This document shows positions 1 through 64,000 of a stretch of DNA of 64,000 nucleotides, one piece after another. A program made the position numbers and the translations under genes. This stretch comes from Sulfurospirillum sp. Lineage in GTDB: Bacteria; Campylobacterota; Campylobacteria; Campylobacterales; Sulfurospirillaceae. The notes beneath the pieces are model-generated. The model did not search any database, was not told the DNA's origin, and saw only the letters and a program-made list of their open reading frames with translations. The first letter of the stretch is position 1. Every line of letters begins with the position of its first letter. The stretch covers positions 124,001 to 188,000 of the forward strand of contig JADGDR010000003.1 of the NCBI GenBank assembly GCA_016744795.1. Direction: 5' to 3'.

Positions 1-636
1 TGGTGCAAAATATATGGGTTGCATATAGTAAAAACCCTCATCACTACCAAATGAAATCTCAGGGCGTAAAAATCCCGTTCGTCTTGTTGTATCTGTTGGA
101 AAAGAAAAATAAGGAAGATAAAATATAGGAACATCTGCTATATAAAATAGTGTATTATATGTATATAAAAATTGTTTTTTTCTATCATACTCACCAGTTG
201 TAAATCCAATCTTCCAATCTGGATTTTGAACATCACAACTAGAAAGAATTGATTTTTTTGTAATGTAATATTTTGCATCGAACTCTGCATTATTGCACTT
301 TAACCACATTTGTGACGCACCAGTATAAGCAAACATTGGTGTTAAATTACCACTATCATTATGCACATTTAATTTGGCATACCCACTTCTTGTAGAAAAT
401 GAGGTTCCTTGCATTATAGTGATATTTCCTATTAACTCTAAATCACTTGTATTATAATCATAATAGGCTTCATCTGCAGTGATAATATATTTATCACTAT
501 ATAAAACAACATCATCTTTAGCATGAACTATAGTAGATTCTTTATCTAAAGTTTTTGCCAAAATCTCTATTTTTTGTGTTTGTGCTTGTAATATTCCTAT
601 GCTTATAGACAAAAATAGTATTAATCTAGAAAGCAT
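1..636 (-). CDS. lptD: LPS-assembly outer membrane protein LptD, N-terminal part (runs off the left edge)
   Basis: This ORF is open to the window edge. It starts at ATG 636 inside the last codons of the RDD gene (11-bp overlap). The first ~20 residues form a signal peptide (MLSRLILFLSISIGILQAQ). Next comes a periplasmic beta-jellyroll of OstA/LptA type with VVLYSDKYIITADEAYYDY, and then the start of the LptD barrel (VPIFYLPYFSFPTD, TRRTGFLRPEISFGS). LptD forms the outer-membrane translocon that inserts lipopolysaccharide at the cell surface together with LptE. The motif IFYLPYFSFP just ahead of the barrel is typical of the family. About 210 of an expected 700-plus residues are present. Confidence 0.85.
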   Translation of the reverse strand, partial: MLSRLILFLSISIGILQAQTQKIEILAKTLDKESTIVHAKDDVVLYSDKYIITADEAYYDYNTSDLELIGNITIMQGTSFSTRSGYAKLNVHNDSGNLTPMFAYTGASQMWLKCNNAEFDAKYYITKKSILSSCDVQNPDWKIGFTTGEYDRKKQFLYTYNTLFYIADVPIFYLPYFSFPTDTTRRTGFLRPEISFGSDEGFYYMQPIYFAP

Positions 637-1081
637 CTACAACCAATGTACGTCCAGCTTTATCATGCCATGATTCTCTTTTTGGATTCATAAAGGCCCA
701 TATAAAACCTAGATAAAAAATAGACTCGCTAATAATTCTTACTGTAGATCTGTTCAAAGCATAAATCAATAGTGGATTTTCCAAATCATTAATTGAAATT
801 ACTTTTATCTTCATAAAAATTTTACCTAAAGTTGCACCATACATCCAAACAAAAAAAGTTTGATATATGACTTTTAAAATCATAATATAAAGTACCAAAC
901 CATTTATCATATTTATCGTCTCTTCGACATTTTGACTCTCTTTTATAGAACCAATATAAATCATAACAAATAAAAATGATACTAGTACTTCATCTATGAT
1001 ATAAGCAAAAAATCTTTTTGGAAATGAAGCAAGAGTTATATTTTCTCTCTCAAATTTTTCTATTACCTCAGCTTCAGTCAT
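626..1081 (-). CDS. RDD family membrane protein
   Basis: This is a 151-residue protein with an RDD domain: two central hydrophobic helices (around residues 28-46 and 58-78) and a third near the C-terminus. The family hallmarks are FFAYIIDEVLVS near the start, GATLGKIFMKIKVI in the middle and SWHDKAGRTLVV at the end. RDD proteins are small inner-membrane proteins, and some have been linked to cation transport or osmotic tolerance; no specific role can be given here. The start ATG shares one base with the purD stop and the stop overlaps the lptD start, so it is translationally coupled on both sides. Confidence 0.8.
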   Translation of the reverse strand: MTEAEVIEKFERENITLASFPKRFFAYIIDEVLVSFLFVMIYIGSIKESQNVEETINMINGLVLYIMILKVIYQTFFVWMYGATLGKIFMKIKVISINDLENPLLIYALNRSTVRIISESIFYLGFIWAFMNPKRESWHDKAGRTLVVDAF

Positions 1082-2349
1082 TATTTTAGTGCCTGATATG
1101 CTATATCTGTTCTAAATTTTTTACCAACAAAATGTATGTCTCCACATCTGTCATAAGCTCGGTTACGTGCTTCTTCTATGCTATTTCCTAGTCCAACACA
1201 AAGAAGGACTCTTCCTCCTGTGGCATAAAGTTTATCATCTTCTAACGTAACACCAGCATAAGATATATGTGTATTATCTAATACCTCTTTGTCTACTGAA
1301 TCATTTACAATAATCTCAGCAGGTTTTGAGCTTTTATAAGGATAGTGCTCACTTGCCATAACTACGCATACGGCATACTCATTACTAAGTTCTATTTTTA
1401 AGTTTTTTAAATCTTTTGTTGCCGCTTTATAAAAAAGTTCACTTGGAGGTGATTTTAAAAGTGGCATAAGTATTTCACACTCTGGATCTCCAAAACGAAC
1501 ATTATATTCTAATACTATTGGTTCACCATTTACTACCATAATACCTATAAAAAGTACACCCTCAAAAGGATAACCTTCATCTCTCATTCCCTTTAAAGTT
1601 GGATCTACTACTCTCTCATTTATCTTTTTATAAAGCTCATCATTTATAAGCGGGGTTGGAGCATATGCACCCATACCTCCTGTATTTGGCCCTTTATCGC
1701 CATCAAGCAATCTTTTGTGATCTTGCGCGGCGGGAAGTATTTTATAATCTTCACCATCACATATTGCAAAAACAGAAAGTTCATAACCATCTAAAAATTC
1801 TTCAACTACTATAGAAGTTCCAGCATCTCCAAAACTCTCTCCACTTAACATATCTGATGCAGCTTTTTTTGCTTCTTCATGGCTAGTTGCAATTATAACC
1901 CCTTTACCAGCACACAAGCCATCTGCTTTTACTACAATTGGAGTTTGAAGTGAATCTATAAAATCATTTGCTATTTTTATATTTGTTGTTTCAATAAATG
2001 CTGCTGTTGGAATAGAATTTCTTTTTAAAAAGTTTTTCATAAAAATTTTTGAACCCTCTAGCTGTGAAGCAGCTTTTGAGGAACCAAATACATTTAGATT
2101 GTGTGATTTAAAAACATCTACAATTCCATCAACCAAAGGAGCTTCAGGACCAACTATGGTTAGATCAATATTGTTATCTTTAACAAAAGTTGCTAAGTCT
2201 TCAAAATCTGTTATTGAAATATTTTCACCAAATCTATTAGTTGCACCATTTCCTGGAGCAAAATATAGTTTATCTACATTTTTATCATTGCTTAAAGCAA
2301 GACCTATCGAGTACTCACGTCCACCACTACCAATAATCAATATATCCAT
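1081..2349 (-). CDS. purD: Phosphoribosylamine-glycine ligase (GAR synthetase)
   Basis: The enzyme joins glycine to 5-phosphoribosylamine with ATP, the second step of purine synthesis, in the cytosol. The 422 residues match the family length. N-terminal [10 protein letters not shown] corresponds to the usual GxGGREHAL, here with Tyr where His is common. Further motifs are [11 protein letters not shown] near 65, the ATP-grasp stretch [12 protein letters not shown] near 140, [10 protein letters not shown] near 223 and the metal-binding RFGDPECE near 286. The ribosome site GGAG sits seven bases before ATG 2349. Upstream lies the 6S-like RNA, whose terminator ends only 13 bases before the start codon. 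Purine synthesis context also includes guaA two genes upstream. Confidence 0.95.
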
Positions 2350-2362
2350 TAAATCTCCAAAT

Positions 2363-2561
2363 AAAAAAAACCCGAGTGGGCGTTCCGTCTATGCGTTAGG
2401 CCCATATAAAGCCAACGACGTAGGACTAGCTATCTCTTTAGGCTGCAATTTTTCGTCTTTTGCAAAACTCAAACAAAACCACAGACACACCAAGAAAGCA
2501 CACATCCCACAAATACTATCTGTTGGACCCTCATTATACGGTTGTCGCTTCACTCAGGCTT
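2363..2561 (-). ncRNA. ssrS: 6S RNA candidate
   Basis: This gene-free ~200-nt stretch is visibly more GC-rich than its surroundings. A TATAAT box (2574-2569) sits seven bases before the inferred first base. The transcript ends at an eight-T run (2370-2363). The 5' CCTGAGTG pairs with the 3' CACTCGGG just before the T run, so the two ends close a long rod. Inside, CCGT pairs with ACGG, GGGTCCA with TGGGCCT and AGATAG with CTATCT, leaving an internal bulge and ending in a TGCAA/TTGCA hairpin. A rod of ~190 nt with a central bubble is the 6S layout, which binds sigma-70 RNA polymerase. A position next to a purine gene also fits what I recall for 6S loci. The sequence was not folded computationally, so another structured RNA is possible. 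Confidence 0.6.
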
Positions 2562-2576
2562 ATTTATAATTATAGG

Positions 2577-3215
2577 TTAATTTTGCTTAATTAATGTTTT
2601 AGCAAGTTCTATACAAGCTTTTATTGTTTGAATTTTGCTTATATGGGAAGATATTACCAGAGGAAATGCCTTAGCAGTCACATCTCCAATAAATACTGCT
2701 TTATAACTTTTATCCCATTTATAATTTTTAAAAAAACAATCAACTGTAGAAGGAGATGTAAAAATAATTACTGAGTTATTTTGTATCACTTCATTAGTTT
2801 TTTCTCTACATGTAGTCTCATAAATCACTTTTGAAGTTAAATCTATATCTGCATTTTTAAGTATATTTTCCAAATTTGAAAGAACAGTTTTTGCTCTTAA
2901 AAAAATTACTTTTTTATCTTTTAATAAATCTATTAACTCTTTTGCAAAATCATCACCATAAGAACTTGAAGAGATAAATTCTATATTACCACCAAGTTTT
3001 TTTACTGTTTTTGCTGTTTGTCTTCCTATTAAATAAGACCGGATTTTTTTCCAATTATTATTAATTTTATTTATTGCTAAAACAGCATTTTTAGAACTAA
3101 AAATTAGTGCTTCATAAGGAGTTAAATCAAGCTTTACATCTTTACATGTAAGCTTGATTTGAGGCAAGTTTATTACCCCCTCGTGAAACGTATCACTAAG
3201 GAGGTAAATATTCAA
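2577..3215 (-). CDS. hemD: Uroporphyrinogen-III synthase
   Basis: HemD cyclises hydroxymethylbilane with inversion of ring D, the branch point for heme and siroheme, in the cytosol. The 212 residues fit the short bacterial family. Recognisable pieces are YEALIFSSKNAV near 34 (the usual FTSxxAV region), YLIGRQTAKTVKKLGG near 60, VIIFTSPSTVDCF near 148 and VFIGDVTAKAF near 168. The start is a TTG four bases after the guaA stop, so the two are co-transcribed. HemD sequences diverge strongly, so the call rests on these short motifs and on the two-lobed layout. Confidence 0.8.
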   Translation of the reverse strand: MNIYLLSDTFHEGVINLPQIKLTCKDVKLDLTPYEALIFSSKNAVLAINKINNNWKKIRSYLIGRQTAKTVKKLGGNIEFISSSSYGDDFAKELIDLLKDKKVIFLRAKTVLSNLENILKNADIDLTSKVIYETTCREKTNEVIQNNSVIIFTSPSTVDCFFKNYKWDKSYKAVFIGDVTAKAFPLVISSHISKIQTIKACIELAKTLIKQN

Positions 3216-3219
3216 AGTC

Positions 3220-4761
3220 TTATTCCCACTCTATTGTTGCTGGCGGTTTTGAACTTATATCATAAACTACTCTATTTATACCATCAACTTCATTTATGAT
3301 TCTTCTACTCATATTTTCAAGTATGGTATGAGGAATGTGAGCAAAAGTTGCTGTCATACCATCGGTTGCTTCAACAATACGTATACAAGCTGTATTATCA
3401 TAAGTTCTATTATCACCCATAACACCAACACTTTTAACATTTAAAAGAACTGTAAATGCTTGCCAAGTTTTAGCATAATATCCAGTTGAATGAAGTTCTT
3501 CAAGCATAATTGTATCCGCCTTACGAAGTATCTCTAAATCAGGGCTATTAACATCACCCATGATTCTAATTCCAAGTCCTGGCCCAGGGAAAGGATGACG
3601 AGCTATCATATCTTTTGGAAGCCCAAGTTCAAGTCCAAGTTTTCTAACCTCATCTTTAAAAATCTCATTCAAAGGTTCAACTAATTCAAACGTCATCCAA
3701 TCAGGTAAACCACCTACATTGTGATGAGATTTGATGGTTTTAGATGGTCCTTTAACTGAAACAGACTCTATCACATCAGTATAAAGAGTACCTTGAGCTA
3801 AAAACTCAATACCATCATGCTTTTTTGCTTCTCTATCAAATACTTTAATAAATGTTTCACCGATGATTTTTCTTTTTTGTTCAGGGTCAGTTACACCTTT
3901 TAAATTTGTCAAAAACTCTTCACTAGCATCAACAGTAATAAGGTCTAATTTTAGTTTTGTTTTAAACATAGCTTCAACTTGTTCTCTCTCGTTTGCACGT
4001 AAAAGTCCATTGTCTACAAAAACAGCAACTAAGTTATCTCCAATAGCTTCATTTAAAAGTGCAGCAACTACAGAGCTATCAACTCCGCCGCTAACCCCAC
4101 AAAGAACTTTTTTATCTCCAACTTGTGCTTTAATTGCTTCAATCTTCTCTTTTGCAAATGAACCCATATTCCATGTGCTTTCACAACCACATATGTATTT
4201 TGCAAAGTTCTTTAGTAATTTTGTACCCTCATCAGAGTGATAAACTTCTGGGTGAAATTGAAATGCATAAATATTTCTCTTCTCATCAGCAACTGCAGCA
4301 TAAGGAGAATTATCACTAAAGCCAATTTTTGTAAAACCTTCAGCAAGTTTTTCAACTTTATCGCCATGGCTCATCCAAACTATTTGACCGCATTTTGTAT
4401 CTTTAAAAATCTTATGGTCACTCTCAAAACTAAGTTCAGCTTTCCCATATTCTTGATGATCAGCAGGAACTACGCTTCCACCAAAATACTGATTTATCAA
4501 CTGCATTCCATAACATATACCAAGAATTGGTAAACCTAATTCATAAATCTTACTATCAGGATGATAAGCATCTTGTGCATACACAGAAGCAGGTCCACCA
4601 CTTAGAATAATTCCTTGAGGATTTCTTTTTTTTATATTTTCAATGCTTTCACGAAATGGAACTATTTCACAATAAACTCCACTCTCTCTTAATTTTCTAG
4701 CAATTAGTTGAGTATATTGTGATCCAAAATCCAACACAACTATTGGAACGTTAGTTTTCAA
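3220..4761 (-). CDS. guaA: GMP synthase (glutamine-hydrolysing)
   Basis: GuaA converts XMP to GMP using ATP and glutamine-derived ammonia. The 513 residues contain the three expected domains. A class I glutamine amidotransferase comes first, with nucleophile motif GICYGMQLI near 82 and [10 protein letters not shown] near 171. The ATP-pyrophosphatase P-loop SGGVDSSV follows near 225. The C-terminal dimerisation domain ends in the conserved KPPATIEWE. Motif [14 protein letters not shown] is intact. The leader between nhaD and guaA (4762-4825) contains a hairpin and the 8-bp palindrome TTCGCGAA. Confidence 0.97.
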
Positions 4762-4787
4762 TGTAATTCCTTAATTTTTCGCGAATT

Positions 4788-4818
4788 ATACAGTAGATTT
4801 CATAAAAATCTACTGTAT
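4788..4818 (-). terminator. Hairpin between nhaD and guaA
   Basis: The 13-base arms ATACAGTAGATTT and AAATCTACTGTAT pair perfectly around a five-base loop. It lies just after the nhaD stop on the minus strand. No uninterrupted T run follows, so it may act as a weak or factor-assisted terminator or as a processing signal rather than a classical intrinsic terminator. Confidence 0.5.
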
Positions 4819-4825
4819 CAACTTT

Positions 4826-6184
4826 TTAATACTTTATATAAAATCCTAATATCTCATACTGAATATACCAAATACCAATTGAGACAATATAACCAATGAG
4901 AATAGTCCATGCGTATTTCACGTGAGCTGAAAAAGTATAGATTCCTCTAAGTTTTCCCATAACACCAACACCAGCAGCACTACCAAAACTAATCATGCTA
5001 CCACCAATACCAGCTGCGAGAGTTACAAGCATCCACTGTTCAATTCCCATAGTAGGATTTGATTTTAAAACAGCACTCATAACTGGAATATTATCCACAA
5101 TTGCAGAGAGGAAACCAACACCTATATTGACCGTTGTTGCTCCTGCAGTTTCATACAAGTTTGCAGCAAGGGCTAAATAACCTATGAAGTGTAAACTTCC
5201 AACTGCCGCTAAGATACCAAAGAAAAATAGCAAAGTATCATTTTCTATCTTGCTAAGAGACTCAAATATTTTTATATCTTCATGATGTCTTCTTTTATGA
5301 GAATAAGAGTAAAGTTTAAGTAAAGACAGACCAAACATCATACCCCACATAGCTGGTAAATTGAACAATTGATGAGCCATAACTGCAGAAAAAATTGTAA
5401 AAATACCAAGTCCTATAATAACTTTTCCACCTTTTAAAATAGTTATTCTTGGTTCATTTTTTGCGTCAAAAGCTGGTTTGTCATTTGGAACAAAACGAGA
5501 TAATAAGTATGATGTAACAAGCCAACCAACTATTGAAGCTGGAAACAAGAACATAAAATCTAGAAAATGTCCTTTTCCTGCTGTCCATGCCATAAGAGTA
5601 GTGATATCACCAAAAGGACTCCAAGCACCACCTGCATTTGCAGCAACTACTATATTCATAGCACCTGGCACCAAGAATTTTGCATTTTTCTTCTCTATCG
5701 TAATTAAAACAGTAGAAAGAATAAGTGCTGTTGTTAAGTTATCGGCAATAGGGCTTAAGAAAAATGCAATTATACCTGTAAGCCAAAAAAGTTTTTTATA
5801 TGTGTAACCTTTGGAAACAAGATTATATTTAAGTGTACTAAATACACGTCTCTCTATAAGTGCTTCAATATAAGTCATGGCAACCAATAAGAAAAAGAAT
5901 ATTTCACCAATTTCTAATATAAGAGCTTCAATCTCATGATGAAGGGGTTCTGTATCAAGACCGTTTATAAAATAGTAAAACCCGAGCAACATAAATATAA
6001 ATGTACCTATAAAGAGTGCTGGTTTTGCTTTATTGATATGATACACCTCTTCAGCTGCAATCACATAATAACCAATAACAAATATAATTAAAGATGCGGC
6101 TCCAACCCACGTACCTACTAACGACTCTCCACCTGATGCAAATGCACTACTAGCTAATACTAACAATATCAATAACTTTTTCAT
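4826..6184 (-). CDS. nhaD: Na+/H+ antiporter, NhaD type
   Basis: This 452-residue inner-membrane protein has about a dozen hydrophobic segments and an N-terminal signal-like helix. The antiporter signature lies in the middle: SPIADNLTTALILSTVL near 150, then VVAANAGGAWSPFGDITTLM near 185. A second half with AIVDNIPVMSAV near 360 follows. NhaD exchanges sodium or lithium for protons and is common in marine and halophilic bacteria, which fits a marine Campylobacterota. The ATG overlaps the nadB stop by four bases, so the two are coupled. Confidence 0.9.
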   Translation of the reverse strand: MKKLLILLVLASSAFASGGESLVGTWVGAASLIIFVIGYYVIAAEEVYHINKAKPALFIGTFIFMLLGFYYFINGLDTEPLHHEIEALILEIGEIFFFLLVAMTYIEALIERRVFSTLKYNLVSKGYTYKKLFWLTGIIAFFLSPIADNLTTALILSTVLITIEKKNAKFLVPGAMNIVVAANAGGAWSPFGDITTLMAWTAGKGHFLDFMFLFPASIVGWLVTSYLLSRFVPNDKPAFDAKNEPRITILKGGKVIIGLGIFTIFSAVMAHQLFNLPAMWGMMFGLSLLKLYSYSHKRRHHEDIKIFESLSKIENDTLLFFFGILAAVGSLHFIGYLALAANLYETAGATTVNIGVGFLSAIVDNIPVMSAVLKSNPTMGIEQWMLVTLAAGIGGSMISFGSAAGVGVMGKLRGIYTFSAHVKYAWTILIGYIVSIGIWYIQYEILGFYIKY

Positions 6185-7641
6185 ACCTTATTTTCTCCCC
6201 TTATATAATGTGCTCCTAAAGACTTTTTACGTCTTAGTGCACTTTGTATTATTATTCTTGAAGTCAACAGACGAAGCCTAATTAACTTTCCTGTTGATAA
6301 TTCTAGCATTTCTTCGACTCTATTCAAAGCTTTTTTTAATTTTTCTTCATATCTGACTATGCCTGCACTTTGCCACATAAGATTTCTTAGCTCATTTTTC
6401 AGAGTTTTATCACCATCTTTAACAAGCGTCACTTCTTTACATGTAAACACTAAATTTGACTTCTTACATGTAAAGGTTTTAGTAATATCATTTGCTACTC
6501 TTTTTGAATATACCAATCCTTCTAAAAGAGAATTACTTGCCAATCTATTTGCTCCATGCACTCCAACTGAAGCAACTTCTCCTACAAAATAGATATCTTT
6601 AATAGTCTCTATTTTTGCGTCAAAATTAGTTTTTACTCCACCTATAGCATAGTGAAATGCAGGAAAAATTGGTATCATGTCTTCTGGAAGATTAAAACCT
6701 AAATTTTTCATATTAAAATATATGGATGGAAACCTTTTTTTGAAATGTTCTGTTTCAAAACTGCTCACATCAAGATATATTGCTTTACCAGTTTTTTCTC
6801 TATGCTCATAAAGTGCTTCAGATACAACATTTCTTGGACTTAATTCTCCCCTCTCATCATAATCAAAAAGAAATCTTTTCCCATCTTCATCTACTACTTT
6901 GGCACCCTCACCACGTAAGGCTTCACTTAAAAGTTGTTTTCTAACAGCAGTGCTTTGTACAAAAACTGTTGGATGAAACTGCATCATTTCCATATCTTTA
7001 AGCTCAATGCCATGTTCACAACAAATACCATGTATATCTGCACTTATTGTTCTTGAGTTTGTATGATACTCATAAAGTGAACCTACACCACCACTAGCAA
7101 TAACGATTTTTTTTGCATATATATTGAATATTTTATCATCATGAAAAACTTCCACTCCATAACAAATATCATCTTTAATAAGCAGGTCTATTACTTGGGT
7201 ATTATAGAGAATCGGAAACTTTAAAGACTCCATCAAAAAAAGATGAAGCTCTCTACCCGTAGCATCTCCTCCTGCATGTAAAATTCTATTTGTACTATGT
7301 GCTGCCTCTTTTGTATAGAGTAAATCTCCTTTTTCATCTGTATCAAATTGAAATCCAGAATCTATTAAATCTTTAATAGCTTTTGGACCTTCACTACACA
7401 TAAGCTCAACTGCTTCTTTATTGCAATGTCCCGCTCCAGCATTCAAAGTATCCTTTACATGTAAAGGAATATCCTCTTTATCTGAAGCAACAGCTATGCC
7501 ACCTTGTGCAAAAAAAGTATTGCACTCCCAAGCATAATCTTTACTAAGGACTAAAACGTCCTTATCCTCTGGTAAATGCATAGCTGTATTTAAACCAGCT
7601 ACACCAGAACCAACAATCAGTACATCATAATTTAATTTCAC
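6181..7641 (-). CDS. nadB: L-aspartate oxidase
   Basis: NadB oxidises L-aspartate to iminoaspartate with FAD, the first step of NAD synthesis. The 486 residues carry an N-terminal dinucleotide fold (DVLIVGSGVAGLNTAMHL), the FAD/substrate loop FFAQGGIAVA near 44, SGGVGSLYEYHTNS near 183, the active-site region MEMMQFHPT near 220 and GVHGANRLASNSLLEGL near 360. The start is GTG 7641, which shares its first base with the stop of the tiny lipoprotein gene upstream (TAGTG). nhaD follows with a four-base overlap. Confidence 0.93.
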   Translation of the reverse strand: MKLNYDVLIVGSGVAGLNTAMHLPEDKDVLVLSKDYAWECNTFFAQGGIAVASDKEDIPLHVKDTLNAGAGHCNKEAVELMCSEGPKAIKDLIDSGFQFDTDEKGDLLYTKEAAHSTNRILHAGGDATGRELHLFLMESLKFPILYNTQVIDLLIKDDICYGVEVFHDDKIFNIYAKKIVIASGGVGSLYEYHTNSRTISADIHGICCEHGIELKDMEMMQFHPTVFVQSTAVRKQLLSEALRGEGAKVVDEDGKRFLFDYDERGELSPRNVVSEALYEHREKTGKAIYLDVSSFETEHFKKRFPSIYFNMKNLGFNLPEDMIPIFPAFHYAIGGVKTNFDAKIETIKDIYFVGEVASVGVHGANRLASNSLLEGLVYSKRVANDITKTFTCKKSNLVFTCKEVTLVKDGDKTLKNELRNLMWQSAGIVRYEEKLKKALNRVEEMLELSTGKLIRLRLLTSRIIIQSALRRKKSLGAHYIRGENKV

Positions 7642-7745
7642 TACTGACTCTTTGTAGTCTTATCATATTTTGGCGGTCCTTTATAACCACAACCAACAAG
7701 ACCAAAGCCAATAAATGCTATAATTAAAACATGAAAGATTCTCAA
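7641..7745 (-). CDS. Tiny lipoprotein (LptM/YifL-like), 34 residues
   Basis: Reading from TTG 7745 gives MRIFHVLIIAFIGFGLVGCG, a clean lipoprotein signal with lipobox LVGC, followed by YKGPPKYDKTTKSQ and TAG. The short mature peptide beginning CGYKGPP resembles the CG-x-KGP start of LptM/YifL-type lipoproteins, small partners of LptD maturation in enterobacteria; lptD is in fact at the far end of this same minus-strand run. The stop shares a base with the nadB GTG. The TTG start overlaps the first 15 bases of the divergent plus-strand gene at 7731 and no strong ribosome site is visible, so the start is the weak point of the call. Confidence 0.6.
   Translation of the reverse strand: MRIFHVLIIAFIGFGLVGCGYKGPPKYDKTTKSQ
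7716..7724 (+). promoter_or_regulatory. Extended -10 promoter for the DciA-like gene (probably leaderless)
   Basis: TGCTATAAT is a perfect extended -10 element. Its last base is at -7 relative to the A of ATG 7731, so transcription should begin at or next to the start codon. It lies inside the divergent lipoprotein gene. Confidence 0.55.
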
Positions 7746-8177
7746 ACTATAATTTCTCATCTCAAACGTCATCCTTCTTTAAAAACTTTAGAACAAGAAG
7801 CATGCTTTGATATACTTATCAAACTACTTCCTAACTCTTTATCTAATTTTATTAAATTTATATATACAAAAAACAACATACTCTTTTTTGTATTAAAACA
7901 CCCAAGCGCAAAAATGGAGTTTAATTATAAACGTAATTTAATAAAGGATATATTAAAAAAGATAGAAAATTTTCATCCTAACTGCAAATGTATAAATTTA
8001 AAAGAGATAAAAGCTTTTGTTTCAAATAAGAAAGAACCTAAAATAGAAATTACTAAAGATGCAACTTTTGTTTATAAAGAACGCTCAAAAGGTAGTTTCA
8101 AAAATGAGACAAAAAATGAAGAGCTTCATGAACTATTTGAAAAAATAAGAGAAGAGATACTAAAAAATAATGCTTGA
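7731..8177 (+). CDS. DUF721 / DciA-like protein
   Basis: This 148-residue protein has an N-terminal KH-like region of DUF721 type. Helical LKTLEQEACFDILIKLLPNSLSNFIKF is followed by strand NNILFFVLKHPSAKMEF and helix YKRNLIKDILKKIENF, then a charged tail. DUF721 includes DciA, the ancestral loader of the DnaB helicase in bacteria without DnaC. The conserved Trp of many DciA proteins is not obvious, so I give the family rather than the function. It overlaps uvrC by eight bases and appears to be read from a leaderless transcript. Confidence 0.6.
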   Translation: MKDSQTIISHLKRHPSLKTLEQEACFDILIKLLPNSLSNFIKFIYTKNNILFFVLKHPSAKMEFNYKRNLIKDILKKIENFHPNCKCINLKEIKAFVSNKKEPKIEITKDATFVYKERSKGSFKNETKNEELHELFEKIREEILKNNA

Positions 8178-9969
8178 AAGAGAATTACAAAATTTACCTC
8201 TAAGTGCTGGAGTTTACAAATTTTATGATAAACAAAACAAACTTCTCTATATTGGTAAAGCAAAAATTCTAAAAAATAGGGTAAAAAGCTACTTTAAATT
8301 TACACCTTCACTTTTGCCAGCAAATAAACTAAGTCAACGAATACAAAAGATGATAAACGAAGCATTCCATCTAGAATTTATAGTTAGCCCAAGTGAATAT
8401 GATGCTCTAATCTTAGAAAACTCACTTATAAAAGAGCTCAAACCAAAATATAATATACTACTAAGAGATGATAAAACTTATCCTTATATAGCAATAGATA
8501 TGGATGAAGAGTTTCCTCGTTTTGAAATAACAAGGAAAATTGATAAAAAAAAGAGTATAAAATATTATGGTCCTTTTTCAAACTCAGCCAACGATATTTT
8601 AAAAGCTTTGTATCTTACATGTAAACTTGTCCAAAAAAAAGCATGTCTAAAAGAGAAAAAAGCATGTCTCTTTTATCAAATAAATCGATGTCTAGCACCT
8701 TGTGTTGGAAAAATTTCTAAAAAAGAGTATGCGAGTATAGTAGTAGAAGCAACTGAACTTTTAGTTGATAGAAAAAAACTAATATCAAAAGTAGAGACTA
8801 AAATGATAGAAGCTTCACAAAATCTAAACTTTGAAGAAGCAGCACATCTACGAGATATGCAAAAAGCTATTAAAAACTCTTTACATGTAATACACTTAGA
8901 CCTAGCAAAAATAGAGAGTTTTGACCTATTTGCTATAGAGATTATCGGTAATGTAGCTTCTATTATGCGCCTGTTTATAAGAGAGGGGAAAGTTGTCTCT
9001 AGCATAGATAATATAGTTAAAAACTCAAATGGATATGAACTAGGAGAACTCTATAAAAGAGCACTTCTTCAATTTTACAATGAAAAAACCAAACTTATAA
9101 ATACTCAAATTATAGTTGCTGATGAGTTTGAAGAGTACAGTGATATCAAACATGTTTTAGAAGAAAAATATGGCAAAAAAATTTCCATTATAACTCCCCA
9201 AAAAGGTGATAAGCTAAAACTTATAAATATAGCTAGAGAAAATGCAAAAGAGAAACTAAGTCAATACCTAAACAAAAATAGCAATAGCATACTCGAAGAA
9301 ATAAAAGATCTATTTGATCTTAAAAAAACTCCTTATAGAGTAGAAGTTTTTGATAACTCTCATATTAGTGGTGACTCACCTGTTGGTTGTATGATAACTT
9401 ATGAAGAAAAATTTCTAAAAGCAAACTATAGAGTTTTTAATCTTCAAAGCAAAGACGAATATGGGCAAATGAAAGAACTTTTAACAAGAAGAATTAAAAA
9501 CTTCAAAAAAGATTCACCTCCAGACTTATGGGTTCTTGATGGTGGTAGTACTCTTTTAAAACTAGCTAAAAAATTACTTTTAGAACATGAACAACAAATA
9601 GATCTTTTAGCAATAGCAAAAGAAAAAAGAGACTCAAAAGCAATGAGAGCAAAATCAAAGGCAAACGACACTATATATACGCTGAATTATGATTTTAAAC
9701 TTCCTACTTCAGACAAAAGACTTCAATTAATACAAAAACTAAGAGATGAAGCACATCGCTTTGCTATAACAACACACAGAAAGAAAAAACTTTCTACTGA
9801 TATGAAAATAGATCTTTTAGAAGTAAAAGGCATAGGAAATGCAACTATAAAAAAACTCATTTCTTACTTTGGAACTTTTGAAAATATTCATAAAGCAAGT
9901 TTAAATGAGTTAAAATCAGTAATTGGAGAAAGAAATAGTCAAAAATTACACAATTTCTTAAATAAGTAG
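8170..9969 (+). CDS. uvrC: Excinuclease ABC subunit C
   Basis: UvrC makes the two incisions around bulky DNA lesions in nucleotide excision repair. The 599 residues show, in order, the GIY-YIG nuclease (GVYKFYDKQNKLLYIGKAK near 14-32), a UVR motif for UvrB binding (NLNFEEAAHLRDMQKAI near 214), the RNase H-like C-terminal nuclease (VEVFDNSHISGDSPVG near 398, LWVLDGGSTLLK near 453) and a terminal helix-hairpin-helix pair (LLEVKGIGNATIKKLISYFG). The ATG overlaps the preceding DUF721 gene by eight bases. Confidence 0.96.
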   Translation: MLERELQNLPLSAGVYKFYDKQNKLLYIGKAKILKNRVKSYFKFTPSLLPANKLSQRIQKMINEAFHLEFIVSPSEYDALILENSLIKELKPKYNILLRDDKTYPYIAIDMDEEFPRFEITRKIDKKKSIKYYGPFSNSANDILKALYLTCKLVQKKACLKEKKACLFYQINRCLAPCVGKISKKEYASIVVEATELLVDRKKLISKVETKMIEASQNLNFEEAAHLRDMQKAIKNSLHVIHLDLAKIESFDLFAIEIIGNVASIMRLFIREGKVVSSIDNIVKNSNGYELGELYKRALLQFYNEKTKLINTQIIVADEFEEYSDIKHVLEEKYGKKISIITPQKGDKLKLINIARENAKEKLSQYLNKNSNSILEEIKDLFDLKKTPYRVEVFDNSHISGDSPVGCMITYEEKFLKANYRVFNLQSKDEYGQMKELLTRRIKNFKKDSPPDLWVLDGGSTLLKLAKKLLLEHEQQIDLLAIAKEKRDSKAMRAKSKANDTIYTLNYDFKLPTSDKRLQLIQKLRDEAHRFAITTHRKKKLSTDMKIDLLEVKGIGNATIKKLISYFGTFENIHKASLNELKSVIGERNSQKLHNFLNK

Positions 9970-10033
9970 GTTAATTTTAAGCATAAGTTAGTTAATATTA
10001 ACCCTTTGAGCAACTCTTGAAATGAGGTTTAAT

Positions 10034-11440
10034 ATGATACTTTATAATAAAAGTGGTGATTTCCTTGGTATTGGAAAAGATGAGTTATCTTTTTTAGGAT
10101 ATGATGATTTAGATGAGTTTAAAAGCATACATAATGATGTAGCTGATCTTTTTGTAAATAGACCTGGATATATTTTTAAGTTTAAAAACTTTTCATGGAT
10201 TGATTATGCTTTACATAGTGGTGCTCCTAAAAAGAGTGTCATAATAAAGCTAAAAACGGGCAATGAAGTAGAAGTAGCTATAAAAATAAAAGAACTATTT
10301 TTGTACAGTCCAAAAGAAAATGAAGACCTTTATTACTCTATAGAATTAGTAAATAATATGGCTCAAAACAACCATCTTCAAAATGAATCTAATTTTATAC
10401 AATCAACTCCATCAACACAAATACCAGATTCTAAAGTCATAGAAAATGATACTGATATAAATACTTTTGATGAAGAAAAAGAACTTACAGAAGTTTCATT
10501 CGAAGAAAACTTTGAACAAGAGATGGAAAAAGAGACATCAGTTGATTTTGATACAGCAGCAGCACAACAACAAGAAGAAGAAAAACCTGTTCTTAAACTA
10601 AAAGTAGATGATACTATATTTAATAATAATGTAAATTCTTCTTTAGAAGAAATGACTAACTTAGATATTAATGATGACTTTGCAGCTGACTATATTCAAG
10701 AAGAACCTCCTGGATTAAAAGTTGATATAACTACAGAAGATAATACATTTGAACCAATAGAAGAGATTACTTTAGATAATATTCAAGAAGAACCTCCAAG
10801 ACTAAAAGTTGATATAACTACAGAAAATAATACATTTGAACCAATAGAAGAGATTACTTCAGATTATATTCAAGAAGAACCTCCAAGACTAAAAGTTGAT
10901 ATAACTACAGAAAACAATGCATTTGAACCAATAGAAGAGATTACTTCAGATTATATTCAAGAAGAACCTCCAAGACTAAAAGTTGATATAACTACAGAAA
11001 ACAATACATTTGAACCAATAGAAGAGATTACTTTAGATTATATGCAAGATAATCTAAAAGAGGAAACAATTTCAACTATGAAAATTCCTGATGATATAAA
11101 TCTAAATTCTGATAAAGATGAAGAAAATGTAAATTTCGATTTATATGAATGTGTTGATGAATTAGGCTTAGATATTTCGCTTATAGGTGAACTTATTACC
11201 GATTACATGGATAAAATAGATAGAACTATTCCTACTTTTAAAACTGCTATTGAAGATAATAATGAAATAGAAATAAAAAAGAATATATACGAGCTAAAAG
11301 GCATATCTGATAGCTTACAAATGCAACAACTTTCTAATAAACTAGAATGTATTTACAAAGAAACAAATAGAAATTCAAAAAAATTAGAGTTAGAAAAATT
11401 TGCAAATATTGTTGCAAAATTTAAAAGGGAACTAATATGA
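10034..11440 (+). CDS. Repeat-rich signalling protein with a C-terminal pseudo-HPt domain
   Basis: I do not recognise a named family. The start is ATG 10034 (GAGG six bases before), four codons inside the longest frame. Residues 1-110 form a compact mixed domain, perhaps PAS-like. An acidic disordered linker follows, including four 29-residue repeats built on DYIQEEPPRLKVDITTEN. Residues ~370-468 are a four-helix bundle resembling HPt phosphotransfer domains, with IYELKGISDSL where HPt proteins have HxLKGxxxxxG. The phospho-accepting His is replaced by Tyr, so it should not carry a phosphoryl group in the usual way. Gene order (hybrid kinase and lone receiver follow) suggests a scaffold or inhibitor in that phosphorelay. 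Confidence 0.7.
   Translation: MILYNKSGDFLGIGKDELSFLGYDDLDEFKSIHNDVADLFVNRPGYIFKFKNFSWIDYALHSGAPKKSVIIKLKTGNEVEVAIKIKELFLYSPKENEDLYYSIELVNNMAQNNHLQNESNFIQSTPSTQIPDSKVIENDTDINTFDEEKELTEVSFEENFEQEMEKETSVDFDTAAAQQQEEEKPVLKLKVDDTIFNNNVNSSLEEMTNLDINDDFAADYIQEEPPGLKVDITTEDNTFEPIEEITLDNIQEEPPRLKVDITTENNTFEPIEEITSDYIQEEPPRLKVDITTENNAFEPIEEITSDYIQEEPPRLKVDITTENNTFEPIEEITLDYMQDNLKEETISTMKIPDDINLNSDKDEENVNFDLYECVDELGLDISLIGELITDYMDKIDRTIPTFKTAIEDNNEIEIKKNIYELKGISDSLQMQQLSNKLECIYKETNRNSKKLELEKFANIVAKFKRELI
10688..11035 (+). repeat. Four in-frame 87-bp tandem repeats
   Basis: The unit encodes 29 residues beginning DYIQEEPP or DNIQEEPP and ending EPIEEIT plus L or S. Copies begin at 10688, 10775, 10862 and 10949; a truncated fifth (DYMQ) begins at 11036. 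The copies are nearly identical at DNA level (a few substitutions such as GGATTA/AGACTA), which points to recent expansion and probable copy-number variation between strains. Confidence 0.92.
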
Positions 11441-11474
11441 ACATAACAGTTAATAATATGAACGGAGAATTAAA

Positions 11475-14400
11475 ATGAAATTTAAAACTCAAAGTACACT
11501 GAGACTAATCAGTCAATATCCACTAATTATCCTATTCTTATTCTCAACATATTTTCTATACCTATCATATGAGAAGTATAATAAAACAGTTATTTTTGAG
11601 AGTAGACTAAATACAACAGAAGTTTTAAGCGATTTATCGATTTCTTTAGCAAAAGAGCGTGGTCTTAGTGCAACATTCATTGCTAGTGATGGTGCTATTG
11701 CTGGGAAAACTCTTATTAAACAAAGAGTAATTGTAAATAAAAAAATGAAAGAATTACATGATTTTTATAAAACTCATGAAGCTAATGAGCGAATCAAAAA
11801 TGTAATTACCTTATTAAACAAAATATCAAAAGTAAGAAAAAAAGTAGACTCGTTAAGTAATATAAACTTTAATAAAATATTTTTTAAGTATTACTCACAA
11901 ATTAATGCACAAATTTTGGTTGAACTTCAAACACTAGGTGAAATATCTACAAACGCAAATATTGTTAATCTTAGTTCATCTTTAGTATCTGTATATAAAG
12001 ATATAGAGTATAGTGGTCAAGAAAGAGGTTTCGTTTCTAAAGTACTTAGTCAATATGTTCCATTTAGTGATGAAGATTTAGATATTTGGATTGGATTATT
12101 TAGCAAGTCTAATACTTTTGATTATACAATTTTACATGAGAGTATGGCAAAATCAAAAATTATTTCACTATACAATAAAAGAGAAAGTAAAAAGTTAATT
12201 ACTGAGATTAAACAAGCAAAAGCAGAATTAATTCTAGCTGCACAAAATGGTGAATATCTAATAGACCCTACGCTATGGTTTAATCTAATAACCAAAAAGA
12301 TTACACTTTTAAACAACTCAGCAAATGAAATTAAATCGAATCTTGATGTAGATATGAAAGAATATTATGATGAAACATTTGGACAACTTGCTGGTGCAGG
12401 TGCTATTTGGATTATCTCATTAATTTTAATGTTTGTTGCTTTTTTATTATCAGGTCAATTTAAAAAAAATGTCAAAGGATTGGAAAATATTTTTGAAAAA
12501 GTTGGAGAGTTAGCAGAGACAAAAGAAAATGTTGACTTCAACACAGCACAAGGAATGAACTCGGCCTATGCCATTATCGATCAAGCAATAGAGAACATTG
12601 CAAAAGAAAAGGTAAATGCAGAAGAAGCTAGTGCAGCAAAAAGTATATTTTTGGCAAATATGTCACATGAGATAAGAACTCCGCTAAATGGAATTATAGG
12701 CTTTACAGAACTTCTCAAAAATACTGACTTAAATGAAGAAAAAAGAGAATTTGTTGATGTTATAGAAAAAAGTTCAGAAAATCTGCTAGATATTATCAAT
12801 AATATCCTTGATCTTTCTAAGGTCGAGAGTAATAAAATAGAAATAGATGAAATTCTTTTCTCTCCACTAGATGAATTTGAAAATGCCATTGAAGTTTATG
12901 GCCCTAAGGCTGCTGAAAAAAACATTCATCTATCTTTCTTTATTGATCCAAGTCTTAATAATTATCTTAAAGGTGACTCTACTAAAATTAAAGAGGTTAT
13001 GATTAACCTTATGAGTAATGCAGTTAAATTTACGCCTATGAATGGTGATATAACAGCTGAAATAAGAAGAATAGAGAATGCTCCAGCAGGAAAAGCAAGA
13101 ATTCTTTTTAGTGTGCAAGATTCAGGTATAGGTATTAGTGAAGACAAAAAACAAGATATCTTTGATGCATTTAACCAAGCAGATTCAACTATTACAAGAA
13201 AATATGGTGGAACAGGTTTAGGACTTACAATATCATCAAAATATATAGGTCTTATGGGAGGTGAACTTAAAGTTGATAGTGTTGAGGGAAAAGGCAGTAA
13301 ATTCTACTTTATAATTGAATTAGATGAATCTCCATCAGGAGATGTTGAATTCCAAAACAAATTTAGTGAGTTTAATTGTGCTTTATTAACAAGTGAAAAA
13401 AATGTAAAAGCTCATGCTGAATTTATGTTTGATTATTTTAAGTATTTTGGCTCAAATGTTAAATATTATGAAGAGTTTGCGGGATTAAAGAACCTTATAT
13501 ATAAATCAGGTGTAAACATAATTGTAGCTGATTTTGATTTTCTTAGTGATGAAGAGCTTGATGAATACAAAAAAATTAGATTACCTATGATTTTAGTTCT
13601 AAAAGCTTCTCACCAAAATAGATTTGAGGAATTTAATACAAAATATATCACTCCTGTCTATGAACCAATTAACGTAACAAAATTAACTAAAGCACTAGAA
13701 CAAAATAGAGGATTATTACCAAGAAAAGAAGTAGCTCCTGCTAAAGGTGATGAAATTGTTACACAAAAATCTACAAAACCTTCATTTGGTAAAAGATTCA
13801 ATGCAAATGTATTAGTTGCTGAAGATAATGAAATCAACCAAAAACTAATCAGAAGAACATTAGAGGGTTTAGGTTTAACAATAACTATAGCTCATAACGG
13901 GAAAATTGCCTTAGATGAGAGAATAAAAAATAATTACGATGCAATCTTTATGGATATAGCAATGCCAGTTATGGATGGTGTTGAATCAACTCATAAGATA
14001 CTTGAATATGAAAAAGCAAATAACCTTTCTCACACTCCTATAATAGCTGTAACTGCAAATGCACTTAAAGGGGATAGAGAAAGATTTATGAAAGAAGGAC
14101 TCGATGAGTATGTAACTAAACCTATAAAAAAAGAGAGTATTCTCAGTGTTCTTAATATGTTTTTACAAGATAAAATAGTTGAAGAAAATAAAATATCTAA
14201 AAGCACTATTAAGACTCAAAACGCACAAACATTACAAAACTCAAATAAAGCCTATGAAGATAAAAATGAGATGAAAAAAAGTTTAGATATAGGAATGATT
14301 CAAAATGAATTAGCTCAAATAGATCTTATTAAAAAAGACATTCTTGTTTTCAAAAAAAGTACAATTGAGACAAAAATATTCTCTAGTATTTTAAGAAAAC

Positions 14401-14666
14401 TTAGTAATTCAATAGATAGTGTAAACTCTGTTGACGAACTAAAGGCTAAACTAGAAAAAAATATATACAGCGTAATTCTATTTGACAAAGAAATATCTTC
14501 AACATCACCAAGTGAAATTTCAAAAATAATAGGAGAAATACCTGCTATTATGTTTGTTGATCCTATAACTAAAATACAAGAAGAAGATAGAGCACTATTT
14601 AAAAACGTTTTATCAAATGTAATCAGCAAAAATCAGCTTGAAGAGCTGGTAGAAAAATATATATAA
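11475..14666 (+). CDS. NIT-domain hybrid sensor histidine kinase
   Basis: This is a 1063-residue inner-membrane sensor. A transmembrane helix (~14-30) is followed by a periplasmic helical NIT (nitrate/nitrite-sensing) domain with the telltale LAKERGLSATFIASDG near 60 and SGQERGFVSKVL near 175. A second transmembrane helix lies near 306-325. The kinase core follows: H-box NMSHEIRTPLNGIIGF near 395, N-box LMSNAVKFTP, G1 VQDSGIGIS and G2 GGTGLGLTIS. A degenerate receiver comes next, then a good receiver (LVAEDNEINQKL, phospho-acceptor in FMDIAMPVMDG, Lys in YVTKPIKKES). The last ~170 residues are another receiver-like fold without the acidic pocket. The operon continues with a free receiver 13 bases downstream. 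The ligand may be nitrate or nitrite; this is inferred from the family only. Confidence 0.88.
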   Translation: MKFKTQSTLRLISQYPLIILFLFSTYFLYLSYEKYNKTVIFESRLNTTEVLSDLSISLAKERGLSATFIASDGAIAGKTLIKQRVIVNKKMKELHDFYKTHEANERIKNVITLLNKISKVRKKVDSLSNINFNKIFFKYYSQINAQILVELQTLGEISTNANIVNLSSSLVSVYKDIEYSGQERGFVSKVLSQYVPFSDEDLDIWIGLFSKSNTFDYTILHESMAKSKIISLYNKRESKKLITEIKQAKAELILAAQNGEYLIDPTLWFNLITKKITLLNNSANEIKSNLDVDMKEYYDETFGQLAGAGAIWIISLILMFVAFLLSGQFKKNVKGLENIFEKVGELAETKENVDFNTAQGMNSAYAIIDQAIENIAKEKVNAEEASAAKSIFLANMSHEIRTPLNGIIGFTELLKNTDLNEEKREFVDVIEKSSENLLDIINNILDLSKVESNKIEIDEILFSPLDEFENAIEVYGPKAAEKNIHLSFFIDPSLNNYLKGDSTKIKEVMINLMSNAVKFTPMNGDITAEIRRIENAPAGKARILFSVQDSGIGISEDKKQDIFDAFNQADSTITRKYGGTGLGLTISSKYIGLMGGELKVDSVEGKGSKFYFIIELDESPSGDVEFQNKFSEFNCALLTSEKNVKAHAEFMFDYFKYFGSNVKYYEEFAGLKNLIYKSGVNIIVADFDFLSDEELDEYKKIRLPMILVLKASHQNRFEEFNTKYITPVYEPINVTKLTKALEQNRGLLPRKEVAPAKGDEIVTQKSTKPSFGKRFNANVLVAEDNEINQKLIRRTLEGLGLTITIAHNGKIALDERIKNNYDAIFMDIAMPVMDGVESTHKILEYEKANNLSHTPIIAVTANALKGDRERFMKEGLDEYVTKPIKKESILSVLNMFLQDKIVEENKISKSTIKTQNAQTLQNSNKAYEDKNEMKKSLDIGMIQNELAQIDLIKKDILVFKKSTIETKIFSSILRKLSNSIDSVNSVDELKAKLEKNIYSVILFDKEISSTSPSEISKIIGEIPAIMFVDPITKIQEEDRALFKNVLSNVISKNQLEELVEKYI

Positions 14667-14679
14667 AGGGACAAAATAT

Positions 14680-15060
14680 ATGCAAAACCAGATAAAAATA
14701 TTAGCTGTAGATGATGATTTTATAAATTTAAAATTACTTCACTCTATGCTGAAAAAAAATAATTCTATAAGTGAAGTAATAGAAGCAAAAAATGGTTTAG
14801 AAGCATTAAATACATTAAAAGAACATGCTGATATAGGACTAATTCTTTTAGATATAAAAATGCCAATAATGGACGGAATTGAATTTTTAAATAACCTAGA
14901 ATCAATGCCTAATTTAAATAAAACCCCTGTTATTGTCTTAACAACAGATGAAACAAGAAGAAATGAAGCTTTTAATCATGGAGCTTTTGATTTTCTTGTA
15001 AAACCAATACGAGAAGCTGAATTAAGAAAAAAAATAGCAAAAGTAGTAGATTTAGTTTAA
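14680..15060 (+). CDS. Stand-alone response regulator receiver (CheY-like)
   Basis: This 126-residue single receiver domain has the acidic pair in VDDDF near 11, the phospho-acceptor Asp in LILLDIKMPIMDG near 60, the switch Thr in VIVLTTDE and the Lys of FDFLVKPI near 108. It has no output domain, so it should work by protein contact or as a phosphate sink. It follows the hybrid kinase by 13 bases with AAGGGA as ribosome site, and is probably the last gene of that signalling operon. Confidence 0.9.
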   Translation: MQNQIKILAVDDDFINLKLLHSMLKKNNSISEVIEAKNGLEALNTLKEHADIGLILLDIKMPIMDGIEFLNNLESMPNLNKTPVIVLTTDETRRNEAFNHGAFDFLVKPIREAELRKKIAKVVDLV

Positions 15061-15073
15061 CTAAATCTACTAC
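15043..15073. terminator. Bidirectional terminator between convergent genes
   Basis: Two perfectly complementary 15-base arms starting GTAGTAGATTTAG surround a single base and contain the stop codons of both the receiver gene and hisG. On the minus strand the stem is followed by TTTTGC and soon an eight-T run, so it most clearly ends hisG transcription. Confidence 0.7.
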
Positions 15074-15681
15074 TTAATCTCATTGGAGATTTTTCTATAT
15101 AATGAAATTATCTCCTCTTTCTTTTCAATAAAACTATTTTTGTTAGCAATTAAGTAAGCTGATGATTCCATAATTGTTTCTACAACTTTTAACCCATTTT
15201 GCTTCATAGTTGCTCCAGTCTCTACAATGTCTACTATAGCATCTGAAAGGCCAACTAAAGGTGCTAACTCTATAGAACCATACAGTTTAATAACATCAAC
15301 AGCCATGGCTTTTTTAGAAAAATAATTTTGAGTTATATTCACCATCTTAGTTGCTATTTTAATATCAGGAGAATTATAATCTAACTCATCTCCATCTTTC
15401 ATACCAACACAAACTTTACACTTTCCGATACCAAGGTCAAGAAGCCTTACAAGATCTTCTTCTCTCTCTTCAAGTACATCTAACCCAACAACACCAATAT
15501 CTGCAGACTGGTGGAACACATAAGCAGGAACATCTTGATTTCTTACAAGTAAAAATCTAAACTCACCTACTTCTAAAATCAACTTTCTATCATCAAAAAT
15601 AAAAGATTCACCAAATATTTTTTCAAATATAGTAAGAGTCTCTTGTGCTATTCTTCCTTTTGGTAGTGCTACTGTTAACAT
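15070..15681 (-). CDS. hisG: ATP phosphoribosyltransferase, short form
   Basis: HisG condenses ATP and PRPP in the first step of histidine synthesis. The 203 residues are the short form without the C-terminal regulatory domain; short HisG enzymes normally need the HisZ subunit, which is not in this window. Motifs are LTVALPKGRIAQ at the start, RNQDVPAYVFHQSADIGVVG near 45-65 and the PRPP-binding AIVDIVETGATMKQNGL near 150. The ATG shares a base with the coaX stop. Confidence 0.92.
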   Translation of the reverse strand: MLTVALPKGRIAQETLTIFEKIFGESFIFDDRKLILEVGEFRFLLVRNQDVPAYVFHQSADIGVVGLDVLEEREEDLVRLLDLGIGKCKVCVGMKDGDELDYNSPDIKIATKMVNITQNYFSKKAMAVDVIKLYGSIELAPLVGLSDAIVDIVETGATMKQNGLKVVETIMESSAYLIANKNSFIEKKEEIISLYRKISNEIK

Positions 15682-16298
15682 TATAATTTTTCCTTATTTT
15701 TTATAGCTTTAAGCATTCCTCTAAATATCAATGACCTATCATATATGGCTTTTTTGAAAAACTTAGAAAAAAACTTACCATCACCACCTATAAAATAGAT
15801 GGTTTTATCTCTACATGTATGCTCAAGTATCATACATATTGATTTAATTACTCCGTAAGACATAGCATCTTCTGTTTTTTGAGGAAGTGCATCTAATATC
15901 ACGCTTGGATTGATACGTTTTTCTAGTTTTTTAGAGATACTTGCATAACATCTTTCATAAGAGTTTATACCAGGTAATATATATCCACCCATATGAAGCT
16001 TCCCTGACATCACATCTACTGTTATTGCACTCCCTGCATCTATTACTATACCATTCTCAACAGTATAACAAGCAGCTATTCTATCTATTCCCATTCCTTG
16101 GTAAATAGTATCAAAATCAAACCAATTTTCTATATTAATATAATTTGAATCGAGTTGTGCACTTATTGTTTCATTCACACTAATAAAATAAACTTTTTCT
16201 TTAGCTTTATACTCTTTAAAATCCATCAAATTCTGTGACCAGATTTTACCATCATGATAAAAATCTACATTTGAATTTCCAATATCACATAAAATCAT
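15681..16298 (-). CDS. coaX: Type III pantothenate kinase
   Basis: CoaX phosphorylates pantothenate, the first step of coenzyme A synthesis. At 205 residues it is shorter than the usual ~250, as in other Campylobacterota. The ASKHA-fold motifs are present: phosphate-1 loop CDIGNSNVDF at the start, GMGIDRIAACYT near 90 with the catalytic Asp, phosphate-2 loop IDAGSAITVDV near 105, and YFIGGDGKFF near 172. The stop and start overlap its neighbours (hisG by one base, the small gene upstream by 14), so the four genes are coupled. Confidence 0.88.
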   Translation of the reverse strand: MILCDIGNSNVDFYHDGKIWSQNLMDFKEYKAKEKVYFISVNETISAQLDSNYINIENWFDFDTIYQGMGIDRIAACYTVENGIVIDAGSAITVDVMSGKLHMGGYILPGINSYERCYASISKKLEKRINPSVILDALPQKTEDAMSYGVIKSICMILEHTCRDKTIYFIGGDGKFFSKFFKKAIYDRSLIFRGMLKAIKNKEKL

Positions 16299-16617
16299 AG
16301 TGTAATTTCCATCCTCTATCTTTCAAATAATTCTGCGCTTTAGAACAAATTTCTTCAGTTATAATCAAGTGTTTGTATCTAAAATTATGATTTTCCACGT
16401 CCTGTAGCTTATATTCTATTTCTACTAGTTCTATTGCATTTTTAACTAAAAATCTGCTCTTTTGTCCTATCTTGAAAATAGAATGATAGTTCTTTTTTAT
16501 ATCTGTCGCACAAAATATTAATATCTTTTTTCTTGTTTTTAAAAGAGTTTTATCCACTTCTTTTAAAGACTTAAATAAAACTCCATTTTTAGAAAAATAC
16601 TCCACAATCTCTTTCAA
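16285..16617 (-). CDS. Small conserved-looking protein of unknown function
   Basis: This is a 110-residue soluble, basic protein that I do not recognise. It has no signal peptide or membrane segment. The predicted pattern alternates short strands (ILIFCATD, SRFLVKN, HLIITEE) and helices, giving an alpha/beta fold. It overlaps coaX by 14 bases and is one base from the BamB-like lipoprotein gene, so it is expressed with them. Coding status is supported by tight packing and by base composition like its neighbours. Confidence 0.6.
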   Translation of the reverse strand: MKEIVEYFSKNGVLFKSLKEVDKTLLKTRKKILIFCATDIKKNYHSIFKIGQKSRFLVKNAIELVEIEYKLQDVENHNFRYKHLIITEEICSKAQNYLKDRGWKLHYDFM

Positions 16618-16618
16618 T

Positions 16619-17632
16619 CTATTTTTCTCTTGTTTTACCTAATTTAAAATACTTGTCTTTATAGAATAATTTATCATTAGTAGTAAAAACAAATGAGTCT
16701 ATATCATCTGGTAATTCATACACATTTGATGATATAAGATTCAAATCAGTAGCTATCATATATCCGCCTCTTTCTATAATATAAACAAACTTTCCATAAA
16801 TAGTTCCTACAAAAGATGCAAATTTGAATTTTTTAGATTTTAGTACTTTTAAATCAGCATCCGTCAATATTACTCTACCATCTTTTGTGAAAATTAAAAC
16901 TCTATTATCTAAAATAATTACATCTTTAACATCTTCATCTAAAAATGCCATTGATTTTGGATTTATTGATACAACACGCTTTTTAGTCGCAGCTACTAGT
17001 CTATCTCCTATAACATCCAGATATATAACATTTGAAAAGAACTTTTCACTTTTTACAACAATTGCCCTTAAAAGATTATTCTTTTTTAAATCAATAATAA
17101 GTAGTTTTCCATCTAACGTAGGAAAAATCAATAATGAAGTTAAAAAGTATGGAGCAGCTATCTTAGAATCATGTGCATATACTTTATCCCCACTTTTTTT
17201 ATACAATATTTTATCTGTTTTTACATCTATCAAAAATACACTATTATTACCCAAAACAATAGCTAACATATCACCTTTTAATGATGCAGAGGCAACTACA
17301 GAGTCAAACTTTCTTTTATATATAGTTTTACTATTTTTATCTATTATAATAAGATTTGAACATTGTGATGTTGCTATATATTTTTCATTATTGCTTCCTT
17401 GAAATGTATAGCCTTCGGGTATTTTTACATTTAAAAGTCCATCTTTAGTTATAATTTGTCCATTTTCTAATGTAGCACCACTTCTAACAACATCAACTAT
17501 GCTTGAAGGTAAACTACCATCATATTCAATTTCACCAGAGAGAGAAGTAGGTTCAAAATTTTGTCTTTTAGTTCCACAGCCACTCAATACTAACAGAGCT
17601 ATAACCGGCAATAGATACTTAATGTATTTCAT
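16619..17632 (-). CDS. BamB-like beta-propeller lipoprotein
   Basis: The 337-residue protein begins with a lipoprotein signal (LLPVIALLVLSGCG, acylated Cys at residue 19). The rest is a chain of short beta repeats with the spacing of a PQQ/WD-type propeller, such as NLIIIDKNSKTIYKRKFDS, SVFLIDVKTDKILYKK and KLLIIDLKKNNLL. The gene directly upstream encodes a YfgM-like protein. yfgM next to bamB is the arrangement in gammaproteobacteria, where BamB is a lipoprotein of the outer-membrane protein assembly complex. Sequence identity to BamB is not evident by eye; the call rests on fold and neighbourhood. Confidence 0.6.
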   Translation of the reverse strand: MKYIKYLLPVIALLVLSGCGTKRQNFEPTSLSGEIEYDGSLPSSIVDVVRSGATLENGQIITKDGLLNVKIPEGYTFQGSNNEKYIATSQCSNLIIIDKNSKTIYKRKFDSVVASASLKGDMLAIVLGNNSVFLIDVKTDKILYKKSGDKVYAHDSKIAAPYFLTSLLIFPTLDGKLLIIDLKKNNLLRAIVVKSEKFFSNVIYLDVIGDRLVAATKKRVVSINPKSMAFLDEDVKDVIILDNRVLIFTKDGRVILTDADLKVLKSKKFKFASFVGTIYGKFVYIIERGGYMIATDLNLISSNVYELPDDIDSFVFTTNDKLFYKDKYFKLGKTREK

Positions 17633-18228
17633 TACTTACTTCCTCGAGATTTCATTCCTCGGTAGTGTTCTAAGTTGTTTGATATATTTTTTAAAGGAGA
17701 GTTCAAATCAATCTGAGCAAATTTTAATTTAGCTTCTTGAACTTTATCAGCTTTTAAAAGTTTATATCCTTCTTGCAATGCAATAAAGTCAGATAACAAC
17801 TCACTTTTTGAGTCATTTTTACCCTCTAAACTAGAGAGTTGATACATTGCTAAATCAGATATAACTGGATCTTTTGTATAGTTTGCTAACTCTTTTAAAA
17901 CTACAATATCATTTGATTCAAGTGCTTTTTGAAATCTATAAAAGTTATAAAGTCTTTCATTTTTATCTTTTAAAATCTCTTTTGATTCAGTGTCATTTTG
18001 ATTTACCAAAAGTTTACTATAAGCATTGTTTGAAGCTTCTAATCTACTCTCTTCCATTACAGTCATAGCAGCATAAGTACTTCCAGCTAATACAACTACA
18101 ACAGCGGCAGATATGATATAGTTTTTATACTTTTTGTAAAAACGCTCACTCTTTATTAGTCCTTCTAAAAACTGTTCTTCAGTTCCTATCTCTTTTTTTA
18201 TAGCTTCTATATTTTCTTTAAGTGCCAA
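17632..18228 (-). CDS. YfgM-like membrane-anchored TPR protein
   Basis: The start chosen is TTG 18228 (AAGGAT seven bases before); the longer frame to 18384 would run into the gatC start. The 198 residues have a cytoplasmic helix (LKENIEAIKKEIGTEEQF), one transmembrane helix near 42-62 (YIISAAVVVVLAGSTYAAM) and a periplasmic helical-repeat domain. This is the topology of YfgM, an ancillary SecYEG/periplasmic chaperone factor. It shares one base with the BamB-like gene start. In this family the periplasmic part folds as TPRs. Confidence 0.6.
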   Translation of the reverse strand: MALKENIEAIKKEIGTEEQFLEGLIKSERFYKKYKNYIISAAVVVVLAGSTYAAMTVMEESRLEASNNAYSKLLVNQNDTESKEILKDKNERLYNFYRFQKALESNDIVVLKELANYTKDPVISDLAMYQLSSLEGKNDSKSELLSDFIALQEGYKLLKADKVQEAKLKFAQIDLNSPLKNISNNLEHYRGMKSRGSK

Positions 18229-18335
18229 ATCTAAATCCTTTAAACTAAATAAGGTGGATATATTATCACAATAAAGATAAAAACAGACTTTTTTTGTTAT
18301 AATTGAGCAATAAAACAGGTTAGGATTATAAAAAT

Positions 18336-18626
18336 ATGAAAATTGATAATAATTTATTAAAAAAATTAGAAAAGTTATCTTCATTAGAAATTGATAGTGA
18401 TAAAAGAGAAGGTATGATAAACCAACTCTCCGAAATAGTTGAATTTATTGAAAACTTAAATGAATTGGATTTAGATAAAGAAGAAGCTACTTTTACAACT
18501 CTTAAAGGTGGAACACCTATGAGAGAAGATATTCCAAATGTAAACCCACAAATTATAAAAACCATATTCAAAAACGCTCCAAAAAGTGAAAATGGATTTT
18601 TTGTAGTACCAAAAATTATCGAATAA
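18336..18626 (+). CDS. gatC: Glutamyl/aspartyl-tRNA amidotransferase subunit C
   Basis: GatC is the small subunit stabilising the GatCAB complex that converts misacylated Glu-tRNA(Gln) (and Asp-tRNA(Asn)) to the correct aminoacyl-tRNA. The 96 residues include LLKKLEKLSSLEID at the start, LSEIVEFIENLNELD near 30-45 and the conserved tail TPMREDIPN plus FFVVPKIIE. gatA and gatB are not in the window. It diverges from the YfgM-like gene across a 107-bp spacer. Confidence 0.9.
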   Translation: MKIDNNLLKKLEKLSSLEIDSDKREGMINQLSEIVEFIENLNELDLDKEEATFTTLKGGTPMREDIPNVNPQIIKTIFKNAPKSENGFFVVPKIIE

Positions 18627-18654
18627 AATAAAATTATTGTAACAAAGGAAATTT

Positions 18655-19719
18655 ATGGCTCTTAATATCAAAGCTTTGCTTAAAAATATAGTTGCTTATA
18701 AGGCATCTGATTTGCACCTTGTAAGTCGAAGTGAACCGCAAATAAGAATAGATGGAAAACTTGTAGCCCTTGATATGAATAAACTTGATGGCAAAGAAAT
18801 AGAAGAGATGTGTTACACCCTTCTCTCAGATAGACAGAAAAAAGAGTTAGAAGAAAACAAAGAGATTGACTTCGCAGTAATGTTCCCTGATATTGGTCGT
18901 TTTCGTGCAAACTACTATTACACTATGAATAGCGAACTTGCTGCTGCTTTTAGAATTATTCCTATACAAATTCCATCTTTAGAAGACTTAAATTGCCCTA
19001 GTATTTTTAAAGATATTACCAAAAGAGAAAAAGGTCTTGTTCTTGTAACTGGTCCTACAGGTAGTGGTAAATCAACAACACTTGCAGCAATGCTTAATGA
19101 AATAAACAAAACTGAACATAGACATATCATAACCATTGAAGATCCTGTAGAGTTTGTTCATGAAAACCAAAGATCACTATTTTCACATAGAAATGTGGGT
19201 GAAGATACAAAAAGTTTTGCTAATGCATTAAAATATTCACTTCGTGAAGACCCAGATGTTATACTAGTTGGTGAAATGAGAGATAGAGAAACCATTAGCA
19301 CAGCTATAACTGCCGCTGAAACTGGTCACTTAGTTTTTGGAACACTTCATACTAATTCAGCAGTCCAAACAGTAAATAGAATAGTTGATAGTTTTGAAGG
19401 GCCTGAACAAGTACAAGTAAGAAACATGTTAGCAACTTCTTTATATTCAGTAATTTCTCAAAGTCTACTCCCAAAAAATGGTGGCGGTCGTGTTGCTATC
19501 CATGAAATACTAATAAATAATTCAGCTATTTCAAACCTCGTAAGAGAGAATAAACTACATCAGATATATTCACAAATGCAACTAAATCAATCAAAAACAG
19601 GAATGAGTACTCAAACACAAGCAATGGTGAAATTTCTAAAAGCAAATAATATATCAAAAGAAGATGCAATAAGATTTTCTACTCAACCACAAGAACTTAT
19701 CAACAACATTGGAATATAA
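18655..19719 (+). CDS. pilT: PilT-type retraction ATPase
   Basis: This 354-residue hexameric secretion ATPase of the PilT/PilU branch lacks the long N-terminal domain of PilB. N-terminal KASDLHLVSRSEPQIRIDG is diagnostic. Walker A GPTGSGKSTTLAAM lies near 133, the Asp box IITIEDPVEFVH near 165, Walker B DPDVILVGEMRD near 205 and the His box AAETGHLVFGTLHTNSA near 222. PilT depolymerises type IV pili for twitching and DNA uptake. The usual C-terminal AIRYA-like motif is not clear, so PilU or a twitching-related paralogue is possible. A GGDEF gene follows. Confidence 0.88.
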   Translation: MALNIKALLKNIVAYKASDLHLVSRSEPQIRIDGKLVALDMNKLDGKEIEEMCYTLLSDRQKKELEENKEIDFAVMFPDIGRFRANYYYTMNSELAAAFRIIPIQIPSLEDLNCPSIFKDITKREKGLVLVTGPTGSGKSTTLAAMLNEINKTEHRHIITIEDPVEFVHENQRSLFSHRNVGEDTKSFANALKYSLREDPDVILVGEMRDRETISTAITAAETGHLVFGTLHTNSAVQTVNRIVDSFEGPEQVQVRNMLATSLYSVISQSLLPKNGGGRVAIHEILINNSAISNLVRENKLHQIYSQMQLNQSKTGMSTQTQAMVKFLKANNISKEDAIRFSTQPQELINNIGI

Positions 19720-19789
19720 TCATAAATACAGCTTAAATTAGGTAGTATACATTTGCATGTAATATCTAATTTTAAGGCGTAACCTAATT

Positions 19790-20740
19790 ATGACTAAAAA
19801 CAATAATATAGTTGAGCAAATAACAAGCATAGGTGAAAGCTCTTTTTCTAAGTTAAAAGAGCTTAGTATTCCACCATATCCAAAGTATTATTATGATACT
19901 TTTATGGATGAATTAGCACATACTAATAATCCAATATTAATAGATTTATCAAAAAAATACTCATACCTTTTTTCAATAAGTGAAGCAGAAGACTCAATTA
20001 ACCACATCTCTTTTGAACTCGCAAAATCTAGCCTAAAAGAGTTTGAAAAATCAAATCAAACACTTAAACAAATCTCAGATAAAAGTTTTGTTGACATAGG
20101 GGCTATTAAAAAAGACTATGACAGAGTTCATACACAAGATATAATAAATACTTTTGATTCATTTCAAGGACAAATTCTAAATGAACTAAAAAATGCAGAT
20201 GAGACTATCACCAAATTAAAACTAGAGATAGAAAGATTAGAACGCGAATCACATATAGATCCTCTTACTAAAGCTTATAACAGAAGAGTTTTTACAAAAG
20301 ATATCTCTGATATACTAGATGCCGTTGGCGATAAAGATGTAGAAATGTTTCTTATATTAATAGATGCTGATGACTTTAAAAAAATAAATGATTCTTATGG
20401 ACATATAGCAGGAGATAAAACTCTTATATATTTAACAAAACTTATACAAAGTTCACTTAGAAAAGGTGTAAAAGTATATAGATATGGTGGTGAAGAATTT
20501 ATTATCATTTTAAACCGTACAACACTAGAAGAGGCACAAAAAAGTGTAAATAGAATCATAACAGAGACTAGCGAGAGTAAACTTTTATATAAAGGCCACA
20601 ATATACACCTAACAATAAGTGCAGGAATTACATGCTATAAAAAAGGTGACACTCCAGAAATGTTGATAGACAGAGCTGATAGTGCTCTTTATGATGCAAA
20701 AGCAGCTGGCAAAAATTGCTTTAAAGTAAAGTGTAAATAA
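19790..20740 (+). CDS. Diguanylate cyclase (GGDEF), soluble
   Basis: The 316 residues contain an N-terminal helical region (~1-145, ending in a coiled coil ETITKLKLEIERLERES) and a GGDEF domain with DPLTKAYNRRVF, LIDADDFKKINDSYGHIAGD and the active-site YRYGGEEFIIIL. It synthesises c-di-GMP from two GTP. No RxxD inhibitory site is visible in the five residues before GGEEF. No membrane segment is present. It follows the pilT-type gene by 70 bases and shares a base with cvpA. The intergenic region contains imperfect arms CTTAAATTAG/CTAATTTTAAG. Confidence 0.92.
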   Translation: MTKNNNIVEQITSIGESSFSKLKELSIPPYPKYYYDTFMDELAHTNNPILIDLSKKYSYLFSISEAEDSINHISFELAKSSLKEFEKSNQTLKQISDKSFVDIGAIKKDYDRVHTQDIINTFDSFQGQILNELKNADETITKLKLEIERLERESHIDPLTKAYNRRVFTKDISDILDAVGDKDVEMFLILIDADDFKKINDSYGHIAGDKTLIYLTKLIQSSLRKGVKVYRYGGEEFIIILNRTTLEEAQKSVNRIITETSESKLLYKGHNIHLTISAGITCYKKGDTPEMLIDRADSALYDAKAAGKNCFKVKCK

Positions 20741-21267
20741 TGGAAAACATATCAATATTTGACGTAATTTCCCTTTCACTTATTTTTATACTGGGGATAA
20801 AAGGTGTTATAAATGGTTTTATAAAAGAGTTTTTTGGACTTGTTGGTATTGTTGGTGGTATCTTTGTAGCTTCAAGATTTGCACAACTAATGGGCAAGTT
20901 AATAGATGAAAACCTTTATCAATTAGATAGTAGTGCAACTCTTTATATAGTTGGTTTTATTGCTGTTTTAATAGTTTTTTGGATTATTAGTCTATTTATT
21001 GGACATCTTTTAGAAAGTCTTATAAAAATGAGTGGTCTTGGTGGGATAGATAAACTTGCTGGATTTGTTGTAGGAAGTGCAAAAATCTTTTTAGTTTTTT
21101 CAATTTTAGCAGTAACATTATCAAACATAGAGTTTATAAAAACACAAGCGAATGAGTATATGAATAAAAGTTTCATGTACCCAATTTTCATAGAAACTGG
21201 TGCTTATATAGTTAAAATGGATAGTGATAAAATCACTAGAGATTTAAAAAAAACCATAGGGGAATAA
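20740..21267 (+). CDS. cvpA: CvpA family membrane protein
   Basis: This 175-residue inner-membrane protein has four hydrophobic helices. The family pattern starts with [36 protein letters not shown] and continues with the third and fourth helices around [20 protein letters not shown]. CvpA was named for a role in colicin V production and is now linked to envelope homeostasis; the exact function is unsettled. It is coupled to the GGDEF gene (one-base overlap) and to fur (one base apart). Confidence 0.85.
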
Positions 21268-21268
21268 A

Positions 21269-21730
21269 ATGGCAGATATAGAAAATATGGAATATGATTC
21301 ACTACTAGTAAGATTTAAGGATATTTTAAAGCACAATAATCTAAAGTTTACAAAACAAAGAGAAGTCGTATTGAAAACTATGTATAACAATGATGAGCAT
21401 TTCTCTCCTGAGAGCCTTTATGTATTAGTAAAAGAGACATATCCAGAACTAAATGTGGGAATTGCAACGGTGTATAGAACACTTAATCTTCTAGAGGAGT
21501 CTGATATGGTTACTTCACTCTCTTTTGGTTCATCAGGAAAGAAATTTGAACTAGGAAATAAACCTCACCATGATCATATGATATGTAAAATGTGTGATGA
21601 AATTATAGAGTTTGAAGACAATGGAATTGAAAAAAAACAAGAAGAGATAGCAAGTAAATATGGTTTTAAACTAACAAGCCATTTAATGCAACTATATGGC
21701 ATATGTAAAAAATGCCAAAAAAAACAATAG
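21269..21730 (+). CDS. fur: Ferric uptake regulator
   Basis: Fur is an iron-responsive repressor of 153 residues. An N-terminal winged helix with [26 protein letters not shown] and the recognition helix [16 protein letters not shown] is followed by the metal-sensing [18 protein letters not shown] and by CxxC pairs (CKMC, CKKC) for structural zinc. This is the better candidate for the global Fur whose boxes appear around 29.7, 34.3, 54.9 and 59-62 kb; a second, more divergent Fur-family gene lies at 50754-51209. Confidence 0.93.
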
Positions 21731-21750
21731 TATTATAATAAAGGAAAATT

Positions 21751-23262
21751 TTGATATTTGACAATCAATATGAACAACAAAGAATAGAAAAAGCAGAAGC
21801 ATTAAGAGAATTGGGGAAAAATCCATATACTCACAATATAAAAAAAGACTCAACTACTGAGGAATTTAAAAGATGTTATGAATATGTAAAAGATTCAGAA
21901 ACTAAACGTGATGAAAATAAAAAGAACACAGTAGTAGGAAGAATAAAATTTTTAAGACATATGGGTAAAGCAGCATTTGCAAAAGTAGAAGATGAAAAAG
22001 GTATTCTTCAAATCTATTTTAGTAGAGAAAGCATAGGAGAAGAGTGGTTTAAAGCAGTTAAAAAACTTGTAGAAGTTGGTGATATTATAAGTGTAACAGG
22101 ATTTCCATTTGTTACAAAAACTGGTGAATTATCTTTACATGTAAAGACCCTAGATATTGCTACAAAATCAATAACACCCCTACCAGAAAAGTTCCATGGA
22201 CTTACCGATATCGAACAAAGATATAGAAAACGATATCTTGATATGATTATGAACCCAAAAGTAAAAGAGACTTTTAAAATAAGAAGTAAGATTGTAAGTA
22301 CAATAAGACACTTTTTTGAAGAGAGAAGTTTTCTTGAAGTTGAGACTCCTATGATGCACCCAATTGCCGGTGGCGCAAATGCAAAACCTTTTGTAACCCA
22401 TCATAATGCACTTGGAATTGACAGATACCTTAGAATTGCACCAGAACTTTACCTAAAAAGACTTGTGGTAGGTGGATTTGAAGCTGTTTTTGAAATCAAT
22501 AGAAACTTTAGAAATGAAGGTATGGATTTAACTCACAATCCTGAATTTACAATGATAGAATTTTACTGGGCATATCATACTTACCATGATTTAATGGAAC
22601 TTACAGAAGAGATGTTTAATGTACTTTTAAAACAACTGAAACTACCTGCAAAAATTCCTTATGGAGATATAGAAATAGACTTTTCAGAAAAATTTAAAAA
22701 AATAACTTATAAAGATTCACTTATTGAGATTGGTAATATTCCTGCTGAAGTTATTGAAACAAAAGAGGAAATTTTAGCTTACTTAAAAAGTAAAGGTGAA
22801 GAGGCAAATGAAAAACTTAGCCTTGGTAAACTTTATGAAGAGTTATTTGACCTTTATGTTGAAGAAAAACTCATAAATCCAACTTTTATTATTGACTATC
22901 CAATTGACATCAGCCCACTTGCAAGAAGAAAAGATGATAATCCCGACATTGCTGAAAGATTTGAGCTATTTATGGCTGGACGTGAAATAGCAAATGGATT
23001 TAATGAGCTAAATGACCCAATAGACCAATACAATAGATTTGCTTCTCAGCTTGATGCTAAAAATGCTGGTGATGATGAAGCACATGAGATGGATGAAGAC
23101 TATGTAAAAGCTTTAGGTTACGGTTTACCTCCAACGGCAGGACAAGGGCTTGGAATAGATAGACTTACAATGCTTTTAACAAATGAGCAATCAATTAGAG
23201 ATGTCATACTATTCCCATCAATGAAACCAATAAATGATAATAATGAAAAGGAAGATAACTAA
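21751..23262 (+). CDS. lysS: Lysyl-tRNA synthetase, class II
   Basis: This enzyme charges tRNA(Lys). The start is TTG 21751 with AAGGAAAA just before. The 503 residues include the OB-fold anticodon domain ([21 protein letters not shown] near 62-82), motif 2 ([24 protein letters not shown]) and motif 3 ([17 protein letters not shown] near 465). It shares a base with glyA. One copy of the repeated palindrome TTACATGTAA lies in its coding region. Confidence 0.96.
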
Positions 23263-24509
23263 TGAGTATTTTAAAAAATGTTGACCCAGAAGTTTATGGA
23301 CTTATAGAAAATGAATTAGAAAGACAAACCAATCATTTAGAGATGATAGCAAGTGAAAACTTTACTTATCCAGCTGTTATGGAAGCTATGGGAAGTGTTT
23401 TTACAAATAAATATGCAGAAGGTTATCCTTACAAAAGATATTATGGTGGATGTGAATTTGCTGACCAAGTAGAACAGATTGCAATTGACAGAGCTTGTGA
23501 GCTTTTTGAATGCAAATATGCAAATGTTCAACCAAATTCTGGAAGTCAAGCTAATCAAGGAGTATATCAAGCCCTTCTAAAGCCATTCGATAAAATACTT
23601 GGTATGGACTTAAGTCATGGTGGACACTTAACACACGGTTCAAAAGTGAGTAGTTCTGGTAAAACATACTCAAGCTTCTTTTATGGAGTTGAGATGGATG
23701 GAAATATTAACTATGACAAAGTAAGAGAAATAGCACACATAGTCAAACCAAAAATGATTATATGTGGAGCAAGTGCATATCCAAGAGAGATTGATTTTGC
23801 TAAGTTTAGAGAGATAGCTGATGAAGTAGGAGCATTTTTGTTTGCAGACATTGCACATATTGCTGGTCTTGTAGCTGCTGGTGAGCACCCTAGCCCATTT
23901 CCTCATTGTGATATTGTTACAACAACTACACACAAAACACTTAGAGGTCCTCGTGGTGGACTTATTATGACAAATGATGAAGACATAGCAAAAAAAGTAA
24001 ATAGCGCAATTTTCCCAGGTATTCAAGGTGGTCCTCTTGTTCATGTAATTGCTGCAAAAGCTGTTGGATTTGCAGAAAACTTAAAACCTGAATGGAAACA
24101 GTATGCTAAAGATGTAAAAGCAAATGCAAAAGTATTAAGTGATGTTCTTATTAAAAGAGGATATGATATAGTTAGCGGTGGAACTGATAACCACTTAGTT
24201 TTAGTAAGTTTCCTTGGACGTGAATTTAGTGGTAAAGACGCTGACGCTGCTCTTGGAAATGCAGGAATAACTATAAACAAAAATACAGTACCAGGTGAGA
24301 ACAGAAGTCCATTTGTGACAAGTGGCGTTCGTATTGGAAGTCCAGCTCTTACTGCTCGTGGAATGAAAACAAAAGAGTTTGAAATCATAGCAGGAAAAAT
24401 AGCTGATGTTCTTGATAATATCAATGACACAGAACTTCATCTAAAAATAAAAGCACAAATGAAAGAGTTAGCAAGTAACTTTGTTATCTATAATAGAGCA
24501 ACATATTAA
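23262..24509 (+). CDS. glyA: Serine hydroxymethyltransferase
   Basis: GlyA interconverts serine and glycine with tetrahydrofolate, feeding one-carbon units. The 415 residues show the N-terminal [29 protein letters not shown], the substrate loop [11 protein letters not shown] and the PLP-lysine motif [14 protein letters not shown] near 225. The full-length C-terminal domain is present. It sits between lysS and a DUF1882 gene, an order I associate with Campylobacterota. Confidence 0.96.
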
Positions 24510-24522
24510 ATAAAGGATTTAC

Positions 24523-25065
24523 ATGCATAATATTGATACTTCTCTAATAAAAATGTTGAGTGATCACTATTGGATAAAACGTGATTCTATTATCGAAAAA
24601 AGGAACCACAATGGTCGCCTTTTTTTCGATAAATATGAAAAAGTTAATAAAACATTAACAAGTACTATTGTAAATCAACATTTAAAAGGTGAAATCACAG
24701 TTGCTCACTCTTTGATTAATTCACGTAACAAAGTGGAAAATATAGTCATAGATTACAATGGAAGAAATACAGAGCGATTTTGGCATAGAGCGCAACTTCT
24801 TTTAAGAGAAGAAGGGTTTATAAACTTTACTGCTTATGAGAGTAAAACTCCTGGACATCTTCATGTTTATATACACAAAGGGCATACAACTCTACAAGAA
24901 GCATATCAAATAGGAAAAATGATTTCTGCTAAGCTTGCTCAAAGATTACCAAGGGAGTGGAAAATCTTTCCAGACCCTGATATCCCAAAAGAGTTTAACA
25001 TATTGGCTTTGCCATATAAAATGTATAACAAAGAAAGAGGAGCTTCTTGGTCGAAGCATATGTAA
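24523..25065 (+). CDS. DUF1882 family protein
   Basis: This 180-residue soluble protein belongs, as far as I recall, to a family nearly confined to Campylobacterota and found after glyA. Conserved-looking stretches are YWIKRDSIIEKRNHNGRLFF near 16, IVIDYNGRNTERFWHRAQLL near 84 and GHLHVYIHKGHTTLQEAY near 121. The layout (paired acid in a strand, then LHVYIHKGH) recalls archaeo-eukaryotic primase-like folds, but this is only a visual impression. RNA from codons ~23-36 can form a terminator-like hairpin. Confidence 0.7.
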   Translation: MHNIDTSLIKMLSDHYWIKRDSIIEKRNHNGRLFFDKYEKVNKTLTSTIVNQHLKGEITVAHSLINSRNKVENIVIDYNGRNTERFWHRAQLLLREEGFINFTAYESKTPGHLHVYIHKGHTTLQEAYQIGKMISAKLAQRLPREWKIFPDPDIPKEFNILALPYKMYNKERGASWSKHM

Positions 25066-25086
25066 GGTTTATGGCATAGATAATGC

Positions 25087-25096
25087 TTACATGTAA
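25087..25096. repeat. Copy of the dispersed palindrome TTACATGTAA (intergenic example)
   Basis: The ten-base palindrome TTACATGTAA occurs twelve times in the window, at 3142, 6437, 6464, 7455, 8615, 8881, 22135, 25087, 27927, 41214, 42935 and 50905 (left ends), mostly inside genes and in different reading frames. This copy is in the spacer before the SPOR gene. Its overrepresentation is discussed as a finding. Confidence 0.8.
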
Positions 25097-25125
25097 AAAA
25101 GAAATAACTGTATAAGGGGATAGGA

Positions 25126-25842
25126 ATGGAAGATAAAAATGAACTTAGTGATATTGTTTTAGAAAAAAATGACAACAAATCTATGAAAACTAAACGTATA
25201 CTAGTCATAGTCGCACTTTTAATAGTGGTATTTTTAGTAGTTTTAGTAGTAATGAGAGTCGTAAACAAACCCGCTGAGAAAAACAATACAACAAAACTTA
25301 TTTTACCTCCAAATCCAACTGAAAAAGTAGCTGAAGTAAAAAAAGAAGATGACCTTTTTAAACAAGTTCCTATTATACAAGAAGAGGATAAAAAAGAGAG
25401 TTTTGAAGAGATGGTTAAAAGTCTTAAAGAAAAAGAGATCCAAAAACAAGAAGATTTAAAACCAAAAGTTACAGAGACTAAGAAAATTATAAAAACAGTA
25501 CAAACTAAAGAAAAACCTAAAGTTGTTAAAACACAAAAAAGAACAAAACCTATAATACCTCTTAAAAAAAGAAAAAATGTAAAAAAATCAAATAATCATT
25601 TAGCAACGGTAGGTGTATATGTTCAAGTAGGTGCAACATCAAGACTAACTCCCGATAAAAAATTCTTAGCAAAACTTGCTTCAAAAAAATATGAATATAA
25701 ACTATTACCCATAGATGTAAAAGGCACAAAAGTTACCAAAATTCTAATTGGACCATATACAAATGGAACTGAGGCAAGAACAGTACTAGCCGATATAAAA
25801 TCTAGTATCAATAAAAATGCCTTTATATATAGAGTAAAGTAG
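25126..25842 (+). CDS. SPOR-domain membrane protein
   Basis: The 238 residues comprise a cytoplasmic tail, one transmembrane helix near 26-46 (LVIVALLIVVFLVVLVVM), a long charged Lys/Glu/Pro-rich periplasmic linker and a C-terminal SPOR domain (YVQVGATSRLT through ILIGPYTNGTEARTVL). SPOR domains bind denuded septal peptidoglycan, so a role at the division site is likely, as for FtsN or DedD, although it is not necessarily the FtsN orthologue. The trpE start follows four bases after the stop. Confidence 0.82.
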   Translation: MEDKNELSDIVLEKNDNKSMKTKRILVIVALLIVVFLVVLVVMRVVNKPAEKNNTTKLILPPNPTEKVAEVKKEDDLFKQVPIIQEEDKKESFEEMVKSLKEKEIQKQEDLKPKVTETKKIIKTVQTKEKPKVVKTQKRTKPIIPLKKRKNVKKSNNHLATVGVYVQVGATSRLTPDKKFLAKLASKKYEYKLLPIDVKGTKVTKILIGPYTNGTEARTVLADIKSSINKNAFIYRVK

Positions 25843-25845
25843 TAA

Positions 25846-27258
25846 ATGTTATATACAAAAAAAATACTATTTGATCAACTAACCCCAATAACTATTTTTT
25901 CAAAATTGAAAAATCATTTTGGGGATGAGTTAACTTTTCTTTTTGAGAGTGCTATTAACTCTGAAGAAGTGAATTTTAGTTTTCTTTTTATAGGTGCACG
26001 TGAAAGAATCATACACAAAGAAAATAAAGCTTTACATGTAGATGAAAATCACAATGAAAATAGTCTGGGTGATAATCCATTTGACTACCTTAAAAAGAGA
26101 TATTCAACATTAGATACCGATAAATATAAAAAATATGGACAAGCCAATGGCCTTGGTTTTGTAGATGGTTTTATTGGTTACATTGGTTATGATGCAGTCA
26201 AAACATTTGAGCCTCGTTTGAAATCTCATATGGATTCATTAAAAAGTGAAATTGATATTCCTGATATGGATTTGATAAGACCAAAACTAGTATGTACTTT
26301 TTCTCACAAATCAAACACCCTTACACTTCATACTTTTATGGATAGTTTTGCTTCCAAACTTGATGAAATTGAAACGATGTTAAAAGAACCTCATAACTAT
26401 TTGGAAATTAAAAAATCAATCATAAACACTTCAAAAGGTTCATTTGCTTTTAGTAAAGAGAAGTTTTTTGATATGATAACCCGTTCAAAAGAGATGATAA
26501 GAAATGGTGATGTATTTCAAATTCTTATGTCAAATAGATTTACACAATATGCAGAAATAGATAAACTTAGTTTTTATAGAGTACTCAGAAATAAAAACCC
26601 ATCTCCATATATGTTTTTACTGGATTTTGACACCTTTGCAATAGCAGGAAGTTCACCTGAAGTTATGGTTGGATTAAAAAATAACCATATCACACTAAGA
26701 CCAATTGCAGGAACAAGGAAACGCGGTTCTACTTATGAAAAAGATAAAGTCTATGAAGAAGAACTCTTAAATGATGAGAAAGAGAGAGCTGAACATCTTA
26801 TGCTTATCGATCTTGGTCGTAATGATGTAGGTAAAGTAGCCAAAGTTGGAACTGTAAAAGTAAGTGATATGATGAGAGTTGAGCGTTATTCTCATGTAAT
26901 GCATATGGTTAGTGATGTTGGTGGAACACTAGATGAAAAGAGTGATATGTTTGATCTTTTTGCAGCAACATTTACAGCAGGAACGATGACAGGAACTCCA
27001 AAAATAAGAGCAATGGAGCTTATCAGTGATTTTGAAGGAATCAAAAGAAGCTTTTATAGTGGGGCTGTTGGTTACTTTGGATTTGATGGAAATATGGATA
27101 GTGCCATCATGATAAGAACCGCATACTTAGATAACGAAAAAATAATCTTCCAAGCAGGAGCAGGAATTGTAGCTGACAGCAAACCTGAACTAGAATACTT
27201 AGAAGTAACAAATAAACTTGGAGCAATGACTAGTTCTCTAAACGACCTAAAGGAATAA
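25846..27258 (+). CDS. trpE: Anthranilate synthase component I
   Basis: TrpE converts chorismate and ammonia to anthranilate, the first step of tryptophan synthesis. The 470 residues have an N-terminal regulatory lobe and the chorismate-binding domain with FQILMSNRFTQ near 226, RPIAGTRKRGSTYEKD near 286, LIDLGRNDVGKVAK near 322, TMTGTPKIRAMELI near 380 and AGAGIVADSKPELEY near 443. PabB is similar, but the DLGRNDVGKV and GAGIVADS wording favours TrpE. The glutaminase partner and other trp genes are not in the window. aroE follows directly. Confidence 0.85.
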   Translation: MLYTKKILFDQLTPITIFSKLKNHFGDELTFLFESAINSEEVNFSFLFIGARERIIHKENKALHVDENHNENSLGDNPFDYLKKRYSTLDTDKYKKYGQANGLGFVDGFIGYIGYDAVKTFEPRLKSHMDSLKSEIDIPDMDLIRPKLVCTFSHKSNTLTLHTFMDSFASKLDEIETMLKEPHNYLEIKKSIINTSKGSFAFSKEKFFDMITRSKEMIRNGDVFQILMSNRFTQYAEIDKLSFYRVLRNKNPSPYMFLLDFDTFAIAGSSPEVMVGLKNNHITLRPIAGTRKRGSTYEKDKVYEEELLNDEKERAEHLMLIDLGRNDVGKVAKVGTVKVSDMMRVERYSHVMHMVSDVGGTLDEKSDMFDLFAATFTAGTMTGTPKIRAMELISDFEGIKRSFYSGAVGYFGFDGNMDSAIMIRTAYLDNEKIIFQAGAGIVADSKPELEYLEVTNKLGAMTSSLNDLKE

Positions 27259-27259
27259 T

Positions 27260-28054
27260 ATGAAACTGTTCTCAATCTTTGGGAATCCAGTTTCCCACTC
27301 CATCTCACCAAAAATGCACAATCTTGCTCTTGCAGGTTTACATATAAATGGATGCTATATAAGAACTCATCTTGAAGATGGATTACAACTCATAAACAAA
27401 TTTAAATCATTACAACTTGATGGTGCAAATGTAACTGTTCCTCACAAAGAGTTTGCATATAAATTATGTGACGAACTTGATGAATTTGCAAAAAAAGTAG
27501 GTGCCGTAAATACACTTATAAAAAATGGCAATAAAATACAAGGCTACAATACAGATGCTCCAGGATTTTACAAGGCAATTGAATCTTTTGGAAAAATAAA
27601 AAATGTACTAATTCTTGGTGCAGGAGGAACTTCAAAAGCTATAGCAACAATTTTAAAAGAAAAAAACATAGATGTAACTATACTCAACCGCTCTAAAAAT
27701 AGACTTGAATATTTTAAAAAGAATAGTATAAAAGCATATAATTGGGGAAATTTTGAAGTGAAAACATATGAACTTATTGTAAATACAACTTCAGCAGGTC
27801 TTAGTGATGATTCTTTGCCACTTGATGAAAATTTATTAACAATACTTATGCAAAAATCAAAATTTGCATTTGATGTAATATATAATAAAAAAACACCATT
27901 TTTAAAACTTGCCATTGAAAACAATCTTACATGTAAAGATGGAGCAGATATGCTACTTTATCAAGGGGTACTTGCTTTTAATCTATTTTTTAAGAACAAA
28001 CTAAACAATAAAGATATAACTCAACATATGAAAGGAGCTTTTCTTGCCACATGA
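27260..28054 (+). CDS. aroE: Shikimate dehydrogenase
   Basis: AroE reduces 3-dehydroshikimate with NADPH in the pathway supplying chorismate, matching its trpE neighbour. The 264 residues show FGNPVSHSISPKMHNLAL at the start, the catalytic Lys/Asp region GANVTVPHKEFA near 55 and YNTDAPGFYKA near 94, the NADP loop LGAGGTSKAIA and the C-terminal DGADMLLYQGVLAF. It overlaps the downstream ligase gene by 11 bases. Confidence 0.95.
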   Translation: MKLFSIFGNPVSHSISPKMHNLALAGLHINGCYIRTHLEDGLQLINKFKSLQLDGANVTVPHKEFAYKLCDELDEFAKKVGAVNTLIKNGNKIQGYNTDAPGFYKAIESFGKIKNVLILGAGGTSKAIATILKEKNIDVTILNRSKNRLEYFKKNSIKAYNWGNFEVKTYELIVNTTSAGLSDDSLPLDENLLTILMQKSKFAFDVIYNKKTPFLKLAIENNLTCKDGADMLLYQGVLAFNLFFKNKLNNKDITQHMKGAFLAT

Positions 28055-29630
28055 ATACCAACTACTAATCAAAAATTTACTATTAACTCCAATTGCAAAC
28101 AAGCCTATGCAAGAAATAGTTTATAAAGATAAAAAAAGATTTACTTATACCCAGTTCAATAAAAGAGTTAGAAAACTAGCAAATTCATTAGTAGAAATGG
28201 GAGTAAAAAAAGGTGATACCATTGCAGTAATGGATTATGACTCTAACCGTTATTTAGAGTGTTATTTTGCAATACCTATGATAGGAGCAATTTTACATAC
28301 AATAAATGTTCGCCTTTCACCAGAGCAAATTCTTTATACCATTGACCATGCTGAAGATGATATTCTTTTTATACATTATGATTTTTTACCTATCTTAAAT
28401 CAGATAAAAGGTAGAATAGATACTGTAAAAGAGTATATAATACTAAACGAAGATGACACTTGTGAATATGAAAAAATGCTTAAAAAAAGAAACGATAAAT
28501 TTGATTTTCCAGATTTTGATGAAAATACAATAGCTACTACTTTTTACACTACAGGCACAGCAGGAATGCCTAAGGGTGTCTACTTTTCACATAGACAATT
28601 AGTACTTCATACATTAGGAACTATAAGCTCCATAAGTACAGTTGAACACCAAGGTAGATTTTCTCAAAGTGATGTCTACATGCCTATAACTCCTATGTTC
28701 CATGTTCATGCTTGGGGTTTACCGTATATTGCTACAATGTTAGGAGTCAAACAAGTATATCCTGGAAAATATATTCCTGATGTATTATTAGATTTAATAG
28801 ACAAAGAAAAAGTTACTTTTTCTCATTGTGTCCCTACTATTTTACATATGCTTTTAAATTCAAAAAAAATCAATGAAGTAGACCTATCAAATTGGAAAGT
28901 TATTATTGGTGGAGCTGCTCTTCCAAAAGCCATGTGTGTAAGTGCATTAAATAAAGGAATTGATATATTTACAGGATATGGTATGAGTGAAACTTGCCCT
29001 ATTCTTTCTCTTGCTCATCTCACAAAAGAGATGTTAGAACTAGATAATGAAACTCAAGCAGAAATAAGAGTAAAAACGGGAAAGCCCACTGCTTTAGTTG
29101 AACTCAAAATTGTAGATGAAAACATGAATGAAATTCCCCATGATGGAGAAAGTACAGGAGAAATTGTAGCAAGAAGCCCTTGGCTAACCCAGGGATATTT
29201 TAAAGATAAAAAGAATTCTGAAACACTTTGGAAAAATGGTTATCTACACACTGGTGACATAGCAAATATAAATGAACAGGGTTTTATAAAAATTACTGAT
29301 AGAGAAAAAGATACCATAAAAATCTCTGGTGAATGGGTGTCTTCACTAGAACTTGAAGATATTATAAATCAACATAGTGATGTAAGTGAAGTTGCAGTCA
29401 TTGGTCAAACTCATGAAAAATGGGGTGAAATTCCTATAGGCTTAGTTGTACTCAAAAAAAATTCCGCAACAACACAAAAAGAGATAGAAAATTTTGCAAA
29501 AGATTTTATTAAAAAAGGAATTATTACAAGAGAAGGAATACTTTTAAAAATAAAATTTGTAGACACCATAGACAAAACAAGTGTTGGAAAGGTAAATAAA
29601 AAAGAATTAAGAAAAAAGTATCCTCTATAA
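28044..29630 (+). CDS. AMP-forming acyl-CoA synthetase
   Basis: The start is TTG 28044 with a strong AAGGAG upstream inside aroE. The 528 residues have the adenylate-forming signatures TTFYTTGTAGMPKGVYFSH near 166, GYGMSETCPI near 315, HTGDIANINEQGFIKITDREKD near 411 and the C-terminal catalytic Lys in TSVGKVNKKELR. The GMSETCP and AWGLPY wording resembles medium- or long-chain fatty acid (AlkK-like) ligases; the substrate cannot be read from sequence. It is the last gene of this plus-strand run and no obvious terminator follows in the 133-bp gap. Confidence 0.85.
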   Translation: MPHEYQLLIKNLLLTPIANKPMQEIVYKDKKRFTYTQFNKRVRKLANSLVEMGVKKGDTIAVMDYDSNRYLECYFAIPMIGAILHTINVRLSPEQILYTIDHAEDDILFIHYDFLPILNQIKGRIDTVKEYIILNEDDTCEYEKMLKKRNDKFDFPDFDENTIATTFYTTGTAGMPKGVYFSHRQLVLHTLGTISSISTVEHQGRFSQSDVYMPITPMFHVHAWGLPYIATMLGVKQVYPGKYIPDVLLDLIDKEKVTFSHCVPTILHMLLNSKKINEVDLSNWKVIIGGAALPKAMCVSALNKGIDIFTGYGMSETCPILSLAHLTKEMLELDNETQAEIRVKTGKPTALVELKIVDENMNEIPHDGESTGEIVARSPWLTQGYFKDKKNSETLWKNGYLHTGDIANINEQGFIKITDREKDTIKISGEWVSSLELEDIINQHSDVSEVAVIGQTHEKWGEIPIGLVVLKKNSATTQKEIENFAKDFIKKGIITREGILLKIKFVDTIDKTSVGKVNKKELRKKYPL

Positions 29631-29715
29631 GATAACCTCTAAATTAATAAAAAACTAAATTCCTTTGAAGTATGTTTAAATCCTAATTATGTATTTTATA
29701 TATTGATTTTAATAC

Positions 29716-29738
29716 TTATTATCAGTATACTGTATCTT
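29716..29738 (+). promoter_or_regulatory. Promoter/operator shared with the one at 34308
   Basis: The sequence TTATTATCAGTATACTG continues to a TATCTT end and matches 34308-34330 at 20 of 23 bases. TTATTATCA resembles half of a Fur box and the embedded TATACT can serve as a -10 element. It lies 25 bases before the DUF4405 gene. The gap 29631-29763 otherwise holds only AT-rich spacer. Confidence 0.6.
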
Positions 29739-29763
29739 TGATAAAAATATATTTAGGAAAAAT

Positions 29764-30306
29764 ATGAAAAATTACAAACGCAAATTTAAAATCAAAATGA
29801 CAATTAAAAAAATATTTCAAAAAAGATTTATTTCAATTGTTTTAACAGGCATGTTTTTAATAGTCTCTATTACTGGTATATTAATGTTTTTTATGATTGA
29901 GTCATTTAGTATGAATAAAGTTCATGCTTGGGTTGGTATGGGATTTGTTATAGTATGTGCGTATCACTTAATTAAAAACTTTACTTCATTTAAAAGTTAT
30001 TTGAAATACCCCTCTTCTTCAATTATTTTAATACTTATATTAATAGGAAGTATTTGGTATATTAAACCTATAGATAATAAACTAATTAGTCCTAAAAAAG
30101 AGATGATGAAAGCAATCTTTACTCAACCTATCTTAAAAATTGGAATATTTTTCAAAAAAGACATAGATAAAGTAATTGTAAATATGAAATCTAAAGGGAT
30201 TGATATAAGAGATTCAAATCAAACATTAATGCAAATTGCTAAAGACAATAATAAAAATATAAAAAAATTATTCTTTATATTTTTTGAAAAATCAAATGAT
30301 ACATAA
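29764..30306 (+). CDS. DUF4405-like cytochrome b-type membrane protein
   Basis: The 180 residues start with a basic tail and then a helix (FISIVLTGMFLIVSITGILMFF). A second helix pair carries His residues in NKVHAWVGMGFVIVCAYHLIKN, the two-His pattern of the heme-binding DUF4405 fold, and a third helix near 85-100 follows. The C-terminal ~75 residues are basic and contain a short domain (NMKSKGIDIRDSNQTLMQIAKDN). It precedes a TonB-dependent receptor by 68 bases and probably supplies membrane electron transfer for reductive release of the metal ligand; this role is inferred from context. Confidence 0.65.
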   Translation: MKNYKRKFKIKMTIKKIFQKRFISIVLTGMFLIVSITGILMFFMIESFSMNKVHAWVGMGFVIVCAYHLIKNFTSFKSYLKYPSSSIILILILIGSIWYIKPIDNKLISPKKEMMKAIFTQPILKIGIFFKKDIDKVIVNMKSKGIDIRDSNQTLMQIAKDNNKNIKKLFFIFFEKSNDT

Positions 30307-30374
30307 AATAAATTCAACAGATATATAATATAAGTAAATATTAAATATGGAAAATATACAAAGGAAAACAATAG

Positions 30375-32369
30375 ATGAAACATGCAAAAAAAATCAAGTT
30401 ATCGTTAATAGTTAGTATAATATTAGGCAATAATATATATGCAAAAGATATCTCTATTTTAGATATTGTAACTGTAACAGCACAAAAACAGAAACAAAAT
30501 TCACAAAAAATAGCAACAAGTATTACAGTATTTGACGAATTTGAAATTGAAGATAAAAATATAGAAAAAATTAGTGATTTCATAAGCTATGTCCCAAATT
30601 TTATGTCATTCCAGACATTAGGTTTAAATGGTGTATTAAATCCATCTTTAAGGGGTATCTCTTCAATTGGTCAATCAGCTATGGTGTCAGTACCGATTAT
30701 TATTGATGGAATTCCAATGTCTTCTGCTATGGGATATGATATGTCACTTTTAGATATTGATAAAATTGAAGTGTTAAGAGGTCCACAAGGAACACTTTAT
30801 GGTGCAGGCGCAGAAGCTGGTGCTATAAATATTACTACAAAAAAACCGACTAATGAAATAAAAGCAAAGGTAGCTACCTCCTTTGGCAGTGACAATAAAA
30901 GACAATATTCATTTCATGCTAGTGGCGCAATAGTAAAAAATAAAGTCTATATAGGATTAGCTGGTAAATATTATGAAAAAGATGGTTATATAGAAAATTT
31001 AAATAGTGGAGAAATGGTAAATAATAAAGAAAACAAATATGGCAAAATCAATTTTAGATGGACGCCTACAGAAAATTTAGATATTTCATTTATTACTACA
31101 AAATTTAAAAGAGATGATGGTTCTAATAACCTTAATATATTATATGCACCAAAAGAGGTTACTAATAATTTAGAAGGATATAACAAGGTAGACGTATTAT
31201 CTCATTCTTTAAAAATTGAATACAATTTTGACAATTATAATTTTGAATCAATCACAACAAAAAGAGATTATGATATGATTTTTCAAAATGATTTTGATTT
31301 TTCAAATGTTACTAAAATGCATCAAAAAAAATCCAGCTATACTGATTCCTTAGCTCAAGAATTTAGAGTAAGTAAAAAAGATGACACGTTCACTTGGCTT
31401 TTAGGTATATATGGAGATGATGAAGATAGTGGATTTCATACAATTCAAGATAAATTAACAGGTGCAGGACTAATACACGTCAATGCTATACAAGATTTAA
31501 CATCTAAAACATTAGGTATTTTTGCCCATTCAACATACTATGTTAACCAAAAAATTGCGTTAGTTACTGGTATAAGATATGATAAAGTTGATAAAACATT
31601 AAAAGAAAAAGCCAATAATATAGACATTAAAGATAGTTTTAGTGAAATATCTCCTAAATTTTCTTTAAAATATAAAATAAATAAAGATGTTATGACTTTT
31701 TTTACAATTGCAAAAGGCTTTAATCCTGGTGGATTTAATCCACACGCTACACATTCAGACAAAAAATCGTTTGGCTCAGAAAAATTAATATCTTATGAAG
31801 TAGGTTTAAAATCATCCTTATTTGATAATAAAATTACTTTAAATAGTACAATTTACTTTATAGATATAAGTAGTCTACAAACTGTTCACTATATCAATAT
31901 GTCAAATTTTTATATGTCCAATGCAGCAAAAGGTACATCAAAAGGATTTGAAGTAGAATTACAAGCAAAAGCTACAAATGAAATTAGCCTTTTTACAAAT
32001 TTTGGATACAACGACATAACATTTGGTAATTTCAGTGATATAAAAGGAGATTATTCAGGAAATGTTAAACCTTATGCACCAAAATACAATTTTAGTATAG
32101 GGGCTCAATATAGAGATGCTAGCGGATATTATGCAAGAGGTGATATGACAGGTTATGGAAAAATGTATACAGATAATAAAAATATTTATGAAAGAAAAGC
32201 TTATGAACTAGTAAATGTAAAGATAGGTTATGAAAAAAATAATTTTGATATATATTTATATGGAAAAAATATATTTGATACAAATTATGATACTCATGGA
32301 TTTTCCAATAAATTTACTGTTTATTCAGATCCAAGAGAAATAGGTGTGCAATTAGCATATAGATTTTAA
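30375..32369 (+). CDS. TonB-dependent outer membrane receptor (siderophore/metal type)
   Basis: This 664-residue receptor has a signal peptide ending near IYAKD, a plug domain (SITVFDEFEIEDKNIEKISD, PSLRGISSIGQSAMVSVPII, IEVLRGPQGTLYGAGAEAGA near 135-155) and a 22-strand-type barrel ending in the C-terminal signature REIGVQLAYRF with a final Phe. The TonB box is probably DIVTVTAQK near 31. It moves a chelated metal or cofactor across the outer membrane using TonB energy. TonB, ExbB and ExbD are not in the window. Genes beside it (DUF4405, DUF4198-like, AraC/PchR-like) are typical iron-uptake companions. Confidence 0.9.
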   Translation: MKHAKKIKLSLIVSIILGNNIYAKDISILDIVTVTAQKQKQNSQKIATSITVFDEFEIEDKNIEKISDFISYVPNFMSFQTLGLNGVLNPSLRGISSIGQSAMVSVPIIIDGIPMSSAMGYDMSLLDIDKIEVLRGPQGTLYGAGAEAGAINITTKKPTNEIKAKVATSFGSDNKRQYSFHASGAIVKNKVYIGLAGKYYEKDGYIENLNSGEMVNNKENKYGKINFRWTPTENLDISFITTKFKRDDGSNNLNILYAPKEVTNNLEGYNKVDVLSHSLKIEYNFDNYNFESITTKRDYDMIFQNDFDFSNVTKMHQKKSSYTDSLAQEFRVSKKDDTFTWLLGIYGDDEDSGFHTIQDKLTGAGLIHVNAIQDLTSKTLGIFAHSTYYVNQKIALVTGIRYDKVDKTLKEKANNIDIKDSFSEISPKFSLKYKINKDVMTFFTIAKGFNPGGFNPHATHSDKKSFGSEKLISYEVGLKSSLFDNKITLNSTIYFIDISSLQTVHYINMSNFYMSNAAKGTSKGFEVELQAKATNEISLFTNFGYNDITFGNFSDIKGDYSGNVKPYAPKYNFSIGAQYRDASGYYARGDMTGYGKMYTDNKNIYERKAYELVNVKIGYEKNNFDIYLYGKNIFDTNYDTHGFSNKFTVYSDPREIGVQLAYRF

Positions 32370-32385
32370 AATAAAGGAAATGAAA

Positions 32386-33252
32386 ATGAAAATATTAAAG
32401 CAACTTGCAATAGTAACAGTAATAACAGTAAGTAGTTTATCAGCACATACTCTTTGGGTAAACTCTTTTGAGTCATTTGAACATAAACCAGGACATTCAT
32501 TAGTTGGCATTGGGTGGGGACACTCTTTACCTATTGGGGATAGTTTAAGCAATAAAATTACAATCAAAGAATTTAACTTAGTAAACACACAATTAAAAAA
32601 AACAGCTCTAAGGAATCCTAATAATAAAAAAGAAAATATCATTTCAATAAATGATAACTTAAAGATAGTTAAAGCAGATGTAGCTATGCAAAAAATTGTT
32701 TTTAACGAAAATACAAAAGAAGGAACCTATCAGATTGAATTAGTAACAAAACCTACTTACTTTACAAAATATATAGATATTAATGGCAAAAAAAGATTAA
32801 AATTAAAACCAAAAGATGAATTAAAAAATATAAAAAAGATTTTATTTTCTATGAAACATCAAGCATTTGCAAAATCATATTTTTCTATTAATAAATGGAC
32901 AAATCCAACTTCTCTTGGTCATACTTTAGAGATAATTCCAAAAACTGATTTATCAAAAGTAAAGGTAGGAGACAATATTGAAATTGAAGTACTTTTTAAT
33001 AAAAAATTACTAAATGCTAATCCAACAAAAGATGAATATTTAGTAGCAACAAGTAATTCAAGAGGTCTTAATAATAGCCTCTTTTCTTATATAGTTAAAG
33101 GTAAAGCAAATATAAGAATAACCAATAGTGGTCAATGGATTTTTACAGTAAAACACCAAGAAAAAATCACAAAAGGAGGAACTTTAAAAAAACTTTTTAA
33201 GAAAGCCAATGTTGTATCAAATATAGCAACTATTACTTTTAATGTAAAGTAA
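32386..33252 (+). CDS. DUF4198-like periplasmic metal-associated protein
   Basis: The start is the second of two close ATGs (seven bases after AAGGA). The 288 residues begin with a signal peptide cut after LSAHT. The mature N-terminus HTLWVNSFESFEHKPGHSL plus GWGHSLPIGD is typical of DUF4198 (NikM-like) proteins, whose N-terminal His can bind metal. The C-terminal part is a beta domain (VGDNIEIEVLFNKKLL, GQWIFTVKHQE). Family members accompany TonB receptors and nickel/cobalt or iron transporters. Expression is probably together with the receptor 16 bases upstream. Confidence 0.75.
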   Translation: MKILKQLAIVTVITVSSLSAHTLWVNSFESFEHKPGHSLVGIGWGHSLPIGDSLSNKITIKEFNLVNTQLKKTALRNPNNKKENIISINDNLKIVKADVAMQKIVFNENTKEGTYQIELVTKPTYFTKYIDINGKKRLKLKPKDELKNIKKILFSMKHQAFAKSYFSINKWTNPTSLGHTLEIIPKTDLSKVKVGDNIEIEVLFNKKLLNANPTKDEYLVATSNSRGLNNSLFSYIVKGKANIRITNSGQWIFTVKHQEKITKGGTLKKLFKKANVVSNIATITFNVK

Positions 33253-33263
33253 ACAAAAAATTA

Positions 33264-33300
33264 AATAGAAAATATTAATAATAATATTTTCTATTTTTTA
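33264..33300. terminator. Bidirectional terminator after the receptor operon and AraC gene
   Basis: Fourteen-base perfect arms AATAGAAAATATTA and TAATATTTTCTATT around a four-base loop are followed on the plus strand by TTTTATT. The AraC stop codon lies inside the stem, so the element serves both converging transcripts. Confidence 0.85.
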
Positions 33301-34246
33301 TTAATTCCTTAGGTCTAATACCAAACTGTTTTACAAAAGCATTTGAAAAACCATGAGATTGTTTATATCCAATTTTTAATGCAACTTCACTTACATTCAT
33401 TTCTCCACTTTCCAATAACTCTTTTGCTTTAAAAAGTTTATGTTGCAATAAAAAATTATATGGTGTTATATTAAATAATTTTTTAAATCCGTATTTTAAC
33501 TTAAATTCATTTAAATTCACAAGCTTCGATAACTCAGAGATGCTTGGAGGATTTTGTAAATCTTTAATTAAAATAACTTTTGCTTTTTCTAAAGCTCTTT
33601 TATTATATTCATCAAAAATGATATTAGAATTTTCTTCCTTTTTTTCCTTTAACAGTCCTTGTAATTCATATGATAAAATCTCTAATACCTTACTTTCTAC
33701 AAAAATAGTATCTAATTTTGTAGTCCAACTAGAATTATAAATGGCATAAGCACAAAGTTTTGTTTGTATATCTGTTTGAGTAGACTTTAATAATAATGAA
33801 TTATTTTTATTTTTTAAATACTTTACAATATCTTTTATCTCTACACTATCATTTAGTAAATTTTTTAAAAAATTCAATTTTACAAAAATAATAATGTTTT
33901 TCATTTTACTATTTTCTTTATGAAATGATTTGCCTTTTTCTGAATTAATTAAACTTATTGTCGTATTATTTGTATTTTGTATAAGTTCAAACCTAGATAA
34001 CTGACTTTTGTATTCAAAATTTGCTTCAAGTCCAATGTTTATTGTTATTCCATTTAATGCAATATCATATTCTATTGATATATTTTTTTTGATTTCAAAA
34101 TCATTTCTATGTATTGTTAAATTTTCATTAATTACAATAGAATTTCTTTTTAATATTCCAGCTTCATTTGGAAAAATTATTGTCTTCAACTGTTTAGACT
34201 CTGTAAAAAATTCATCAAAATCACTGTAAATATATTTATTTAGCAT
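33275..34246 (-). CDS. AraC family regulator (PchR-like)
   Basis: The 323 residues have an N-terminal ligand/partner domain and a C-terminal double helix-turn-helix: helix set one NPPSISELSKLVNLNEFKLK near 230, set two NVSEVALKIGYKQSHGFSNA near 287, then FVKQFGIRPKELIK. The motif NEFKLKYGFKKLFNITPYNF is typical of PchR-type regulators that control siderophore receptors. It is convergent with the receptor operon and divergent from the methyltransferase/RND operon, so it is the likely local regulator. An inverted repeat ATAGTG-6-CACTAT lies in the divergent spacer. Confidence 0.88.
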   Translation of the reverse strand: MLNKYIYSDFDEFFTESKQLKTIIFPNEAGILKRNSIVINENLTIHRNDFEIKKNISIEYDIALNGITINIGLEANFEYKSQLSRFELIQNTNNTTISLINSEKGKSFHKENSKMKNIIIFVKLNFLKNLLNDSVEIKDIVKYLKNKNNSLLLKSTQTDIQTKLCAYAIYNSSWTTKLDTIFVESKVLEILSYELQGLLKEKKEENSNIIFDEYNKRALEKAKVILIKDLQNPPSISELSKLVNLNEFKLKYGFKKLFNITPYNFLLQHKLFKAKELLESGEMNVSEVALKIGYKQSHGFSNAFVKQFGIRPKELIKNRKYYY

Positions 34247-34307
34247 ATAAAATCCACTGTTGTATTTATTAATCCCTATAGTGTATATTCACTATTGTTT
34301 ATAATAT

Positions 34308-34330
34308 TTATTATCATTATACTATATTTT
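34308..34330 (+). promoter_or_regulatory. Fur-like promoter/operator before the methyltransferase-RND operon
   Basis: The sequence TTATTATCATTATACTA continues to a TATTTT end, nearly identical to 29716-29738. The overlapping stretch from 34303 agrees with the 19-bp Fur consensus at about 14 positions. Ribosome site AAAGGAA and ATG 34351 follow. The 104-bp divergent spacer also holds the ATAGTG/CACTAT palindrome near 34278. Confidence 0.6.
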
Positions 34331-34350
34331 ATAATTTAAAAGGAAATTAA

Positions 34351-34881
34351 ATGTACAAAAAAAAATATACAGAAGATTTATTTGATTCGAATATTGTTTT
34401 AAATAATTTAAATTTATCTGAAAAACAAATAGTGCTTGATGTTGGATGTGGTAGTGGATATATGACAAAAAATATTTCAAATTTGATTGGAAAAGAAGGA
34501 AAAGCTTATGGAATTGATGTTGATGAACAATTAATTCTAGATATAAATAGTGAAATAAAAAAACCAAATACTAAATTTTTATGTGAAGACATAACTAAAA
34601 AGACAAGTTTTAAAAACTCTTATTTTGATTTAATATATCTTTCAACAGTTTTTCATATATTTAATGAAAATCAAATTGCATATTTCCAAAATGAAATACA
34701 TAGAATTTTGAAAAGTAAAGGAACACTTGCAATTCTAAATATAAATGAAAAAGCCTCATTTGGTCCTTCTTTAGATATTAGAGTTTCTGCAAAAGAATTA
34801 AGAAAAAAACTTTCTTTTAACACTACAAAAATAATTGATATAAACGAATATTTTTATATGCAATTATTTGAAAAAAATTAA
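34351..34881 (+). CDS. SAM-dependent methyltransferase, class I
   Basis: The 176 residues carry motif I DVGCGSGYMTKNIS near 30, the acidic loop AYGIDVDEQLI, motif II/III FDLIYLSTVFHIF near 96 and motif IV-type LKSKGTLAILNINE. This is the UbiE/Methyltransf_11 fold; the substrate is unknown. It is the first gene of an operon with an RND efflux pump and is placed under a Fur-like operator, so modification of a small exported molecule or of an arsenic-like metalloid is conceivable, but no Cys signature of arsenite methyltransferases is present. Confidence 0.8.
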   Translation: MYKKKYTEDLFDSNIVLNNLNLSEKQIVLDVGCGSGYMTKNISNLIGKEGKAYGIDVDEQLILDINSEIKKPNTKFLCEDITKKTSFKNSYFDLIYLSTVFHIFNENQIAYFQNEIHRILKSKGTLAILNINEKASFGPSLDIRVSAKELRKKLSFNTTKIIDINEYFYMQLFEKN

Positions 34882-34897
34882 TATAAGGAATATTATT

Positions 34898-35938
34898 ATG
34901 CTAAAAAAAATTATGATTTTGATAGGTTTTGGTTTAGTAAGTTTAGCTTTAGGTGGAACACCATTTTTAGTCAATACTACTATTTTAAAAAAAGGTGAAG
35001 TTAATCCACTTGAAGAGTTTGTAGGAACCCTTAATTTTTCTAAAAATTCAAAAATTGCATCTCAAAGTAGTGGTGCAGTTACTCAAATAAATTTTGAAGC
35101 TGGAGACAAAGTTAAAAAAGGAGAAATTTTACTTAAAATTGATTCTTTGATATTGGATTCTAAAATACAATCATCAAAAGCTTTATATGAAATATCAAAA
35201 ATCAATTTAGAAAATACCAGAAAAGATTTTATGAGATATAAAGAGTTAATTGCTAAAAAATCAATATCACAAAAAACTTATGATGATAGTTTTTTTAAGA
35301 TAAATTTAGCTAAACAAAATCTTAATTCCGTAAAAGCTAGTTTAAATGAACTTATAATTCAAAAAAACAAAAAAACAATAATTGCTCCATTTGATGGTGT
35401 AATAATAGACAAAAACACAGAGATGAATCAATGGTTAAATATGGGAGACACCGTAGCAGTACTAGTTAATACAACAAATATAGACCTAATTTTTAATCTA
35501 CCAACATCATATATTTATAAACTTAATAAAAAAATAAATTACAAAATAGATTTAGAAAAAAAACAGATAACTTCTAAACTTTATGCTTTTATTGCAAAAG
35601 GGGATAAACTAACTAGAACGTATCCTGTAAAATTTAAAGCACAAGTAAATAATGTTTTTTTATATAGTGGTATGGAAGCAAAAATCAGACTCCCTAGAAA
35701 TAAAAAAGTAAAAGCATTTGTAGTACCAAGAGATGCTGTTATAAAAAGATTTGGTAAAAATGTAATTTTTATAGTAAATGACAATTCTATTGCAATTATG
35801 ATACCTATAAATATAATTGCTTATGAAAAAAAGTATATTGCTATTAAGGGAGAAAAGTTAGAGTTAGGTATGAGAGTTATTGTACAAGGAAATGAAAGAA
35901 TTGCTCCTAAATCTTTAGTTAAAATTAGAAATAAATAG
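34898..35938 (+). CDS. RND efflux periplasmic adaptor (membrane fusion protein)
   Basis: The start is ATG 34898 (AAGGAA eight bases before), not the upstream TTG. The 346 residues start with a signal/anchor helix. A biotinyl-lipoyl half follows (SSGAVTQINFEAGDKVKKGE), then an alpha-helical hairpin around 80-140, the second lipoyl half (IIAPFDGVIIDKNTEMNQWL) and beta-barrel plus membrane-proximal domains. It bridges the RND pump and outer-membrane channel encoded next. The operon runs methyltransferase-adaptor-pump-channel. Confidence 0.9.
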   Translation: MLKKIMILIGFGLVSLALGGTPFLVNTTILKKGEVNPLEEFVGTLNFSKNSKIASQSSGAVTQINFEAGDKVKKGEILLKIDSLILDSKIQSSKALYEISKINLENTRKDFMRYKELIAKKSISQKTYDDSFFKINLAKQNLNSVKASLNELIIQKNKKTIIAPFDGVIIDKNTEMNQWLNMGDTVAVLVNTTNIDLIFNLPTSYIYKLNKKINYKIDLEKKQITSKLYAFIAKGDKLTRTYPVKFKAQVNNVFLYSGMEAKIRLPRNKKVKAFVVPRDAVIKRFGKNVIFIVNDNSIAIMIPINIIAYEKKYIAIKGEKLELGMRVIVQGNERIAPKSLVKIRNK

Positions 35939-35947
35939 GATTATAAA

Positions 35948-38900
35948 ATGGACTTAATTAAATTTTCAATCAAAAATCCTGTGACTATTGTAGTTTCAGT
36001 TTTAATAGTTTTGATATTTGGTTTTATCTCTTTAGATAAATTACCATATCAACTAACTCCTTCTGTTATGAAACCAGAAATTAAAATCACTACTTTTTGG
36101 TCAGGTGCAACTCCTCATGAGTTAGAACGAGAGATTATTGAAGAGCAAGAAGACGTACTAAAATCTTTAAATAATCTACTAAAATATGAATCATCTTCAA
36201 AAGACAACTATGCAGAATTAACTTTAACTTTTAGATTAGGTACGGATTTAAGAGTAGCACTGCAAGATGTTTCAAATAAATTAAATGAAGTTAGTGACTA
36301 TGCAAATGATGCAGAAGAGCCAATAATAGAAACAACATCAGCCTTTCCTGTCGTATGGTTAATGCTTCAAACGCTAGAAGGTAATAACAAGCCAATAGAT
36401 GAATATAAAACATTTTTTGATGATGAAATAAAATCTGTTATTAAAAGAGTAAATGGTGTATCTGGTACTACAAATACTGGTGGACGTAAAAAACAGATGC
36501 AAATCATTTTTGATACAAACAAACTTGCATCATATGGTTTAACAATAAACAAAGTTATTCAAACTTTACAAAGTGAAAATGTAGATACTGCGTCAGGTAT
36601 ATTAAATCTAGGAAGAAGAGCTTATAGAATAAGGACTGTACATAAGTTTACAAATATAAAAGATATTGAAAATGTAATATTAATATCAAATAGAGAACAA
36701 AGAGTAACAATTAAAGATATAGCAACAGTTAATTTTGGATATGAAACAGCTAGTTCAGTTGCTATGTATTTGGGCAAAAATGGAATTTTTTTAGGAGTTC
36801 AACCAAACTCAACTGTTAATCTTGTAGAAATGACAAATAATGTAGAAAAGGTTGTAAATAAACTTAACAATGGAATTTTAAAAGACAAAGGTTTAAAAAT
36901 AAAATGGATTTATGATCAAAGACCTTATATAGTTGGTTCTGTTGATTTAGTACAAAAAAACATTATGATAGGAGCTTGTTTAGCTGTTATGATGTTGATT
37001 ATATTTTTAAGAGCAATTTCTCCCACCATTGTAGTTTCTATTGCTATTCCTATCTCTATTATTGGTACTTTTATAATATTGAATTTAACAGGAAGAAGTT
37101 TAAACACAATCTCTCTTGCTGGAATATCTTTTGCTGTTGGTATGTTAGTTGATTCTGCCATTGTAGTTTTAGAAAATATTGACAGGCATAGAAAAGAAGG
37201 AATGAGCATAGCAGATGCTGCTTATCTTGGTGCTAGCGAAGTATGGGGTGCATTAATAGCTAGTGTTTTAACTACAATCGCTGTATTTTTACCAATTATA
37301 TTTTTAGAAGATGAAGCTGGTCAACTATTTAAAGACATAGCAATTGCAGTTACTTCTGCTGTAACATTATCTCTGTTTGTCTCTATTTCTGTTATTCCAA
37401 TGTTCTGGAAAAAATTTGCATCATTTTCATCAAAAAAACACAAGAAAATAGGAATAATTGAAATATTTGGTTATAAAATTGTTAATTTTATAATGTACTT
37501 TGTAGAACTATCATTAAAAAATATATTTTCAAAAATAATTACTATTGGATCTTTAGCAATCATATCTATTGCTATTATCTATTTTTTATTTCCTAAACTT
37601 GATTATTTACCTAAAGGAAATAAAAATCTTATTTATAATATTATGATGCCACCTCCTGGACTTTCATATCAAGAAAGATACAATATGGGAGAGTATTTAA
37701 TGAACCAAGTTAAACCACATATCAATAAAGATATAAATGGAATTCCAGGAGTCAATAGAGCCTTTTACGCCTCTAAGGGTGATTTTAATCTATTTGGGGC
37801 CACTTCAATGCATGAAAATAGAGCAAAAGAGCTTATACCTATGTTTAAACCTATGATAAACTCTGTACCTTCTGTTTTTGGTATATCTTTACAATCAGGA
37901 ATATTTGAAAATGGTATTGGAAAAGGTAATAGTGTTGATATAGACATAAGTGGTACAAAAATTGAAGATATTGCTAGTGTTGGTGGTCAACTTTTTGGAG
38001 CGATTAAAAAAGCAGTTAAGGGGTCACAAGTAAGACCTATACCATCAATTGAACTAATATATCCTGAAGTTAGAATCAAACCAAATCAAGATGCCTTAAA
38101 AGCAGTAGGACTTAGCTCCTTAAAATTTGGAATAGGGATTGATACTTTAATGAGTGGAAGAAAAATAGGTGACTTTGCACAAGACGGCAAAAAGAAAATC
38201 GATTTGATTTTAAAAGCATCAGATGAATCTATTCAAACACCACAAGATATTATGTCAGCACAAATAGCTTTGCCTAACTCTTCGGTCGTTAGTGTATCAT
38301 CTCTTGCAAATTATGAAAATACTACTGGAATATCTGCCATAAGGCATCTTGGTGGAAAAAGGACAATTACCTTAAAAGTTACTCCACCATCAGGAATGAC
38401 TATTGATGAGGCAATGAAAACAATAAACTCTACACTAAAAAATATGAAAGCAAAAGGAGAAATATCAAATAAAGTCAATATTAGTATATCAGGAACTGCT
38501 GATAAATTATCTCAAACAATACAAATGTTAAGTATGAATTTTATTTTAGCAATACTTATTATATATCTTCTTATGTCAGCACTATTTAAAAACTTTTTAT
38601 ATCCAATAGTTATACTTTTTACAGTTCCTTTAGCGACTGCTGGTGGATTTATAGGCTTAGCTTTAACAAATAAATTTATAGCACCCCAGCCTTTAGATAT
38701 TTTAACAATGTTGGGTTTTATTATCCTTACAGGAATAGTTGTAAATAACGCAATATTAATAGTCCATCAAAGCCTAAACTACATTAGAAATGAAAACATG
38801 GAGCATAAACAAGCCGTAATTGCTGCAACAAAAACAAGAATTAGACCAATTTATATGAGTTCATTAACTTCAATTTTTGGTATGTTACCATTAGTTTTAA

Positions 38901-39061
38901 TTCCAGGAGCTGGAAGCGAATTTTATAGAGGATTAGGCTCTGTCATAACTGGTGGTTTAGCATTTAGTACAATTTTTACAATTTTTGTAACACCAGCACT
39001 TTTAATGTTTTTTATAAAACTTATAGAAGCAAGTAAAAGACTAAAACGAGGAAAAAAATAA
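35948..39061 (+). CDS. RND multidrug/metabolite efflux pump (HAE-1 type)
   Basis: The 1037 residues form the twelve-helix RND layout with two large periplasmic loops. Recognisable are VSVLIVLIFGFISLDKLPYQ at the start, FWSGATPHELEREI near 50, helix 4 ISFAVGMLVDSAIVVLENID near 390 with a single Asp of the proton relay, FLPIIFLEDEAGQLFKDIA and helix 11 FIILTGIVVNNAILIVHQSL near 925. The AcrB Lys940 position region reads VVNN, as in many non-AcrB HAE pumps. The substrate is unknown. Its Fur-like promoter is unusual for a drug pump and fits export of an iron-related compound. Confidence 0.9.
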   Translation: MDLIKFSIKNPVTIVVSVLIVLIFGFISLDKLPYQLTPSVMKPEIKITTFWSGATPHELEREIIEEQEDVLKSLNNLLKYESSSKDNYAELTLTFRLGTDLRVALQDVSNKLNEVSDYANDAEEPIIETTSAFPVVWLMLQTLEGNNKPIDEYKTFFDDEIKSVIKRVNGVSGTTNTGGRKKQMQIIFDTNKLASYGLTINKVIQTLQSENVDTASGILNLGRRAYRIRTVHKFTNIKDIENVILISNREQRVTIKDIATVNFGYETASSVAMYLGKNGIFLGVQPNSTVNLVEMTNNVEKVVNKLNNGILKDKGLKIKWIYDQRPYIVGSVDLVQKNIMIGACLAVMMLIIFLRAISPTIVVSIAIPISIIGTFIILNLTGRSLNTISLAGISFAVGMLVDSAIVVLENIDRHRKEGMSIADAAYLGASEVWGALIASVLTTIAVFLPIIFLEDEAGQLFKDIAIAVTSAVTLSLFVSISVIPMFWKKFASFSSKKHKKIGIIEIFGYKIVNFIMYFVELSLKNIFSKIITIGSLAIISIAIIYFLFPKLDYLPKGNKNLIYNIMMPPPGLSYQERYNMGEYLMNQVKPHINKDINGIPGVNRAFYASKGDFNLFGATSMHENRAKELIPMFKPMINSVPSVFGISLQSGIFENGIGKGNSVDIDISGTKIEDIASVGGQLFGAIKKAVKGSQVRPIPSIELIYPEVRIKPNQDALKAVGLSSLKFGIGIDTLMSGRKIGDFAQDGKKKIDLILKASDESIQTPQDIMSAQIALPNSSVVSVSSLANYENTTGISAIRHLGGKRTITLKVTPPSGMTIDEAMKTINSTLKNMKAKGEISNKVNISISGTADKLSQTIQMLSMNFILAILIIYLLMSALFKNFLYPIVILFTVPLATAGGFIGLALTNKFIAPQPLDILTMLGFIILTGIVVNNAILIVHQSLNYIRNENMEHKQAVIAATKTRIRPIYMSSLTSIFGMLPLVLIPGAGSEFYRGLGSVITGGLAFSTIFTIFVTPALLMFFIKLIEASKRLKRGKK

Positions 39062-40326
39062 TGAAAAATAAAATACTAATATTATCTCTGGGCATAGGTA
39101 TAAACCTATTTGCCCTTGATATAAATCAAGCTGTAGATTTTGCTTTAAAAAATAACTATAGTTTAAAACAACAACAATATATAGTAGATGAATCAAAAAC
39201 ATCATTAGATTTATCTAAAACTGCGTATCATCCTAAATTGGACTTAAATTATAACTATAACAATAGAGATAAAAAAATCATAGGTCAAATTGATGAAGAT
39301 TCAGGTTTTAATGCAACTCTATCATATAATCTTTTTAATGGTTTTAGTGATAAATATCATATTGTTGCTAGCAAAAATTTGTTAAATTATAAAAAACTAA
39401 CGCTGGATGCTTTTAAAGAAGATTTTATTTTAAATGTAAAAAATATTTATATCACATATTTATTAAAACAAAAGAATACACAAACTTTACATGAAGCTTT
39501 AAAGCTATATAAAAAACAATACTTTGATACAAAAAATTATTTTGACCAAGGTTTAATTGCACAAAATGATTTGCTCGAAGTAGAAGTAGTTATGCTTCAA
39601 TCCAAACAAAATTATCAAAATGCAAAAAGTGATCAAAAAATTGCAAAAAAAAGATTAGAAAATATTTTAGTTATAACTTTAAATGAAAATGAAAATATAA
39701 ATGAACTCAATGAAAATAGACAAACAGCTATAAACTTTGACAACAAAAAGCTAAATAATAGAAGTGAGGTTAAAGCATTAGAGCAATTAAAAGAAAACTA
39801 CACAAATATTGCTTATGCAATAAAAGGGAATTTTTATCCCAAGATAAATGCAACACTTACATACAATAAATATGGTGATGATATTTTTCCTGATGGTAGA
39901 ACAAACTACCCAAAAAATCAAACAGTAGGAGCAATTACATTAAAATGGAATCTATACAATGGTGAGAAAGACAAACTATCTATAGTTGTTTATAATCAAA
40001 AAATAAATCAAATTAAAATGCAAATAGAAGACTTAAAACTACAAATAAAATTACAATACGAACAAGCGAAAGAAGTCTTATATGTTGCAAAATTAAACTT
40101 AAAAACAGCAATAAAAGCAAGAAAACAAGCTGAAGTCAACTACATAATAGTAAAAAATAAAGTAAAAGAAGGAATATCTACAAATTCAGATTTAATAGAT
40201 GCAAATTATCTATTGAAAAAATCAAAACAAAATTATTTTATGGCATTTTACAATCAATATTTAGCTATTGCTACTTTACAGAGAATTTTAGAAGAAGGCA
40301 TAACAAAGGAATTAGCTAAACTTTAG
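39061..40326 (+). CDS. TolC-like outer membrane efflux protein
   Basis: The 421 residues start with a signal peptide ending near LFALDINQ. The mature part has two homologous coiled-coil/beta halves (LKNNYSLKQQQYIVDESKTS and YAIKGNFYPKINATLTYNKYG) typical of the OEP family. The ATG shares a base with the pump stop (TAATG). It overlaps recR tail-to-tail by 11 bases, which leaves no room for a classical terminator between them. Confidence 0.9.
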   Translation: MKNKILILSLGIGINLFALDINQAVDFALKNNYSLKQQQYIVDESKTSLDLSKTAYHPKLDLNYNYNNRDKKIIGQIDEDSGFNATLSYNLFNGFSDKYHIVASKNLLNYKKLTLDAFKEDFILNVKNIYITYLLKQKNTQTLHEALKLYKKQYFDTKNYFDQGLIAQNDLLEVEVVMLQSKQNYQNAKSDQKIAKKRLENILVITLNENENINELNENRQTAINFDNKKLNNRSEVKALEQLKENYTNIAYAIKGNFYPKINATLTYNKYGDDIFPDGRTNYPKNQTVGAITLKWNLYNGEKDKLSIVVYNQKINQIKMQIEDLKLQIKLQYEQAKEVLYVAKLNLKTAIKARKQAEVNYIIVKNKVKEGISTNSDLIDANYLLKKSKQNYFMAFYNQYLAIATLQRILEEGITKELAKL

Positions 40327-40879
40327 TTCTTGAATTTATAGCTTTTGAAAGTGAAAGCATATCAACATTCTCAAGGTGTACACCAGTAGGTACGCCTTGG
40401 GCTATCTTGGTAAATTCCAAATTAAACTCTTTTAGTTTGTCCTCAATAAAAATTATAACTGCGTCATTAGATAAAGATGGAGTCATAGCAAAAATAACTT
40501 CTTTAATTCCTTTGCAAATAACCTCTTTTAATTGAGCTACTCTCTCCTCTTCCAAACTATCTAAAACAAAATATACACCATCATATAGATTATTCTCTTC
40601 TATAACTAATATATCCTTTGCACTCTCTGTAATACAAAGCTTAGAGCTATCTCTATGCTCATCTAAGCATATATCACATATCTCATGCTCACTTAATCCT
40701 CCGCATCTCTCACAGCTTCTTATAGAACGAACTGCACTCTCTATTGCATTTGAAATTTTCATAGCGTTAAAAGTATCATTTAATATAAGATGATACGCAA
40801 ATCTTTGAGCAGATTTTTTCCCAACACTAGGCAAAGTGCTTAATGATTCAACAAGATTATCAAATTTTTCTAATTTCAT
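40316..40879 (-). CDS. recR: Recombination mediator RecR
   Basis: RecR helps RecO load RecA at gaps. The 187 residues show the N-terminal helix-hairpin-helix LVESLSTLPSVGKKSAQRFA, a zinc finger with four cysteines (CERCGG, CDICLDEHR) near 57-75 and a Toprim domain (LVIEENNLYDGVYFVLDS, IFAMTPSLSNDAV, IAQGVPTGVHLENVD). It shares a base with the downstream end of the kinase gene. The Toprim DxD region is as usual in RecR. Confidence 0.95.
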   Translation of the reverse strand: MKLEKFDNLVESLSTLPSVGKKSAQRFAYHLILNDTFNAMKISNAIESAVRSIRSCERCGGLSEHEICDICLDEHRDSSKLCITESAKDILVIEENNLYDGVYFVLDSLEEERVAQLKEVICKGIKEVIFAMTPSLSNDAVIIFIEDKLKEFNLEFTKIAQGVPTGVHLENVDMLSLSKAINSRTKV

Positions 40880-42111
40880 TAAATTAACTTCACTGAAAAT
40901 CGATGCATACCATCTATATATTCATAATTAAGTTCAAAATCATTTAATTTTGTGATATTTTTCACAATATAAAGACCAAGTCCTAGACCTTTTCTAATTT
41001 CACGAGAACCAGAAACAAAAGGTTTATAGTACGCTTCTATATCCATAGGAAACTCTTTTGCTCTATTTTCTATGTATAGTATATTTTCATCTACATATAC
41101 ATGAACAACTCTGTCATCTGCATATTTAATTGCATTATCCATAAGGTTTTTTATAGCAAGAGCAAAAGACTCAAAATCGGCTTTAACAACAACACTTGTA
41201 TCAATATCAACCTTTACATGTAAAGATTTTTTATCATCATCTAGCATCAACATATCTGTTGCACTATCAACAATGTCTACTAAATTATAGCATTGAAGTT
41301 GGAGAGAATAGTTTTTTGACACTATCTGTTCTATTTTAGAAAACTCATTTATTAATAAATCTAACCTCTCAAATATACTAATAAGTCTTTTTTTAGCTTT
41401 TTCATCTTGTATCATCTCAGAGACGATTCTGCCTTTACCTATAGGTGTTTTTAATTCATGCATGATAGTTCGCAAAAACAGTTGTCGAGAATGTATCAAA
41501 TCTCTTAGTTTTCCAGCAGCCCTATCAAACTCATTAGCAACTTCTGCTATCTCATCTTCTTTGTCACTTTTACAATCTATATCCATATCACCTGAGGCAA
41601 ACTTTCGTATCTGAGAACTCAACTCTTTAAGTGGTGAAATACTCCTAAAAATAGAAATATACATGGAAATAAGAATTATAAAAGCAACAACAAAACCTAT
41701 CCATAAAAGATCATTTGCTTTTCTTTTAAACTTTGATTCAAGAAGCACATTAGATATCATATTGTCTATATATAAATAGTATCTATCATTGTAACGTAAA
41801 GATGAAAAATTCCCCAGATCAGAGCTCTTTTTAAAAATAACAACTCCTTTTTCAATAACTGATGCTCTTAAGTTCTGATTTGTTACCCTTTTAAGTCCAA
41901 AGTTACCAAAATACTCGTTTATTCCATGAGGAGATAGATTGTTTCTATATAATATAAATATATAGTTTATAGACTGTAGTTGCCTCTCTTTCATTGCTTC
42001 TAAATCTTTTTCCGTTTGATACTTAAGTACCACCAAAAAAAACATACTTAACAATAAAATAGAAAAGATAAAAACTAACGTTATCTTGTTACTAAGAGAA
42101 TCATTTTTCAT
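40879..42111 (-). CDS. Sensor histidine kinase (ArsS-like)
   Basis: The 410 residues have a transmembrane helix (~10-28), a ~100-residue periplasmic loop, a second helix (~135-153), HAMP (FRSISPLKELSSQIRKFASG), the H-box LRTIMHELKTPIGKGRIVSE near 220, N-box AIKNLMDNAIKYADD and G-box KGLGLGLYIVKNI. It resembles ArsS, the acid/envelope-responsive kinase of Campylobacterota. The partner regulator gene lies seven bases upstream, and a Spy-like periplasmic gene completes a CpxRA-CpxP style set. Confidence 0.88.
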   Translation of the reverse strand: MKNDSLSNKITLVFIFSILLLSMFFLVVLKYQTEKDLEAMKERQLQSINYIFILYRNNLSPHGINEYFGNFGLKRVTNQNLRASVIEKGVVIFKKSSDLGNFSSLRYNDRYYLYIDNMISNVLLESKFKRKANDLLWIGFVVAFIILISMYISIFRSISPLKELSSQIRKFASGDMDIDCKSDKEDEIAEVANEFDRAAGKLRDLIHSRQLFLRTIMHELKTPIGKGRIVSEMIQDEKAKKRLISIFERLDLLINEFSKIEQIVSKNYSLQLQCYNLVDIVDSATDMLMLDDDKKSLHVKVDIDTSVVVKADFESFALAIKNLMDNAIKYADDRVVHVYVDENILYIENRAKEFPMDIEAYYKPFVSGSREIRKGLGLGLYIVKNITKLNDFELNYEYIDGMHRFSVKLI

Positions 42112-42118
42112 ACTGAGA

Positions 42119-42793
42119 TTAACCTATCAACTTATACCCTATTCCTCTTACAGATTGGATATATTTTGGTTCTTTTGAACTATCACCTATTTTTGCTCGA
42201 AGACGTCCTATGATAACATCTAGACTTTTTGAACCCTTATCTTTTAAAGATTTACAATTATATACAAGCTGTTCTCGAGAAATAGAAAAACCATGTTGTT
42301 TTAACATATACTCTAATATTTCAAATTCAGCAGGAGTTAAATTAATAGGTTCATCTTTTAAAAATATCTGATGTCTCTTCTCATCAAGTCTAAAGTCGCT
42401 ATCAGCTTTACCCTCTTCAGGTGCATTAACTTTTTTGTATCTTCTAATAAGGCTCTGGATTCTTGCATACATCTCTTTTGGATCGTAAGGTTTTGGTAAG
42501 TAGTCATCAGCCCCTATTTGAAGCCCAATAACTTTATCACTGACATCACTTCTTGCACTTGAAATTATAACTGGTATATCATATTTATCTACTACTTCTT
42601 TACACACTTCAAGTCCATCCATTCCAGGAAGTGTTAAATCAAGTATAAGTAAATCATAATTTTTTATGCCAGCACTAAGCCCAAGATAAGGATCTTCGTA
42701 GTTTGTTATTTTTATATTATATTGTGCGAGATATTCACTTAGTATTTCTGCAAATTCAGTATCATCTTCTATCATAAGTACATTTGTCATCAA
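42119..42793 (-). CDS. OmpR-family response regulator (ArsR/CpxR-like)
   Basis: The 224 residues contain a receiver with acidic pair MIEDDTEF, phospho-Asp in LLILDLTLPGMDGLE near 54, and Lys in DDYLPKPYDPKEMY near 104. A winged-helix output domain follows (PINLTPAEFEILEYMLKQHG, VIIGRLRAKIGD, YIQSVRGIGYKLIG). It is paired with the kinase seven bases downstream. The preceding leader (42794-42958) holds a degenerate copy of the 70-bp repeat family and a hairpin. Confidence 0.93.
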   Translation of the reverse strand: MMTNVLMIEDDTEFAEILSEYLAQYNIKITNYEDPYLGLSAGIKNYDLLILDLTLPGMDGLEVCKEVVDKYDIPVIISSARSDVSDKVIGLQIGADDYLPKPYDPKEMYARIQSLIRRYKKVNAPEEGKADSDFRLDEKRHQIFLKDEPINLTPAEFEILEYMLKQHGFSISREQLVYNCKSLKDKGSKSLDVIIGRLRAKIGDSSKEPKYIQSVRGIGYKLIG

Positions 42794-42806
42794 AAAACCT
42801 CTGTTA

Positions 42807-42888
42807 TTTTATTTCTTTTTTAACATGAATAAGTTCAAGCTAAATTCATATTATCTCTTGTAAAACAATACTCTGCTTTGGCAAGAAT
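42807..42888 (-). repeat. Degenerate relative of the 70-bp repeat, in the leader of the response regulator
   Basis: On the minus strand this stretch reads TTCTTGCCAAAG, then AGCTTGAACTTATTCATG, then AGAAATAAAA. The same blocks in the same order and orientation occur in the tandem unit at 47243-47431. It ends 14 bases before the regulator start codon. Confidence 0.45.
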
Positions 42889-42925
42889 TTAAATAATTAA
42901 AGGTTATTATATCATAAAAGTGGGT

Positions 42926-42957
42926 TATGAGAGTTTACATGTAAACCCTCATTTTTA
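42926..42957. terminator. Hairpin containing TTTACATGTAAA
   Basis: ATGAGAGTTTAC pairs with GTAAACCCTCAT with one mismatch, and TTTTTATTT follows on the plus strand. It lies right after the stop of the Spy-like gene. One copy of the dispersed palindrome forms its tip. Confidence 0.5.
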
Positions 42958-42958
42958 T

Positions 42959-43417
42959 TTAGCTATTTAAGTTTTTTTTCAATTGAGATACCTGTTCTTC
43001 TGTCAAAATTTTAAATACTTTTTCCATATGATTTGCTTTTATAGTTGTCATTTTTGTCTGCATACTATCAGTTTCTTTCATAAATGATTTTTTATCAAAT
43101 CCATTAGCACCTATAAAATTTATCATTCTAGCTTGAGGTTGTGTACCTCTTATCTTTCTCATTTCTAATCTCATCTCGTCTTTTAAAATTGAGAGCTTAA
43201 ACTGTTGGTCATTACTTAGATTAAGATTCGCAAACATCTGCATTCCAACACGATGATTCAGCCCCTTTTTCATGCCACGTTGCTGCATACCTTGTTGAGA
43301 AAATTGCCCTTGCACCATTCCTCTTTGTCCACCATTTTGACAATTTCTATTATATGCAAATGCTCCTGTTGCTAAAACTCCTACTAAAATCACAGTAGTT
43401 AAAATTTTCTTATTCAT
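42959..43417 (-). CDS. Spy/CpxP-like periplasmic protein
   Basis: The 152 residues start with a signal peptide ending near ATGAFA. A Gln/Gly/Met-rich stretch follows (GMVQGQFSQQGMQQRGMKKG), then a helical domain with two LTxxQ-like motifs (LNLSNDQQFKLSIL near 70, ILTEEQVSQLKKNL at the end). CpxP/Spy proteins are periplasmic chaperones or metal-stress sensors. It lies upstream of the two-component genes on the same strand, matching cpxP-cpxRA. The Met/Gln/His-rich part could bind metal. Confidence 0.8.
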   Translation of the reverse strand: MNKKILTTVILVGVLATGAFAYNRNCQNGGQRGMVQGQFSQQGMQQRGMKKGLNHRVGMQMFANLNLSNDQQFKLSILKDEMRLEMRKIRGTQPQARMINFIGANGFDKKSFMKETDSMQTKMTTIKANHMEKVFKILTEEQVSQLKKNLNS

Positions 43418-43506
43418 CTCATTTCCTTTATTTGGGTTAAACCCTTTTGATAATGAAAGTATAAAGTTTTAATTTTAACCACTCTATAACAGTTTGTTAA
43501 TCTGTT

Positions 43507-44133
43507 TTAATGAATCCATTTTTTTGCATCTTCATAGGTATCAAAATAGTTCATATTATTTGGTGTTAATTTATTTGCTATTGATGATGAAAGCTTACCT
43601 AGTTTTTTTGTTCCAACCACTGCAATTTTGTCGATAAGTTTAATATTTTTAAGATAAAAAACTAAATCTTCCCACATTGCTAACAAGCTAACACCATTCA
43701 TCTCTCTTATATCTACTAACGTATCTATAGACGATACCTTATGTTCACGAACAAGTGCTTCTAATTTTTCTTCAAAACTCTTTATATCTTCAATTGTCAG
43801 TTTTCCAGTTACATTTAACTCAGTATAAATTTTTGGAATACTTATTGAAGACTCTTTTTTTTCAATCTTTTTCGTAACTTCTTCAACAACCTCTTTTTTA
43901 TCAGGTTGATAAAGCATATGATGCCAAAAAGAAAATCCTATAAGTGCAACACCTGAACCAATATGAAGGTTTTTCATAAAATCATTTTTCATATAAAAAG
44001 AGGTTGCAGTGACAATACCAAGTGAAGCCGTCATTCCTATCTTTGCTATCTCTTTTTTAGTATCTAAATCAAGATTTAAGATTTTTCCTTTTTTTTCTGT
44101 CAAATTTTCTTTTTGCATTTTTACTCGTTTCAT
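43507..44133 (-). CDS. Membrane-anchored SpoIIAA-like (STAS-fold) protein
   Basis: The 208 residues begin with a basic segment and two short hydrophobic helices (IAKIGMTASLGIVTATSFYM, LHIGSGVALIGFSFWHHMLY); the HIGSG...FWHH pattern resembles heme-binding DUF4405-type helices. The C-terminal ~105 residues are a SpoIIAA-like domain of PF11964 type: LTIEDIKSFEEKLEALVREH, LVDIREMNGVS, IDKIAVVGTKKLGK and YFDTYEDAKKWI. Such domains bind lipids or act as regulatory modules. It is the last gene of the ferrosome-like locus and its start lies inside the small upstream ORF. Confidence 0.7.
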   Translation of the reverse strand: MKRVKMQKENLTEKKGKILNLDLDTKKEIAKIGMTASLGIVTATSFYMKNDFMKNLHIGSGVALIGFSFWHHMLYQPDKKEVVEEVTKKIEKKESSISIPKIYTELNVTGKLTIEDIKSFEEKLEALVREHKVSSIDTLVDIREMNGVSLLAMWEDLVFYLKNIKLIDKIAVVGTKKLGKLSSSIANKLTPNNMNYFDTYEDAKKWIH

Positions 44134-44194
44134 ATGTTAAAGCGGCTGTTATTACTGCTGCAATACCACTCGCTACTGGAAAAAAAATTGCCAT
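44069..44194 (-). CDS. Tiny single-helix membrane protein (41 residues)
   Basis: ATG 44194 has AAAGGG five bases before. The peptide starts MAIFFPVASGIAAVITAALT, a single glycine/alanine-rich transmembrane helix, followed by a very basic tail (KNAKRKFDRKKRKNLKS). It overlaps the SpoIIAA-like gene start by 65 bases in another frame. It resembles in design the other mini membrane proteins of this locus (one small-residue helix, Lys-rich tail). No family is recognised; coding is supported by ribosome site and composition only. Confidence 0.5.
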   Translation of the reverse strand: MAIFFPVASGIAAVITAALTYETSKNAKRKFDRKKRKNLKS

Positions 44195-44245
44195 GTTTAC
44201 CCTTTATGATATTAAATCTCATAATCATATCGAAATAAACTAAAT

Positions 44246-46348
44246 CTACGCTTTCTTTTCTTCCAATCTAATACCTTTAAGAGAATTTAAAAGCAAACCA
44301 ATCGTTGTTCCATTATGCAAAATAGCCGTATTAATAGGGCTCAATATGCCAGCCGTTGCTCCAATCAAAATCATACTATTAATTCCAACAGTTGCATTAA
44401 AATTTGTATTTATAAGTTTCATTGTTTTATTTGCTAACTCTTTTACTTCGCTTACTGCTTCAATATCATCTTTTAACAAACCAACATCAGCTGTTGCTTT
44501 GGCTATGTCAGCTCCTCTTTGCATACTTATCCCTACATCTGCACTCATCAGGGCTGGTGCATCGTTAATTCCATCTCCAACAAACACAACCTTTTTACCC
44601 TCAGCTTTTAACTGTTTAATAATTCCTGCTTTCCCTGTTGGCAACATATTGGCATAGACCTTATCTACCCCAATCTCTTTTGCCAATAAATCGGCTTTTG
44701 ATTGAACATCACCAGTAAGCATAACTATCTCTTTAACACCTAATTCTTTTAGCTTTTTTATCATTTTTATAGAATTTTCACGAACTTGATCATACATCCC
44801 AATAGTGCCTAAAAGTTTACCATCATAGGCTATGTAAAGTAATGTTTTCCCGTCTTTTAAGCAAGCATCTATTTTTGTCTTATGTGCTCTAAACGATACT
44901 TTTTCATCATCTTCTAAAAAATGTCTACTACCTATTAAAACTTCTTTATCATTCACTATAGTCTTTACACCATGAGCTATAATAAACTCAACTTCCTCAT
45001 GATGCATATGAACAAAACCTCTATCTTTTGCAGCCTTTACTATAGCTTCTGCTACAGGATGAAAATAGTGCTCTTCAGCACTTGCTGTAAGATTCAAGAT
45101 ATCATCTTCACTCCACTGTTTACTAAATGAAGTTATATTTACCACTTCAAGTTCTCCACGAGTTAAAGTTCCAGTTTTGTCAAAAACAAAAGTATCTGCG
45201 AGAGCTAAAGCTTCTATAGATTTTGCACCCTTTATCAATATTCCATCACGTCCAGCTTGTGAAATTGAAGATTTAAAGGCTACAGGAGTTGCAAGTTTTA
45301 AAGCACAAGAGTAATCAGCTTGCAAAACTGAAGCTACACTTTCAAAATTTCTATTAATAACATAAGCTACACCGGCAAGTCCCAAAGTAACAGGGACTAA
45401 ACTATCGGCTAGTTTAGTTGCTTTCAGACCTACTGCTGATTTTTCATCTAAGGAGCTTTTTATATACTCTTTTATTCTAGAAGTTGCAGTATCTTCGCCA
45501 ACTTGTTCTGCCCAGATTTTTATCTTACCCTCTTCAATAACAGTCCCCGATATGACTTTATCACCTCGGCTTCTTTTTACTGGTTCTGCTTCACCTGTCA
45601 TAGAAACTTGGTTAACTGAAGCATCTCCATGAATTATATGTCCATCTACTGCTATAGTATCTCCTGCTCCAACTATAACAATATCTCCTATTTTTAGAGT
45701 ATTGGTTTTAACAAGCTTTTGCACTTTTTTAGAATCTTCTTCAACCTCTATCCAAGCATTTTCTACATTTGGTTTTGCTAACTCTTTTATAAGATCATCG
45801 CTTTTATGCACTGTTGTCTCTTCTATGTACTCTCCAAGTTCAAGCATTGCATTTGTACTGTTCGCAGCAAGATAATCTTTTCTAGCAAGTGAAACACCAA
45901 CAGCTGTTGCTTCTAAAACTCTTGAAGTCAAACCTTCACTAAAAAGTTCCTTTGTTCCACTCATTAATAAAGGAGCTGTAGCATAAGCAGTAAGTATAAA
46001 TTTTGTTCTATCATCTTGTAAAAAAGGTTCAACACTTAAAGAAGAAGTTGCGCGTATAAGTCCTGAAAGACTTGGTTTTTCATCTGAAATAAAACATTTA
46101 TCATTAGCATTGCATGTAGATTTAAAATCTAAAATATTTATCTTTAATATCTCATTTTCAAGAAACTCAACATTAATATTTTCAGCATTAAAAACAATAG
46201 ACCTTGCTTTTAAATTTACTTTAACAGATGCTATACCCTCTATATTTAAAAGATACTTCTCTAATTTTTCTTTGTTTGTATCTTTTTCTAAAAGTTTATA
46301 ACGAAATCTAACTCTTTTTTTAGTTATATGTAAAGATTTTACTAACAT
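44246..46348 (-). CDS. P1B-type ATPase with SCA ion-channel motif (FezB-like)
   Basis: The 700 residues start with a basic strand KKRVRFRYKLL, part of a degenerate HMA fold without CxxC (SVKVNLKARSIVFNAENINV). The P-type core is complete: actuator MTGEAEPVKR near 248, channel helix LQADYSCALKLATPVAF near 345 with SCA in place of CPC, phosphorylation site FDKTGTLTRG near 390, the HP locus AEEHYFHPVAEAI and hinge VGDGINDAPALMSADVG near 590. Arg-rich N-terminus plus an SCA-type channel is what I know from FezB, the P1B-6 ATPase that loads ferrosomes with iron. Neighbours (HMA protein, ferritin-like, mini membrane proteins) support this; the metal is not proven. Confidence 0.8.
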   Translation of the reverse strand: MLVKSLHITKKRVRFRYKLLEKDTNKEKLEKYLLNIEGIASVKVNLKARSIVFNAENINVEFLENEILKINILDFKSTCNANDKCFISDEKPSLSGLIRATSSLSVEPFLQDDRTKFILTAYATAPLLMSGTKELFSEGLTSRVLEATAVGVSLARKDYLAANSTNAMLELGEYIEETTVHKSDDLIKELAKPNVENAWIEVEEDSKKVQKLVKTNTLKIGDIVIVGAGDTIAVDGHIIHGDASVNQVSMTGEAEPVKRSRGDKVISGTVIEEGKIKIWAEQVGEDTATSRIKEYIKSSLDEKSAVGLKATKLADSLVPVTLGLAGVAYVINRNFESVASVLQADYSCALKLATPVAFKSSISQAGRDGILIKGAKSIEALALADTFVFDKTGTLTRGELEVVNITSFSKQWSEDDILNLTASAEEHYFHPVAEAIVKAAKDRGFVHMHHEEVEFIIAHGVKTIVNDKEVLIGSRHFLEDDEKVSFRAHKTKIDACLKDGKTLLYIAYDGKLLGTIGMYDQVRENSIKMIKKLKELGVKEIVMLTGDVQSKADLLAKEIGVDKVYANMLPTGKAGIIKQLKAEGKKVVFVGDGINDAPALMSADVGISMQRGADIAKATADVGLLKDDIEAVSEVKELANKTMKLINTNFNATVGINSMILIGATAGILSPINTAILHNGTTIGLLLNSLKGIRLEEKKA

Positions 46349-46357
46349 ATCAATACT

Positions 46358-46636
46358 CTAAGCTTTCTTCGCTTCTAACTCTGCTTTTGCGTCTTCCATT
46401 CTCTCTTTCATCTCTTCTATCCCTGATTGGAATACTTCTGCACCTTTTGCAACAGTTTTAAAAATAGCTTTTTGAGCTGATTCATTTGTTAAAAGGTAGG
46501 TAGCAACAGCTCCAATCAATGCACCTTTTATAAAATCATTTGTATTGATACCAGATAATACATTGTCTGTATTTATATTCGATACACTTTCAGCAATATT
46601 TGAAGTTATATCTTTACTTATATATGGATTTTCCAA
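46358..46636 (-). CDS. YtxH-like glycine-zipper membrane protein (92 residues)
   Basis: The start is TTG 46636 with AGGAG six bases before, directly after the stop of the MamC-like gene; the longer frame would read through that gene. One transmembrane helix FIKGALIGAVATYLLTN is followed by an amphipathic, charged helix ending EEMKERMEDAKAELEAKKA. The small-residue helix with a long charged tail is YtxH-like. Comparable helices occur in several other proteins of the locus, suggesting a membrane-shaping or coating set. Function is unknown. Confidence 0.7.
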   Translation of the reverse strand: MENPYISKDITSNIAESVSNINTDNVLSGINTNDFIKGALIGAVATYLLTNESAQKAIFKTVAKGAEVFQSGIEEMKERMEDAKAELEAKKA

Positions 46637-46637
46637 T

Positions 46638-46997
46638 TTATTCTCCTGCTTCTTCAGTTTTTTCTTCAACTTCTTCACTTTTTTCTTCTATCTCTTCTGT
46701 AACGTTTAGTTTTTGTGCAATCTTCTCAACTGCATAAACTCCACCAAAACCTAATGAAATAGCAGCCATCATTCCCAAATAATTCCCTTTTCCAAGATAA
46801 TTAGCAGCCGCTATTGCTGAACCAGTTGCAACTCCACCTTGAACAGTAAGTTTGATGCTATTTTTTATAGCTTCATCTTTGCTTATTTCATCTTTTGTAT
46901 AGTTGTTATAATTAACACTACTTGCAACTACTGCTGAAGCTACTGCTCCACTTACAACATGACCTGTAACATTTCTTGGATCACCAGTATTTATCAT
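46638..46997 (-). CDS. MamC-like two-helix membrane protein (119 residues)
   Basis: The protein has a Gly/Ala-rich helix (HVVSGAVASAVVASSV), a polar charged loop (YTKDEISKDEAIKNSIK), then two more Gly/Ala-rich segments (VQGGVATGSAIAAANYLG, MMAAISLGFGGVYAVEKIAQ) and an acidic tail (EEIEEKSEEVEEKTEEAGE). The order helix, charged loop with EA(I)xxxxK, VxxGxAT helix, GxxxAxxLGxG helix closely recalls magnetosome protein MamC/Mms13, whose loop touches the mineral, as I remember that sequence. Start ATG overlaps the upstream stop by four bases with GAGGTA before it. Homology needs a profile search. Confidence 0.65.
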   Translation of the reverse strand: MINTGDPRNVTGHVVSGAVASAVVASSVNYNNYTKDEISKDEAIKNSIKLTVQGGVATGSAIAAANYLGKGNYLGMMAAISLGFGGVYAVEKIAQKLNVTEEIEEKSEEVEEKTEEAGE

Positions 46998-47218
46998 TTT
47001 GCTACCTCTTTATCTTTTGAATTTATACAGTCTAATTTCTCTTTAACATTTTCTTTTGACTCTTGTGCAAACTCTTTAGTCTTGTCAAAACCTGTTTTAG
47101 CCGCATCTTTTACTTTTGAAGCACATGATGTTATCTTCTGTTTTATCTCTTTTTTGTTATTAAATGCAACTACTGCTAAACTTCCAACCGCGATTCCTAC
47201 TAGTAATGGTAATGCCAT
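46994..47218 (-). CDS. Small YtxH-like membrane protein (74 residues)
   Basis: MALPLLVGIAVGSLAVVAF forms one glycine-containing transmembrane helix right at the N-terminus, followed by a long basic/amphipathic helix (KKEIKQKITSCASKVKDAAK, KTKEFAQESKENVKEKL). AGGAG stands seven bases before the ATG. The stop overlaps the MamC-like start. Its first half resembles the 27-residue peptide encoded at 47446-47529, from which it is separated by the tandem repeat. Confidence 0.7.
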   Translation of the reverse strand: MALPLLVGIAVGSLAVVAFNNKKEIKQKITSCASKVKDAAKTGFDKTKEFAQESKENVKEKLDCINSKDKEVAK

Positions 47219-47242
47219 AATATACTCCTATTTCTTTTTATT

Positions 47243-47431
47243 TTATTTCTCGCATGACTTGAACAAGTCCAAGTCAGCTCAATCACTAAAGCTTTGCCTT
47301 TGGCAAGAAAACTTATTTCTCGCATGACTTGAACAAGTCCAAGTCAGCTCAATCACTAAAGCTTTGCCTTTGGCAAGAAAACTTATTTCTCGCATGACTT
47401 GAACAAGTCCAAGTCAGCTCAATCACTAAAA
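47243..47431. repeat. 70-bp tandem direct repeat, about 2.7 copies
   Basis: The unit beginning TTATTTCTCGCATGACTTG recurs with an exact 70-base period (for example CGCATGACTT at 47251, 47321 and 47391). The first two copies appear identical; the third stops after CAATCACTAAA. Each unit contains two small perfect inverted repeats, GACTTG-AA-CAAGTC and TTGCC-TTT-GGCAA. It lies in the only sizeable gap (47219-47445) of the ferrosome-like operon. Repeats are too few and too regular in spacer content for CRISPR. Confidence 0.95.
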
Positions 47432-47445
47432 CTTTATCAAAAGCC

Positions 47446-47529
47446 TTATTTCTTTTTTTTATTCTTTTTTAGTAAATATACTGCAACTCCACCTAACATT
47501 GCACCTATTACAAATGGAACTAATGGCAT
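47446..47529 (-). CDS. 27-residue membrane mini-protein
   Basis: ATG 47529 follows the DUF2202 stop by two bases and has GGGAG upstream. The peptide is one hydrophobic helix, MPLVPFVIGAMLGGVAVYLL, and a tail of lysines with one Asn, ending in TAA. It has the same plan as the start of the 47218 protein (MALPLLVGIAVGSLAVV). It is too short for most gene finders. Coding is supported by the ribosome site, coupling and helix pattern. Confidence 0.65.
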   Translation of the reverse strand: MPLVPFVIGAMLGGVAVYLLKKNKKKK

Positions 47530-47531
47530 AA

Positions 47532-48224
47532 CTAATCTCCCTTCCCATCTTTATTGAGCATACCAGTAGCTAGTGATGCCCCTACTCCACCTAAAAGCAT
47601 TCCACTTATAAAAGAGATATTTGAACTACCAAGTAATTTCGTTATCTCAGCGGGATCTGCTTCTCCTGATGCAATTCTAGTTGCAAGGTCTTTAAATTCA
47701 TTCATTTTTGCCATCATATCTTCTTGGTTTTGAGCATTGTCTGTATTAACAAATTCACCTTGTGAACTATAATGAGATGAAACACAACTTCTAAAAGCAG
47801 GAAGATGATTGTTAAATGAAGCTGCTTGAAGTCTAAAAAACATATCTTGAATATCTGTTTGCTTAGTATAAGAAAGCAAATTATCATACATTTTTATGTT
47901 ATCTATTTCAGCAGCAACTCCAACTTCACAACACTCTATTAGAGTATCTGGTATCTCTATTTTATCTTCCCAATCATTGATTGGAGGTTCTACATCATAC
48001 TTTTGCAAAAAAGACAATGTAGCATTAATATGATTTTGTTCAGCTACTATGATATTTGCAAAAGGATTTACATTTCCAAATTTTTCAATAACCTTCTTAT
48101 AAACTTCATATGCATGATACTCATCATAAGCCGCTATTCTTAGAGTTTGGTTTAGCACTGGTTCATCAAAACTAAGATCAACTCTTTGTGATATTAAAAC
48201 TCTTTCATCAAAATTAACTTCCAT
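47532..48224 (-). CDS. Ferritin-like DUF2202 protein with C-terminal glycine-rich membrane segment
   Basis: The 230 residues begin with a DUF2202-type four-helix ferritin-like domain: IAAYDEYHAYEVYKKVIEKF, FANIIVAEQNHINATLSFL, CCEVGVAAEIDNIKMYDNLL and LQAASFNNHLPAFRSC, carrying Glu and ExxH residues positioned for a di-iron site. A Met/Glu-rich linker follows and then a terminal hydrophobic segment FISGMLLGGVGASLATGML with glycine spacing. A membrane-tethered ferritin-like domain next to metal-pumping ATPases suggests iron oxidation or nucleation at a membrane. AAGGAGG precedes the ATG. Confidence 0.8.
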   Translation of the reverse strand: MEVNFDERVLISQRVDLSFDEPVLNQTLRIAAYDEYHAYEVYKKVIEKFGNVNPFANIIVAEQNHINATLSFLQKYDVEPPINDWEDKIEIPDTLIECCEVGVAAEIDNIKMYDNLLSYTKQTDIQDMFFRLQAASFNNHLPAFRSCVSSHYSSQGEFVNTDNAQNQEDMMAKMNEFKDLATRIASGEADPAEITKLLGSSNISFISGMLLGGVGASLATGMLNKDGKGD

Positions 48225-48542
48225 CTATACAACCTCCTTATATAAGGTATTTATCTTTTGCGTTATCTCTTGTTTATTATTGCCTAATATTAAATCTTCC
48301 CAAAGTTCAAATGGAAAAATTTTATTATCATACAAAATTGTAATAGAGCCCATAAGTTTATTTATTTTTAATTTTTCTATGCCATTTATTTTTTTTGGTA
48401 AATTTTCTATGTCTTGCAATGAAACATTATTCGCTTCATCTTTTATCTTTGGACTGACTCTTACTCTGAGTCTTCCACTTGTATGGTGGATTATACTCAT
48501 ATAAGAGGTTATCCTAACTATATCTTCACCTGTTATCTTCAA
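48225..48542 (-). CDS. HMA-like protein with GRLRVR motif (FezC-like)
   Basis: The 105 residues start at TTG 48542 with AAGGAG before it. The N-terminus contains IIHHTSGRLRVRVSPKI, and the rest has the beta-alpha-beta spacing of a heavy-metal-associated fold (INGIEKLKINKLMGSITILYD) without the metal-binding CxxC. A GRxRVR element at the start of an HMA-like domain is the feature I associate with FezC and the N-terminus of FezB in ferrosome loci. The gene is one base from the DUF2202 gene, so they are coupled. Confidence 0.72.
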   Translation of the reverse strand: MKITGEDIVRITSYMSIIHHTSGRLRVRVSPKIKDEANNVSLQDIENLPKKINGIEKLKINKLMGSITILYDNKIFPFELWEDLILGNNKQEITQKINTLYKEVV

Positions 48543-48625
48543 AATGACTCCTTTACTATTACTACTTTAACAAATTGCTAATTAAACTGACCTTAAAGTT
48601 TACTGAAAGTCATTATCAATTCATC

Positions 48626-50782
48626 TCAATTTTGATACCATGTTAATCTTGAAGAATTTGCCATAATTCCAATTGTATGTCCCAAATGAATAGCACCAGC
48701 AGATACAGGAGAGAGTAACCCTACACTAGCCAAAGCTACACCTCCTAGATTTGTACTAGTTCCTATCCAATAGTTTTGATTTACTACTTTTAAACTTTTT
48801 TTACTTATATCATATAGATTTACAACATCATCAGGATGAGAGTGAGTAATAGCAACATTTGATATCTCAATAGCAGCTTCACTTCCACCACTTGCAAAAG
48901 AGACGGCAACATCTGCTCTACTCATTGCAATCGTGTCATTAACACCATCGCCTATCATGACTACGTTTTTATATTTTTTCTTCAATTCATCTATAATATC
49001 GGCTTTACCTTCTGGCATCAGGTTTGAATAAACTTCATCAAAACCATATTCTTTTGCAAAACTATTTGCAACTTTTTCATCATCGCCAGTTAATAATACT
49101 AAATGTTTTACACCTCTTTGTCTTAAATCATCAAGCATCTTTATGGTGCCAAGTCTTACTTCATGCTTAAATGTAATAAAACCTAAAATTTCGCTTCCAA
49201 AAGTAACATAAGCAACAGTTTCGCCTTTACTTAAAAATTTGTTTGCTCTATCTTCAAAATCTTTTACTGAAATTCTATTGTTATTTAAAAACTTTTTATT
49301 TCCAACTAAAATTACTTCTTTGTCTTTTGAAGCCATTACACCAAGACCAGGAACTATCTCACTAGAATACCCTTCATCAAAAAGTGCACCTATTTGTTTA
49401 GCATGTTCAATTATAGCTGTTGCAATTGGGTGAGTGTTTCTATACTCTGCTAAAGAAGCAAACTCAAAAAGTGTTTTTTCATCTACATTTAAACCCAGGA
49501 CTACCTCTTGGACTATAGGTTTTCCAGTTGTAAGTGTTCCAGTTTTATCAAAACAAAATGCCTCACTTTGACTTACTTTTTCTAAGTATTCTCCACCTTT
49601 TATTAAAATTCCATCTTTTGTAGCTCTTGAAATTCCTGCACTTATAGCTGTACTAGCAGCAAGAACAGTCGCACAAGGACAAGACATAACTATCATTACA
49701 GAAAATGCTCTTAGATATGAACCTGTTATAAAAAATGTTCCAGCAGTAAGTGCTGTTCCCAATTTTAAAAGTTTTGAAGCTAATCTATCGGCTTCAAGTT
49801 CACTTGGAGATTTTTCTAGCAATGAAAGCTCTACTTTTGATATAACTCTTGAAATATAAGTATCTGCTCCTGTTGCACTAACTTCAATGTAAATTCTTCC
49901 TTTTTCTACATATGTATTTGCAAAAACTTCTGCACCACTTTGTTTAAATGCTGGTTCACTTCTTCCATTTATAAGTGCTTCATCTATCTCAGCACTTCCA
50001 CTTTTTATAAAACCATCTACAGGAATCTTTTCTCCACTTCTGGAAACAACTATATCTCCCTCTTTAACCTCATCTAAATCAACTTCTAATTCAATATCAT
50101 CTACTAAAATATATGCTTTTTTTATATCTAATTCTATAAGCTTATGTATCTCTTTTTTTGATTTCTCAGCAATATACTCTTCTAAAAGCATTCCACCTCT
50201 TAAAATATATATAATTTCAAATGCAGCAGTTGCTTCACCAAAAAATATAGCTAAAAGTAGAGTCCCACTCATAAAAGTTTGTAAGGTAAACTTACTTTGT
50301 TTTAAACTTTCAATTGACTCTTTAAAAAGAGGAAGTGCTGCTACTATTGAGACAATAGCAACCAAAGAAAAAGGAGAAGCAACTATAGTGATACCTAAAA
50401 AAGTCTCTGCAACAAATATATAAATACTATAACAGCTCAAAAGTCCAAAGGTTATAAGCTTTGCATTCCAAGAAACTCCTTCATTTTTACCAATAGAACA
50501 ACTACTACAACTCGTACAACTATAACAATGCCCATCTTCGTTGGTATAAGAACTAACATAAGGTAAACTAAGTGGAAATAACAAATTTAAATCTTCTAAT
50601 ATTTTTTCCAATGAAGTTAATGCTTCATCAAAAACAAATACTATAGATTTGCATTTTTTATTTACTCTAAAACTAAAAAACTCTTTATCAAAATGCGAAA
50701 GTATTTTTTCATTATTTAATGAATCAATAAAAATTTGTGATTTTAATCTAACTCTATTTCCCGCTTGTGATTTTACTACCAT
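48626..50782 (-). CDS. P1B-type ATPase with CPC channel motif and a Cys cluster
   Basis: The start is ATG 50782 (AAGGAG seven bases before), eight codons inside the longest frame. The 718 residues start with AGNRVRLKSQIFI, an Arg-containing degenerate HMA domain, then four cysteines spaced C-x2-C-x2-C-x2-C near residues 86-95. The pump core is complete: GRSEPAFKQ, channel helix VMSCPCATVLAASTAI, FDKTGTLTTG, the HP locus EYRNTHPIATAI and IGDGVNDTIAMSRADV. CPC is followed by ATVLAAS instead of the usual ALGLATP. It overlaps the Fur-like gene by 29 bases. Transported metal is uncertain (Fe, Cu or Zn class). Confidence 0.82.
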   Translation of the reverse strand: MVVKSQAGNRVRLKSQIFIDSLNNEKILSHFDKEFFSFRVNKKCKSIVFVFDEALTSLEKILEDLNLLFPLSLPYVSSYTNEDGHCYSCTSCSSCSIGKNEGVSWNAKLITFGLLSCYSIYIFVAETFLGITIVASPFSLVAIVSIVAALPLFKESIESLKQSKFTLQTFMSGTLLLAIFFGEATAAFEIIYILRGGMLLEEYIAEKSKKEIHKLIELDIKKAYILVDDIELEVDLDEVKEGDIVVSRSGEKIPVDGFIKSGSAEIDEALINGRSEPAFKQSGAEVFANTYVEKGRIYIEVSATGADTYISRVISKVELSLLEKSPSELEADRLASKLLKLGTALTAGTFFITGSYLRAFSVMIVMSCPCATVLAASTAISAGISRATKDGILIKGGEYLEKVSQSEAFCFDKTGTLTTGKPIVQEVVLGLNVDEKTLFEFASLAEYRNTHPIATAIIEHAKQIGALFDEGYSSEIVPGLGVMASKDKEVILVGNKKFLNNNRISVKDFEDRANKFLSKGETVAYVTFGSEILGFITFKHEVRLGTIKMLDDLRQRGVKHLVLLTGDDEKVANSFAKEYGFDEVYSNLMPEGKADIIDELKKKYKNVVMIGDGVNDTIAMSRADVAVSFASGGSEAAIEISNVAITHSHPDDVVNLYDISKKSLKVVNQNYWIGTSTNLGGVALASVGLLSPVSAGAIHLGHTIGIMANSSRLTWYQN

Positions 50783-51209
50783 TATTACACTCCTTGCAAT
50801 AGCCATATAAATTAAGGCTATACTCTAATACTAAAAAATTTCTCTTATTTGACATGTTTTTGACTAAATCATCAACACAAGCAGTATTAACTTCTATAAT
50901 TCTTTTACATGTAAGACAAACAAGAGTATTCTGTTTTGAAGTTCTCTTTAACTTATATATTTTTTTCTCAGAAAACTCATCTTTTTCAGAGTATACCACA
51001 TCTATTTTTTCTAAAGTAGCTAACTGCTTATATATAGTTGTCAACGATATATTAATATTATATTTTTCTAAAATTAAACTTTTTATACCTAATGCATCTA
51101 ATGGCTCTTTAAAAAGAACCTTTAATATATGTTCTCTTTTTATAGAATGTCTATACCCTAACTCATTTAAAAATTTATTTATTTGTAGGATTGACCAATG
51201 TTTAACCAA
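50754..51209 (-). CDS. Second Fur-family regulator
   Basis: The 151 residues have a winged helix (RHSIKREHILKVLFKEPLDA, recognition helix ISLTTIYKQLATLEKIDVV) and a C-terminal dimer domain with CxxC pairs LVCLTCKRIIEV and YGYCKECNN. The usual HHDH metal cluster before the first CxxC is replaced by KLKRTSKQNTLVC, so metal sensing differs from the canonical Fur at 21269. Start is TTG 51209, eight bases inside the EAL gene end. Position ahead of the ATPase suggests it regulates the ferrosome-like operon. Confidence 0.85.
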   Translation of the reverse strand: MVKHWSILQINKFLNELGYRHSIKREHILKVLFKEPLDALGIKSLILEKYNINISLTTIYKQLATLEKIDVVYSEKDEFSEKKIYKLKRTSKQNTLVCLTCKRIIEVNTACVDDLVKNMSNKRNFLVLEYSLNLYGYCKECNNGSKITSGK

Positions 51210-51936
51210 AATGCATCTTTTTTATAAATTGTGATCTAAAAAGAAATCCTTGAACATAATCAATATTTAGCCTCTTTGCTAACTCAAAATCCTTTCTACT
51301 CTCTACGCCTTCAAGCACAATTTCTTTACCTAATTCATGAGAACATTTTACAAGTCCCTCTACAACATGAATAAAACTTTTATTGCTATTCATCTCTTTT
51401 AAAGTATCTTTATCTAGTTTTAGATAGTTACATTTTTTTAAAAGTTTAAGTGAAAGCATACTATTTTCTTTGAAAAAATCATCTACAGCAAAATCGTACT
51501 GAAGATTTTCAAATATATTAAGTAATTTTGATGTATTTACTGATTCATGAGAGTTTTCTACTAGTTCAATAACAAAGTTCTTTTGCATTGAAAAAAAGTT
51601 AAAGACTTCGTTTATTCTCTCTTTTTCTAAAAGTATATGTGGATCAAAATTTACAAAAAGCTTTTTGTTTTTAGGGCGATTTTCAAATTGGAACTTTTTA
51701 AGAATTTGTTCAGCCTCAAAAAATAGCTCAGTAAAATCATGACATATTCCAAAAAAAACCTCTGGCGAAATTGCTTTAGTAACATATTGAAATCTGGACA
51801 ACGCCTCGTAAGCAACTATTTTCTCATTTTTTGTTGAAACAAAAGGCTGATACTCTACTCCATAACTCTTATCTTTTAGTATGGTTTTAACCATCTCTAT
51901 AGAGTTCATTGTTTCAAAAAATGTATTTCTACTCAA
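51202..51936 (-). CDS. EAL-domain c-di-GMP phosphodiesterase
   Basis: The 244 residues are a single EAL domain: VAYEALSRFQ near 27, KKLFVNFDPHI, FVIELVENSHE, the acidic loop FAVDDFFKEN, LKLDKDTLKEM, IVLEGVESRKDF and VQGFLFRSQ. The catalytic Glu, Asn, Asp-Asp, Lys, Glu and Gln residues all seem present, so it should hydrolyse c-di-GMP. No sensory domain is attached. The start is TTG 51936. It overlaps the Fur-family gene by eight bases and heads the ferrosome-like transcription unit. Confidence 0.88.
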   Translation of the reverse strand: MSRNTFFETMNSIEMVKTILKDKSYGVEYQPFVSTKNEKIVAYEALSRFQYVTKAISPEVFFGICHDFTELFFEAEQILKKFQFENRPKNKKLFVNFDPHILLEKERINEVFNFFSMQKNFVIELVENSHESVNTSKLLNIFENLQYDFAVDDFFKENSMLSLKLLKKCNYLKLDKDTLKEMNSNKSFIHVVEGLVKCSHELGKEIVLEGVESRKDFELAKRLNIDYVQGFLFRSQFIKKMHFG

Positions 51937-51948
51937 TTCTTTACCTTT

Positions 51949-51971
51949 AATGAGGAAAAAATCTCCTCATT
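51949..51971 (-). promoter_or_regulatory. Leader hairpin before the EAL gene
   Basis: AATGAGGA and TCCTCATT pair perfectly around a seven-base loop, six or more bases before the ribosome site AAAGGT on the minus strand. It could act as a terminator for NnrS-side transcription or as a leader structure; no T run follows on the minus strand. Confidence 0.4.
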
Positions 51972-51996
51972 TATATTAAATTTATAATTTTATTTA

Positions 51997-52017
51997 TTAT
52001 CAATTCTATATTGATAA
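51997..52017 (-). promoter_or_regulatory. Operator-like palindrome TTATCAAT-5-ATTGATAA
   Basis: Perfect 8-base arms lie in the 141-bp AT-rich gap between nnrS and the EAL gene. The motif resembles a Fur box with inverted half-sites, and TTGATA could also be a -35 element for the minus-strand operon. The Fur-family protein encoded two genes downstream is a natural candidate binder. Confidence 0.55.
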
Positions 52018-52077
52018 TTAATTTCAATATAATATCTATATTTTACTTATTCTTTATTTAAATAACAAAGGATATAT

Positions 52078-53316
52078 TTATCCTAATATACCATCTGCTC
52101 GTGACGTTAATAAAAATTTGAAAAACACTTTTATATATAAAACAAAAGGAACTGCCCAAAGAATGGCTGAAATCATGTACATGTAACTACTATAGTTATC
52201 AAAAAAAGGTATTAAACTTCTAATCACAGTGGCTGTTATCATTAAAATTACCATCAAATGTGTATATATATTTGACGTAAGATGTCGTCCTGTATGAATC
52301 CAACCAATGATTATCATTATAAGCAAATATGATAACCCCAATCCACCACTTGTTATGAAATGTCTGAAATGGTTTATGCCATAAATATTGCTATTTAACA
52401 AATCCCAACCCATAAGTCCATAACCCAGTGCTAACATAACAAAGATTGAACCCAAATATATAACATAAGGCTGATTTAATATAAATTCATCTTTTAAAGC
52501 ATAATCATTTAAAATAGCCAATATTGAAGCTGCTGTTGCTAACCCAATCCAACCTAACACCGTATTTTCAGGATAAAAAAACTCTACAACTGTAAAAAGT
52601 GTTACTATAAAAACTGCAAGATTTGTTAAAGGAGGATGAGAAATATAGATATCGTCTATATTTTTATCTTCCATCATCTCATTTACGGCTTCCATATTTA
52701 CTCGTCTTAAAGCAAGTAAGATGAGTACTACAATGGCTCCTAGTGCAACTTTTAAAATATCCATAGAATATGTCTGTACAACTCCTGCCACACTAAGAAA
52801 AAACCAACACTCAATTGCAAATATTACAACAAGTGTATAACCTAACGAAGCGTGTCTTTGAAGAGGATCTAATACAATCTCTTTAGCAAACCAAATTAAC
52901 CAAAAAAGCATAGATAGATTTAAAAGGGCAACTACATAAACTCCAACATAATCTATAAACCAAAAACTAACACGACCAGCAATCCATAAAGCCATAATAT
53001 ATTTCAATCTTTTTCCTACAAAAGGAACCATTCCAGGAAATAGTTCAGGTAACCCTGTTGTTAAAAATGCCATAACTCCTGCTGTTAAAACACCAAAAAG
53101 CATCTCATATACATGCCAAGTCAAGGTATCATTCATAAAGGGTATATTTAAAACTCCAGTCCATACTAAACCCCAAAGTAGCATAGAAATAACCATATAT
53201 GGAGCTAACAGTAAAAAAACCGGTCTAAATCCGTAAGCTAAATACGGTGGTATATTTTTTTCTTCATCAGGATAGTACATGTAATGATTTGTAGCATGTA
53301 ATTTTTCTTCTTCCAT
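52078..53316 (-). CDS. nnrS: NnrS family membrane protein
   Basis: The 412 residues form about twelve hydrophobic helices with the NnrS pattern: YLAYGFRPVFLLLAPYMVIS near 24, WHVYEMLFGVLTAGVMAFLTTGLPEL near 75, LNQPYVIYLGS and FRHFITSGGLGLSYLLIMIIIGWIHTGR near 335-365. NnrS is a heme- and copper-containing membrane protein that protects against NO-derived metal stress. It follows an ABC transporter on the same strand across an 80-bp spacer that contains a repeat-family member. Confidence 0.88.
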   Translation of the reverse strand: MEEEKLHATNHYMYYPDEEKNIPPYLAYGFRPVFLLLAPYMVISMLLWGLVWTGVLNIPFMNDTLTWHVYEMLFGVLTAGVMAFLTTGLPELFPGMVPFVGKRLKYIMALWIAGRVSFWFIDYVGVYVVALLNLSMLFWLIWFAKEIVLDPLQRHASLGYTLVVIFAIECWFFLSVAGVVQTYSMDILKVALGAIVVLILLALRRVNMEAVNEMMEDKNIDDIYISHPPLTNLAVFIVTLFTVVEFFYPENTVLGWIGLATAASILAILNDYALKDEFILNQPYVIYLGSIFVMLALGYGLMGWDLLNSNIYGINHFRHFITSGGLGLSYLLIMIIIGWIHTGRHLTSNIYTHLMVILMITATVIRSLIPFFDNYSSYMYMISAILWAVPFVLYIKVFFKFLLTSRADGILG

Positions 53317-53324
53317 TTAATGTC

Positions 53325-53392
53325 CCCTTTCCAAGGAACAAGTCCCTTGAAAATTCCTCGCAACTAAAGCACACCCTTGCGGTCGTATTGTT
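53325..53392 (-). repeat. Third member of the leader repeat family, before nnrS
   Basis: On the minus strand it reads GCTTTAGTTGCGAGG, then GGGACTTGTTCC, blocks shared with the 70-bp unit (GCTTTAGTGATTG, TGGACTTGTTC) in the same order and orientation. CAAGG and CCTTG form a small hairpin around the shared block. Confidence 0.5.
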
Positions 53393-53396
53393 TTCA

Positions 53397-54134
53397 TTAT
53401 TTCAACTCCAATTCAAATGTATCTATAATCTCTTCATCTTGTAGTATTTTTGCACTCTGGCTATATACAAATTTATCATCTCTTTTTGATTGTGGTAAAT
53501 CATATTTAAACTTTTTTACTATTCGTCCAGGGTCTGCTTTTAAAAGAAGTATTTCATCACTTAAACGAATTGCTTCCATCAAATCATGAGTAATAAAAAG
53601 TACACTTAGCTCTTTTTTATCTATCATTTCAATAAGAAGAGATTGCAACTCTTTTTTTAAACCAATATCCAAAGCTGAAAATGGCTCATCTAAAAAAAGT
53701 AGAGATGGTTTAGTTACCAACGCTCTTGCAAATGAGACACGTTGCCTCATACCGCCACTCAAATCTTTGGGAAACTTATCAAAATCAATCTCTTCAAGAC
53801 CAAATCTCAAAGCTATTTTTTTAGCCCTTACTTGTGCCATTTTAGTTGATATTTTTTGTGCTTTCAAACCTAAGGCAATATTGTCTATCACATTTTTCCA
53901 AGGAAGCAATCTTGATTCTTGAAAAGCAAAAGAGGAACTTGTAAAACTATTTTTTATGTTACCTTCTTGAACATCAATCAAATCAGCACATAGATGCATA
54001 AGTGTAGTTTTTCCACCACCACTTGGTCCTACTATTGAAAGAACTTGTCCCTTATTTAATTCAAAATTTATATTTTCCAAAATACTCGTAAACCCATAAT
54101 GATGATTTAAATTTTTTACTATTAATTTCTCCAT
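53397..54134 (-). CDS. ABC transporter ATPase (NitT/TauT type)
   Basis: The 245 residues have Walker A VGPSGGGKTTLM near 35, Q-loop SFAFQESRLLPWKN, signature LSGGMRQRVSFARAL near 127, Walker B SLLFLDEPFSALD and H-loop LFITHDLMEAI. SFAFQESRLLPW is typical for SsuB/TauB/NrtD-like ATPases. It overlaps the permease gene by 13 bases. No substrate-binding protein is encoded nearby, so the substrate (nitrate, sulfonate, thiamine-like or a metal complex) is open. Confidence 0.9.
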   Translation of the reverse strand: MEKLIVKNLNHHYGFTSILENINFELNKGQVLSIVGPSGGGKTTLMHLCADLIDVQEGNIKNSFTSSSFAFQESRLLPWKNVIDNIALGLKAQKISTKMAQVRAKKIALRFGLEEIDFDKFPKDLSGGMRQRVSFARALVTKPSLLFLDEPFSALDIGLKKELQSLLIEMIDKKELSVLFITHDLMEAIRLSDEILLLKADPGRIVKKFKYDLPQSKRDDKFVYSQSAKILQDEEIIDTFELELK

Positions 54135-54904
54135 AATTCAACCTCTCTTTTGATTGGTTCAAGAATAATATACTCTATAAACATCATGGAGCTTATCATA
54201 ATCACAACTAAAGCAAGAGCTGTAGGAGTATCAAGATGACTTCTAGCAACTGCTAACGCGGCTCCTATTCCATCACTTGTACTTAAAAGTTCAGCCATAA
54301 CAACTATTTTCCAAGCCATACCAAGTGCAGCAACCCATGCAGGAAAAATATATGAAAAAATATGAGGAAAATATATATCAAGGAACTTTACATGTAGAGG
54401 CAGTTTAAAACTTTTTCCCATCTCTTTCAAATCACCTTCAAGAGTTCTAGTCCCTTGTAAAGCTCCAACAAAAACGATTGGAAAAGAGGCAACAACAACG
54501 GTAAAAATAACTGTAAAATCTCCCATACCAAACCAAATCATAGCTAAGACTATCCATGCAATTGGAGGCATACCAACAAGAATGGTAACTATAGGACGAC
54601 TCATAATTGAAGCTGTAGCAAATAATCCTGCAATAAGTCCTAATATTGAGCCAAATAAAACAGATAAACCAAATCCAAAAAATGCTCTATAAAGAGTTAT
54701 TTTTGCATCTTCAATTACACTATCATTATGGGACATTACCCAAAGTGTAGAAAGAGTTTCAAGTGGGCTAGGAAGTACGAGTTCACCATAAATTTGATAA
54801 CCTAAATCCCAACAAGCAAAAAATAGGAAGATTGAGGCAATGGCACCCCAACCACTCCATAAGTAAGAAGGAAAGTCCTTCAATATTTTAAAAACAAATT
54901 TCAC
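54122..54904 (-). CDS. ABC transporter permease (NitT/TauT type)
   Basis: The 260 residues have six helices and the BPD_transp_1 EAA loop (ALGMAWKIVVMAELLSTSDG near 205). N-terminal SIFLFFACWDLGYQIYGELVLPSPLETLSTL and FGLSVLFGSILGLIAGL are characteristic of SsuC/TauC permeases. A Fur-like box lies 14 bases before the start codon. It is coupled to the ATPase gene; nnrS may be the third gene of the unit. Confidence 0.9.
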   Translation of the reverse strand: MKFVFKILKDFPSYLWSGWGAIASIFLFFACWDLGYQIYGELVLPSPLETLSTLWVMSHNDSVIEDAKITLYRAFFGFGLSVLFGSILGLIAGLFATASIMSRPIVTILVGMPPIAWIVLAMIWFGMGDFTVIFTVVVASFPIVFVGALQGTRTLEGDLKEMGKSFKLPLHVKFLDIYFPHIFSYIFPAWVAALGMAWKIVVMAELLSTSDGIGAALAVARSHLDTPTALALVVIMISSMMFIEYIILEPIKREVELWRN

Positions 54905-54917
54905 ACAAATCCTTTTT

Positions 54918-54936
54918 GATAATGATTATAATTATT
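54918..54936 (-). promoter_or_regulatory. Fur box before the ABC transporter operon
   Basis: GATAATGATTATAATTATT matches the 19-bp consensus GATAATGATAATCATTATC at 16 positions. It lies between the FeoB-associated peptide gene and the permease start, so this ABC/nnrS unit should be iron-repressed. Confidence 0.7.
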
Positions 54937-54977
54937 TTAACTAAATCATTATTTAAAAGTACTTGATTAATATCAAT

Positions 54978-55094
54978 TTATTTTTTCTTTTTACAACATT
55001 TATTCGAATTACTACAATTACAACCAGTAAATATTTTTTTATAAACATAATATATAGCCATACATGTAACTATTAATAAAACTATATTTTCCAT
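54978..55094 (-). CDS. FeoB-associated Cys-rich membrane peptide (38 residues)
   Basis: ATG 55094 has AGAGGA before it. The peptide starts with one transmembrane helix (MENIVLLIVTCMAIYYVYKK) and ends in a short Cys-rich tail, TGCNCSNSNKCCKKKK. This is the design of FeoB-associated Cys-rich proteins, which accompany FeoB in many bacteria and may handle Fe(II) on either side of the membrane. It is downstream of feoB and a small periplasmic gene on the same strand. Confidence 0.75.
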   Translation of the reverse strand: MENIVLLIVTCMAIYYVYKKIFTGCNCSNSNKCCKKKK

Positions 55095-55109
55095 ATAACA
55101 ATCCTCTTG

Positions 55110-55412
55110 CTACTCAACAATATCTTTACCACTAATATGAACTCTATGACCTTCTCCAGCATCGAAGATAGCACTATAGTCTCCGTTAGGCTTTTTAAAA
55201 GTAAAATCACTATCTTCACTCATCTGTCCGCTAATTAAAACTTTACCATTTTGTTCGACTCTAAACTTAACCCCACTAGAACTACTACCATCGCTAAAAC
55301 CACCTTCACAAGTTATGCTTCCATCTCCATTATCAAAGCAACTCATAATCGCAGTATGCGCAAAAAGTGAACTTGTAAGAAGCACTGTTGTAACTAAAAT
55401 TTTATTTAACAT
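55110..55412 (-). CDS. Small periplasmic protein of the feo operon (100 residues)
   Basis: A signal peptide ends at LFAHT, giving a mature N-terminal His like DUF4198/NikK-type proteins. The body is a small beta sandwich (IMSCFDNGDGSITCEGGFSD, GVKFRVEQNGKVLISGQ, YSAIFDAGEGHRVHISGKDI) with two Cys that could form a disulfide. The GEGHRVHISGKDI tail is typical of small proteins next to metal transporters. It lies 41 bases after feoB. A metal-binding or delivery role in the periplasm is inferred. Confidence 0.65.
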   Translation of the reverse strand: MLNKILVTTVLLTSSLFAHTAIMSCFDNGDGSITCEGGFSDGSSSSGVKFRVEQNGKVLISGQMSEDSDFTFKKPNGDYSAIFDAGEGHRVHISGKDIVE

Positions 55413-55453
55413 AATTTATCCTTATTTCTTAGACTTCTAAAAGTCTCATATAT

Positions 55454-57919
55454 TCAAGGTTTTTTAAGAAACCCACCTTTCCAATTCATTAGTTTTTGTG
55501 GGAATAGTCCCAATAACAGTGCTGCACTAACTATAGAAATATAATAATATTTCATTGCCTCAAGACCGTTCAAATGATAAATATTTCCGAAAGTAAAAAC
55601 AAAAGAAGAGATAAAAACTCCTAAAAATACAGGAAAAAATATAGCAAACATCATCCATTTATAACTATTTGTTTGCATTTTTACTACAATCATAGTTGCA
55701 ATACAAGGAGGTGTTAAAAGCATAAAAATTATGATAGCTACTGCATGAAGTGAAGTATATCCGCTATTTTGTGCCATTGCCTCTTCTGCTCTTAGCGAAT
55801 CAGCTTTATTATTTTCATATAGAGTTCCTAGAGTCGCTACAGCACTCTCACGAGCCGCAAAAGAGCTTAAAAAAGCTACATTTATTTTCCAATCAAATCC
55901 TGCATATTTAGTCAAAGGCTCTATTGCTCGTCCGCTCATGCCCAAAAGTGAGTTTTCTACTTTTTCATTTTTGATATTTCTTAAAATTCTTTTTCTTGTT
56001 TTTGATAATTTTCTTAAAACTTTATTTACAATTCTCGCATCTTTATCTTTTTTTGGTTTTATAAATTTAAAATAATTTTGATTTTTTTGTTTATATTTTT
56101 CATCTATACTTTTTGCTCCTTCTCGTGAACTTGTAGTCATTCTTTTAGCTCTATATCCGTCATAATAATTTAAAAGAGCAGATACTTTTTCTTTAGTATT
56201 TACTTCAATATAATATTTTGACTTTTTCACTTTTTTCTCAAATACTTTCAATGATTTTTCAAGCTGAACTTCATATTTAATTTGAGATTCATCACTAATT
56301 CCAGGAAATTGAAGCATTGCAAAAAGAATGATAGCAACTGCTAAAACAATTGTCATAACCTTATAAATATAAGTCCAAACTCGTTGAAATGCTCTTATAA
56401 TTACACCTTTAAATGTAGGTAAATGATAGGGAGGTAATTCCATAACAAAAGGTGCAGTTTCTCTATTTTTTAGAACTGTACTTGTTAATAATTTTGCCAT
56501 TATTAAAGCTATAAAAATGGTAGAAGTTGAAATGAAAAACATCATTAAAGCCATGCTTTCTTTAAAAAATGCTCCTAAAAGTAGAGTATAAAAAGGCACT
56601 TTTGCTAAACAGTTCATATATGGAACTGTTAAAATTGTAGCCATTCTAGCTCGCTCATCAGCAATACCCTTAGTTGCCATGACTCCAGGAACTGCGCAAC
56701 CTCCAACCATAGCTCCACCTAAAACTAAAGGAAGAGTTGATTGTCCATGTAAACCAAATTTTCTAAAAATTCTATCAAGTATAAAAGCCATTCTAGGCAT
56801 ATATCCCACATCTTCTAAAATAGCGATTAAAGCAAACAAAATGAAAAATATAGGAATATAATTCAACAAAGCATTAGCACTATTAATCATCCAAATAACG
56901 AAACCTGTAATCATAGGAATATCTATGAAATTTGTAACTGGTAAAACATCAATAGCAAAATTTTTAATTCCTGCTAGTAATGGCCAAGTATATTTTGTTA
57001 ATTCATATCCATAAACTATAGCTAATTGATAAATCAAGAACATAACTAAAAACAAAAATGGCATAGCAAACCATCTGTTGAGTATAAACTTATCTACAAT
57101 ATCAGTAACAGTGGATTTACCTAATTTTGTTTCATTTATAGTCTTATGGTAAATAACATCTGCACAATCGTACCTCAAGGTTGCTAAAAAAGCACAAATA
57201 TCTTTATCGTAAGTATCATGAAAAATATTTTCTTGAATCTTAGCTTTTTCTTTTATATTGTTAGAATCTTTATCTAATTTTTCAATAATACTAGAATCTC
57301 CTTCTAGTACTTTAATAGCTAGCCATCTATGATTTAGTGAAATATCACTTGCTGATATAATGTCTTCTATGATTTTAATACAAGGCTCTAACTCTTCATA
57401 ATTTATTTTAAATTTTTTATAATCATCTTTATTTTTAGAAGTACTAATGATGGCTTCCACTATTTCTTTACCACCAACACCTTTTGCTCCGCTTGCACTA
57501 ACAACTTTACAGCCTAACATTTGAGATATTTTTTGAATATCTATCTCAACCCCCCTTCTTTGTGCAACGTCCATCATATTTAACACAACTACAACAGGTA
57601 CACCTATTTCTAAAAGCTGAAAAGTTAAATACAAATTTCTTTTTATATTTGAAGCATCTACAATATTTACAATAACATCAGGTTTTTCATCTACAATAAA
57701 ATCTTTTGCTACCCTCTCTTCAAGTGAAAAAGAGCTAAAAGAGTAAGTACCAGGCAAATCAACCATCTCAATTGTCTGCTTTTCATACTCAAACCGACCT
57801 ACTTTTTTATCGACTGTAACACCAGGATAATTAGCAATATGCTGGTTTATACCACTCACCATATTAAAAATAGTAGATTTACCACAATTAGGTTGACCTG
57901 CCAAAGCTACTTTTATCAT
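55454..57919 (-). CDS. feoB: Ferrous iron transporter FeoB
   Basis: The 821 residues have an N-terminal G domain with G1 GQPNCGKSTIFN, G2 NYPGVTVDKK, G3 DLPGTYSFSSFS and G4 NMMD. A helical guanine-dissociation-inhibitor domain follows, then the two Gate regions (PLVLGGAMVGGCAVPGVMAT near 395, FAARESAVATLGTLY near 705). It is longer than the usual 700-770 because ~130 residues separate FPGISDESQIKYE and NSLLGMSGRAIEPL, far more than normal; this insert is rich in Lys and Arg. feoA precedes it with a four-base overlap. Confidence 0.95.
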   Translation of the reverse strand: MIKVALAGQPNCGKSTIFNMVSGINQHIANYPGVTVDKKVGRFEYEKQTIEMVDLPGTYSFSSFSLEERVAKDFIVDEKPDVIVNIVDASNIKRNLYLTFQLLEIGVPVVVVLNMMDVAQRRGVEIDIQKISQMLGCKVVSASGAKGVGGKEIVEAIISTSKNKDDYKKFKINYEELEPCIKIIEDIISASDISLNHRWLAIKVLEGDSSIIEKLDKDSNNIKEKAKIQENIFHDTYDKDICAFLATLRYDCADVIYHKTINETKLGKSTVTDIVDKFILNRWFAMPFLFLVMFLIYQLAIVYGYELTKYTWPLLAGIKNFAIDVLPVTNFIDIPMITGFVIWMINSANALLNYIPIFFILFALIAILEDVGYMPRMAFILDRIFRKFGLHGQSTLPLVLGGAMVGGCAVPGVMATKGIADERARMATILTVPYMNCLAKVPFYTLLLGAFFKESMALMMFFISTSTIFIALIMAKLLTSTVLKNRETAPFVMELPPYHLPTFKGVIIRAFQRVWTYIYKVMTIVLAVAIILFAMLQFPGISDESQIKYEVQLEKSLKVFEKKVKKSKYYIEVNTKEKVSALLNYYDGYRAKRMTTSSREGAKSIDEKYKQKNQNYFKFIKPKKDKDARIVNKVLRKLSKTRKRILRNIKNEKVENSLLGMSGRAIEPLTKYAGFDWKINVAFLSSFAARESAVATLGTLYENNKADSLRAEEAMAQNSGYTSLHAVAIIIFMLLTPPCIATMIVVKMQTNSYKWMMFAIFFPVFLGVFISSFVFTFGNIYHLNGLEAMKYYYISIVSAALLLGLFPQKLMNWKGGFLKKP

Positions 57920-58140
57920 AATATGGCTACTTCCAATGTCTTTGCTTCACTTTTTCTAAGACTAATCAAATATCTTTGTATTCTTAATTCCATAGGGTCA
58001 TACAAAGGTGCTTCTCTAACTACTTCAATAACAGAGCCATTAACAAAACCCATATCTAAAAGTTTATGCATTAGTTTACCTTTTACATGCATCTTTTTAA
58101 TCTCGCACCTTTGTCCTTTTTTAAGCATATCTAAGGTCAT
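57916..58140 (-). CDS. feoA: FeoA domain protein
   Basis: FeoA is an SH3-like small cytosolic partner of FeoB. The 74 residues contain KGQRCEIKKMHVKGKLMHKLLDMGFVNGSVIEVVREAPLYD in several recognisable parts: LLDMGFVNGS and the C-terminal LRIQRYLISLRKSEAKTLEV. It overlaps feoB by four bases and shares one base with the Spy-like gene stop upstream. Confidence 0.92.
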   Translation of the reverse strand: MTLDMLKKGQRCEIKKMHVKGKLMHKLLDMGFVNGSVIEVVREAPLYDPMELRIQRYLISLRKSEAKTLEVAIL

Positions 58141-59021
58141 TATTTATACGTCAGTTTATTTACTTTTTTCCACTGCATTGGAGTAAGTATCTCTTTTATG
58201 CGATTTAATGCATCAATTCTACTATCGATTGCTTCTCTTTTTAACTTAGAAATTTTGTCAAGTAAATCTTTTGTATCTGCTTTAGTTTTTCCTTTAGATA
58301 CCATTCTTTGTACTTTTTTCTCCAAGTCAAAAGCCTTTCTAATTTTACCTTGAAATATAGGAGCATATACTGCTTTTATTTCATTTGTAATCTTCTGCTT
58401 TTGAGCTTTAGTAACTTGAATTATCCCAGTTTTTATAAACTTTCCTGGATGAGGAAGAATAACTATTTCTTCTATTTTGAACTTATTACTCTTTAATTTA
58501 TATCCCATTTTAGTAGCATAAGATAAAAGAATTTCATACTGTTTCTTAGTTAAAATTGCTCTTACTTCACTAATACACTTTAAATGAGCTTTTGTTAGTT
58601 CTATCTTCAATTTACCAATCTCTTCAACTATTTTATATTGACTTTTAGGTGTATTAGAATCAACTGCTATATTTTGAGCAAGCTTAAGCTCTAAAAGTTT
58701 TATATCTTGTGCTTTTTTAATCACAGTTGGAACTGTTCTTTTTTTAATCTCCAATATAGCACTTATCTGTTTTTTTGATAATCCTAAAGTTGAACTTTTA
58801 GGATGAAAGAGACTTAATCCAACCAAATATGGAAGATTTTGATGAACTAAGAAATAACTCTTGGGAAATTTATCTTTTCCAACCACAAACTTACCTTGTT
58901 TTCCTGCAGCTTTTTGTAAGTTTTTAGAAAAATCACCTTTTTGAATAACAGGACTTGCAAAACCCTGTAGACTAAAACCAACCAATAATGCACCTACCAC
59001 CATAACTTTAGCTATTTTCAA
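58140..59021 (-). CDS. Tandem Spy-like periplasmic protein heading the feo operon
   Basis: The 293 residues begin with a signal peptide (VMVVGALLVGFSLQGFAS). Two helical halves carry LTxxQ-like motifs: GLSKKQISAILEIK and LTKKQYEILLSY, then VTKAQKQKITNEI and LTPMQWKKVNKL. This is a duplicated Spy/CpxP architecture without recognised enzymatic residues. A small segment HPKSSTL and HPGKF could bind metal weakly. It is fused transcriptionally to feoA (one-base overlap), so it is likely a periplasmic iron-stress or chaperone component. Confidence 0.7.
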   Translation of the reverse strand: MKIAKVMVVGALLVGFSLQGFASPVIQKGDFSKNLQKAAGKQGKFVVGKDKFPKSYFLVHQNLPYLVGLSLFHPKSSTLGLSKKQISAILEIKKRTVPTVIKKAQDIKLLELKLAQNIAVDSNTPKSQYKIVEEIGKLKIELTKAHLKCISEVRAILTKKQYEILLSYATKMGYKLKSNKFKIEEIVILPHPGKFIKTGIIQVTKAQKQKITNEIKAVYAPIFQGKIRKAFDLEKKVQRMVSKGKTKADTKDLLDKISKLKREAIDSRIDALNRIKEILTPMQWKKVNKLTYK

Positions 59022-59047
59022 AACTTCTCCTTATAAGATTAATAATG

Positions 59048-59097
59048 AATGATAATCAATAATTCCTTAAAATTAGATAATAATGAAAACTATTATC
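59048..59097 (-). promoter_or_regulatory. Two Fur-like operators before the feo operon
   Basis: AATGATAATCAATAATT (near 59048-59064) and the perfect inverted repeat GATAATA-8-TATTATC (59076-59097) lie in tandem upstream of the Spy-like gene. The rest of the 59022-59249 spacer is AT-rich with no gene. Confidence 0.65.
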
Positions 59098-59249
59098 ATT
59101 ATATGCAGTAATAAATTTAAAAATTTTAATCTTTGCATGTAAAGAAAATCTATTAGAAACATATCAACAAAATATAAACTAAAAACAAATTTTTAAAATT
59201 TTTTATTTATATTTCAAAATAAGAGCCCACCAAATAGGATCTAAGACAA

Positions 59250-59282
59250 TATATTGATAATCATTATTAATTTAGCTATAAT
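59250..59282 (+). promoter_or_regulatory. Sigma-70 promoter overlapped by a Fur box
   Basis: TTGATA (59254-59259) and TATAAT (59277-59282) are separated by exactly 17 bases. The overlapping stretch 59250-59268 matches the Fur consensus at 16 of 19 positions. It drives the FTR1-like domain gene and the GGDEF gene. Confidence 0.8.
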
Positions 59283-59301
59283 TCGAACTGCCTTTAGCAT
59301 T

Positions 59302-60102
59302 ATGAAAGTTGGTTATTTAAAAATGAAAAAAATTTTACTTATGGTTGTTTTGACAACTATTCTATTGTCTAAAAATATTCAAAATGAATATATTATAATT
59401 AAAGAAGATTTAGATCAATCTATTAAACTTTATGAAATACAAGACATTGTTTTAGCAGTAGAAAATATAAAATTTTCAAGACACCATGGATTTAGAAATT
59501 CAGGACTTGAAGAAAAAATAAAAATAGGCATTTCTAATGAATATGCCCAAGACATTAGCGATCATTTTGAAAAAATAATTTTTTTAATGAAAAACAGTAA
59601 AGATATTGAAAAAATTAATAATTTGCGTAATGAAATATTACAAAAAATAAAAATAGCACTATCAAAATTAAAACCAATGAAAGAGGAACCAAAATTACAA
59701 AAAAATTGGCAAAAAGTCATAAATGAAATTTTATATAATCTTAAAATTGCTAATAAACTTTATGAAAATCAAAATATTAAACCTAGTATAGAAAAAGTTT
59801 ACAAGACTTATTTTGATGTATTTGAAGACAGTGGTTTTGAAAAAGCGATACTTGATATAAGTATAGACAGAAAAGTAAAAGCTGAAGAACGTTTCAGACT
59901 TATGGTAAATATGATGAAAAGAGGTAACAACTCAATAGAAATAGAATCTCTTATAGAAAAAATAGAAGATGACCTTAACGAATTGTCAAATATGATAAAT
60001 CCTAAACCAAAAAAAGACAACATATCCATATATATTTTTATTTTACTCGTACTGATATTTCTAAGTACTTTAACTATATATACAATAAAGAGGAAAAAAT
60101 GA
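59302..60102 (+). CDS. Membrane-anchored protein with two FTR1-type periplasmic domains
   Basis: The start is set at ATG 59302 (MKVGYLKMKKILL; ATG 59323 is an alternative) because the Fur box occupies the longer frame. A signal/anchor helix is followed by two homologous helical modules, AVENIKFSRHHGFRNSGLEE and SIEKVYKTYFDVFEDSGFEK, each with a trailing amphipathic helix, and a C-terminal transmembrane helix (IYIFILLVLIFLSTLTIYTI). The modules match modules two and three of the cFtr1 protein encoded downstream (GYRNSGIETAI, YFDIFEASGMEI). It lacks the permease part and so resembles a detached iron-sensing or iron-binding domain. The stop overlaps the GGDEF gene by four bases. Confidence 0.7.
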   Translation: MKVGYLKMKKILLMVVLTTILLSKNIQNEYIIIKEDLDQSIKLYEIQDIVLAVENIKFSRHHGFRNSGLEEKIKIGISNEYAQDISDHFEKIIFLMKNSKDIEKINNLRNEILQKIKIALSKLKPMKEEPKLQKNWQKVINEILYNLKIANKLYENQNIKPSIEKVYKTYFDVFEDSGFEKAILDISIDRKVKAEERFRLMVNMMKRGNNSIEIESLIEKIEDDLNELSNMINPKPKKDNISIYIFILLVLIFLSTLTIYTIKRKK

Positions 60103-61799
60103 AAAAGAAAATGATTTGGCTAATGCTTGTTATAATTGGATTTGTAGTAATAATTCAAATTTATTTTTTTAGCTCATACCTGACGCAGTATAAAAGCATA
60201 GAACTAAACCAAATGAATAAAGAAGCTATAAAAGCACTATATCTAATGAAAGACTATTTTGATAAAGAAAAATTAACATTTATAAAAAACAAAAAAAGCA
60301 CTTTTTATTCATTTAGCAATAGGGATATTAATTCAAATAAAGATTTAAAAAATTTTAAATTAACAAAAAAACTACTTAATAAAAAGTTTTTTAACAATAG
60401 TTTTGCACTAATTTCTTCTCCTGATAAACCGTGTACCTATTTATTGGTAAAAAAAATAAATAATGACACCTATTTGGCAAAAGAAATTACTTTTAATGAA
60501 AGTAAAAAAAGATACTTTAGAGATTTCATACAATATGGAGTATCGTTTGTATCACTCAATAGTAAAAATGTATATATTAAAGAAAAGATTTTTTTTGATG
60601 GCAAAAAAGATACTTTTTTTTATAAAAAAGAGAAAGATTTTATAGATATATATCTATTGATTTGTGACAACAAATACCTAAAAGTTTCTCTTGATAGGCA
60701 ATTTTATCAGGTTGTGAAAAAAAACATGATTATAGATTCAATACTTTCAACACTTATGATACTTATCATATTTATCATATTTTATTACCTTATAAATATT
60801 TTTATTCTTTCAAAAATCTGGCATATATCCGATAAAGCAAGGATGATTAAGCAAAAAAATGATTTATCATTAAGAATAAATTTAAATAGTAATGATGAAC
60901 TTAGTCAAATGGCAACATGGATTGATAATATGCTAGATAGCATACAAATTTCAAGAGAGAAAGAGATAGAGAAAAAAGATGAAGAACTTGATATAGAACG
61001 TAAATTCTTACAACAAATTATTGACTCCTGGAATCACTCCTTATTGGTTATTGATGAAAACAATATATTAAAAACGAATCGTTCATTTCAGAATCTTTTT
61101 GGCCACATTTTTTCATTAGAAGAAAAAAGAAGAAAAAGTTTTTTAAAGATTCTTCTAACTGCGAAAAGTGATGAAACAATAAATCTAAAATGCAATAAAA
61201 ATGATAACACAAATTTTTTTAAAATAGATAAATGTCAGCTAAACAGTGAAAATAGACATCTTATAACCATTACTGATATATCAAAATTTGGTAAAGAGAT
61301 AGAAAACTTAGAATATAGCGCAACTACTGATTCACTGACTGGTCTTTACAATAGAAAAGGATTATATAAAAATTTATTGAAGTGTTATTCAACAAAAAAT
61401 TATGGTCTTCTTTTATTTGATCTTGATTTTTTTAAAAAAATAAATGACACTTATGGACATCAAGCTGGAGATAAAGTTTTGGTGGCATTTTCTCAATTAC
61501 TCCTAGAAGAGACACGATTTGATGACATAAAATGTAGGGTTGGAGGAGAAGAATTTGCTTTTATATTTAGTTGTAATAAATTATCATCTCTAAAAATGAT
61601 GGCAGATAAAATTCGAGAGAAAACAGAAGCTTTAAGAATCTTTAGTAATGAAGAAAATTTAATGAAAGTAACAGTTAGCATAGGAGGTGTCCTATGTAAT
61701 AATATTATGAATTTTGAAGGCTTTTACAAAAAAGCTGATGAAAATCTGTATGAAGCAAAAAGTAATGGTAGAAATAGGTGTAATGTCACACTTTTTTAA
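60099..61799 (+). CDS. Transmembrane diguanylate cyclase (HAMP-PAS-GGDEF)
   Basis: The 566 residues have a transmembrane helix (~5-27), a ~185-residue periplasmic region, a second helix (~212-235), HAMP (SKIWHISDKARMIKQKNDLS), a coiled coil, a PAS-like domain (LLVIDENNILKTNRSFQNLF) and GGDEF with DSLTGLYNRKGLYK, LFDLDFFKKINDTYGHQAGD and the active-site RVGGEEFAFIF. RFDD lies exactly five residues before GGEEF, so the product-inhibition I-site is present. The gene is coupled to the FTR1-domain gene, making a periplasmic iron-to-c-di-GMP signalling pair likely. Confidence 0.85.
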   Translation: MKKKMIWLMLVIIGFVVIIQIYFFSSYLTQYKSIELNQMNKEAIKALYLMKDYFDKEKLTFIKNKKSTFYSFSNRDINSNKDLKNFKLTKKLLNKKFFNNSFALISSPDKPCTYLLVKKINNDTYLAKEITFNESKKRYFRDFIQYGVSFVSLNSKNVYIKEKIFFDGKKDTFFYKKEKDFIDIYLLICDNKYLKVSLDRQFYQVVKKNMIIDSILSTLMILIIFIIFYYLINIFILSKIWHISDKARMIKQKNDLSLRINLNSNDELSQMATWIDNMLDSIQISREKEIEKKDEELDIERKFLQQIIDSWNHSLLVIDENNILKTNRSFQNLFGHIFSLEEKRRKSFLKILLTAKSDETINLKCNKNDNTNFFKIDKCQLNSENRHLITITDISKFGKEIENLEYSATTDSLTGLYNRKGLYKNLLKCYSTKNYGLLLFDLDFFKKINDTYGHQAGDKVLVAFSQLLLEETRFDDIKCRVGGEEFAFIFSCNKLSSLKMMADKIREKTEALRIFSNEENLMKVTVSIGGVLCNNIMNFEGFYKKADENLYEAKSNGRNRCNVTLF

Positions 61800-61831
61800 T
61801 GTTTTTTTAATTGTAGGTAGAATATAATATT

Positions 61832-61850
61832 GATAACAATAATCATTGGA
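61832..61850 (+). promoter_or_regulatory. Fur-like box before cftr1
   Basis: GATAACAATAATCATTGGA matches the Fur consensus at about 14 of 19 positions; a TATAAT lies just before it. The ribosome site GGAG overlaps its right end. Confidence 0.55.
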
Positions 61851-61857
61851 GAAATAT

Positions 61858-63771
61858 ATGTATAAAGTTGGTTTCATTTTTAGATTTTTAGTGTTTGGTT
61901 GCTTGCTCTTTGTAATAAGTGCAAATGCAGCTAATTATAACAATTATGTTGAGGACATCAAGGGACGCTTTGACAAAGCCTATCACCTATATAATTCTGG
62001 TAATGATAAAGAAGCAAAAGCAGTTCTTTCGTCTGCATATTTTGAAGTTTTTGAGAATCTAGAAGGACCAATTAGGATTAATATATCTGCAAAAAAATCC
62101 TACCTTATGGAATCTCAATTTACGAATCTTAGAAAAATGGTTAAAAAGAAAGTGACACCTGAAGAGTTAAAAGAAGCTATGGATAATCTACAAGCTGAAC
62201 TACATGAAGTATTACCACAAATCAATGGTGGTACTGAACTTATTGCTGAGGGAATTGACGGTGATGAGCCAATATTAAAAACTCCAACCCAAGAAAAAAA
62301 GATAAATCTTACTTGGCAAAAAGCTATAGAGTACATTCAGAATTCACTAGATAAATCACTTGTAGCTTACCTACCAGAGAACTCTAAAAAAGCAAGAAGT
62401 TTTGTACAAAATGCACAATTTGAAGGATACAGAAACAGTGGTATAGAAACAGCTATAAGAAAAAATGTTTCTAGTTATGCAGAACAAGAAATGCAGAAAA
62501 AATTTACTAGTTTGATACGTTTCATGCATACTAAACCTACAAAAGAGTTGGTTAAAGTAGAGATAGATTCTCTTATTTCATCTTTATCAAAACTCGCACG
62601 TGGATTGCCTTTAGTTGATGTAGCAAGAGTTGTTGAAACAAAAGTAAAAGTAAAAAAAGATTTTTCTAAAGTCCTAGATAATATAAATAAAGAGTTTGAT
62701 AAAGCATTTTACGTATATGAAAAAGGTAATAAAAAAGAGGCTATTACTATAGTTCAAAATACATATTTTGACATATTTGAAGCAAGTGGCATGGAAATTG
62801 CACTTGGCGCTAAAAATGTAACTTTAAAAGTTGAGATAGAATCTTATTTTAGCAAAATTATTGCTCTGATAAAAAATGGTAGCAGTATAGAAGATATAAA
62901 AAATGAATTCTCTAAAATGCAAACACTACTAAATGAAGGTTTAAACATCTTAAATGGTGAAAATAAAAACTTTCTTACTCTATTTATATACTCTTTAACG
63001 ATTATACTAAGAGAGGGTTTTGAAGCTCTTCTTATAGTAACAGCTATCATTGCTTACTTAGTAAAAAGTGGTAATGGTCATAGACTAAATATAGTATATA
63101 GTTCACTTTTCACAGCAATAGGACTTAGTTTTGTTACTGCTTTTGTTATGAATATAATATTTGGTTCAGCCGCAGCTGAAAATAGAGAGATATTAGAAGG
63201 CAGTGTTATGCTTGTTGCTTCCGCCCTATTGCTCTATGTAAGTTATTGGCTACTTTCAAATGCAAGTGCACAAAAGTGGACAAACTATATAAAACAGCAG
63301 GTAAAAGAGTCTCTAGATGACAACTCAGTTAAAGCTCTATGGTTTACTGTGTTTTTAGCAGTTTACCGTGAAGGTGCAGAGACTGTGCTTTTTTATCAGG
63401 CGTTAATTGTAGATGCTAGTACACCAACAGATTACATGGCTCTCTCAAGTGGCTTTGCCGTTGGTCTTTTAGCTCTTATAATTTTATATTTTATTATGAA
63501 ATTTACAGCTATAAAACTTCCTATAAAACCTTTCTTCATATTTACTGGAATATTTATATATATCATGGCTTTTATGTTTATAGGTCGAGCTGTTATGGAA
63601 TTTGTAGAAGGTAAGATAATAGAACCAACTTTAATTACAGGAATACCAACTATCTCCTTTATAGGCATATACCCTTACATGGAAAGCTTAATCCCTCAAG
63701 CTATAGTTTTAGCACTTGGTGTATTTGGACTAATTATATTAAGAAAAAATAAACTAAAACAAAAGGAGTAG
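61858..63771 (+). CDS. ftr1: Iron permease cFtr1 with three periplasmic modules
   Basis: The start is ATG 61858 (GGAG six bases before). The 637 residues have a signal peptide ending near ISANAA. A periplasmic region follows with three related helical modules (SAYFEVFENLEGPI, AQFEGYRNSGIETAI, NTYFDIFEASGMEI). The FTR1/EfeU permease is C-terminal with the two iron-binding REXXE motifs, LREGFEALLIV near 388 and YREGAETVLFY near 505, and seven helices. With P19 encoded 99 bases downstream it forms the cFtr1-P19 iron uptake system known from Campylobacter. Confidence 0.93.
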   Translation: MYKVGFIFRFLVFGCLLFVISANAANYNNYVEDIKGRFDKAYHLYNSGNDKEAKAVLSSAYFEVFENLEGPIRINISAKKSYLMESQFTNLRKMVKKKVTPEELKEAMDNLQAELHEVLPQINGGTELIAEGIDGDEPILKTPTQEKKINLTWQKAIEYIQNSLDKSLVAYLPENSKKARSFVQNAQFEGYRNSGIETAIRKNVSSYAEQEMQKKFTSLIRFMHTKPTKELVKVEIDSLISSLSKLARGLPLVDVARVVETKVKVKKDFSKVLDNINKEFDKAFYVYEKGNKKEAITIVQNTYFDIFEASGMEIALGAKNVTLKVEIESYFSKIIALIKNGSSIEDIKNEFSKMQTLLNEGLNILNGENKNFLTLFIYSLTIILREGFEALLIVTAIIAYLVKSGNGHRLNIVYSSLFTAIGLSFVTAFVMNIIFGSAAAENREILEGSVMLVASALLLYVSYWLLSNASAQKWTNYIKQQVKESLDDNSVKALWFTVFLAVYREGAETVLFYQALIVDASTPTDYMALSSGFAVGLLALIILYFIMKFTAIKLPIKPFFIFTGIFIYIMAFMFIGRAVMEFVEGKIIEPTLITGIPTISFIGIYPYMESLIPQAIVLALGVFGLIILRKNKLKQKE

Positions 63772-63812
63772 ATGGACTAGATTATTAATAATTTACGATG
63801 AAATCTATAGTT

Positions 63813-63853
63813 GCAGGTTTACCTGCTTATTTTATTTAGACTTTAGGGTCTAA
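63813..63853 (+). promoter_or_regulatory. Two small hairpins between ftr1 and p19
   Basis: GCAGG-4-CCTGC (63813-63826), followed by TTATTTTATTT, and TTAGAC-6-GTCTAA (63836-63853) lie in the 99-bp spacer. They could set a lower or higher p19 level by partial termination or mRNA stabilisation. Confidence 0.45.
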
Positions 63854-63870
63854 TTATAAAAGGAATATTA

Positions 63871-64000
63871 ATGAAGAAAATTTTACTAGCACTTGCAGTG
63901 TGTCTAACATTTGCAAACGCAGAGATGAAAGAATATCCAATAGGAGAATCTCAAGAAATAAACAATTTGCAAATAGCAGCAGTTTATTTAAAAGCAATAG
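63871..64000 (+). CDS. p19: P19/Tpd periplasmic iron-binding protein, N-terminal part (runs off the right edge)
   Basis: The ATG has AAAGGAA before it. A signal peptide (MKKILLALAVCLTFANA) is followed by EMKEYPIGESQEINNLQIAAVYLKAI, which in its pieces EYPIG and LQIAAVYL matches the start of mature P19/Tpd proteins. P19 binds copper and iron and delivers iron to cFtr1. Only 43 residues are in the window. Confidence 0.88.
   Translation, partial: MKKILLALAVCLTFANAEMKEYPIGESQEINNLQIAAVYLKAI

Follow-up and report, generated by a model that had tools for sequence, protein, structure and literature searches.

An enlarged fez-type gene cluster with a probable role in iron storage in a Campylobacterota genome

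Ferrosomes are tiny membrane-bound iron stores that have been shown in few species. An enlarged fez cluster is in itself already known, since Rhodopseudomonas palustris CGA009 has six fez genes, RPA2333-2338 (PMC12016538). The fez genes of Clostridioides difficile are repressed by Fur (PMC12574912), and FezC has been described as a DUF4405-like heme b cytochrome (PMC11334425). The three-gene fezABC locus used for comparison here comes from a genome (G581, locus L183) that is very probably that of Desulfovibrio magneticus RS-1, because it carries a pair of MamB/M-type CDF genes separated by 9 kb, which a near relative lacks, and a compact FezA-FezB-FezC locus; it is called the inferred RS-1 below. 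The locus described in this work is a run of minus-strand genes at positions 43507-51936 of the window, meaning the whole stretch of 64,000 nucleotides that was analysed. We read it as an enlarged fez-type cluster, with a probability of about 0.75 that its products form and load a membrane-bound compartment for iron storage. As far as could be checked, the new elements are a ferritin-like protein, a MamC relative, a FezC split over two genes and an ATPase that lacks the TGE motif.

Gene content, conservation and iron neighbourhood of the run

The original prediction had listed two P1B-ATPases, a free HMA-like protein, a ferritin-like protein, a MamC-like protein, several small membrane proteins and a Fur-family regulator, and the ORF list together with Pfam and NCBIfam matches places all of them in this single run. 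The genes follow in order of transcription, with a 70-bp tandem array falling between the 27-aa ORF and the 74-aa YtxH-like protein; the last three lines lie upstream of the run.

51202..51936, minus strand: protein with an EAL domain (c-di-GMP phosphodiesterase family), heading the run; PF00563, 109.8 bits
50754..51209, minus strand: Fur-family regulator; PF01475, 55.8 bits
48626..50806, minus strand: ATP1, a CPC-type P1B-ATPase of a separate clade; motifs, alignment and tree
48225..48542, minus strand: free HMA_2 protein (GRLRVR), equivalent of the FezC N-terminal half; PF19991, 33.4 bits
47532..48224, minus strand: ferritin-like protein (DUF2202) with a predicted four-helix bundle, ending in a glycine-zipper tail; PF09968, 32 bits, AlphaFold2 and Foldseek
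47446..47529, minus strand: hydrophobic, glycine-rich 27-aa ORF, MPLVPFVIGAMLGGVAVYLLKKNKKKK, too short to be included in the ORF list; sequence, and a homolog in L020 (E 8e-12)
46994..47218, minus strand: small membrane protein of 74 aa, YtxH-like and the strongest candidate for FezA; weak YtxH match
46638..46997, minus strand: 119-aa MamC-like glycine-rich membrane protein; NCBIfam MamC, E 5e-6
46358..46636, minus strand: YtxH-like small protein with a TTG start at 46636; ORF list, Pfam and homologs
44246..46348, minus strand: ATP2, a FezB-like P1B-6 ATPase; Pfam, motifs and tree
44069..44194, minus strand: hydrophobic 41-aa ORF, weakly conserved, overlapping the next gene; homolog in L027 (E 2e-3)
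43507..44133, minus strand: FezC-like two-helix domain (DUF4405-like) fused to a SpoIIAA-like domain at its C-terminus; invariant H57-X13-H71, profiles
51996..52018, no strand assigned: inverted repeat ATTATCAAT-N5-ATTGATAAT, upstream of the run, candidate operator; sequence
55454-58140: FeoB/FeoA-like ORFs, further upstream; named from the sequence and the original prediction
61846-63771: long FTR1-like ORF, further upstream; named from the sequence and the original prediction

ATP1 has 726 and ATP2 700 amino acids, and both carry RxR motifs in degenerate HMA-type N-termini. The window, positions 124001-188000 of contig C15 in genome G000, has a G+C content of 29%, and a PHROGs search gave no matches. 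The 70-bp unit is present in 2.8 tandem copies at 47243-47435, and the rest of the genome holds only one diverged partial copy of it. The EAL gene stands at the head of the run both in the window and in its nearest relative, L020, which hints at a c-di-GMP link.

An ortholog of ATP2 was found in 14 of 60 relatives, and a FezB-like gene in 135 of the 397 genomes sampled across Campylobacterota, spread over 28 of 68 genera. Most of 54 other Campylobacterota loci share the gene order of the run. Around the pump in these loci we counted HMA_2 in 53, MamC-like genes in 51, DUF2202 in 46, FezC-like genes in 41, Fur-family genes in 20 and ATP1 in 12, all of them lower bounds because some loci are clipped by contig ends. 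Among the 60 relatives, the MamC-like gene accompanied 13 of the 14 genomes with the pump and none of the 46 without it. The shared order in most of the 54 loci and the co-occurrence of the MamC-like gene with the pump in the 60 genomes show that the run is more than a chance assembly. In 63 loci built mostly around other P1B-ATPases (L080-L142), ferritin-like, MamC-like and FezC-like profiles gave no match at E 0.05. The set from HMA_2 to the FezC-like gene also occurs, with the same neighbours, on a plasmid of Arcobacter sp. DSM 115972 (L061).

The predicted regulator holds as a Fur-family gene that keeps its CxxC pairs, with the HHDH metal-sensing motif missing. The Fur-family protein of L020 likewise lacks HHDH, which most other relatives retain. 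Iron genes lie near both this run and several of its relatives: Feo lies inside the window, an iron ABC transporter beside the relative in Azospirillum, FeoA and siderophore genes beside that in Cereibacter, and FeoA/FeoB-like genes beside those in Pseudothauera and a gammaproteobacterium. A 100-aa protein encoded at 55110-55412 adjoins FeoB, and a 56% identical relative of it is found beside the fez-type cluster of L214.

The FezB-like pump and the two FezC-like genes

Both ATPases had been put forward for comparison with P1B-6/FezB, and the motifs and the tree separate them. ATP2 (44246-46348) has an N-terminal HMA_2/Arg motif, RVRFR, an intact TGE, SCA in TM4 and HN in TM6, the last being a P1B6 feature (PMC9374683). 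These motifs are nearly uniform among its 53 Campylobacterota orthologs (SCA and TGE in 53 each, HN in 52, RxR in 51). In a tree of 72 rows, ATP2 falls inside a clade of 43 rows (SH-aLRT 97), nearly all SCA/HN, that also contains the FezB of the inferred RS-1. The two are just 34.5% identical and belong to different subclades of the P1B-6 clade. By its motifs and placement, ATP2 is classified as a P1B-6/FezB-like pump carrying the Arg motif of fez clusters. ATP1 (48626-50806), which has CPC and sits in a separate clade, is not FezB-like, and the reading of both ATPases as FezB is ruled out. The genome of the window probably belongs to the family of Sulfurospirillum, since the ATP2 of a named Sulfurospirillum MAG (L065) is 79.5% identical to that of L021, a member of the window's own family.

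The product of 48225-48542 had been put forward for comparison with FezC, and it corresponds to one half of that protein. The FezC of the inferred RS-1 locus is 146 aa long; it begins with an HMA_2-like part (EGRIRFRHP) and ends in a two-helix HX13H part, HLTFGFALAGFAAWH. The free HMA_2 protein of the window reaches 33.4 bits with PF19991 against a cut-off of 30, and a profile of its window-side relatives aligns with residues 3-61 of the inferred RS-1 FezC (hhalign probability 82, E 1e-5). The other, DUF4405-like heme half, by which published work defines FezC (PMC11334425), is encoded at 43507-44133: a profile of the two-helix proteins from the window side matches the inferred RS-1 FezC at E 9e-7 in hhalign, and both residues of the His pair (H57-X13-H71 in the window) are kept in 42 of 42 such proteins. 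Since profiles match both halves and the His pair is kept, the two parts of FezC are, as judged from sequence, present as separate genes; 48225-48542 alone as FezC is ruled out. Matches to DUF4405 were obtained for nine of 10 two-helix proteins and were weak (best E 0.0054), the helices are only mildly hydrophobic, and the structure model of the FezC-like protein is weak (mean pLDDT 64). By its profile match and His pair the protein is assigned to the DUF4405-like FezC type and may bind heme.

ATP1, the ferritin-like protein and the small membrane proteins

ATP1 shows CPC in TM4, no HN in TM6, an N-terminal RxR motif and a Cys-rich linker. Its DKTGT, TGD and GDGxND motifs are intact, and the TGE of the actuator domain is replaced by NGR. 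It belongs to a clade of 12 members from two phyla (SH-aLRT 100), among them Desulfovibrionaceae proteins encoded beside P1B-6 pumps. In the aligned TGE column all 12 members have xGR, versus xGE in 60 other sequences. Thirteen Campylobacterota ATP1 proteins were aligned separately, five of which also occur in the first alignment; NGR stands in 12 and NGY in one, so that the actuator Glu is missing in all 20 distinct sequences compared from the clade (19 xGR, one NGY). TGE-less genes of this clade are found in the window, in L186, L187, L188, L189, L190, L197 and L198, and among the Campylobacterota ATP1 genes.

In P-type ATPases the TGE Glu drives dephosphorylation, and because ATP1 lacks this residue, it more likely has a non-cycling, regulatory or structural role than that of a pump that turns over normally. 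That ATP1 is always found with FezB-like pumps does not count as independent evidence, since these pumps were the means by which the loci were retrieved. ATP1 might instead be a copper or zinc exporter of the ordinary kind whose place in the operon is a coincidence, an explanation that would suit the CPC in TM4, the Cys-rich N-terminal linker and the presence of ATP1 in just 12 of the 54 Campylobacterota loci. We consider this unlikely, given that ATP1 falls in a well-supported clade of its own that spans two phyla and that every member has lost a Glu kept by the 60 other compared sequences.

The DUF2202 protein scores 32 bits with PF09968 against a cut-off of 22. Its AlphaFold2 model has a pLDDT of about 90 across a four-helix bundle, Foldseek places the model with MJ0754 and bacterioferritins, and its tail (residues 205-223) is hydrophobic with a GxxxGxxxG pattern. 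By its Pfam match and predicted four-helix fold it is a ferritin-like protein. The putative diiron ligands E35, E62, H65, E106 and H140 are all kept in the window protein, and roughly one third of its relatives lack several of them (E62 kept in 28/43, H65 in 29/43, H140 in 30/43). A literature search on DUF2202 found no paper. In the window genome no ordinary ferritin or Dps was found, the sole PF00210 match being a rubrerythrin-like protein (G000:C28:12883-13254). A role of the fez-type locus as a ferritin replacement is ruled out, as 12 of the 14 pump-positive genomes among the 60 relatives have a strong PF00210 match.

The remaining small proteins of the run have 74, 119, about 92-106, 41 and 27 amino acids; for the YtxH-like protein at 46358-46636, a GTG further upstream would yield the 106-aa form. 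The 119-aa protein matches the NCBIfam MamC model (NF038051) at E 5e-6 with 26.7 bits, below the cut-off of 100, and nine of 11 of its relatives match as well. The best score, 57.2 bits, came from a Desulfovibrionaceae relative in the same kind of locus and is still under that cut-off. Judging by these profile matches, the protein is related to MamC and is not classed as MamC. The 74-aa protein shows weak similarity to the inferred RS-1 FezA, with 31% identity over 70 aa, about 4 standard deviations above shuffles.

In several of these small proteins a charged region comes after a hydrophobic one, which brings up a metal-efflux platform like the mycobacterial PacL1/CtpC system, where zipper proteins would cluster P1B-ATPases in the plasma membrane and excess metal would be exported with no organelle formed. 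Small membrane proteins of the PacL1 type act as scaffolds for P1B6-like ATPases, and genes for DUF6110 proteins typically accompany those for P1B6 transporters (PMC9374683). Among the Pfam matches listed for the small proteins scanned, however, there was no DUF1490 or DUF6110, the DLHDHDH motif was not found in the sequence, and the genes for ferritin-like, FezC-like and MamC-like proteins, like the proximity of Feo, suit iron storage better, so that we regard such a platform as quite unlikely.

Proposed working and comparison with known systems

In the iron-storage reading, ATP2, as the FezB of the system, would move ferrous iron out of the cytoplasm and into membrane vesicles. The work of FezC, which may comprise gating or metal delivery in the cytosol and electron transfer across the membrane via heme b, would be shared by the free HMA_2 protein and the two-helix HX13H protein. 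Packing or curving of the membrane could fall to the YtxH- and MamC-like small proteins, and the ferritin-like protein, held by its zipper tail, might oxidise or buffer iron at the vesicle membrane, with ATP1, lacking the actuator Glu, as a putative regulatory or structural partner. A P1B-6 pump, a ferritin-like protein and a Fur-family gene could also belong to an Fe(II) exporter with accessory proteins that detoxifies across the cell membrane and has no storage compartment, and the sequence by itself does not demonstrate vesicles. The conserved set of zipper and MamC-like genes and both FezC halves nevertheless bring the run nearer to organelle-forming clusters than to a simple exporter, and we judge this alternative very unlikely.

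The original prediction of a divergent, enlarged fez-type locus near Feo is thus upheld by the placement of ATP2 with P1B-6/FezB proteins, by the presence of both FezC domains and by the conserved synteny, and corrected in that only one ATPase is FezB-like and 48225-48542 is half of FezC. With the pump in about a third of the sampled Campylobacterota genomes, iron organelles would be common across this phylum, which includes many microaerobic and host-associated members. The ferritin-like, MamC-like and TGE-less ATPase genes that keep recurring offer concrete, testable candidate parts for the shaping and loading of ferrosomes, together with a lead on an ancestry common to ferrosomes and magnetosomes. 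We tentatively propose, as possible rather than probable, that the TGE-less P1B-ATPases in ferrosome loci are non-cycling partners of FezB and that the wider home of the MamC family is in ferrosome-type loci. If true, this would tie together ferrosomes and magnetosomes, two iron organelles.

Like the window, the inferred RS-1 fezABC has a P1B-6 pump with an Arg motif, a small YtxH-like protein, which is FezA in the inferred RS-1 and a candidate FezA in the window, and FezC parts of the HMA_2 and two-helix HX13H kinds. It has three genes only, and its FezC is fused, whereas that of the window is split and carries a SpoIIAA-like fusion; the window adds ATP1, the ferritin-like and MamC-like proteins and more small proteins. 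The C. difficile fez genes share a small membrane protein and a FezB-type pump with the window, but far fewer parts are reported. Three Desulfovibrionaceae loci (L186, L187 and L188) resemble the window in having a CPC ATPase with an xGR actuator, zipper and FezC-like genes and a P1B-6 pump, and L187 and L188 also have HMA_2 and MamC-like genes. These three differ from the window in their FeoA-like genes and in that no window-type DUF2202 gene was seen. Fur lies within the run in L187, and L186 and L187 have a third P1B-ATPase and a FeoA-like gene in the same run. The fez cluster of R. palustris CGA009 is enlarged, as is that of the window. A locus from the order of Rhodomicrobium (L214) comes near the window in make-up, with HMA_2, two MamC-like genes, YtxH/zipper proteins and a P1B-6 pump, although the profiles used show in it neither a ferritin-like gene nor ATP1 nor a FezC-like gene of the two-helix kind. 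The core of the window thus looks, at the level of sequence, like an enlarged cluster of the L214 type with additions.
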